The position numbers and the translations under genes were made by a program. A stretch of 34,250 bases of DNA from Candidatus Poseidoniales archaeon (GTDB lineage Archaea > Thermoplasmatota > Poseidoniia > Poseidoniales > Poseidoniaceae). Under the pieces are notes generated by a model that saw only the letters and a program-made list of their open reading frames with translations, made no database searches and was not told the DNA's origin. The DNA lies in assembly GCA_003602635.1 (NCBI GenBank), contig QQSJ01000111.1, positions 1-34,250 on the forward strand, given 5' to 3'. Shown here one piece after another: positions 1 to 34,250 of the stretch. Each line of letters starts with the position of its first letter. Position 1 is the stretch's first letter.

Positions 1-1401
1 GCCATCGCCATCTTCACCGACGTGATCGGGTTCCTTTCGTTCCGTCTGTCTTCCCTGGTGTTCCTCCAAGTCTTCGGAACGGTCATCGCCATCGGCCTGC
101 TGATGATTTACCTTCTCAGCATCTCCGCCTTGCCGGCGTTGATGTTGACGCTCCCACCCAAGCGCATGGCTTTGGAGAAGGCCGTCAAGACCGAACCAGG
201 GCGTTGGTCAACGTCGCTTGCACGCCTTTCGGACGATCCCCTCAAGGTGGCCGGCATCGCCGTGCTCTTGCTCCTGCCGATGGGCATCGGGTTCATGCAA
301 CTCGAGGTGGCCTTTGACGAACGGGAACAACTCAACCCCGAGGTTCCAGTCGTGGCGGATTTCATCCTTCTCTCGGACGAATTCGCTCAGAGCCCTGCTC
401 CGATTTACGTCGTGGTGGAAGGCCAGGTGTTCAGCGAACAAGGCAAGGCCGCATGGGACGCGGCCCTCGGCGTGGTGGAAGCCACAGACGGGACGTCGTC
501 GGTCTCCGGCTTGTGGTCCACGTTGGATGCACAACGGGCCCGGGACCCTGTGCTGGACGGTCTGCTCGACGACGTGGACGCAGACGTGGACGGAGCATGG
601 GGTGCGTTGTCCTCGTGGGCGCTGACGAACTCCACCGGTCGTGACGTGACCTCCGCAACCCTCGCAGCGGACGGCCTGCAAACGGTCATCTCCTTCCAAG
701 CCGAAACCGCGGCATGGGACGAAGTCGTGGCCTTTGCGGAGAACACGGCAGAGGCGTTGGACGAGGCCGAGAATGAGCTTGAGGGGGCCCAAGAGTTGGC
801 CCTCGCAGGCCGCAGCCTTGTCAACGCACAAACCACGGCCGACGTGGCCAGTGCGTCCATCCTCTCCACGGGCATTGTCGCGGGCGTCATCCTCGTCATG
901 CTCGTCGGCATCCACACCACACGCCAACGCAACTTCGTACGCGGCCTCTCGCGCGGCGTGGTGTCTTGGGTTCCGCTGATGATGGTCGTCGCATGGGTGT
1001 ACGGCATCATGGGGTTCACGGGTTACGACATCAACCCACAAACGGTGACCATTGGGGCTTTGGCCCTCGGTTTGGGCGTCGACTATGCGGTGCACATCTC
1101 CATCCGTATGGAGGAAGAAGCCGAACACGATCCCTTCGCCACCGAGCAGGTCTGGGTTGAACGCTCCATTTCAACCACCGGCCGAGCGATGTTTGGGGCT
1201 GCCCTGACCACCGCGGGTGGGTTCAGCGTCCTGAACCTCTCAAGCCTGCTTCCGCTCCGCTTGTTTGGCCAAGCCTTCGTGGTCGCCATCACCCTCGCCT
1301 TGCTTGCAAGCCTGGTCATCCTGCCCGCCTTCTACCGCCGCTTCCTGCACGTGGAAGCGGCGATGGCGAAGGCCAAGCTGGGTGAAGCCGAAGAGGCCTG
1401 A
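1..1401 (+). CDS. RND/MMPL-family exporter, C-terminal part (5' end outside window)
   Basis: The reading frame is open from the first base, so the protein starts upstream; 466 residues are visible. It begins in the last helices of a first membrane bundle (about residues 10-50). A further helix near 78-98 follows, then an extracytoplasmic domain of about 185 residues, then five more helices ending near residue 448. That is the second half of the usual RND plan. The helix pair around residues 340-365, with GALALGLGVDYAVH, matches the Gly/Asp-rich helix 4 region of MMPL/HAE3-type exporters, and the AALTTAGGFSVL segment near 397 is also typical. RND proteins use the proton or ion gradient to export lipids, pigments or hydrophobic compounds; the substrate cannot be read here. 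The gene is 43 bases upstream of a thioredoxin-like lipoprotein and an ABA4-like protein, possibly one transcript. Family call is secure, substrate unknown. Confidence 0.88.
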   Translation, partial: AIAIFTDVIGFLSFRLSSLVFLQVFGTVIAIGLLMIYLLSISALPALMLTLPPKRMALEKAVKTEPGRWSTSLARLSDDPLKVAGIAVLLLLPMGIGFMQLEVAFDEREQLNPEVPVVADFILLSDEFAQSPAPIYVVVEGQVFSEQGKAAWDAALGVVEATDGTSSVSGLWSTLDAQRARDPVLDGLLDDVDADVDGAWGALSSWALTNSTGRDVTSATLAADGLQTVISFQAETAAWDEVVAFAENTAEALDEAENELEGAQELALAGRSLVNAQTTADVASASILSTGIVAGVILVMLVGIHTTRQRNFVRGLSRGVVSWVPLMMVVAWVYGIMGFTGYDINPQTVTIGALALGLGVDYAVHISIRMEEEAEHDPFATEQVWVERSISTTGRAMFGAALTTAGGFSVLNLSSLLPLRLFGQAFVVAITLALLASLVILPAFYRRFLHVEAAMAKAKLGEAEEA

Positions 1402-1444
1402 GCCCTGAACACCGGTTCAAAGCGGTCTTCCAAGATGTGGTGTC

Positions 1445-2068
1445 ATGCGCGCCCTTGCCCTTGCAATGCTGATGCTTGCCTCCTCCCTTGCGGGATGCGT
1501 GGCCCCAGAACCCATGCTTGGCGAGCCAATGGAGCCCACCACGCCAGAGGACGGGGTCCCTGAACGGATGACGATCGTGGCCGCGACCGCAGGGCGGAGC
1601 GTGGACGAAGCAGCGACCTTGGACGTCGTAGCCAGCGCCAACGGCAACGCGACGCTGCTCATTTGGGTCGCTGCCGGATGCAGCGGATGCCACGACTGGA
1701 CCGAAACCGTGGCCAACGAGCGCGAGGCTGGCAATTACACCGATTTGCGTGTCGTCAGCGTCCACCGTTACCCTTCGTTCGAAGACGCTGACGAGGTGAT
1801 CGATCGGTACGGGACCGCCAACACCAGCACGGAAGCCACGTGGCCGCTCTTGTTGCCGAACGACGGTGACACCGTGGTGAACGTCGACACCGGCGAAGCC
1901 ACCTCGGTGGATTTGGTGGACGCCTTCGATGGGCCCGTCACGCCGACCCTGCAGGTGCTCGACGGCGAGGGCCACCTCGTGTGGACCTCCAAGACCTACT
2001 GGGCCGACGTTTCGGTCCTCGACGACGCCGCCACCCTCATGCGCTCCCTCAACGAGGCATCCGCATGA
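1445..2068 (+). CDS. Thioredoxin-fold lipoprotein with CSGC active site
   Basis: A protein of 207 residues. The N-terminus is a short hydrophobic signal ending in the lipobox LAGC (Cys18), followed by an acidic, proline-rich linker, so the protein should be lipid-anchored outside the cell membrane. Residues 70-90 hold a beta strand followed by CSGC (Cys79-Cys82), the position and spacing of a thioredoxin-type redox pair. VTPT near residues 165-168 supplies the expected cis-proline, followed by a LQVLDGEGHLVW strand. The fold resembles TlpA/ResA-type extracytoplasmic thioredoxins, which reduce or form disulfides in exported proteins. Its stop codon overlaps the start of the ABA4-like gene in an ATGA (2065-2068), so the two are probably translationally coupled. 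Electron donor and target are unknown. Confidence 0.8.
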   Translation: MRALALAMLMLASSLAGCVAPEPMLGEPMEPTTPEDGVPERMTIVAATAGRSVDEAATLDVVASANGNATLLIWVAAGCSGCHDWTETVANEREAGNYTDLRVVSVHRYPSFEDADEVIDRYGTANTSTEATWPLLLPNDGDTVVNVDTGEATSVDLVDAFDGPVTPTLQVLDGEGHLVWTSKTYWADVSVLDDAATLMRSLNEASA

Positions 2069-2556
2069 CCCCGCTCGCCGAGGCGATGTTCTGGCTGGCC
2101 AACGCCCTCATTGTACCCGTGTGGGGCATGATGTGGTTCCTTCCGGACCATGACCTCACCAAACGCTACATCGGGGACCTGAAGCTGACCTTCCTGCCCC
2201 TGCTCATTCCTTACCTCGTGCTGGCGCTGCCTGTTTTGCCCGACCTGCTCATGACCCTTGGCACGCAAATGCCGACCCCTGCGGTCGTGGTGGAGTTGTT
2301 CGAAGACCCGGACATGGTGGTGCTCGCGTGGATTCACATCCTTGCACTCGACACGCTCGCCGGTCGCCACATCTGGCGTCGCATGCTTGTGGCGGGTCGG
2401 CCGAGGGCCGTGTCCTTCCCTGTGTTGCTCTTCTGCCTCTTGCTGGGCCCCTTGGGCTTTGCAGCTGGCATGGCCCTGACGTGGAACGCGGAAGGGTCGG
2501 ACCTGACGCTCGCGGATGAAGCCGCTCAGAAGGCGCAGGATTCGAGCACGTCCTGA
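2065..2556 (+). CDS. ABA4-like (DUF4281) integral membrane protein
   Basis: A protein of 163 residues with four predicted membrane helices (about 5-24, 46-66, 88-108 and 115-140). The hallmark is the stretch from a WIH-x-LALDTLAGRHI helix to FCLLLGPLGFA, which matches the ABA4-like family known from plants, cyanobacteria and proteobacteria. In Arabidopsis ABA4 is needed for neoxanthin formation, so the family is linked to carotenoid chemistry; the bacterial and archaeal members are uncharacterised. The start is set at the ATG that overlaps the stop of the upstream lipoprotein, because a longer reading from 1981 has no membrane-protein character before this point. The last 31 bases overlap the 3' end of serS on the other strand. 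A carotenoid or retinal role is inference from the family only. Confidence 0.75.
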   Translation: MTPLAEAMFWLANALIVPVWGMMWFLPDHDLTKRYIGDLKLTFLPLLIPYLVLALPVLPDLLMTLGTQMPTPAVVVELFEDPDMVVLAWIHILALDTLAGRHIWRRMLVAGRPRAVSFPVLLFCLLLGPLGFAAGMALTWNAEGSDLTLADEAAQKAQDSSTS

Positions 2557-3815
2557 CCGCCCATGTAGGGCTGCAGCACGTCGGGCACCCGAACGCGTCC
2601 GTCCTCGAGTTGGTTCTGCTCCATGATGGCGACCAGCGCGCGGGTGGTGGCCACCGCCGTGGAGTTCAGCGTGTGCGCAATGGGCTGGTTGGCGTGACCG
2701 GGCACGCCGGTGCGAATTTGCAGGCGGTTGGCTTGGTAGTCGGTGCAATTGGAGCACGACACGACCTCCTTGTACGCCTTTGCGCCGGGCAACCACGCTT
2801 CAAGGTCGTACTTGCGGCTGGCCACGGTGCCCATGTCTCCGGTGCAGATGTTGACCACCTCGTAGTGAAGCCCGAGAGCGTCCCACAGGTCGATGCAGTT
2901 CTGCAGCAATTCCTCGTGCAGGTCCCACGAACCTTCAGCGTCGCTGATCACGATTTGCTCCACCTTACGGAATTGATGCACCCGCCAGATGCCACGGTCG
3001 GATTGACCGTGGGCTCCGACCTCACGACGGAAGCAGTCGGACACCCCAACCAAGCGCAGCGGGAGGTGCTCGGCAGGCACGGTTTCGCCCATGTACATCG
3101 CCGTGAGCGGATGCTCGCTTGTGGCCGTCATGTAGTAGCCGTCAGGCTCGATGCCGTACATCACGGTCTCAAAGTCACCAAGGTCGGTCACGCCTTCGTA
3201 GGCGGTCCTGTTCATCATCACGGGCGGCTGCACAAAGGTGTAACCACGCTCGCGGAGGAAATCCACCGCATAGGCGGAAAGCGCCATTTCCATTCGCGCG
3301 AGATCTCCCTTGAGGTAGTAAAACCGGCTCCCTGTGACCTTGGCCGCACGCTCAAGGTCAACCCAGCGGTTCATTTCGATGAGGTCATTGTGGACGCGAG
3401 GTTCGAAGGAAAACGTCGGCTTCTCGCCGTGGACGGAGTGGACGGTGTTGCCCGATTCATCCGCACCGCTCGGCACCGCCTCGTGAAGCAGGTTGGGGAT
3501 GCTCATGCGGATCGCATCGCGAGCAGCCAAGGTCTCGTCGACCTCCTTCTCCATCGCTGTGATGCGGTCTCCGATGGAAGCAACCTCGGCCAGCACACGC
3601 TGCATCTCTTCTTGGTCGCCGGCCTTCTTGGCCGCGCCAATGGCACGAGCAGCTTGGTTGCGCTCGGCTCGCAGCACGTCGGTGGCCTTGAGCAGGTCGC
3701 GCCACACGCCGTCGAGGCGGATGACCTCGTCGATGCCGTCATGAGGCAAGCCTCGACGATCGTGATCGGCACGGATGCGGTCTGGCGCGTCACGGAAGAG
3801 CGCGATGTCCAGCAT
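2526..3815 (-). CDS. serS: Seryl-tRNA synthetase
   Basis: A protein of 429 residues, normal length for the common (bacterial and most archaeal) SerRS. It charges tRNA-Ser, and also tRNA-Sec where present, with serine. Residues 1-110 form the N-terminal antiparallel coiled-coil arm that grips the long variable arm of tRNA-Ser. The class II core follows. The TSEHPL element is at 232-237, motif 2 with FRRE at 262-265 and the R-x-H-QF segment near 278-282, and motif 3 near 380-405 with N-S-T and the ATP-binding Arg392. CSNC at 354-357 lies in the conserved serine-site region. It is the ordinary enzyme, not the methanogen-type SerRS. It lies 52 bases downstream of the presenilin-type protease gene on the same strand. 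Its stop overlaps the end of the convergent ABA4-like gene. Confidence 0.97.
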   Translation of the reverse strand: MLDIALFRDAPDRIRADHDRRGLPHDGIDEVIRLDGVWRDLLKATDVLRAERNQAARAIGAAKKAGDQEEMQRVLAEVASIGDRITAMEKEVDETLAARDAIRMSIPNLLHEAVPSGADESGNTVHSVHGEKPTFSFEPRVHNDLIEMNRWVDLERAAKVTGSRFYYLKGDLARMEMALSAYAVDFLRERGYTFVQPPVMMNRTAYEGVTDLGDFETVMYGIEPDGYYMTATSEHPLTAMYMGETVPAEHLPLRLVGVSDCFRREVGAHGQSDRGIWRVHQFRKVEQIVISDAEGSWDLHEELLQNCIDLWDALGLHYEVVNICTGDMGTVASRKYDLEAWLPGAKAYKEVVSCSNCTDYQANRLQIRTGVPGHANQPIAHTLNSTAVATTRALVAIMEQNQLEDGRVRVPDVLQPYMGGQDVLESCAF

Positions 3816-3867
3816 GAGAGGGCCTCCAAGCCGACGAGCGAGGGACCGTCCTCATCAGGCTTCGCCA

Positions 3868-6057
3868 TCACAAGGAGATGCCGAAGGCGAAGAGGCCGCT
3901 TCCCACGAAGAGCAGCCCGCCAATGAGGTAGCCGAGAATGGAGCCACCGTTGAGCAGCGGAAGGCCTGCCTGAGCACGACCCGTGGAAACGGCTCGCATC
4001 AGGAGAGCGTACCCCGCCAGGCCGCCAAGCAAGGTGGTCAGGCCCACGAGGATTCCTTCTGTTCCACCGAGGTACTGCACGGCAGAAAGGACCAGCATGC
4101 CCGGGAAGATGACGTCGCCAAGTCCCATGAACATCGCATCGCGGCCTCCCGTGCTGGCGGTGCTTGAGGAGGGTGCGGAGGACGGAGCTTTGGGTGGGGG
4201 AGCCGGGCGGTCTTCGGAAAACTGCCCGTCGCCGTAGCCTGCGCTGTCTTCGATGAAGGAATAGTCGCGCTTCTGAGGTGCAACCAGCAAGATGGGCAAA
4301 CGCAGGCCAATCATCGTGTCCGCCAATTCCAGCATGTGCCGGCTGCGGTACACGGCCCATGCGTCGTAGACCGCTGCAGCGATCATGAACACGATGACCA
4401 GAGGCGGAACGAAGGTCACACCAAGCATGGTGATGACGCCGGCACCGACGAGCACGCCGACCGTGTTGACCACGTACCATTCCGAGTGAACGTACAGCAG
4501 GATCATCATCACGATGCCCACGACCAACCCAATGATCGAGGCGAGGGTGTCGAACATGATGTCGCCACGGAGGAACATGTCAACCGTGAAGACGCCGGTT
4601 TGCACATCGTTGTCGTCGACGAGGGCGATGCGCCATTCGTCTCCACCGATGACCGCCAGATGAGTGACGTCGGTGACGTCGTCGAACACGAAGAATCTGA
4701 CCAAGGATTCGCCGACGTACATGCTCACCGATTCCTCGCTCAGGACCCAGACCTCAACGTCTCCGTCGGTGTCCACCTCGCTGTCCACGTCGCTGATGAC
4801 GATGTCAACCACCCCGCTCCCGACGTCGTCCAAGCGAAGGCGGTCTTCCTGTTCTGGCGCGGCATCGGCCGCGGTCCACTGAGTGTTCCACGTCCAAGCC
4901 TCAACCGCTCCGGACGCGTCACCAAACCACAGGAGGCGTTGTTCTGGTGATGCCGAGGTTTTGAACCAAGGCGACGGAGCGACGTGAGCCGTCGTGAGCG
5001 CATCAGAACCCTCGGCTGAACGGTCAATGCTCATCGCCTCCTTCACCGGTGCCATCGGATTGCCTTGGTCGTCAAACCCAATCGACGTGTCCTCAAGTTC
5101 GATCACGGTGGCGTAGGTTTCGCTGACCACCAACCAATGGTCTTCACCGAGGAGTTCGCTGTGGACGAAACCGGTGTTCAGGTCCAATTCTGGAGGGAGC
5201 TGCCAGGCAGCCTGCTGCCGATAGACGGTGCTGCCTGCTTGGTCGACGGCAACGTAGCGCCAGAGGACCTCAGCGCCGTCGATGATGTAGAGGTCGTCAC
5301 CAAACATGGCGGCGGCGGCGCAGCCCACGATTTCCACGGGGCCGTTTTCGCCCTCTTCAAAGCAAGAAAAAGACGAATCCATGCTGCCGTCGTCGTTGAG
5401 GTTCCACACGAAAGCACCGTTGAACAGGGTCATCTTCGATGCCCCGTTTTCGGACGGATGTTCCGTGGCCCGAATAATGTCGTAATTCAGTGCATTTTCA
5501 TCCAATGGATGCGGGTGTGTGGCCGTCCACGAGGTGGTGCCGTTGGCCCAATCGTCCGATTGGACGGACGTGATGACGTTGATCCAGTCCCCGTCGTCGT
5601 TGTATTCGAGGTTCGCGAAGATGGCATGATCCGGACCGAATTCTCCAATGATGCGTCCATCGGGGCGTGATTCTGCTTCGCTGTCGAAGGGAAGCACGCC
5701 GGGGTCGTCGACCAAAATGACGTGGGCAAGCGGAACCGTGGTGTACATCAGGGCCAAAGCCAGGATGGCCATCACACCGTACTTGATGACCCAACGTGCG
5801 CCCATGCGCACGAGGAAGAGGATGGCCGCAGTGAAGATGAAGATCATCACCAATTCAAGGGCGACGTAGCGCACTTGCGTGGCGCCTGATTCACCAAAGG
5901 CTTGCAATTGGTTGGCGTCGTAGAACGGTCGAATCACCAATCCAAGCAGAATGGTGCCGACAAACATCCCGGCCATGCCCAGCATGGACGCCCACTCGCC
6001 TCGGTCCGAGGGCACCGTCTCGTCGGATGGCATGGGATTTCGTGGGAGGGGGGACAT
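3868..6057 (-). CDS. Presenilin/signal-peptide-peptidase-type aspartyl intramembrane protease with large extracytoplasmic insertion
   Basis: About 729 residues from the ATG at 6057; a second ATG at 6033 is equally possible. Three helices occupy roughly residues 25-46, 64-86 and 89-115. An acidic extracytoplasmic region of about 375 residues follows (117-490), with repeating strand-rich W/Y/D segments that look like a beta-propeller. Six more helices come next. The catalytic marks of family A22 are in order: Y-D in VYDAW (Asp565), GLGD (Asp648) followed by VIFPGML, and LPLLNGG near 699, the equivalent of the PAL motif. Between the two aspartates is a Pro/Ser/Ala-rich cytoplasmic loop (about 615-640). 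Archaeal A22 proteases cut within membrane helices. The inserted domain between helices 3 and 4 is not part of the usual archaeal form, as far as I know. Catalytic assignment is firm; the role of the insertion is unknown. Confidence 0.85.
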   Translation of the reverse strand: MSPLPRNPMPSDETVPSDRGEWASMLGMAGMFVGTILLGLVIRPFYDANQLQAFGESGATQVRYVALELVMIFIFTAAILFLVRMGARWVIKYGVMAILALALMYTTVPLAHVILVDDPGVLPFDSEAESRPDGRIIGEFGPDHAIFANLEYNDDGDWINVITSVQSDDWANGTTSWTATHPHPLDENALNYDIIRATEHPSENGASKMTLFNGAFVWNLNDDGSMDSSFSCFEEGENGPVEIVGCAAAAMFGDDLYIIDGAEVLWRYVAVDQAGSTVYRQQAAWQLPPELDLNTGFVHSELLGEDHWLVVSETYATVIELEDTSIGFDDQGNPMAPVKEAMSIDRSAEGSDALTTAHVAPSPWFKTSASPEQRLLWFGDASGAVEAWTWNTQWTAADAAPEQEDRLRLDDVGSGVVDIVISDVDSEVDTDGDVEVWVLSEESVSMYVGESLVRFFVFDDVTDVTHLAVIGGDEWRIALVDDNDVQTGVFTVDMFLRGDIMFDTLASIIGLVVGIVMMILLYVHSEWYVVNTVGVLVGAGVITMLGVTFVPPLVIVFMIAAAVYDAWAVYRSRHMLELADTMIGLRLPILLVAPQKRDYSFIEDSAGYGDGQFSEDRPAPPPKAPSSAPSSSTASTGGRDAMFMGLGDVIFPGMLVLSAVQYLGGTEGILVGLTTLLGGLAGYALLMRAVSTGRAQAGLPLLNGGSILGYLIGGLLFVGSGLFAFGISL

Positions 6058-6115
6058 TTGACCGCATCGGTGCAAGCAACGCCATGATGATGACCCCTCA
6101 CCCCACGACAGGAAC

Positions 6116-7393
6116 GTGGGTGCCCAAGGACCACGCGCTTGGTTGGACGCTCGCCGTGCCAAAGGCATGGCCCTAGGCCTTGACACCACGCGGCGACTGC
6201 TTCTGGCGCTTGGCCGACCGGACCTTCGACCGGAGACGGTGATTCACGTGGCCGGTTCCAACGGCAAAGGCACCGTGTGTGCCTTGCTGGCCGCGACTGC
6301 GCAGGCCAAAGGGCACACCACGCTCTTGTTCACCTCACCGCACGTGGCGCGCATCGAAGAGCGCATCCGGGTCAACGGACGACCGGTGAGCGCCGCTGTC
6401 TTTGACGAAGCCGTGCTTCGTGTGAAGGCCTGCGCGGAGGGCCTTGCCCTCGAACCGACCTTCTTCGAGACCACCATGCTTGTCGCTTGGGCCGTGTCTG
6501 AGGCCGTGAATGCGCAGGTCGTGGTTCAGGAAACCGGCCTCGGGGGGCGCCTCGACGCCACCCGAGCCACCAAGGCCGACCTGGCCGTTGTGACGTCCAT
6601 TAGCGTCGAACACGCCGCCTTGTTGGGCTCCACACGGGCAGACGTGATGGTTGAGAAGGCGGCCATCGCACGTCCGGGTCAACCGATGGTGCTCCGCGAC
6701 CCTGAGGATGCGGAGGTCCTGGCAGCCGCACGGCGCACTGCGGAACATGCGGGCACGTACGACTTGGACGGCGAGGGCCCAGCAAGCAAGGTGATCGTGG
6801 TCCCGATTCCGGACGGAGTCGACGTTCGCGAAGAGGCGACGCACCTCGCGCACGCCGCATGCGAAACGCTTGGTTGGTCCACCGATGGTCTCGCCGATCG
6901 CGCAGCCAAGGTTCGCTGGCCGGCCCGCGCGCAATGGGTCGAAGCGTCGGGCTGTGGACCGATGCTGATCGACGCCGCTCACAACCCCTCCGGACTGGCC
7001 AGAGCGCTGCCAGGGCTGTGGTCCTCCTTCCAAGCCCGCATCGGAGCCGGTGGATGGCGTGTGCTTTTCGGCACCTCTCCTCAAACCGACCTCGATGCCA
7101 TGGTGCTCCCACTGCTCGAGCGATGCCGCTTGAGCCATCCCGACGACGTGTTGCTCGTTGCACCTGAAGGTGGCAGGATGGACGGCGTTCCTCCAGAAAC
7201 CCTCGCGGACCTTGCGTGGTCGAGCTTGAACGGCGTGTTGCCCTTCGATTCAGTCAAGGAGGCCTTGGAGCACATGCGCGCAGAACCAAGACCGACCCTG
7301 GTGCTTGGTTCGCTGTACCTCGCGGGCAACGTGCTCGCTGAACTCGGACGTGATACGGACGACGACCTGTCCCTCTTGGCTTCGCAAGGGTGA
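6116..7393 (+). CDS. folC: Folylpolyglutamate synthase / dihydrofolate synthase family
   Basis: A protein of 425 residues of the Mur-ligase superfamily. The family ligates glutamate onto folates (and, in bifunctional members, onto dihydropteroate) using ATP. The ATP loop GSNGKGT is at 47-53, with the following helix and SPHVARIEERIRVNG segment typical of FolC. ETGLGGRLDATR begins at 139, and the VTSISVEHAALLG segment contains the metal-site histidine. DAAHNPSG begins at Asp286 and marks the C-terminal domain. The only start in this frame after an upstream stop is the GTG at 6116; the more attractive ATG run at 6084-6092 is in another frame. It is divergent from the protease gene with about 58 bases between starts, and is followed after 34 bases by a dCMP deaminase-like gene, giving a small one-carbon and nucleotide pair. 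In archaea the natural folate may be a modified pterin. Confidence 0.92.
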   Translation: MGAQGPRAWLDARRAKGMALGLDTTRRLLLALGRPDLRPETVIHVAGSNGKGTVCALLAATAQAKGHTTLLFTSPHVARIEERIRVNGRPVSAAVFDEAVLRVKACAEGLALEPTFFETTMLVAWAVSEAVNAQVVVQETGLGGRLDATRATKADLAVVTSISVEHAALLGSTRADVMVEKAAIARPGQPMVLRDPEDAEVLAAARRTAEHAGTYDLDGEGPASKVIVVPIPDGVDVREEATHLAHAACETLGWSTDGLADRAAKVRWPARAQWVEASGCGPMLIDAAHNPSGLARALPGLWSSFQARIGAGGWRVLFGTSPQTDLDAMVLPLLERCRLSHPDDVLLVAPEGGRMDGVPPETLADLAWSSLNGVLPFDSVKEALEHMRAEPRPTLVLGSLYLAGNVLAELGRDTDDDLSLLASQG

Positions 7394-7427
7394 AGGTGAC
7401 CAACGCAACCCGACAACGGGGACGGCC

Positions 7428-7898
7428 GTGAAGGACAAGCATCTGGCCATCCGCATCGAGCAATGCCTCGCCCTTGCCAAGGCCTCGAATTGCCCTCGGC
7501 GGCAATTCGGTGCACTCTTGGTGGACCCGGAACGGAACGTGGCCCTCATGGACGGCTACAACGGGGGGCCACGCGGAGGCGGTCGGCTCTGCGGCGGTGA
7601 AGTCTGCCTCCGTGACGAACAGAACGTCGCCAGCGGCACCCGGGTTGAGATCGGGTGCCACCACGCTGAGATGAACCTCATTTGTAACGCAGCGGCCAAC
7701 GGAGTGCCCACCAACGGCGCCTGGCTGATCGTGACCGGAGAGCCGTGCATGATGTGCTCGAAGTTGATTCATCACGCGGGCATCAAACGCGTGGTCATCG
7801 TGGACGGCGGTTTCGCTGGAGAGAACGGCGTGAGCTACCTCGAACAGCACGGCGTGGAACTCCAGCGCACCGAGGGCCCAAAGGATCCCCGTGCCTGA
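7428..7898 (+). CDS. dCMP deaminase-like zinc enzyme
   Basis: A protein of 156 residues, the usual size for dCMP deaminases of the ComEB/phage T4 type. The catalytic zinc motif is HAE (His79, Glu81) with PCMMC at 106-110. An upstream Cys55, Cys60 and Cys77 pattern (C-x4-C followed by RDE and a G-x-R-x-E-x-G-C run) resembles the second, structural zinc site of T4-like enzymes. The enzyme would convert dCMP to dUMP, feeding thymidylate synthesis, which fits the folate gene just upstream. The GTG at 7428 is chosen because the family fold starts right there and no ATG is available in frame nearby. The stop abuts the convergent helicase gene: TGA and TCA together form TGATCA at 7896-7901. A related cytidine or RibD-like deaminase is less likely. 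Confidence 0.85.
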   Translation: MKDKHLAIRIEQCLALAKASNCPRRQFGALLVDPERNVALMDGYNGGPRGGGRLCGGEVCLRDEQNVASGTRVEIGCHHAEMNLICNAAANGVPTNGAWLIVTGEPCMMCSKLIHHAGIKRVVIVDGGFAGENGVSYLEQHGVELQRTEGPKDPRA

Positions 7899-10800
7899 TC
7901 AAGACCAGAAACGACGCGTCCTCGCGTACTCGATTTCGGCCTCGTGCACCGCTTCCAACAACCGGTCCGTGTCGCCGCGCTGAACTTTCCGAAGGATCCG
8001 CTGTGCTGTGGCTTCCCCAACGCCGCGCCCCATCAACGCAAGCACGGCTTCCATGCCTCGGTTGGCCACGAGTTGTGCGTTCTTGTCCATCCGGCCCTGG
8101 TCTTTCTCGTCCTCAGATTTCACCCAGCCTTCGAGCATCGAAAGCATCCCTTCGCGCGCACAGGCGAGCATGCGGCCGCCGCACGAGCGGCAACGCCCGA
8201 TGTCCGAGATGTCGGGGTACCGCGCCACGCGGAACCGGCGCACTTGACCACAATTGAGGCAGCACAAGGCGGCTCGTTCGTTCATCAGGCGGAGGCGAAG
8301 ACGCTCGCGCACGGCTTCGTTGTCCCACTGAGGCAAGAGCAGGTCCTTGCGGGCCCTGTTGGAAAGGCCAAGTCGCCCCGCAGCGGTGTGGTGGACGGTG
8401 ATGTGACCTGCGTGGATGGCTTCGAGGACGTGCGCGGCCCCTTCGACGTCCATGCGTTCGTGGAACAGCTTGCCCAGCACTTCCTCCATCACCACCGTGC
8501 CACGGTAACGGCCGATGAGGGCCTGAAGGTTGATCTTCCGTGGATCAACACCATGCCGAAGGATGCCGAAGGTCTTCGCCACCTCTGCAAAGCGCCATCG
8601 CACCTGCCGAGAATTTGGAAGGGTGACCGAGAGCAAGCCCACCAAGGCTTCGGGGGGCGTTTCCTTCAGCCACTCGATGATGTCCTCAGGCGCAACACCG
8701 CTGGCCTGAATGGAAATGCGCGTGGCTTCCACCACCAAGCGGCCCCATGAACCGGTTTTGGTGCTCGCCATCGCGAGCAGAAACTGCCCCAACGCCTCGT
8801 TGATGAGCGTCCCATGGCACGAATTCAGGACGACCGCATCGTCGCGTTGTTCCACCGTCATCCGACGTTCGGTCGGCAGATCGCCGGTCGCCTCGACGTG
8901 GGCCAGAACCGCTTCAGCCAGCAGGCTGCGGCAGGTGGCGTCCAACGGATGGGCGGCCAAATCCGGGCCGTCTTGGCCCAGGCCGAGCACGTCGAGGGCC
9001 GAGGAGGATTCGTGTGCGGGGATGGGGAGGTTGAGGTCGGCCGCCACGGCCCGCCGCAATCGGCCAATGTCGCGTCCTACTTCTACGGGGACCGGTGGGA
9101 GTTCCCCCAGCCATGTGGGCGCTTGCGCGACGTCCTTGGTGGGGATCACCAACAACTCGCTTTGCTCAGGGTCCGCGTCCACAATACGCCACGTCATGCC
9201 GGCCATGACAAAGCGCGCAATACGGCCGTCGTCCTCTTCGCCGCTGTCGTTGAGGGTCAACACGAAGGCTTCGTCCACCGAGCCGATGGAACGTCGTGTG
9301 ACGGCATCCCGCACCCGGTACGCGTGTTTGTCGGGAATCATCGAGAGATGGTTGCTCACCCACGTTCGGGTGCGACCGGCCGTTCCGTACCAGCCCTTGG
9401 CGTACCGCTTGGGAACGGGAGCCTGCAACGTAAGGACGTCTTCGGGGAGGTCCTCTTCTGGCGTGTTCCATTCGGGCCGTTCAGGGACCTTCACGTCCTT
9501 GGCGTTGAGCAAGGCAACGGATTCAGCCCACACCGGCGCCGGCCATCGGTACCAAGGCACCTTGGTCGGATCCTCCACGATCCGCACCAACCATCCGTCT
9601 TCCAGCACGCGAAGCACGCTCAGCGTGTCGTCCTGTGACCAGCCGTCGAATTGGGGGACGTCTGCGAAAATGGCAGTGGCCTCATGCAACGGGACCGCCT
9701 TGTGAGCATGGGCCATCAGCACCAGCTGATTGGCCGCGATGCTCCAAGGTCGCGCCCGCCACGTGACGGGTTCGATCGCTGCTTCCATGGCACGCCGGGC
9801 GGTGACGGCGGCCTCGCTCAACTCGTCCACGTCCCAGACCAACAGATGCCCACGGCCAAGGCCTCCCAAACGATGGTCGGCACGGCCCACACGCTGGAGC
9901 ATGCGGTCCACGGAGCGAGGTGAATTCACCTGAATGACTCGCTGAACGCTGCCCACGTCGATGCCAAGTTCCAGGCTGGAGGTGCACACCAAGGCGTCCA
10001 AATCACCCGAACGGAGTTGATCCTCCATCGCCTGCCTTGTGTCTTGAGCAAGGCTTCCGTGGTGCACGCCAATCCGGAGGTGAGGCGCCATGTGTTGCAG
10101 ACGCTGACCAACGGTTTCAGCGTCCGACCGGCTGTTGACGAACACCAAGGCCTGAGGCGTCTGTTCCACCTGCCGAATGAGGCGCCTGAAGGTGGCGTGG
10201 GCGCGCGTGGACAGGGCTTGCTCGACGGCCCCGATTTCGTCTTGCGCTTCAGGCGGCTCGGATTCAACGGTCAATTCTGTCTCGCGTGGAGCGACCGCCA
10301 CCATCGCTTGGCCGCGCCCCGGCGCGAGCCACTCGGCCACATCGGCCGGGTTGCCCACGGTCGCGGAGAGCCCAATGCGTTGCACGCGACGGCCACACAT
10401 GTGGTCCAAGCGCGAGAGGCCAACAGAGAGTTGCCAACCGCGCTCACTCGCGGCGAGGTCGTGGACTTCGTCCACCACGACGGCTTTGACGCTGCGCAAC
10501 AGCGCACGAAGCCGATGGCCCGTGAACATCAACTGAAACGTTTCAGGCGTGGTCACCAGCAAATGCGGCGGGCGCTTGACCTGCCGCTGGCGTTCGGATT
10601 GCGAGGTGTCGCCATGGCGCAGGCCAACGCGAAGCCCGACAGACTCAGCGAGGTCAATGAGGCGACGGTCCACGTCGCGGTTCAACGCACGCAACGGCGT
10701 GATGTAGAGGATGGCGAGCGGGTCCCATGCTTCGTCGAGGCAGCGGTGGAGCAGCGGCAGCACGGCCGCCATGGTTTTGCCCGAACCGGTGGGAGCCACC

Positions 10801-10925
10801 ACGACGCCTTCGTCGCCTGCTGCCAAGGCCGGCAGCGCCAGATCTTGCACGGGTGTTGGCGCCCATCCTCGGCCGTCAACCGCCTCCTTGAGGGCCGGGT
10901 GAAGCGCATCGAAGACCGAACCCAT
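7899..10925 (-). CDS. lhr: Lhr-like superfamily 2 DNA helicase with zinc finger and HhH tail
   Basis: 1008 residues from the ATG at 10925, preceded by GAGGTG at suitable spacing; a GTG at 10970 would add 15 residues. Motifs in order: Q-motif region TPVQ near 25, Walker A PTGSGKT (45-51), TPLRALNRD, TTPETF, the DEVH box (152-155), SATVGNP (from 187), VFVNSRS, and QRVGRADHR of motif VI. The long Lhr-specific winged-helix and C-terminal region follows. Near 885-915 are two CxxC pairs (CLNC and CRSC), a zinc finger. Near 955-980, GRGVGEATAQRIL reads as a helix-hairpin-helix. Lhr enzymes are ATP-driven 3'-5' helicases linked to DNA repair and fork handling. The gene stands alone and converges with the deaminase gene. 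Confidence 0.93.
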   Translation of the reverse strand: MGSVFDALHPALKEAVDGRGWAPTPVQDLALPALAAGDEGVVVAPTGSGKTMAAVLPLLHRCLDEAWDPLAILYITPLRALNRDVDRRLIDLAESVGLRVGLRHGDTSQSERQRQVKRPPHLLVTTPETFQLMFTGHRLRALLRSVKAVVVDEVHDLAASERGWQLSVGLSRLDHMCGRRVQRIGLSATVGNPADVAEWLAPGRGQAMVAVAPRETELTVESEPPEAQDEIGAVEQALSTRAHATFRRLIRQVEQTPQALVFVNSRSDAETVGQRLQHMAPHLRIGVHHGSLAQDTRQAMEDQLRSGDLDALVCTSSLELGIDVGSVQRVIQVNSPRSVDRMLQRVGRADHRLGGLGRGHLLVWDVDELSEAAVTARRAMEAAIEPVTWRARPWSIAANQLVLMAHAHKAVPLHEATAIFADVPQFDGWSQDDTLSVLRVLEDGWLVRIVEDPTKVPWYRWPAPVWAESVALLNAKDVKVPERPEWNTPEEDLPEDVLTLQAPVPKRYAKGWYGTAGRTRTWVSNHLSMIPDKHAYRVRDAVTRRSIGSVDEAFVLTLNDSGEEDDGRIARFVMAGMTWRIVDADPEQSELLVIPTKDVAQAPTWLGELPPVPVEVGRDIGRLRRAVAADLNLPIPAHESSSALDVLGLGQDGPDLAAHPLDATCRSLLAEAVLAHVEATGDLPTERRMTVEQRDDAVVLNSCHGTLINEALGQFLLAMASTKTGSWGRLVVEATRISIQASGVAPEDIIEWLKETPPEALVGLLSVTLPNSRQVRWRFAEVAKTFGILRHGVDPRKINLQALIGRYRGTVVMEEVLGKLFHERMDVEGAAHVLEAIHAGHITVHHTAAGRLGLSNRARKDLLLPQWDNEAVRERLRLRLMNERAALCCLNCGQVRRFRVARYPDISDIGRCRSCGGRMLACAREGMLSMLEGWVKSEDEKDQGRMDKNAQLVANRGMEAVLALMGRGVGEATAQRILRKVQRGDTDRLLEAVHEAEIEYARTRRFWS

Positions 10926-11061
10926 CCCCGCACCTCGCCCGAATCCCCGGCCCGTAGGCCTTGAGGTCACCGCTCCCGTCGTGGCTTATCTCGCACGGGC
11001 CGGCCGTGCAGAGACCCGCTTGAAGGACGTCTGGAGGTAGCCTTATTCACTCGAATTTGTT

Positions 11062-11068
11062 GAGGTGA
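11062..11068 (+). promoter_or_regulatory. Shine-Dalgarno site deciding the esterase start
   Basis: GAGGTGA lies just before the ATG at 11071. It favours that ATG over the in-frame GTG at 11065, which is itself part of the site. Confidence 0.5.
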
Positions 11069-11070
11069 GC

Positions 11071-12039
11071 ATGAGCAAAAGGTTCGCCTCTGTTTGCTCA
11101 TTTCTGTTCGTCTTCACCGCCTTGAGTGGATGCATCGCCGAGGAAGAACCCGTCATCGAACCTTCGTCGCCTGAGGACGTCCTTGGATTGGACCTGCCCG
11201 CCTTGATCGACGACTGCATGGAGTACGAAGGCCTCGAACGGTGCTGGTTTACTCACGTGCCGAGCAGTTACAACCCCGAGGACCCACCACCTCTGCTTGT
11301 CAACATGCACGGGTTTGGGGGAACAAACAGCGCCTTCTACAACTATTCACAGTTCGACGCCATCGCCGAAGCCCATGGGGTCGTGGTGGTGTATCCCCAG
11401 GGGCATGAAGACTCCTGGAACGCAGGGTGGTGCTGCGGTGAAGCGAAGGACGTCGGCCTCGACGACGTTGGGTTCATCCTCAGCATGATCGAAACGGTCA
11501 GCAGCAACATCACGGTGGACGATGACAGGATCTATGCCTCCGGCCACTCCAACGGCTGCGCCATGACCCACAAACTCGCCAACGAAGCCAGCCACGTGTT
11601 TGCTGCAGCAGGTTGCATGGCGCTGTACTTGCTTGAGGACCCGGATCCGTCCTACAGCCCGATTTCCCTCATCGAAGTGCACGGCGTGCTTGACGGCGTC
11701 ATTCCATACGGCACGTCGTATTCCTCCTCGATGTACTTCGATGGTTCGCTTGAGGGGGAAGAGGGGGCGATCCAGAACATCAGGGATTGGGCTGAGATGA
11801 ACGGGTGCGAAGGGAGCATCATGCCTCCAGAAATTTTTGAGACATACTCCGATTATTCGATCATGGGATACGACACCTGTGAGCATGGAACAGAAGTGAA
11901 CTTGGTCACGCTCAACTACGCGCACCACGTGCCCTATCCCAACAGCGACGTGGACAACCCCACCAACGTTGACACGGTCCAAATCGTGTGGGACTTCATC
12001 AGCCGATTCTCAAAATCGGATGAACTCAGCACCGCCTGA
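11071..12039 (+). CDS. Secreted lipoprotein esterase, PHB-depolymerase / feruloyl-esterase (LpqC-like) family
   Basis: A protein of 322 residues. A signal peptide ends in the lipobox LSGC (Cys21), so the enzyme is probably anchored outside the membrane by lipid. The alpha/beta-hydrolase core shows the oxyanion strand LLVNMHGFGG (76-84), then VVVVYPQG (104-111), W-N-A-G-W-C-C-G (116-123), and the nucleophile elbow GHSNG with Ser160. VHGVLDGVIPY carries the likely acid Asp208, and a late AHH pair near residue 287 would supply the catalytic histidine. This matches Esterase_PHB/LpqC proteins, which cleave carboxylic esters of polymers or plant phenolics. Eight or more cysteines suggest extracellular disulfides. 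In a marine setting it would release small acids from polymers, but the substrate is not readable. It stands alone; a TATA-like CTTATTC at about 11042-11048 precedes it. Confidence 0.82.
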   Translation: MSKRFASVCSFLFVFTALSGCIAEEEPVIEPSSPEDVLGLDLPALIDDCMEYEGLERCWFTHVPSSYNPEDPPPLLVNMHGFGGTNSAFYNYSQFDAIAEAHGVVVVYPQGHEDSWNAGWCCGEAKDVGLDDVGFILSMIETVSSNITVDDDRIYASGHSNGCAMTHKLANEASHVFAAAGCMALYLLEDPDPSYSPISLIEVHGVLDGVIPYGTSYSSSMYFDGSLEGEEGAIQNIRDWAEMNGCEGSIMPPEIFETYSDYSIMGYDTCEHGTEVNLVTLNYAHHVPYPNSDVDNPTNVDTVQIVWDFISRFSKSDELSTA

Positions 12040-12113
12040 CGCCCTCGCCGTTTGCAGTCAGGAAAGCCGTGGCAGCACGGCCAACTCGCTGTCAACACGA
12101 TGCATCACAGAAG

Positions 12114-12186
12114 TGGACGTGGCGAGATTTGAACTCGCGGCCTCTTCGTTGCGAACGAAGCGATCTTCCAACTGATCTACACGCCC
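12114..12186 (-). tRNA. tRNA-Ala(CGC)
   Basis: 73 bases on the minus strand fold as a full cloverleaf. The acceptor GGGCGTG pairs with CACGTCC and includes a G3-U70 wobble, the classic alanine identity element. The D stem is GATC/GATC, and the anticodon stem CTTCG/CGAAG has loop TTCGCAA (anticodon CGC). The variable loop has five bases, the T stem is GCGAG/CTCGC with loop TTCAAAT, and the discriminator is A. The 3' CCA is not encoded, so it must be added by the CCA-adding enzyme. No intron is present. It reads the alanine codon GCG. Confidence 0.95.
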
Positions 12187-12292
12187 TTGTGCAGCCTTCC
12201 GCTGGACGCGGCCCACTTAGCCCTTGCGACCATGCATCGGCGTTGACAGAGAGCGGAAACAGGTTGATAGGGCGGTGCCCAATGTTCCTGTC

Positions 12293-12736
12293 ATGACCAC
12301 CCCTCTGATCGAGGCTGAAGCCCACTGTGACGGACCCTGCGGCGTGTACGACCCTGCCAGCGCACGCGTGGCCGCTGAAGCCGTCCAGTCGATGACCAAC
12401 AAGATGCTCGCCCACAGCTGCCCGGACACCTCCGATGTGCCCGCCATGGCCGCTTACCTGAACACCATGTCCCGCTATGCGGCCATCAAGGAAGAGGAAG
12501 CCCAGAAGTGCAAGAAGGAACTCCTTGTGCTTTGGACGGACTTCTTCAAGCCCCAACACCTCGAAGCCAACCCCGACCTCCACACCGTGTTTTGGAAGGC
12601 TGCGAAGCTCTGCTCGGCCTGCAAGGTCGAGGTTTCCGCGGTTCACGCTCAGGAACTCATGGACGCCGTGGAGGAAATCCACGCCATGTTCTGGGCCGTG
12701 AAGGGCCGTGACGTCCCGTGGATCCGCGCCTCCTGA
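12293..12736 (+). CDS. sodN: Nickel superoxide dismutase precursor
   Basis: A protein of 147 residues. After a ten-residue leader comes HCDGPCGVYDPA, the nickel hook of NiSOD: after processing, His1, Cys2 and Cys6 (precursor residues 11, 12 and 16) would bind nickel. The usual HCDLPCG has Leu at the fourth place; here it is Gly. The remainder is the four-helix bundle, including the LWTDFFKPQHL segment (80-90), matching the family's VLWSDYFKP, and a late FW-x-VK element. The enzyme converts superoxide to oxygen and hydrogen peroxide. No signal peptide is seen, so it acts in the cytoplasm. The ATG at 12293 is the only in-frame start giving a short leader. sodX follows after nine bases, as in bacterial sodN-sodX operons. 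Confidence 0.95.
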   Translation: MTTPLIEAEAHCDGPCGVYDPASARVAAEAVQSMTNKMLAHSCPDTSDVPAMAAYLNTMSRYAAIKEEEAQKCKKELLVLWTDFFKPQHLEANPDLHTVFWKAAKLCSACKVEVSAVHAQELMDAVEEIHAMFWAVKGRDVPWIRAS

Positions 12737-12745
12737 GGCCGGAGC

Positions 12746-13051
12746 ATGGACGAACTCGTCCACGTGCGCATCAACGGTCACAGCATGTGGCCAACGTATG
12801 CTGATCAGCACGTGGCCACGTTTCGGACGGTCAACACCACACAGCCCGTTCCACCTGGAACCGTCGTGCTGGCTCAACACCCGCTCAAGCCAGACGTCAA
12901 GGTGGTCAAACGTGTTCGTCACATCACCGATGACGGACGGCTCTTCCTCGAAGGCGATCAACCCGACCCGCTGGGAAGCGAGGACTCGCACAACTTTGGC
13001 CCCGTAAAGCCGGAGGCCATCCTGGCCGTGGCCGCCGAGGATCACGGCTAA
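12746..13051 (+). CDS. sodX: NiSOD maturation peptidase SodX (S24/S26-type Ser-Lys protease)
   Basis: A protein of 101 residues with no membrane anchor. GHSMWPTY places the nucleophile Ser13 in the same SM-x-P context as type I signal peptidases. VVKRV supplies the general-base Lys55, and DQPDPLGSEDSHNFGPV is the conserved G-D-x-P-x-x-S-x-D-S box of S26 proteins. Small soluble members of this kind next to sodN remove the leader of the NiSOD precursor, freeing the N-terminal histidine for nickel binding. The gene starts nine bases after sodN and is surely co-transcribed. Its stop shares bases with the stop of the convergent giant surface protein (CTAA at 13048-13051). Function is assigned from family and context together. 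Confidence 0.9.
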   Translation: MDELVHVRINGHSMWPTYADQHVATFRTVNTTQPVPPGTVVLAQHPLKPDVKVVKRVRHITDDGRLFLEGDQPDPLGSEDSHNFGPVKPEAILAVAAEDHG

Positions 13052-16000
13052 ACTTCGTCGTCGTATTCGTCGTCGTCCTCGTCGAAGTCTTCGTCGTCTT
13101 GGTCGTCCCAAGCGTCCTCATCGTCGTCGAAGAACGCGCCTTCACCGTGGTCGATGGCCGTGCGTTGCGCAACTGTTCCCACGATGGCGACAAGGAGCAG
13201 CCCGAAGATGGAGAAGATCCACGCAAGTGGGTTCTCGCGGTACGAGTCCTTCCAACCGAAACCAGCGGCGTAGGCGACCACGAGGCCGTGTTCGGCCTCG
13301 TTGTCGTCATCGTTGGCTTCGAGCACCACGTTTTCTTCGTCCACGACCACACGAATGCGGTCGACGTCTTCCGCCGCCCACTGTTGAACCAGTTCGACGG
13401 TCTCTCCAGCCCCAAGGCCGGCCATGGCCATCGTCGCGAAGGGTTTCTCGGCGTCCCCGGCGTAGAACGCGACGTTGAACGAAGTGTTCGTCGCACCACC
13501 GACGTTTTCCACACCCACCGTGATCATCACATCAGATCGAGGTGCAATGTGGTCGTCGGACAAGGCGATGGAGGCCACGCGCAGTTCTGGACCAACGGCA
13601 CCGAGCCGCACCCATTGGCGCTCAAAGTCGGTGTCGTCCTCGGCCAGTTCAGGGATCGGGCTGGCCTCTGAGTTCGAAACAACGGGGAAGTCGTTGCCTG
13701 CAGCATCGTATCCTGACACAAAGAAACCCACGAAGTCGCCTTCCCGTGGCGTGATGGTCCCGCCTGCGGTCAAGTCAACGCTGCCGGTCCACGTCACGAT
13801 CATGCCGTCCTGGCGCATGCCAAGCGGACTCGAACCTGCACCGATGGTGATGGTGCGCGTTTCGTCACGCATCACCCAATGCACGTACTGAACCGAACCG
13901 GTCAGGTCGGCGTCTTCTGAGCCTAGGAATTCCACAGGCACCGAACTGAGGTCGTTCTGTTCGGACACGTCAATGACGTTGAGTGGAGCCACACGCCGCG
14001 TCACGCGAGGTGCAGCGTCGTCAACAAGGACGCGCAGCGTGGTGGACACCAACGTGCCCGTCATGTCCTCGCCACGGCCAGGAATGTTCGTGATGGAAAT
14101 CAAGCACGTCCTCGTGGGCGAGGACTGCAAGGTGGTCGCCGACGAAAGGGGCACCTCGACCTCGTAACCACCGTTCTCGGTGAGTGAGCCGTCGGACCAC
14201 GTCTTTTCGCCGTCAAACACGTCGACGAGGATCCCCAAATCACGGGGTGCCGCGATGTCAGACCCTTCGTACACAACCCGTCCGGTGAAGGCCAAACGGT
14301 CGTCCTTGCGCACGCGGGTTCCGTCTGCGACGGGGCCGGTGCGGGGTTCACTGACGTCGTTCACTTCGAAGGAATCTGAAGCGAGAACGAGGTCGTTTTC
14401 GACCCGGAAGGTGTGCTCCAAGAGCAAAATCCTGCTGTCGCCAGAGGACGCGCGCTCCTTGTACAGCAACGCGACGTCGCCCATTTCCTCGTCCGGCCAA
14501 TCCCAACCAAACTTGATCTGGAAGGTGACGATGATCCACGGCAGCCCTGATTCGTTGGTCGTCTCGACCATCGTGCTTGTTGGCAGGATGGAGATGAAGG
14601 GGCTCTCGGACCAGAAGGTGTCGTTCAGACCAGAGTAGGAAATCCGTTGAGCGTCGCGTGCAGGGTTTGGCCCTTCAAAGTCGAAGACCAAACTGATGTG
14701 CTCGAAGTCGATGGCGGTGTTGGCGTCGATGAAGCCGAGCGTGATGGTCTGGGTCAGTCCTGCGTACACGGCCGCGTTGTCGTCGTGTCCGAGCCATTCC
14801 AAGCCCGTGAAGATGGCCGAGGAGTCTTTGCGTGTCCTGAAGGTGGCGTCGTCGTAATTGAAGCCGTGCTCGCCCTTGAGCTGCAGCACTTCTTCGTCGA
14901 GTCCAACGGCTTCGTAGTACAGCGGATTGCCGGCTTGGTCGCCACCACTCCAGAAGTAGGACACACGTCCCATGTTTGGATTGCGGCTGTGGTCGATGGT
15001 CGTGGCGAACCACTTCTTCGTAGACTCGCTGTCGTTGGACACCTGCTTGGTGGCGTACTCAGACGGTTCCGCCTCGCCGTTTCGGTTGAGGTCGTGGTCT
15101 TGTTCGACCCAGTAATTCAGGGTCAATTCCATCGGAACTCCGATCTCGTCGTTGACCAAGGCCCGGACGGGTTGCTGATTGGACGCTGCTTCGTAGGCGT
15201 CCTCGGCCGGCACCGTGAGGGTGCGTTCTGGGGCGGTACCGTCCACACGGAAGGTACGCGACCACTCCGAGTTGGGCGTCAGCACGTGGGTCGGATCTTT
15301 CTCGTTGTAGGTCTGAACTTCGTAGGTGATGCCGTCTGGAATGTCCAAGTTTGGCACATCGATGCTGATGAAGAACGAACCGTTGTTGTTCGAAGTGTCC
15401 CTTGCGGACGCTTCGACGTAGTTGTTGCGAGCGACGCGGACGTCAAAGGCGCTGTCCAGGGGTGCGTCTTCCGTGTCCATGAACCACATGGCTCCCGTGA
15501 AGTGGAGTTGCTCACCGGCGGAGACCCAACCTTGGTCGGGCACGTCGTCGCGGGTCAGTTCACCGTCGTTGTCACGGACCTTGAGGTACCCAAGGCCGTA
15601 GGAACGGTTGGCGAGGAGTTGCCCGTCCGATTGAAGGAGGGCTGGGCTGTACCCAGCAGAGCCTGAGTCGTCAAGGCAGTTGGTTCGGAAACCGACGCCT
15701 CCAACCACGCCTTGGCCGTCGTGTTGGCCCATGTCGGGCATCTGGTCGGTGACGGTGAAGAACCAATGAACTTCGAGGATGCCGTTGCTCAGCACCGAGT
15801 AGGAGGTCGAGTCCAGTTCGATGTAATCGTCCGGATCGTTTGGGGCCGGGAACACGTCGCCTGGATTCCACGTCATGGTTGGGTTGGCCGAAGCGCGGTT
15901 GGTCAGCAACGTAAGGCTGGCTTCTTGCAATCCGTTGGCGTTCTCGCCAATGACGTGCCGAGTCACCACTTCGTACGGTTCAGCACGTGCATGGAGCACC

Positions 16001-18132
16001 TCGCCTTCTGGAATCTGGATGGCCAAGTTCACCGTTTGCATGGTGTAGGTGACCTCAAACGAGGACAGGATCAGCTTGCCCGGTTTCGAAGACGTCAGGG
16101 TCACTTCAAGATCAACGTACCCCGAACCGGTGGAGGGAATGTTGTCGTTGAAGCCTTTCAGGAACCGAGACCCTGAATCTTGGCTCTGCGCGGTTGCTGC
16201 GCCAAACAAGGTGCCCTGTCGATCCCATACTTCTGTGCCGGCCACCTTGAGTTCAACGTTCTCAGGAACGTTGGAGTGGAACTGGATGTGCACGTCTTCT
16301 AGCGTCGGAGAGCGAAGGTTCGAGGTCGAGGCGAGCTCGATCCTGAAGCACTGGTAATACGAGGTCGAGGTGAAGGATTTCGACTGACCGGATTGCGTGA
16401 ATTGTTGGACGTTGAGGCTGCCTGATGTGCACGAGGTGCTCGAAGAGCCTGTGGCCAAGTTCACTTTGATGGACGTGCCCGTCGGCGTGGTGGCGTTCCA
16501 ATGAACGGTGGCTGCGACCACGCTGGTGGTGCCGCCTGTGTATTGGTAGCCGTAGATGTAGCCGTTCCTGACGTATTGGTTGACGTATTCAACGACGACA
16601 CCGTCCAAAATGGGCGTGTCTTGTGCCGTTCCAGACAATGTGGCACGCCAGGTGATTTGCGTGCCTGCCTGAGCGAAATTCACCGTTTGGCCCGGGGTCG
16701 CAGACAGCCACGTGGTTCCGCCGTCGTTGGAGACCTGCACCGACACGGACGTCCCTGAAGGAACGAAGGCGAAGACACCTGCAAGCTTCAGCGAAGAAAC
16801 GCCGCTGGAAATGGTGGTGGTGGCTCCTTGCACCGTTGCAGACGTGCCTGATGTTGAGCGCTCGTCGTACAGTGCACCGTCACCGGCCATCTGGAATTGG
16901 CGTGCATAGCCGCTGCAGTAACTGACGTGGAAACACGCCCACATGACCTTCCCCTCGTCGTATTCTGCCAAGCCGTAGTGCCCGCCGCCGGGCATGGCTT
17001 GGTAGCCTTCCTTGGCGAGCAAACTGCCCGTGAAGGAGTAGTGGTGATGTCGGCTGCCCTGAATGTTGTACTCGTTGACCGTCACGCGAGGGTGGTTCAC
17101 GTCCAAACCCGACAACGGATTGTTCGACGCCCCGTTGTGGTTGAAATCGGAAGAAGATCCGAGGCTCCACGTTCCGTTGATGGACGTTGGAGAGGCCGGG
17201 TTCAATTCCATGAGGTACTGGTTGTAAATCGGGTACGAACTGCTGTCGTAGTAGGTGGCCCAGAGTTTGTTGGTGCTCTCGTCAAAGTCAACGCCTGTGA
17301 TGTAGTATGGGTAACCAAAACTGTACGAATTGCTGCACGTCCATGAGGTCTCGCTGACCGTCCACTTTGAGAGAAGGTAATTGGAATAGTGCGCAAGCCA
17401 CACCTTTCCGCCCGAGTCCATCGTGGCGTCGTAAATGTTGTAGCGCACGGAAGTGCTGGAACAGGTGCCGGTGCTCATGCTGGCCGTTCCGATGTAATCT
17501 CCCGTGGTGGCGTTGAACCGTTGAATGGTGGGGACGTTGTACAACGAGGAAGAGGTGTACCGGAATTGATGAATCTCGTCTTCGACCACGATGTTCACTC
17601 CCGCATAGGTCCACGCCGTGGTGGACGGTGCGCTGATGGCCGAGAAACGGGTGAGGACCCCGGTGTAGCCTTGGTCTCCAAGCGAGACGAAACCGCCCGT
17701 GGTGTTGTGCGTGGCCGTGCCTACGCTGCTCAACGCGGCGCTGGACGTCAAACTGCCCGAGGTGGTTGAAGGCTGAGGACGCAGCGTCACGTCGGTGTTC
17801 TCGACGTGCACGTTGCTTCGGCTTCCGCTGGTGTACGGCGAAGGGGGCGATCCTGAGAAGGTGCCGCTGCCTGCTCCGCCAAAGTGGCGGTCCGTGGTGA
17901 AATTGGTGTAGGTGGTTTGCGCAGCGTCCCCGACCAAATTGAATCGAGCCCCGGTGACTTCAGAACCGTAGGGCAAGGTGATGAGCCCTGCGCTCCCTTC
18001 CCCAGCGCTGTTGAAGGTGTGCGTGTAGGAGGTCGTTCCATCCTTGAACTGCGTTTCAGTGGTCGCCCCAGCAGCCAACGGCGTGGCCAGAGAAAGGAGG
18101 AACAGAAGCGTGAGAAACACGGCCTTTCGCAT
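13048..18132 (-). CDS. Giant surface protein with CARDB domain, C-terminal membrane anchor and acidic cytoplasmic tail
   Basis: 1694 residues from the ATG at 18132, which begins a clean signal peptide ending near residue 24 (ATPLAAGA); the longer reading from 18180 adds a basic stretch before it. The N-terminal third is Ser/Thr/Gly/Tyr-rich and strand-rich, with segments such as ITGVDFDESTNKLWATYYD that look like a beta-propeller. Two related modules then occur, each ending in a strand like LDGVVVEY or LEDVHIQF, resembling jelly-roll repeats. The middle holds several Ig-like modules. Residues 1514-1620 match a CARDB adhesion module. One helix (about 1636-1655) anchors it, leaving a 39-residue tail almost entirely Asp/Glu. 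A role in adhesion or surface structure is inferred; no catalytic motif was found. Confidence 0.8.
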   Translation of the reverse strand: MRKAVFLTLLFLLSLATPLAAGATTETQFKDGTTSYTHTFNSAGEGSAGLITLPYGSEVTGARFNLVGDAAQTTYTNFTTDRHFGGAGSGTFSGSPPSPYTSGSRSNVHVENTDVTLRPQPSTTSGSLTSSAALSSVGTATHNTTGGFVSLGDQGYTGVLTRFSAISAPSTTAWTYAGVNIVVEDEIHQFRYTSSSLYNVPTIQRFNATTGDYIGTASMSTGTCSSTSVRYNIYDATMDSGGKVWLAHYSNYLLSKWTVSETSWTCSNSYSFGYPYYITGVDFDESTNKLWATYYDSSSYPIYNQYLMELNPASPTSINGTWSLGSSSDFNHNGASNNPLSGLDVNHPRVTVNEYNIQGSRHHHYSFTGSLLAKEGYQAMPGGGHYGLAEYDEGKVMWACFHVSYCSGYARQFQMAGDGALYDERSTSGTSATVQGATTTISSGVSSLKLAGVFAFVPSGTSVSVQVSNDGGTTWLSATPGQTVNFAQAGTQITWRATLSGTAQDTPILDGVVVEYVNQYVRNGYIYGYQYTGGTTSVVAATVHWNATTPTGTSIKVNLATGSSSTSCTSGSLNVQQFTQSGQSKSFTSTSYYQCFRIELASTSNLRSPTLEDVHIQFHSNVPENVELKVAGTEVWDRQGTLFGAATAQSQDSGSRFLKGFNDNIPSTGSGYVDLEVTLTSSKPGKLILSSFEVTYTMQTVNLAIQIPEGEVLHARAEPYEVVTRHVIGENANGLQEASLTLLTNRASANPTMTWNPGDVFPAPNDPDDYIELDSTSYSVLSNGILEVHWFFTVTDQMPDMGQHDGQGVVGGVGFRTNCLDDSGSAGYSPALLQSDGQLLANRSYGLGYLKVRDNDGELTRDDVPDQGWVSAGEQLHFTGAMWFMDTEDAPLDSAFDVRVARNNYVEASARDTSNNNGSFFISIDVPNLDIPDGITYEVQTYNEKDPTHVLTPNSEWSRTFRVDGTAPERTLTVPAEDAYEAASNQQPVRALVNDEIGVPMELTLNYWVEQDHDLNRNGEAEPSEYATKQVSNDSESTKKWFATTIDHSRNPNMGRVSYFWSGGDQAGNPLYYEAVGLDEEVLQLKGEHGFNYDDATFRTRKDSSAIFTGLEWLGHDDNAAVYAGLTQTITLGFIDANTAIDFEHISLVFDFEGPNPARDAQRISYSGLNDTFWSESPFISILPTSTMVETTNESGLPWIIVTFQIKFGWDWPDEEMGDVALLYKERASSGDSRILLLEHTFRVENDLVLASDSFEVNDVSEPRTGPVADGTRVRKDDRLAFTGRVVYEGSDIAAPRDLGILVDVFDGEKTWSDGSLTENGGYEVEVPLSSATTLQSSPTRTCLISITNIPGRGEDMTGTLVSTTLRVLVDDAAPRVTRRVAPLNVIDVSEQNDLSSVPVEFLGSEDADLTGSVQYVHWVMRDETRTITIGAGSSPLGMRQDGMIVTWTGSVDLTAGGTITPREGDFVGFFVSGYDAAGNDFPVVSNSEASPIPELAEDDTDFERQWVRLGAVGPELRVASIALSDDHIAPRSDVMITVGVENVGGATNTSFNVAFYAGDAEKPFATMAMAGLGAGETVELVQQWAAEDVDRIRVVVDEENVVLEANDDDNEAEHGLVVAYAAGFGWKDSYRENPLAWIFSIFGLLLVAIVGTVAQRTAIDHGEGAFFDDDEDAWDDQDDEDFDEDDDEYDDEV
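13054..13131 (-). repeat. Low-complexity Asp/Glu codon run
   Basis: Repeated GAC/GAA codons, seen on the plus strand as a near-continuous run of GTC and TTC triplets, encode the acidic cytoplasmic tail of the giant surface protein. The run is imperfect and interrupted by A, W, Q, F and Y codons, so it is coding low complexity rather than a true microsatellite. Confidence 0.7.
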
Positions 18133-18250
18133 GAGGAACCCTCGTAGGGCCTTGGGGCCCTTCCTCAAGACGGTTTGCACACCATATCAATGGAATGGTC
18201 ATGTGTTTGGCACTCATGCTCAACCGCAACGGATATGTTGCCGCGTCAAC

Positions 18251-18637
18251 ATGCCACCACCGATGACCTTCACGCAGCGCATCTGGGACCGCGCCCACGG
18301 CCAACACCTAGCCATCACCGCGACGGCAAGCGGGGGAGGGGCCGTAGCGTTCCTGAGCGCCGTGTTCCACCTCATCGCCTTGCGACCGCTTCCGGAATGG
18401 GAGGAGTGGACCGGATTGGCCATCACCGTCCTTGCCGTGTCAACCGTGGTATTGCTCATTGCCGTGCCCCCGTTCCTCCGCCTCCGCGGGCACGTGGCCA
18501 GCCTCCAAGAGATCATGGCCACGTCAAGCATTGCCGAGAGGAGGCGCCGACGCTCCGAGGGCGACGAAGCCGCCAAGGCCCTCGGTGCGGGTTGGGCTGA
18601 GCGTTGGAAGCGCTTCCTTGAAGACGGGCGGCGGTGA
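18251..18637 (+). CDS. Small membrane protein with two helices, unknown function
   Basis: 128 residues from the ATG at 18251; a second ATG at 18263 would also do. A short amphipathic start is followed by two hydrophobic helices (about 22-40 and 50-73), then a basic cytoplasmic segment rich in Arg and Glu (RLRG and AERRRRR) that may form a helix of about 55 residues. I do not recognise a family. It lies nine bases upstream of the signal peptidase gene on the same strand, and its stop region supplies the GGTGA that may serve as that gene's ribosome site, so the two are probably co-transcribed. The upstream 118 bases are shared with the divergent giant surface protein gene and hold TATA-like TTGATATGG (minus strand, about 18182-18190). 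Confidence 0.65.
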   Translation: MPPPMTFTQRIWDRAHGQHLAITATASGGGAVAFLSAVFHLIALRPLPEWEEWTGLAITVLAVSTVVLLIAVPPFLRLRGHVASLQEIMATSSIAERRRRRSEGDEAAKALGAGWAERWKRFLEDGRR

Positions 18638-18646
18638 CCTCACCCT

Positions 18647-19717
18647 GTGGTGAAGGACTCAGCCCCCGAGACGATGTCCCTCACGAACCTCGCTCGCGAG
18701 GTGGGCATTGCGGTCGCGATGATCGGCCTGCTCATCGGCGGGTTGTTCCTCCACACGGGCACCATGCCCCCGTTGGTCGTGGTGGAATCGTCGTCCATGG
18801 TGCACGACGCGGACGGCGAAATCGGGAGCATCGATGCGGGAGACCTCATTTTGGTGCACGGCCGAGATCCAGCCGGCATCGTGACCTTCGCCGAAGCAAC
18901 CAGCCTTGGCCATCCAGACTACGGCTACGCCACCCATGGCATGGGAGGCGACGTCGTCATCTACGAGAAAAACGGCGACGACGGGACGCCGATCATCCAT
19001 CGTGCCATCCTGCGCGTGGTCGCCAACGCCACCGCCACTCCAGACCGTGCAGGTCTTGCCGAAGCCGGACACCAGATGGGCGAGTCGCACAGCGAAGAGC
19101 CGAGCGATGACGTGGCCTGCCCGCAAGGCGGCGCCTGGGATCCAACCCTCCGTGACTCGGACGGAGCCCTCGGAACGTGTGTGTTGACGTGGGACGTGCC
19201 TGGAACGTCGGTGCTCAACGAAAGCACGGTGACGGTCAGCTTCAACGGCGAGGAGGCGGGATACTACGACTGCAAACGGCCCGCCCACGGGAACGCCGAG
19301 GCGTACTTGGTGGTGCATGAATGGCAACCGACCCACGAAGGGCTGCTGACCCTCGGCGACGCCAACAAGTGTTCCGTGGACCAAGGCCCCAGCGCCACCA
19401 ACGGTTCTGCGGGTGTTCATGGCACGAACGGCGTCGTGGAAGCCATCCGAACAGATTGGGTCATCGGGCGAGCGGGGGCTGAAATTCCATGGCTCGGAGT
19501 CCTCAAACTGGCCCTCTCTTCCAGCGGCCCTGGCGCCGTGTACGTCCCGAATTCATCCTACGTTGGGTTGCTGGCCGTCATCGGAGCCGTGCTGGCCGTT
19601 CCGATGGTCATCGACCCGCTTGTGCGAAGGATGTTCGAAAAGGCTCCAGAGCGTGAAGAAGCCAAACGCGAACGCGCCACGAACATGATGCTGAGCGCGC
19701 TGCTTGAAGAGGAATGA
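18647..19717 (+). CDS. Archaeal signal peptidase I (S26B), enlarged
   Basis: A protein of 356 residues. One membrane helix (about 17-37) is followed by VVESSSMVH, which puts the nucleophile at Ser50 before Met51. DLILVHG and GDVVIYEKNG follow, then TPIIHR with His118 in place of the bacterial lysine. Ser/His is the mark of the archaeal and eukaryotic (Sec11) branch. The enzyme removes signal peptides from exported proteins on the outer face of the membrane. Typical archaeal members are about 150-200 residues; here residues 130-285 form an extra, Cys-containing extracytoplasmic domain, and a second helix (about 300-325) precedes a basic tail. The start is a GTG at 18647 or 18650; an ATG at 18674 is also possible. 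Its stop abuts the convergent gene in TGATCA. Confidence 0.88.
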   Translation: MVKDSAPETMSLTNLAREVGIAVAMIGLLIGGLFLHTGTMPPLVVVESSSMVHDADGEIGSIDAGDLILVHGRDPAGIVTFAEATSLGHPDYGYATHGMGGDVVIYEKNGDDGTPIIHRAILRVVANATATPDRAGLAEAGHQMGESHSEEPSDDVACPQGGAWDPTLRDSDGALGTCVLTWDVPGTSVLNESTVTVSFNGEEAGYYDCKRPAHGNAEAYLVVHEWQPTHEGLLTLGDANKCSVDQGPSATNGSAGVHGTNGVVEAIRTDWVIGRAGAEIPWLGVLKLALSSSGPGAVYVPNSSYVGLLAVIGAVLAVPMVIDPLVRRMFEKAPEREEAKRERATNMMLSALLEEE

Positions 19718-20317
19718 TCACTCACCAAGGGCGCGCCCGAGGTCAGCCTCGCTTCGCTCAAGCGAGGCCTTGATCTCGTTCAGTTCCTTCTTGGCCGGCT
19801 CCAACGTGGCCGTTTCCAGTTGCTTGGACACACGCGTAAGGCTGGCCCGTAGGCCTGAGAGTTGTTGGGTCTGGGTGCGTGGTTGGGTCATGTCCGTGCG
19901 CATTTCGGCCAGCCATCGCTCAACCAGGTTGCGTCCGTATTCCGGTGCTCGACCGGCCCTGTTGCTGAAGGTGATCTCGTTGGTTCGATGCCTGAAACGG
20001 ATGCCGGCCCGGGGCGATGGCGTGGCTTGCGTCGACCCCGGCTTCCACAAATCGAGTGGGATTTCCAACCGCCCCTTCAGCACGGTGCGTTCGCCTTCGC
20101 CTTCCAGGTGGACGAGCACGACGCGGTCGTCGAGACGAACGAAGCACTGGACCATGGCGCCTTCAGCATGCCACTCAACCCGATCGTGAACTTGTTGGGT
20201 GGGGTATGCATCGCGCAGCCATCGTTCAACCCGACGAGGCTCAAGCGCCATGCCCAGACGTGCGCTCCACCCCTCTTCAAGGAAACGACCGCGGCGGCAC
20301 AGGGCTTCATAGCACAC
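19718..20317 (-). CDS. Hypothetical protein with C-terminal coiled coil
   Basis: 199 residues from a GTG at 20317; an ATG at 20251 would remove 22. The N-terminal 125 residues are mixed alpha/beta, with short strands around VEWHAEGAMVQCFVRL and VVLVHLEGEGERTVLKGRLEIP. The last 70 residues are charged and helical with regular Leu/Lys/Glu spacing, a likely coiled coil. No signal peptide or membrane helix is present, so it should be cytoplasmic. I do not recognise a family. It is divergent from the site-2 protease gene, whose GTG start is 18 bases away, so the two share a promoter region. Its stop is back-to-back with that of the signal peptidase gene. Confidence 0.7.
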   Translation of the reverse strand: MCYEALCRRGRFLEEGWSARLGMALEPRRVERWLRDAYPTQQVHDRVEWHAEGAMVQCFVRLDDRVVLVHLEGEGERTVLKGRLEIPLDLWKPGSTQATPSPRAGIRFRHRTNEITFSNRAGRAPEYGRNLVERWLAEMRTDMTQPRTQTQQLSGLRASLTRVSKQLETATLEPAKKELNEIKASLERSEADLGRALGE

Positions 20318-20334
20318 CGTGCGGAGGACAAGAC

Positions 20335-21795
20335 GTGGCCAGCACGTGGGGCGCCGTCGACTTCAGTTGGCGGTGGTTGCTCTTCGCCTTCCTCCTATGG
20401 TGGGCGATGCTAAGGCGCTGGGAAGCCAACGGCACCCTGGACCGATGGAATGCATCGCGAGCCCTCGGCTTTGTCTTGATGGTCCGGACCTCGCGTGGGC
20501 TTGGTCTACTGGAAAAAGTGGCCAAGCCCCGGAAGTTTTGGCGGGCCTACGGTGAAGTCGCCACATGGGTTTGCGTCAGCACCATGCTGCTCGCAGGCCT
20601 CCTCGTGGTGCTCAGTTTTGTCCTTACCATCACCCAGGGCACGACCACTGAACCGCCGCCCCCCTCGGAACTTGTGGCCATCCCAGGCCTGAACCCGGTG
20701 ATCCCCTTGGGATGGGGCGCCTTGGCCTTCATCGTGGCCTTGGTCATCCACGAATTCGGCCACGGCCTTTTGGCGCGCGGTCACGGCATGCGGGTGCGCG
20801 CCTTCGGCCTGCTGCAGCTCGGCCCATTGCCGCTCGGTGCCTTTGCCGAGCCTCAATCCGAAGAACTCCTGCAAGCGCCCCGACGAGAGCGTTTGCGCAT
20901 GTTTGCTGCGGGCCCAGCGACCAACATTTTCGCCGCCATGATCCTCTTGCTGTTGTTGGGTGGCCTCGCCAGCCAATTCGCCGCGGCTGAGGAAGGCGTG
21001 CACATCCGAGGCGTGGTCGTTGGCACCGGAGCGGAAGAAGCGGGCCTCGAACCTTGGGACCGAATCATCGCCATCGACGACATGGTCATCGTCGACGACA
21101 CATCGTTCACCGAAGCACTCGCGACCCTTGAAGCAGGCAACACGGTGAGCCTGACGGTCGTGAACCTTGACGGTGAAACACGAACCGCCGAAGCGTGGTT
21201 GAGCGACAAACGCGAACATTTCGCTGACGAAGGATGGAGCGAGGCTCAGCTTGACGCGAACGGCATCGAATCCGGCGATGCCTTCCTTGGCGTCCAACAG
21301 GTGGCCGACGGGACGGTCGGCATCGATCGATTGGCCGGTCCGCTTTCCCCCAACGTCGAGGCGGGTCTCGCCCAGCGCCTTGTGGCCACGCCGATTCACG
21401 CTTTGCGGCTGATCTTTGTGCCCTTCGAACTCCAAGGCGTCGCCATCCATCCCATCGAAGAGGGCTTCTTGGTGGCGGACGACGGCGTGGTGGCCAACGT
21501 CCTCGGCATCGACGGCATGCTGATCCTTGTCAACCTCTTTTTCTGGCTCATTTGGGTCAACCTGCTGCTTGGCTTCACCAACCTCATTCCGATGGTACCC
21601 TTTGACGGAGGCCACATGTTCAGGGACGTCACGCATGGCCTGTTGGAAGGCATCGCGCGCCTGGGCCGACGCCTCAACATGTGGAGCATCAGCGGGTTGC
21701 GCACGGCTCACATGGCCTCGAAAGCCACAGGGCTCACGTCGCTGGGCTTCTTTGGCATGCTTGTGCTGATGATCGCCCTGCCCTACCTGCTCTGA
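20335..21795 (+). CDS. Site-2 protease (M50) with PDZ domain
   Basis: 486 residues from the GTG at 20335, which keeps the first helix (WRWLLFAFLLWW); the next start, ATG 20407, would cut it. Helices lie near 10-25, 80-105, 125-150, 195-215, 390-415 and 460-484. The zinc motif HEFGH is at 139-143. The third ligand is in PFDGGH with Asp424, the counterpart of the NPxDG motif. Between them a PDZ domain (about 215-310) carries the V-V-G-T-G-A-E-E-A-G-L substrate-groove region. Proteases of this type cut transmembrane substrates, often anti-sigma factors or SREBP-like regulators, after a first extracytoplasmic cut. Substrates in archaea are poorly known. A TATA-like TTCATAGC at 20306-20313 sits about 25 bases before the start, suggesting a leaderless transcript. 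Confidence 0.93.
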   Translation: MASTWGAVDFSWRWLLFAFLLWWAMLRRWEANGTLDRWNASRALGFVLMVRTSRGLGLLEKVAKPRKFWRAYGEVATWVCVSTMLLAGLLVVLSFVLTITQGTTTEPPPPSELVAIPGLNPVIPLGWGALAFIVALVIHEFGHGLLARGHGMRVRAFGLLQLGPLPLGAFAEPQSEELLQAPRRERLRMFAAGPATNIFAAMILLLLLGGLASQFAAAEEGVHIRGVVVGTGAEEAGLEPWDRIIAIDDMVIVDDTSFTEALATLEAGNTVSLTVVNLDGETRTAEAWLSDKREHFADEGWSEAQLDANGIESGDAFLGVQQVADGTVGIDRLAGPLSPNVEAGLAQRLVATPIHALRLIFVPFELQGVAIHPIEEGFLVADDGVVANVLGIDGMLILVNLFFWLIWVNLLLGFTNLIPMVPFDGGHMFRDVTHGLLEGIARLGRRLNMWSISGLRTAHMASKATGLTSLGFFGMLVLMIALPYLL

Positions 21796-21803
21796 CGCTG
21801 TGC

Positions 21804-21929
21804 TCAGTCGTTCCAGGACGCTGTGGTGGTGTCGTCCAAGACGACCACGCCGATGATCTCGGTGGTGTGAGCATCGGCATGAAGGGATCCGATGACCCAC
21901 TGCGAGCCCTCGTAACGGGTGAATTGCAC
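21804..21929 (-). other. Possible small ORF or gene remnant
   Basis: Within the 267-base gap between the site-2 protease and the zinc-ribbon gene, one minus-strand frame reads 41 residues. It begins VQFTRYEGSQWVIGSLHADA and ends in TASWND before TGA. Third codon positions are mostly G or C, like the real genes here. The frame is closed by a stop directly before the GTG. It could be a true short gene, the tail of a decayed gene with a frameshift near 21930, or chance. The rest of the gap shows no gene. Confidence 0.3.
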
Positions 21930-22031
21930 TCAAGAAACCACTGATTCCCTTCAATCGTTCAACAAAAAGAACTCTGGGTGGCCGTTGCAATCAGTTCCTT
22001 TGTGACCAAGGATGCCAACAACGGGTATCGC

Positions 22032-22040
22032 CTTATGTAG
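22032..22040 (+). promoter_or_regulatory. TATA-like box for the zinc-ribbon gene
   Basis: CTTATGTAG is centred about 27 bases before the ATG at 22063, the distance expected if transcription starts at or next to the start codon. There is no Shine-Dalgarno site, which fits a leaderless transcript. Confidence 0.45.
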
Positions 22041-22062
22041 AACAAACTCAGATTTTCACCTC

Positions 22063-22428
22063 ATGGTCGTCATCCAGTGTCCACATTGCCACCTCAAGGT
22101 GGATCTGGCTGATGCGGGGCCAGGACGCTATTCTTGCCCGCATTGCGGGAAAGAATTCCAATGGGGAGAAATGGATGAGGACACTGATGACGGCCTCTTC
22201 GCTTGGTTGGATCGGGCGGCATCAACGATGTACCTGCAATTTGGAATCTTGGTTTTGTTGTACCCTGTGACGTTGTTCAATCCAGATCTCCTCGGCCTCT
22301 ATTCGGCCTTGTTGTTTGTGCCTATGATCAGTTGGGGTTACCGACGTCGAAGGCGGCAATGGAAGGAAAGCATGGCGTTCGCGAAGGACCTCACTGCTGC
22401 GTTTGCGCCACTCGAGGATGACCCCTGA
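22063..22428 (+). CDS. Zinc-ribbon membrane protein, unknown function
   Basis: 121 residues from the ATG at 22063. Two CxxC pairs (Cys6, Cys9 and Cys25, Cys28, each in C-P-H-C) form a small zinc ribbon at the N-terminus, the type often annotated as zinc-ribbon or MJ0042-like. After an acidic linker, two membrane helices (about 57-71 and 74-92) are followed by a run of five arginines and a short cytoplasmic tail, so both ends are probably inside. The ribbon may bind nucleic acid or a partner protein and tether it to the membrane; that is inference. The codon usage contains more T- and A-ending codons than neighbouring genes. The gene converges with a membrane-anchored repeat protein 90 bases away. 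Confidence 0.75.
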   Translation: MVVIQCPHCHLKVDLADAGPGRYSCPHCGKEFQWGEMDEDTDDGLFAWLDRAASTMYLQFGILVLLYPVTLFNPDLLGLYSALLFVPMISWGYRRRRRQWKESMAFAKDLTAAFAPLEDDP

Positions 22429-22517
22429 GGAAGGATGTGTCAAAAATTCTCTCGGACTTTGATTCAGGTTGAAAACAAGGAATCCTTGTATGCACATACA
22501 CAGACCCTGGTACCCAC

Positions 22518-23387
22518 TCAATCGACTTTGATCAACCAGGCACCAAACGCGCCCATCAACAAGGTCAGCAGGTAGCCGCCTGCTGATAGCCTGAGCTCAA
22601 CAGAGATGTTCAGATCAAAGGCAGCACCGTCTGGATTGCTCTCTCCCATCGTCCCGATTCCAACGTAGTACTCGCCGTCTGAGGCCGACCAGGTCAACCC
22701 TGTCGTGCCGTTTTCGCCAACCATCTCATACTCTGGGTCGCCCGCTTTGCAGGTGTCGCTGTTCGAGAAAATTCGTTCGAGCGGGGGGATGGCGTCGCAT
22801 TCCGCTTTTTTCTCTGCATCAGCAATCACAAGGAAAAGGTCGCTTCTGTCCCACGTCACCGTGGCTTCAGCCGAAAGGAGAAGTGGGGCCGGGTTGCCTC
22901 GAAGAGGTTCAGGCCCGAAAAACACCGTGCCTTGCGTAAAGGAGGGGGGTGAAGCAGGGGCTTCACGGGTCGTCGGTCCAAGGGTTACACCGAGGGTTCC
23001 AACCACCAGAACAAGGACGGCCAGTCCCGCAAAGACATAGCCAACGTTTCGGAACGATCTGAGCCTGACCCCCTTCTCCAGCATTTCATTGAGCAAATCA
23101 TCGTGTGCTTTCCTCGACTTCTTGTCTTTCGAATTCGCTTTGACCGAATCGCGAAGAAGGGATGCAGCCTTGCGGTAATCCGATTTGGCCTTGGTGTGCT
23201 GAGCGATTTTTTGCGTGGCCATGCCCGCAAGCCGAAGTGTGGTTTGGTGTGCACCGCCAGCATCCACTTCTCGGAGGAGCGAAAGGGCCGCTTCGGCTTT
23301 GTTCTTGGCAATCAATTTCTCAGCTTTCTTCCAAGCCTTCTCGTGGTTGAGGGCCTCTGGTGAACCACCGTCCTCCTCGCCAACCAT
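22518..23387 (-). CDS. Membrane-anchored protein with TPR-like cytoplasmic helices, unknown function
   Basis: 289 residues. Residues 14-105 are a string of charged helices with TPR-like spacing (AWKKAEKLIAKNKAEAALSLL and a second AKSDYRKAASLLRDSV block). One helix at 114-137 crosses the membrane. Residues 140-270 form an extracytoplasmic domain, strand-rich with two cysteines and a W-T-V-type pattern that might be a jelly-roll. A final hydrophobic segment (271-286) ends in a few polar residues. I do not recognise a family. It could couple an intracellular binding event to an external domain. The ATG at 23387 has no clear ribosome site; the 106 bases between it and hjc hold no other gene. Confidence 0.72.
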   Translation of the reverse strand: MVGEEDGGSPEALNHEKAWKKAEKLIAKNKAEAALSLLREVDAGGAHQTTLRLAGMATQKIAQHTKAKSDYRKAASLLRDSVKANSKDKKSRKAHDDLLNEMLEKGVRLRSFRNVGYVFAGLAVLVLVVGTLGVTLGPTTREAPASPPSFTQGTVFFGPEPLRGNPAPLLLSAEATVTWDRSDLFLVIADAEKKAECDAIPPLERIFSNSDTCKAGDPEYEMVGENGTTGLTWSASDGEYYVGIGTMGESNPDGAAFDLNISVELRLSAGGYLLTLLMGAFGAWLIKVD

Positions 23388-23493
23388 GGCGTGGCCTTGA
23401 CCTGGTGGGATTAACTCGATTGGTACGTTGATTGTGTAACTTCGAATCGGGTGGGCGTGGAGGCTTCACCAGAACAGCCCGCAGCGATGCGCA

Positions 23494-24120
23494 TTACACC
23501 GTTCGCGCTCGGAGCAAGGAAGCCACCACGTCCATCGTCGTCCCGGGTTCAACAGGGGCAACGGGAAGCGCCGAAGGCACGCCAAGCGAAGGCTTCCTGG
23601 TGGCAAAGGTGCTCAAGAGGTGAACGAACCGATTCAGGGGCAGGCCTTGGTCCCAATCCAAATGAGGTCGTCCCCGTGAAGTCAGCGGCAGCAAAGGCAC
23701 GTGGGCCACCAACCGTTCCATGTGTCCACTGACGTGCGACGTCTCGACACGGAAGATGCGCCAAGAATCGCCACGCGTCCCTTTCAATCGATAGGCGTAG
23801 AGCGGCATCAAGCCCGTTCGTTCTCCGGTCGTCACCAACGCATCATGCTGATCCAACGTTCGTCCTGAGAGGTACAAACGTCGCTCTTTGCTGCATTTGA
23901 CTTCGATGGGGAACGCCGCATCACCTCGAAGGACGAGCAAATCTCCCGTGCCTTCCGTACCGCTTCCTGGCGCTCGAACGACCAAGAAGGGTGCCTCGAT
24001 GATCGAACGCATGCGCACGCGTTCTTCAGGGGTGCACGAACGGGTGACGGCGTCGACACCGTCCGATGAACCGGCCAACACATGGAGGAGTTCACGCTCG
24101 TATGCGCTGCCTGTGCCCAT
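23494..24120 (-). CDS. hjc: Hjc-type Holliday junction resolvase, extended
   Basis: 208 residues; archaeal Hjc is usually about 120-140. The N-terminus has GTGSAYERELL with the conserved Glu10. RAPGSGT (49-55) matches the R-x-x-x-S-G element, Asp60 begins DLLVL, and IEVKCSKE contains Glu73 and Lys75 of the PD-(D/E)XK core. YLSGRTLDQHDAL follows as in Hjc. The enzyme cuts four-way DNA junctions symmetrically to finish recombination. The extra length is an insertion near 18-40 and about 80 C-terminal residues. The start codon lies in CATG with a possible ATG of the opposite strand. ATCAAAAA (minus strand, about 24141-24149), about 25 bases upstream, is a candidate TATA box. Confidence 0.85.
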   Translation of the reverse strand: MGTGSAYERELLHVLAGSSDGVDAVTRSCTPEERVRMRSIIEAPFLVVRAPGSGTEGTGDLLVLRGDAAFPIEVKCSKERRLYLSGRTLDQHDALVTTGERTGLMPLYAYRLKGTRGDSWRIFRVETSHVSGHMERLVAHVPLLPLTSRGRPHLDWDQGLPLNRFVHLLSTFATRKPSLGVPSALPVAPVEPGTTMDVVASLLRARTV

Positions 24121-24148
24121 GGCCGAAGAACGTCGTCAATGGTTTTTG

Positions 24149-24949
24149 ATGATGTCCGAGGATTGCAAGGTCCGTGATGGGCTTCAAATCCCTCTGCCAT
24201 GTCGCCGAAGCGTGGCCCGCATCGGCGTTCGGAGCGCTGATTTCACCTGGGTGCATCAGGTGCTGATCCTTCTTCGAAACCTCGGGCATCGCCCGTGCCA
24301 TCTCGAAGCTGACGAAGACGTGCCCCATGACGTCCATGTGGTGGTGAGCACGGTCGAAGAGTGCAACAGCAGCGAACGTGGCCTTCGTCGAGACCACCTT
24401 GAGGCGGATTTGGCGAAGGCACTGCGGAACGCTGGAAGCACCACGGGGAAGCGACGTGTGGTGATTGGGGTGGACCCAGGACCACGTCCCGGCGTGGTCT
24501 GGTCTGTGGACGGACGTGAGGAAGGCGCCAAACAATTGGATCGACCCGACGACGTGGCACGCGTTGTCCGAGAACTGAGCGAGGCCCACGACGACCGCCC
24601 GTTGTTGGTGCGCGTGGGCGACGGTGACCCGGGCGTGCGCAACCGGATCCTCCGGGACCTCTTTGACACGGGCCATGCGGTCGAACTGGTGGACGAACGG
24701 AGGACCTCGAAAGGACTCGCACGTCATGACCACATTGGCGCTGCCCGTCGCATCCACCGTTTGCGGGGCCGTGCCATGGGTTTGGTTCCTGACGACCCCC
24801 GATGGGACGGCATGGTGCGTGACGTGCAACGCCGGAGCCGCGAATGGACGAGTGGCCGGTTGACCCTCCCGTCTGATCTGGCCTTGGACGTGGCGCGTGG
24901 TGAACTCAGCATGGCTGAAGCGGTGGCCAAAATGGAAGGCCTCAGCTGA
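24149..24949 (+). CDS. RuvC/RNase H-fold protein, predicted nuclease-like
   Basis: About 266 residues from ATG 24149; ATG 24152 or 24119 are alternatives. The last would overlap the hjc start codon and adds AT-rich codons unlike the rest. The N-terminal 95 residues form a small alpha/beta domain I do not recognise (IGVRSADFTWVHQVL). Then VVIGVDPGPRPGVVW matches strand 1 of a RuvC/RNase H fold, with its catalytic-type Asp. A second acidic spot occurs in VRVGDGDPG. ELVDERRTS and HDHIGAARRI follow, similar to the DERLT and late Asp/His elements of the RuvX/YqgF and RuvC groups. These suggest a structure-specific nuclease or resolvase-like protein. The divergent neighbour is Hjc. Activity is inferred from fold motifs only. 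Confidence 0.65.
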   Translation: MMSEDCKVRDGLQIPLPCRRSVARIGVRSADFTWVHQVLILLRNLGHRPCHLEADEDVPHDVHVVVSTVEECNSSERGLRRDHLEADLAKALRNAGSTTGKRRVVIGVDPGPRPGVVWSVDGREEGAKQLDRPDDVARVVRELSEAHDDRPLLVRVGDGDPGVRNRILRDLFDTGHAVELVDERRTSKGLARHDHIGAARRIHRLRGRAMGLVPDDPRWDGMVRDVQRRSREWTSGRLTLPSDLALDVARGELSMAEAVAKMEGLS

Positions 24950-25787
24950 CTTGGATGCTGTACCGTGTCCTACCACGCCAATACACGCTGATGCGACCGC
25001 CGCTGGACACGCAGATGGCCAGGGCTGCGGCTTGGAGCGAGAGGGCCTTGGCGGCCAAATGGCGCCCGCCTTCGCCGGAATGAAGCGGCACGTCTGTCGT
25101 CACCTGGATGTACCGTCCAGCGTCGCTGGCCACCCCGGCACGGTTGAACAGGATCGCTCCGTCCAACCACGCAAACTCAAGGATGGTTTCGTGGGTGTCC
25201 TCACGCAAAATGTCCCTTCGGGCCACGGGATGGCCCTTGAACGGATTGAGGACGAGGGCCTTGGAATGCCGTCGCATGGAAGGAAGGCTTCCGATGCCAA
25301 ACAGGGCTCCGATGGCATGGCCTTCACGGCCGCGATCTGCGATCGCTCGGGCCAATCCGATGGCCGCCGTGAGCACGTCAAGGTCCACGTCGGCCTCTTC
25401 GGCCAAGGTCACCAGATTGTGAGAATCAAGCGAACCGGTGTCGACGTCCAACACGCCTTCGATCGGATCGGCGAGGACCACCAAATACCGCTCCTCGCGG
25501 GAAGCAAGGTGTTCTCCGACGGTTTGGAGCACCAGGTCATGCAAGTGCGTCAAAAGGCCGAGGCGTTGCGAGGTCAAGCGTTGTTCAAGCAAGGTGCACG
25601 GTTGCCCGGAGGCAAGCACGGCTTCCATGACCGTACGCTGGCTCGTCAACACGGAACGCGGCATGGAATCGGGCAGGCGCTCCAAAGCAGCGAGCAACGA
25701 GCGGGAGTTGGTCCCAATGAGCACAGCGCGGTCGTAGGAAACACGGCCGGCGAGGCTGGCTTCAACAAGGTCAGCCAGGACCACCAC
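24942..25787 (-). CDS. dacZ: Diadenylate cyclase, DacZ-like (c-di-AMP synthase)
   Basis: 281 residues. The C-terminal 80 form the DAC domain: WLDGAILFNRAGV carries the DGA motif (209-211), and GEGGRHLAAKALS (238-250) is the counterpart of the GxRHR motif, here RHL as in variable archaeal forms. IQVTTDVP and CVSSGGRISVYWRG complete the strands. The N-terminal 150 residues resemble the pyruvate-kinase-C-like domain of archaeal DacZ. The enzyme makes cyclic di-AMP from two ATP; in haloarchaea this signal is tied to osmotic and potassium control. The GTG start at 25787 is preceded by GAGGTG, overlapping the stop of the upstream macro-domain gene, so both are co-translated. The last eight bases overlap the convergent RuvC-fold gene. 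Confidence 0.82.
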   Translation of the reverse strand: MVVLADLVEASLAGRVSYDRAVLIGTNSRSLLAALERLPDSMPRSVLTSQRTVMEAVLASGQPCTLLEQRLTSQRLGLLTHLHDLVLQTVGEHLASREERYLVVLADPIEGVLDVDTGSLDSHNLVTLAEEADVDLDVLTAAIGLARAIADRGREGHAIGALFGIGSLPSMRRHSKALVLNPFKGHPVARRDILREDTHETILEFAWLDGAILFNRAGVASDAGRYIQVTTDVPLHSGEGGRHLAAKALSLQAAALAICVSSGGRISVYWRGRTRYSIQVS

Positions 25788-25796
25788 GAGCGCACC

Positions 25797-26423
25797 TCAA
25801 GCCGTGGTCGTGTCCATGCCGGGGAACTGATCCTCGTTTTCGCGGTACACGGTCCGCATGTTCATGATGAAATTACGGTCCTTGACCACGAGAATGTACT
25901 CGTTGAATCCGGGGTCCTCAACGCCGTCCAACTTCGAGAGGATGATGTCAAGGGTCAGCTTGGCGCCTTCACGGTGCGGGTAAGCGAACACACCCATGGA
26001 GATGGGAGGTGCCACGATGCGGCGAACCTCGCCAAGGGTCTCCACACGCTCGAAGATGTTCGCATAGGTCTCAGGGAGCAACTCGCGGCGACGTTCGTCC
26101 TGGTTGGGTCGGCGGCAGTCAGGGCCGACCGCGTGAATCACGTGCGTGTAGCGGTCGCTGAGGGCGAACGGACTGGTCACCACGTTCGTGGTCACTGCGC
26201 AAGGTGGAGCGTTGATCTTCCGTTGGTCGAGGCAAATTTGGCGGGTGGCTTGGGTCATCTCTTCGCCGGCTTCGGCGTGGATGCGTGCATCCATGCCTTC
26301 GCGACCAGAGAGTCGATTGTTGGCAGGGGTGATGAGGACATCACCGTCGTGATGCCACGGTTCGCCACCGACCACGCGGAGGACGCCGTGACGACAAGTT
26401 CGTGCCATGTACAGTTCGGCCAT
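25797..26423 (-). CDS. Macro-domain protein (ADP-ribose-binding or deacylase type)
   Basis: 208 residues from the ATG at 26423. The macro fold is clear: GDVLITPANNRLSGREGMDA (N-A-N-N with the Gly-rich loop), ARIHAEAGEEM, then YTHVIHAVGPD and the late loop ISMGVFAYPHREGA that wraps the distal ribose. Such proteins bind ADP-ribose or related nucleotides and may remove ADP-ribose from proteins or deacetylate O-acetyl-ADP-ribose. The C-terminal strands include YILVVKDRNFIMN. A TATA-like box 26 bases upstream supports this start as leaderless. It is followed by dacZ with a nine-base gap, an operon of nucleotide-signal proteins. Substrate is unknown. Confidence 0.87.
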   Translation of the reverse strand: MAELYMARTCRHGVLRVVGGEPWHHDGDVLITPANNRLSGREGMDARIHAEAGEEMTQATRQICLDQRKINAPPCAVTTNVVTSPFALSDRYTHVIHAVGPDCRRPNQDERRRELLPETYANIFERVETLGEVRRIVAPPISMGVFAYPHREGAKLTLDIILSKLDGVEDPGFNEYILVVKDRNFIMNMRTVYRENEDQFPGMDTTTA

Positions 26424-26444
26424 GAACGGCCGAAAGGGCACGAG

Positions 26445-26453
26445 TACATATGA
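26445..26453 (-). promoter_or_regulatory. TATA-like box for the macro-dacZ operon
   Basis: The minus strand reads TCATATGTA, centred 26 bases before the ATG at 26423. This is the expected archaeal spacing for a transcript starting at the start codon. Confidence 0.5.
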
Positions 26454-26469
26454 GGTATGGAAATGAGGC

Positions 26470-26497
26470 CCTTCCTCGCGCCGCAGCGCAAGGAGGG
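26470..26497. other. Imperfect hairpin between MC1 and the macro-domain gene
   Basis: A GCGC/GCGC stem with loop CGCA is extended by seven more pairs (one of them G-T) after a single C-A mismatch. A second short hairpin, ACCCA-AAA-TGGGT, is at 26504-26516. Both lie after the MC1 stop on its strand and could help end or stabilise that transcript, but only a short T run follows, so terminator function is uncertain. Confidence 0.3.
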
Positions 26498-26543
26498 CGG
26501 TCGACCCAAAATGGGTTATGGCGTAGAAACGCGGGCGAGAACC

Positions 26544-26810
26544 TCAGTCGAGGTGCTCGATGCCCTGCTTCTTGACGTTCGCCTTCTTGATCTTGTCAGG
26601 CAGCCAGGCGGGCCCGTTGGCGGGCTTGGCAACCATGGAGATCGAGCCGGTGAAAACGTGGACACGCTTCGTCCCGCGCTCGCGCAGGCGAATGTTCGTG
26701 TGACCGCGCGTCGCGGCCTTAAGGGCCGCACCACGCGGTTGCTTGCTCGCGAACACTTGGCTCGTATCCTTTCCGTTTTCCATCAGCACAAAGTACTTCT
26801 TTTCTCCCAT
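26544..26810 (-). CDS. Archaeal chromatin protein MC1
   Basis: 88 residues from the ATG at 26810, close to the 93 of the Methanosarcina protein. The match is along the whole length: KKYFVLMENGKD at the start, then SKQPRGAALKAATRG, NIRLRERGTKRVHVFTGS, and the end NGPAWLPDKIKKANVKKQ. MC1 is a monomeric protein that binds and sharply bends DNA and compacts the archaeal chromosome. The protein is rich in Lys and Arg and should be abundant. The start is settled by GGAGG eight bases upstream; a longer reading to 26840 would begin upstream of this site. A TATA box and a strong ribosome site, rare in this window, suggest high expression. Confidence 0.95.
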   Translation of the reverse strand: MGEKKYFVLMENGKDTSQVFASKQPRGAALKAATRGHTNIRLRERGTKRVHVFTGSISMVAKPANGPAWLPDKIKKANVKKQGIEHLD

Positions 26811-26818
26811 GAGGTATT

Positions 26819-26823
26819 CCTCC
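26819..26823 (-). promoter_or_regulatory. Ribosome binding site of MC1
   Basis: GGAGG on the minus strand, eight bases before the ATG at 26810. It is among the clearest Shine-Dalgarno sites in the window and decides the start. Confidence 0.7.
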
Positions 26824-26846
26824 ATTTGTCTGTTTGTCAAGACGAC

Positions 26847-26852
26847 TTATAA
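26847..26852 (-). promoter_or_regulatory. TATA box of MC1
   Basis: TTATAA, within GGTTATAAGTC on the minus strand, is about 40 bases before the ATG. Transcription would then start near 26824, leaving a short leader that just contains the GGAGG site. Confidence 0.6.
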
Positions 26853-26936
26853 CCATTTCTCCAAATGAATGGCCTACTGCGCCGCATAAGGGACGCAGTA
26901 CTGCTTTCCGAGGCCAATCAGGGCACTGCGCGGCCA

Positions 26937-29900
26937 TCATTGATTCAGCGGAGTTTGCTCCTCCACAAAGGCATCCCAAGCTGCATCCGACCATCCCTCT
27001 GGGCATGGACCGTTGAGCCAATCGCTGTACTGCTCCGCGGACCAGCCCTCAGGACGTTTGAGGGCGGTCGCCTCCGACGAAGGTGCATGATCCCAAAGCG
27101 CGTCCTGGTCCGCTTCACCGACGCCGACGACGCCCTCTTCTTCGAAGGAAGCCTGCTTCGAACGCGTGAGCAAGACCGTCACGAGCGTCACGAGGAGCAA
27201 CAAGGGCAGGACGAGGTAGAACAACGGCATGGCCTCAGATTCGGCTTCGGAAGCACCGCCCTCGTCATCGGGTTCGGTGGAACGGTTGGCGGCTGCGAGC
27301 ACCACAGGCACCTCGACAACGTCGAACTCGTCGTCCACGTCCACGCATCGGAGGGTTTGGATCAGCGTACCGTTGACGGTCCCAAGCGACAACCAGGTGG
27401 CGCTCAAGTCTGCATCTTCTTCCGAGAAGGCGACCACGCGGGCCGTGCCCTCATGCACGATGGCGCCTTCTTCGTCAGCCACCGTCAGGGCACATTCAAC
27501 CCCCAGCACACCATCAAGGTCGGTCAAATCGGCCGTCAAGGTGACCGGGTCCCCCGCAACGCCGGTGCTGTTGACCGTCACAAGACCGATCTCGGGCGGC
27601 GCATGCCGAAGGATGAGGTTCAGCACAGACCGGCTGCTCGCTCCATCGATGTCGGTGGCGCGCAAGCCGACGCTGGCCTCGCCGTTGACGAAGGCGCGGT
27701 CGGGCCGCAACCGGAACCACTGGGCATGTTCGTCGTCAGGCACTTGGGCAGCACAGGACGGTGAAGGAGAAGCCTCGGATTCCCCTGGCGTCCATCGCGG
27801 AGCAGTGGAACGCCAGCCCTCCTGTTCGATGGTGACCACCGTTTCCTGAAGCGGCCGGCTGCTGACCACGCTGGCGCCAAACCAGACTTCCATGCCGAAC
27901 CGGAGTTCATCGGCTTGACCACGTTCGTCGCACAGCACAGCCTGGGCAATGGTCGGCGGCGTCAGCGCCACATCGCGCTGAAGCGAGGCGACAACGGTCG
28001 CACCGTGCGCACCGGCGAGATCCACCTCAAGCACCAGCGCTCCGTCTTCCAAGGGATTGATCGGAGCCTCGACCTCGAGGACGACAAGCGGCGTGCCGGC
28101 GTTGATCTGCAACGGCGTGACACGTGGCGCCTGACCTGGCCAAGACACGATGAGGTCACCGACCGCACCGGTTCCATCGTCGTCGAGGTCGACGTACGTG
28201 ATGTGCAAGCGCTCGGAACCGTCGCCCACCGCGCGGTCGAGCGCCAGACCGTCCTCGTCGAGGAGTGAAAGGGTCACCAAGGGCGCTTGGTCATCAACGG
28301 CATACCTGCGGCGAACACGCTCCTCCTCTGCGGCATGAATCACAAGGTCAAGGTCATCGAGCGGCAAGCCGTTTGGAAGCGTCATGTTCCAGGCCGAACA
28401 GGTGAGGCTCGGATTCAGGTTGATTTCGCCAAGGGCTTCGACGGTCACCGATTCAACCGCTGTCCCGTCCCTGCGTTGAACGCTCAGGGACGGCGCTTCC
28501 CCGACCGGGTCGTGGTCCACGTCAGAAACACATGCACTGACGGTGGAGGTGGCGTCCCTTGGCAGTCCCTTGAACGGCACTCCGGGTGGAAGCGTCACGC
28601 CCGCCCATGGCGAAGCGTCCACGTCGGTCACGTGTGGGCCGTACCACGAACTTGGGGCGTTGAGCACCTCCAAGACCCCGGGTACCTCCAACGTGGCGGT
28701 GGCTTGGCTGACGTCCATCGCGACGGCACGAAGGTCGAGCATCCCGGTCGGGATGACCGCCGCATCGACGGGAAGGAAGAGGCTGCTCCACCACACACGT
28801 CCGTCGGACGTGCCCAGCGGGAGCTCCTCCCAAGCCGATGTGACGTTCGTGGTGTCGTTGCGGACGGACCATTCGAGGCGAACGTCGGTGACGTTGAGGT
28901 CGTCGGTCGCCTCGACCTCACAGATGATGTTGTCACCTCTGTAGGCGGCTTGACCGATGCACCGGGCGTCGAGGACAACAGGAGGAGCGTTGCTCCAAAA
29001 CCTGTGCAGGAGGAGGTTGTCATCGACAGCGACCTCGCCATGTGCGTCGGTGGCAAGGTAACGGATTTGCACGTCGATCCATCCGCTCCGCTCCACCGTG
29101 ACGTTGAGCGGTAGAATGATCCTGGAACCGCTGAGGTTCCCCGCAGGCATCGTGATGTCGGTGCTCGAAAGCAGGGTTGAACCTTGGACGTCCCTGACCT
29201 CAATGCGTCCGTCCGCCATGCTCATGCCGTGGTTTTCCACCACCAGTTCCAGCGTTGCGTTGAGCCCTTGGGTGACGTTGGCCACGTTGCGAACATCGAC
29301 CAAACGCACGTCATGGAATTGATTGGCGTACGGCGCCATCTTTGGATCGCCCACGACGACCCCCATCCAACCGATCTGCTGGTTCGCCATCGCGTGCGCT
29401 TCCGCCATGGAGTATCCCGTCGCGTAGGCATCAAGAAGCACGGAAGGAGAACCAACGGCGGTGAGGTAGGGTTCGTACACGTAGCCCTTGACGCTTGAGA
29501 CGCCGTCTTCGAGGAGGTCAGCGACGAGCGATTGGCCGTAATCGGTCCCCCATGAGAAGGATCGTCCACCGGTGGACACCGCGGTTTCAGCAATGCTTCC
29601 GTTGACCCAATCGAAGGACGGACGGACGGCGCGCAACAGCACGTCGTCGAGGTGCAAGGCCCCGTCCACCGACGTCGGGACGACGTCGAAGTTCACGGTC
29701 ACCCTCAACTGCGTTGCCGCGGGATCCGGCCTGAACCGGGTCACGTCCGTCCCCCATGACGTGGTGGTCGTCCGGGAAGACGAGGTGTTCGTGGAAAGGA
29801 CCTGGCCTTGAGCATCAAGTCCCTCGACGGTGACGTCGTAGGAACCGTGCGCCGTGCCTGAACGGCGGCCGTGAGCCAAGGCCATCCAAGCATGCTCTTC

Positions 29901-32183
29901 GAGGCCTTGTGGCACGTCGAAGGTCTGCGAAACGCTGGCGACCGAAGCACCGGCCATGGAGAGGGGTTGGCATGTCCCAAGGACGGCCCGGTTCAATGCG
30001 GTGATTTCCCAATCCTCGAGGGCCGAGGACCACACCGCAACCTCGTCGATCATGCCTTCGAAATGCGTGCTTCCGGCGCGGTTGACGCCCAGGCGGTACC
30101 GTTCGATGTCGTTGACGGCCCCGCTGGGTTGTTGATGGGTGTCGACCAACACACCGTCCGCATAGAGCCGCACTTCCCCGCCGTCGAAAACGGTGACCAG
30201 ATGCGTCCAGCGCTGAGCATCGATCGGTCCAAACGCGTGAGTCTGGTTGTTGTGAAAGCGCCATTCGCCGCTGAACACGGCGTGCTGGAAAGAGGCGTTC
30301 GCTCCGGCGTTGTTGGACACGGCGAAGGTGCTCGCGTAATCCGGCAGACCGGTTGAGTTCGCCCAGACCCATTGGCTGACGGTGAAATCTCCCGTCCAAT
30401 CCTCAACGTCCACGTCGAGGTAATCGTCGGTGCCGTCAAACCACAAGCAACCGCCGTCCACGCACGAGCGCCAATTGCCGTTGTCCATCCCATAAGCGGT
30501 CAGGTTCGCGTCGCCGACAGCGTCCAGCACGGAGGAACCGGTCCCGTCTTCGAAGGACCAGTGATGTTCCAACGTGCTGGCCGATGGCATCCAATCCCCG
30601 GACACCAAGAAGGCGCTTGGCGGCACGGGCGTTTTGCTCATGTTGGCGGTGGACCACGCCAACTTCAGACCATGTGGACCTCCGCCCTGGTAGAATTCAA
30701 TGCGCAGGTCGTAGAGGCCGGCCTCCAAGTCGACCCAGCCGGTTCGTTCAACCATCCCGTGCATGCCGTGGTTGGTGACGATGCTGTCTCCGTCGATCCA
30801 CAGCTCTGTGCCGTCGTCGCTGGTCAGGTGGAAGGTCCAATTGTCCGTCCATGGGACGTCGATCAGGCCGGAAAATCGAGCGCCCCAGTTGTGCTTGAAA
30901 CGGTCGTCAAGGCCGGGATAAGGCTGGCCTGATGAGCCGTAATCGAGGTCCGATTCAACTCGCGCATGGTCGGGTGCCCGGTCGATGAGCGTGGGCATCG
31001 CTCCCGACGGGATGTTGACGCCCCCTTCGTTGTCGAAGAATTCGCCGTGCAGGCCGGCTGTGCCGTTGCCCGGGAACTGGCTGCAGTTGGCCACGACCTC
31101 AAGCGCCATCCCGCCTGAACCTCCTCGCTTCACGTCGCTCCAAGACCAACCAAAGGATTCCCCGGCCCCTGGTGCGGTTGCGCTGACCTCCCAGAGCGCT
31201 CGGCCGCTGGAGGTGGTGGCATCCGCCGTCTCGAACCCTTGGTTGGGCAGGAAATTCTCAGCCCAAGCTCCGTCGTTGCTGCCCCACGAGGCATACCCCA
31301 TCACGTTGGAGAGGTTGGTCAGGAAGGTCGACGTCTCGTCAAAGAGCACGTCGATGCCATGCGTTTGGTTGAGCGTGGCGTTGGCCACGTAGAGGTCGTC
31401 GTTCCAGAACTTGTAGCCCGAACCGTTGCGGTTGGTGGCCAGATCCAACACGTGCGTGCCACGCTCACCGAGGCTGCCGTTGGCCTTCTCGATGAGGCCG
31501 AGGGCGGTTTCAACGGTGTATCCGGTCAGTCGGGTGACCAGGAAGAACCCCTGATCGTCTCGGTTGAAGCGCTCCATCGGCCCACCGGACAACGGCCCGT
31601 AGCTGTGCGTGTCCCACCAGTCCTGACCGATGCTGCCGTTGTACGCCCCACCAACGAGGGACAACTCCTGGTCGAAACTGGCCTTGTGGTTGCCTCCTGA
31701 GACCCGAAGAGGGATGCCCTTGGTGGTGACCAAGTAATTCAGCGAGGACGAGGTGTTGCGCTCCAGCAGCATCGTTCGGAAGGGATCCTCGAAATGCGTT
31801 TGGAAGGCCTGACGGTTGATGGTCTCGGACGTGGGCACGTCGCTTCCGTTGAAGATGAACACCCGGTCTTCGCTGATGTTCCTGGCCGAAACAAAGGCCC
31901 AGCCGATCGTCCGGCTGGCCTCTGAATTGTTGTTGATGAGGACGCCCACGTCGCTGTAGTCCAACACGGTGAGCAGGTCAAACTCACCGGGAACGGCCAC
32001 GTCCACCCACGGCGTCTGATTCCACACGTCGGACGATGTGCTTGCTTGGAAGCCCGAAAAGAGGGACGTGAGGCTTGACGAAGCAGACGGTTCCTCCTCG
32101 TGCCCACCGGTCACGACCGAGGGAGGGCACAAGGGCACCAGAAACAGGGTCAACACCGCGAGGACAACCCATCCTCGCCGCAT
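26937..32183 (-). CDS. Giant multidomain surface protein: TIGR03790-like, CBM-like, PA14, LamG, Ig-like domains, membrane anchor
   Basis: 1748 residues with a signal peptide (1-25). Residues 55-305 match the first half of TIGR03790-type proteins (LVTTKGIPLR, MGYASWGSNDGAW). The second half is at 856-950 (SIAETAVSTGGRSF, VKGYVYEPYLTAVG, VVVGDPKMAPY). Between them lie a CBM4_9-like start (NQGFE, 314-370), a PA14 domain (377-525, SDDGTELWIDGD), a LamG/concanavalin-like domain (538-735, WFDGTDDYLDV) and a CBM-like end (740-851, LHLDDVLL). CARDB or Ig-like modules fill 960-1640. A helix at about 1654-1672 anchors it, and a 76-residue cytoplasmic tail ends with two PEGWS units (1711 and 1728). PA14 and LamG modules bind carbohydrate, so a role in glycan contact is likely. 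TIGR03790 has no known activity. MC1 lies downstream. Confidence 0.82.
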   Translation of the reverse strand: MRRGWVVLAVLTLFLVPLCPPSVVTGGHEEEPSASSSLTSLFSGFQASTSSDVWNQTPWVDVAVPGEFDLLTVLDYSDVGVLINNNSEASRTIGWAFVSARNISEDRVFIFNGSDVPTSETINRQAFQTHFEDPFRTMLLERNTSSSLNYLVTTKGIPLRVSGGNHKASFDQELSLVGGAYNGSIGQDWWDTHSYGPLSGGPMERFNRDDQGFFLVTRLTGYTVETALGLIEKANGSLGERGTHVLDLATNRNGSGYKFWNDDLYVANATLNQTHGIDVLFDETSTFLTNLSNVMGYASWGSNDGAWAENFLPNQGFETADATTSSGRALWEVSATAPGAGESFGWSWSDVKRGGSGGMALEVVANCSQFPGNGTAGLHGEFFDNEGGVNIPSGAMPTLIDRAPDHARVESDLDYGSSGQPYPGLDDRFKHNWGARFSGLIDVPWTDNWTFHLTSDDGTELWIDGDSIVTNHGMHGMVERTGWVDLEAGLYDLRIEFYQGGGPHGLKLAWSTANMSKTPVPPSAFLVSGDWMPSASTLEHHWSFEDGTGSSVLDAVGDANLTAYGMDNGNWRSCVDGGCLWFDGTDDYLDVDVEDWTGDFTVSQWVWANSTGLPDYASTFAVSNNAGANASFQHAVFSGEWRFHNNQTHAFGPIDAQRWTHLVTVFDGGEVRLYADGVLVDTHQQPSGAVNDIERYRLGVNRAGSTHFEGMIDEVAVWSSALEDWEITALNRAVLGTCQPLSMAGASVASVSQTFDVPQGLEEHAWMALAHGRRSGTAHGSYDVTVEGLDAQGQVLSTNTSSSRTTTTSWGTDVTRFRPDPAATQLRVTVNFDVVPTSVDGALHLDDVLLRAVRPSFDWVNGSIAETAVSTGGRSFSWGTDYGQSLVADLLEDGVSSVKGYVYEPYLTAVGSPSVLLDAYATGYSMAEAHAMANQQIGWMGVVVGDPKMAPYANQFHDVRLVDVRNVANVTQGLNATLELVVENHGMSMADGRIEVRDVQGSTLLSSTDITMPAGNLSGSRIILPLNVTVERSGWIDVQIRYLATDAHGEVAVDDNLLLHRFWSNAPPVVLDARCIGQAAYRGDNIICEVEATDDLNVTDVRLEWSVRNDTTNVTSAWEELPLGTSDGRVWWSSLFLPVDAAVIPTGMLDLRAVAMDVSQATATLEVPGVLEVLNAPSSWYGPHVTDVDASPWAGVTLPPGVPFKGLPRDATSTVSACVSDVDHDPVGEAPSLSVQRRDGTAVESVTVEALGEINLNPSLTCSAWNMTLPNGLPLDDLDLVIHAAEEERVRRRYAVDDQAPLVTLSLLDEDGLALDRAVGDGSERLHITYVDLDDDGTGAVGDLIVSWPGQAPRVTPLQINAGTPLVVLEVEAPINPLEDGALVLEVDLAGAHGATVVASLQRDVALTPPTIAQAVLCDERGQADELRFGMEVWFGASVVSSRPLQETVVTIEQEGWRSTAPRWTPGESEASPSPSCAAQVPDDEHAQWFRLRPDRAFVNGEASVGLRATDIDGASSRSVLNLILRHAPPEIGLVTVNSTGVAGDPVTLTADLTDLDGVLGVECALTVADEEGAIVHEGTARVVAFSEEDADLSATWLSLGTVNGTLIQTLRCVDVDDEFDVVEVPVVLAAANRSTEPDDEGGASEAESEAMPLFYLVLPLLLLVTLVTVLLTRSKQASFEEEGVVGVGEADQDALWDHAPSSEATALKRPEGWSAEQYSDWLNGPCPEGWSDAAWDAFVEEQTPLNQ

Positions 32184-32234
32184 GGTCGTTGACCTTCCGT
32201 CAGCGGTTTAGGCGTGTCGGGGTGCCGGGCGTGC

Positions 32235-33002
32235 TTACATCCGGACCTTCTTGCCGCTGATGGCCCGCCAGATGCGTTGCAGGGGGTCGTAGTAGCGGTC
32301 AACGACGCGTTCCTTGAGTTGGATGATGGCGTCGTCGGTGATCTGGATGCCTGCTGGGCAGACCTCGGTGCAGCAGCGGGTGATGTTGCAGTACTCGACG
32401 CCGAATTCCTTGCGGATTTCGGGGATGCGGTCTTCCAGGTCGAGCGGGTGCATTTCGTACTGCGCGAGGCGGACCAAGTTGCGAGGACCTGCAAAGGCGT
32501 CGAACTCTTGGTGGTCCCGCAGGACGTGGCACGTGTTCACGCAGAGGAAGCACTCGATGCACTCGCGGAAGTGCTGCACACGGTGAGCCTCGGTTTGGTT
32601 GAACTTCCAGTTCGCTTCTTCTGGACCATTGATCGGCGCGATGCGCTGAGCCACCTCGTAGTTCCAAGACACGTCGGTGACGAGGTCCTTGATGTGCGGG
32701 AAGGTCTTCATCGGTCGGATTTCGATGGGCTGCCCCTTCGGGGTCTCCTTCACGACGTCCGACATCCGCGTCATGCACATGAGGCGGGGGCGGCCGTTGA
32801 TCTCGGCAGAGCACGAACCACACTTGCCGGCCTTGCAGTTCCACCGCACGGCCAACTCCGGTTCCTGCTCGTACTGAATGCGGTGGACGCAATCGAGGAC
32901 CACCATGCCCTCGTCGAGCTCAATTTCGTAGTCTTGCATGTCGGCGTCGCCGCCGACTCCGCGGGTGACGCGGAAGGCTTGCTTTCGACCTTTCAGGGAC
33001 AT
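32235..33002 (-). CDS. sdhB: Succinate dehydrogenase/fumarate reductase iron-sulfur subunit
   Basis: 255 residues. Four cysteines, Cys56, Cys61, Cys64 and Cys76, hold the [2Fe-2S] cluster in a plant-ferredoxin-like N-terminal domain. CIECFLCVNTCHV (148-160) and CNITRCCTEVCPAGI (205-219) supply ligands for the [4Fe-4S] and [3Fe-4S] clusters. The subunit carries electrons from the flavin of SdhA to quinone at the membrane anchor, on the inner face of the membrane. Its ATG directly follows the stop of sdhA (TGA then ATG, no gap), so the two are translationally coupled. No sdhC or sdhD anchor gene lies downstream; if present they must be upstream of sdhA, outside the window. The next gene downstream, the giant surface protein, starts 51 bases later. 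Confidence 0.96.
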   Translation of the reverse strand: MSLKGRKQAFRVTRGVGGDADMQDYEIELDEGMVVLDCVHRIQYEQEPELAVRWNCKAGKCGSCSAEINGRPRLMCMTRMSDVVKETPKGQPIEIRPMKTFPHIKDLVTDVSWNYEVAQRIAPINGPEEANWKFNQTEAHRVQHFRECIECFLCVNTCHVLRDHQEFDAFAGPRNLVRLAQYEMHPLDLEDRIPEIRKEFGVEYCNITRCCTEVCPAGIQITDDAIIQLKERVVDRYYDPLQRIWRAISGKKVRM

Positions 33003-34250
33003 TCACTTGCCACCTCCTTGCTCTTCGGCGCGTTCTTTGATCATCGCTTTCACTCCGTCAAGCGCCACTTGGAGGTCCTCACGGATGGGTTCAATGCGCT
33101 CCTGTCGGATCTTGATTTCGCCGTCTTCCATCCAGACGATGTTGAGGTGTTGACCCCAGTGGTCCTCGTCGGGCACGGGGAAATCGTCACGGGTGTGACC
33201 GCCGCGGCTTTCTTCTCGGGTCAACGCCGCAAGGGCGGCCACCGTCGAAATATCGGCCATGTTGATCAGGTCGAGGGCTTGATGCCAGCCGGAGTTGTAT
33301 CGGCGGTCGGTGCCGGGGAAACAGGCGTCCGCACGGGCCCGGAAGGCCTTGAGGTCCTCGAGGGATTCTTCCAACTCTTCCTTGGTGCGGATGATGCCAA
33401 CCTTGGCTTGCATCATGTCCCGCATCTCGTCGTAAATCAGGCCAGGGTTCTCGCCCTCGCCGCGCTCGAGCGGTTCGAGCATCGTGGCGATGGCCGCCTT
33501 GACTTGGTCTTCGTCAATGCGAGGTGGAGCAAGGTTCCGGGCACGCTGGGCAGCGTGTTCGCCGGCCCGCTTCCCGAACACGATCAGGTCAGACAGGGAG
33601 TTGCCGCCGAGGCGGTTCGCGCCGTGCAGGCCCGAGGCGACTTCGCCGCAGGCGTAGAGGCCGGGGACGCTGGACTCTTGCGTGAGAGGGTCGACACGGA
33701 CGCCACCCATGACGTAGTGCGCCGTGGGTCCGACTTCCATCATCTCCTCGCTGATGTCCACACCGGCGAGTTCCATGAACTGGTGGTACATCGAGGGGAG
33801 TTTCTTCTGAATGGCTTCCTTTCCACGGTGTGAAATGTCGAGGAAGGCTCCACCGTGCGGTGAACCACGACCTGCTTTGACTTCCTCGTTGATGGCCTTC
33901 GCGACCACGTCGCGGGTCAGCAACTCTGGAGGGCGACGCACGGTGGCGATCTTGCCGCTGACGACTTCCTCCACCCACTTGTCGGATTCCGCGTGGGTCT
34001 CGGCGTGGTCGCCGCGGAACATCTCAGGGACGTAGTCAAACATGAAGCGCTCCATTTCGCTGTTGTACAGCCGACCGCCTTCACCACGCACGCCCTCGGT
34101 CACGAGGATGCCACGCACGCTGGGCGGCCAGACCATGCCGGTCGGGTGGAATTGAACGAACTCCATGTCGCGCAGTTCAGCACCCGCCCACAGAGCAAGG
34201 GCATGACCGTCGCCCGTGTATTCCCAGGAACCTGAGCACACGGTCCAGCA
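33003..34250 (-). CDS. sdhA: Succinate dehydrogenase/fumarate reductase flavoprotein subunit, C-terminal part (5' end outside window)
   Basis: 415 residues are visible; the frame stays open to the window edge, so the FAD-binding N-terminus and its flavin-linking histidine are missing here. Visible motifs are TGDGHALALWAGAELRDMEF, VQFHPTGM, TEGVRGEGG, HYVMGGVRVD, GLYACGE, HGANRLGGNSL and, near the end, SRGGHTRDDFP. These are the substrate-binding and FAD-contacting elements of SdhA/FrdA. The enzyme oxidises succinate to fumarate in the citric acid cycle and passes electrons to SdhB. The following sdhB starts without a gap. The direction in the cell (succinate oxidation or fumarate reduction) cannot be told from the sequence; the nearby superoxide dismutase suggests an aerobic or oxygen-exposed life. 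Confidence 0.96.
   Translation of the reverse strand, partial: CWTVCSGSWEYTGDGHALALWAGAELRDMEFVQFHPTGMVWPPSVRGILVTEGVRGEGGRLYNSEMERFMFDYVPEMFRGDHAETHAESDKWVEEVVSGKIATVRRPPELLTRDVVAKAINEEVKAGRGSPHGGAFLDISHRGKEAIQKKLPSMYHQFMELAGVDISEEMMEVGPTAHYVMGGVRVDPLTQESSVPGLYACGEVASGLHGANRLGGNSLSDLIVFGKRAGEHAAQRARNLAPPRIDEDQVKAAIATMLEPLERGEGENPGLIYDEMRDMMQAKVGIIRTKEELEESLEDLKAFRARADACFPGTDRRYNSGWHQALDLINMADISTVAALAALTREESRGGHTRDDFPVPDEDHWGQHLNIVWMEDGEIKIRQERIEPIREDLQVALDGVKAMIKERAEEQGGGK

Follow-up and report, generated by a model that had tools for sequence, protein, structure and literature searches.

The window that we analyzed is a stretch of 34,250 nucleotides from a Poseidoniales (Marine Group II) archaeon. 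On the minus strand, an open reading frame at 26937-32183 encodes a protein of 1748 residues, P0001; we verified its strand and length. (Coordinates below without a contig prefix are window positions, and all of the window features that we describe are on the minus strand.) Homologs of P0001 were found at all 33 of the Poseidoniales loci that we examined, and the match is full-length unless the gene is cut by the end of a contig. The nearest named relatives of the C-terminal part of its TIGR03790 domain are from metagenome-assembled genomes of Candidatus Poseidoniaceae and Poseidonia. A literature search found no paper that names TIGR03790, and this protein is described in none of the papers that the search listed.

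By its sequence, P0001 is predicted to be secreted and anchored in the membrane. From the N-terminus onwards, it comprises a TIGR03790 domain, a stalk with paired cysteines, one transmembrane helix, and a short tail. The first 27 residues form a hydrophobic, signal peptide-like segment (32103-32183; the boundary, from hydropathy, is approximate). The stalk (residues 956-1640; 27264-29318) had zero matches in a Pfam search, and it contains four conserved cysteine pairs (1075/1088, 1218/1262, 1418/1477, and 1564/1613); this pattern suggests that the stalk is probably built of Ig-like domains. CARDB, PKD, or Ig domains occupy the position of the stalk in relatives from outside the Poseidoniales. 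The stalk is followed by the transmembrane helix (residues 1652-1674; 27162-27230; hydropathy of 2.8) and by a cytoplasmic tail of 74 residues (1675-1748; 26940-27161) with two PEGW..EQ/AW motifs. This kind of tail is kept in many genera, not in all of them, and a search of P0001's own genome found no second match to it.

The conserved neighbors of the gene encode a Macro-domain protein, the chromosomal protein MC1, and succinate dehydrogenase subunits, and they give no hint as to its function. In the window, the Macro-domain (ADP-ribose-binding) gene is at 25797-26543 and is adjoined by the MC1 gene (26544-26846) and by a gene with a DAC domain (24942-25796). Among the relatives, the Macro-domain gene is by or near the surface-protein gene at 29 of 33 loci, in varying orientations. 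The window also encodes a second giant protein (13048-18180; 1710 residues), which carries a CARDB domain, has a tail that is strongly acidic, and is probably secreted and membrane-anchored. A 773-residue reading frame at 3868-6189 has a long N-terminal part and then a C-terminal presenilin/signal-peptide-peptidase domain.

As a whole, P0001 scores 124 bits against TIGR03790 from NCBIfam, whose curated cut-off is 67 bits, and the match is in two pieces. Positions 2-228 of the profile match residues 78-304 (31269-31952) and positions 233-316 match residues 853-939 (29367-29627); the order of the profile is kept, and about 547 residues separate the pieces. We delimit the first part of the domain as residues 70-304 (31272-31976), ending in SWGSND (299-304), and the second as residues 853-955 (29319-29627), with a VGDPK motif near its end. 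A two-piece match, with a break at about 227/233 of the profile, is present in nearly every TIGR03790-bearing genome of 59 relatives, in open frames that, contig ends permitting, run to about 1700-1835 residues. The insert begins directly behind SWGSND, which is the most conserved motif of TIGR03790. Across 47 sequences of all the forms described below, Y297, S299, W300, G301, N303, and D304 are invariant, as are K155, R218, D247, D946, and K948.

Two recognized domains lie between the TIGR03790 pieces. PA14 (PF07691) scores 49.2 bits, with a gathering cut-off of 24, and Laminin_G_3 (PF13385) scores 72.2 bits, with a gathering cut-off of 27.6; at E ≤ 0.01, both domains match in 46 of 46 relatives. 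The PA14 domain extends over about residues 376-535 (30579-31058; Pfam match at 431-520) and the LamG, or concanavalin-like, domain over about residues 536-736 (29976-30578; Pfam match at 583-727). In PA14 lectins, two consecutive aspartates hold a calcium ion that contacts the diols of sugars (PMC8092209). The corresponding residues of P0001, D456-D457 (30813-30818), are invariant in 33 of 33 Poseidoniales relatives. At the exact ends of the PA14-LamG insert are Cys367 (31083-31085), which is conserved in 33 of 33 relatives, and Cys738 (29970-29972), which is conserved in 32 of 33 (the remaining row has an X). This suggests that a Cys367-Cys738 disulfide would clasp the neck of the inner insert. 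The corresponding hairpin of the single-insert jelly rolls (see below) contains no cysteine.

On either side of these cysteines are the two pieces of a jelly roll, residues 306-368 (31080-31268; its beta-strands are predicted with pLDDT of 82-92) and residues 739-851 (29631-29969). Pfam's CBM_4_9 (PF02018) has no match in P0001, so the jelly roll was identified via relatives in which it is intact. Even among these, the best-annotated member scores 21.9 against PF02018, which is below the gathering cut-off of 25.9; across the single-insert members, the best E value is 2.4e-4 for CBM_4_9 and 2.9e-7 for CBM_4_9_1. When a profile from the alignment of single-insert jelly rolls is searched against the PDB, it turns up carbohydrate-binding domains of xylanases (4xuo, E = 3.2e-4; 2wys, E = 0.02), the match to xylanase Y being weak. 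Because of these matches, we label the domain as CBM4/9/22-like.

We then compared the intact jelly rolls to P0001. A hidden Markov model that included flanking sequence inflated the score of the N-terminal piece because the flank contained SWGSND, so we used a flank-free model instead. This model matches P0001 only from about its position 52 onwards, at residues 745-833 (E = 1.2e-5 for a search-space size of 1000), which is what one would see with the first third of the jelly roll located elsewhere. The N-terminal piece was detected by profile-profile comparison instead. When residues 306-368 and 739-851 of the Poseidoniales family are rejoined, hhalign aligns them to the intact jelly rolls with 98.8% probability and E = 8.7e-17, over 149 columns (1-151 of 153). 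If the columns of the N-terminal piece alone are shuffled, the score is lower in 200 of 200 cases (0/200 reach the true score). The rejoined halves thus match one domain, which is split by PA14 and LamG.

A search of 293 genomes from the phylum, with follow-up of the TIGR03790 loci, identified three forms of the protein. In five genomes, TIGR03790 is uninterrupted, and its two parts are 5-8 residues apart (level 0). In twelve genes with both parts readable, a jelly roll of 143-164 residues lies directly behind SWGSND (level 1). The Poseidoniales proteins have about 547 residues at the identical site (level 2). In other words, the NCBIfam model and five relatives from the phylum are contiguous, while P0001, which matches the model in order on either side of the break and above the curated cut-off, is interrupted after model position 228. 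In a phylogenetic tree, level 2 forms a single clade with support of 100/100. The tree does not show whether level 0 or level 1 came first, so the jelly roll may have been lost in some lineages. From the series of forms, we infer that TIGR03790 was first whole and then gained a jelly roll; PA14 and LamG entered this jelly roll later, in the ancestor from which the Poseidoniales form descends. A search of plasmids and phages for TIGR03790 gave zero matches. A viral contig from IMG/VR (L200:2183-5782) encodes a cysteine-rich, secreted-looking protein of 1199 residues with an uninterrupted TIGR03790.

Rates of conservation give independent support for the nesting, as they pair up by domain half. 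In comparisons of the most distant relatives to P0001, the halves of TIGR03790 match at 0.55 and 0.62-0.67, the halves of the jelly roll at 0.28-0.35 and 0.30, and PA14 and LamG at 0.40-0.45. A reading of this DNA from its sequence alone had proposed that a TIGR03790-like domain is split by a CBM-type jelly roll, which is in turn split by PA14 and LamG. Both levels of nesting and the approximate boundaries hold up, including the two-part TIGR03790 match and the PA14 and LamG profile matches; of the Pfam families that it named, only PF02018 fails to match P0001 itself. The case for nesting is stronger than was claimed, because levels 0, 1, and 2 are all present in one phylum.

Structure prediction modeled the inserted modules better than the domain that carries them. 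With AlphaFold2, residues 56-960 and an alignment of 46 sequences, the inserted modules were mostly predicted with pLDDT of 75-96, and much of TIGR03790 had pLDDT under 50. In a second prediction, with the uninterrupted TIGR03790 from L200 aligned to rows from Poseidoniales, the C-terminal half was also of low confidence. Because AlphaFold left the halves unmodeled, our view that they fold jointly rests on the uninterrupted homologs. In Foldseek comparisons, the PA14 model matched MpPA14, which binds sugars (TMt of about 0.70-0.73), as well as RsgI3; for the LamG model, the match was to domain 4 of the arabinanase AbnA (5hon; TMt of 0.75).

Each of these known proteins uses its module in another setting. 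MpPA14, from an adhesin of Marinomonas primoryensis (6x7z and others), shares the PA14 fold and the consecutive Asp-Asp motif, but it is strung on an adhesin chain, while the PA14 of P0001 is nested within another jelly roll. The best match in the PDB for this PA14, by both sequence and structure, is that of RsgI3 from Clostridium (6qe7). The extracellular part of RsgI3 belongs to an anti-sigma factor, whereas no such cytoplasmic domain was seen in P0001. Domain 4 of AbnA has the same LamG-type beta sandwich, but there it terminates a glycoside hydrolase; in P0001, LamG belongs to the inner insert in TIGR03790. The sequence-only reading had also proposed two likely sugar-binding modules. Sugar binding is plausible, given the invariant Asp-Asp motif and the resemblance of the models to MpPA14 and AbnA, but there are three candidate modules, not two: the jelly roll, PA14, and LamG.

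Nesting itself has precedents. The two-level arrangement A1-B1-C-B2-A2 is known from ndhH, for example, and a six-level arrangement is known from rpoC2 (PMC13114784). P0001 shares this logic of insertion. It differs in that levels 0, 1, and 2 are kept among relatives in one phylum, and in that the innermost insert comprises two domains with a conserved pair of cysteines at the neck. What is new is the preserved series at one site and in one phylum, and the cysteine pair that arrives with the second insertion. Also new is the placement of predicted lectin-type modules beside the conserved motif of an uncharacterized family.

As to what TIGR03790 might be, we found no solved relative in the PDB by sequence, and no enzyme relative is established. 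The family has been described as restricted to genomes that encode exosortases. Within this phylum, TIGR04178 (exosortase/archaeosortase) is present in 61 of 65 genomes with TIGR03790 and in 131 of 228 genomes without it, uncorrected for relatedness. The four TIGR03790 genomes without an exosortase belong to families in which the other members do encode one, and of these four genomes, three are clearly incomplete. The genome that encodes P0001 has an archaeosortase A-like gene (G000:C114:18045-18905). Within Poseidoniales, the co-occurrence is weak because archaeosortase is nearly universal there regardless of TIGR03790. (Archaeosortase A-like proteins are found in 55 of 59 Poseidoniales relatives, many of which have a second exosortase-family protein.) PGF-CTERM proteins, which are the substrates of archaeosortase A, have a C-terminal motif, a transmembrane helix, and a cluster of basic residues at the very end. 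The C-terminus of P0001, with its helix at 1652-1674 and 74 further residues, is not of this type.

Considering the nested anatomy, the stepwise history of insertion, and the nature of the modules together, we think it likely that glycan-binding modules hold a ligand beside a TIGR03790 site that is probably enzymatic. The stalk would lift the head above the membrane. PA14 would bind glycans in a calcium-dependent manner via its Asp-Asp motif, and LamG and the jelly roll probably would as well; the ligand might be a polysaccharide from algae or particles, or the glycans of a glycoprotein. Because the modules grow from the loop that adjoins TIGR03790's best-conserved polar residues, the ligand would be kept beside the site. 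The invariant K155, R218, D247, N303, D304, D946, and K948 suggest that this site is probably enzymatic, and it is from sequence that we infer where the insert lies relative to the putative active site. A disulfide between residues 367 and 738 would clamp the inner insert in place, so that the jelly roll could still fold. Against this reading, the conserved gene neighbors include no glycan-active genes. A more specific version, which we put forward tentatively, is that TIGR03790 is a surface enzyme whose active-site loop became an archaeal landing site for successive glycan-binding modules. At level 0, the catalytic head would be free, and at level 2, it would act on a polysaccharide or glycoprotein that is held beside it.

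P0001 could instead be an adhesin and nothing more, with TIGR03790 as a non-catalytic structural head and the nested lectin modules letting the cell adhere to particles or other cells. A lectin head on a stalk does resemble the architecture of adhesins, PA14 is an established lectin of adhesins (PMC8092209), and TIGR03790 lacks an established enzyme relative. But many polar residues of TIGR03790 are invariant from the uninterrupted relatives through Poseidoniales, and the TIGR03790 parts evolve more slowly than the lectin modules, which is more like an active site than a scaffold. We view this explanation as rather unlikely.

We are similarly doubtful that TIGR03790 is remotely related to the gingipain-type peptidases (C25, clan CD) in which the Cys-His dyad has been replaced and the insert is in the active-site loop. 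When the model of TIGR03790 is compared to known structures with Foldseek, gingipain R (1cvr), of the caspase-like fold, ranks second, with E = 3.2e-3 and a probability of 0.82, but this model is of low confidence. By eye, the order of motifs looks alike, with a GHG- or SWGSND-like strand, a strand with Cys- or Ser-T-G, and a terminal GDP; yet no His or Cys is invariant among the 47 TIGR03790 sequences. Also, hhalign of TIGR03790 against archaeal C25 domains gave probabilities of 0.2-2.5%, which did not exceed those for shuffled columns. Homology is thus unsupported by profiles, and we treat the gingipain match as no more than a weak lead from structure. Many families of the phylum are rich in C25 peptidase genes, with at least 15 matches in some genomes, and none of the matches listed from the phylum search are from Poseidoniales.

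Finally, although AlphaFold gave no single-domain model of the two TIGR03790 halves, it is extremely improbable that they are two independent short domains around a linear array that only looks nested by chance, as this is refuted by the contiguous and single-insert homologs from the phylum and by the colinear match of the rejoined jelly-roll halves.

The steps of a nested insertion rarely all survive, and here three forms coexist at one site, in a phylum that includes an abundant and uncultured group of marine archaea. For TIGR03790, this provides a handle: its polar residues evolve slowly, the insertion point adjoins them, and the predicted lectin-type modules hint that the ligand carries glycans. 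If TIGR03790 is an enzyme, then a series from one phylum would allow the effect of every insertion to be measured directly.
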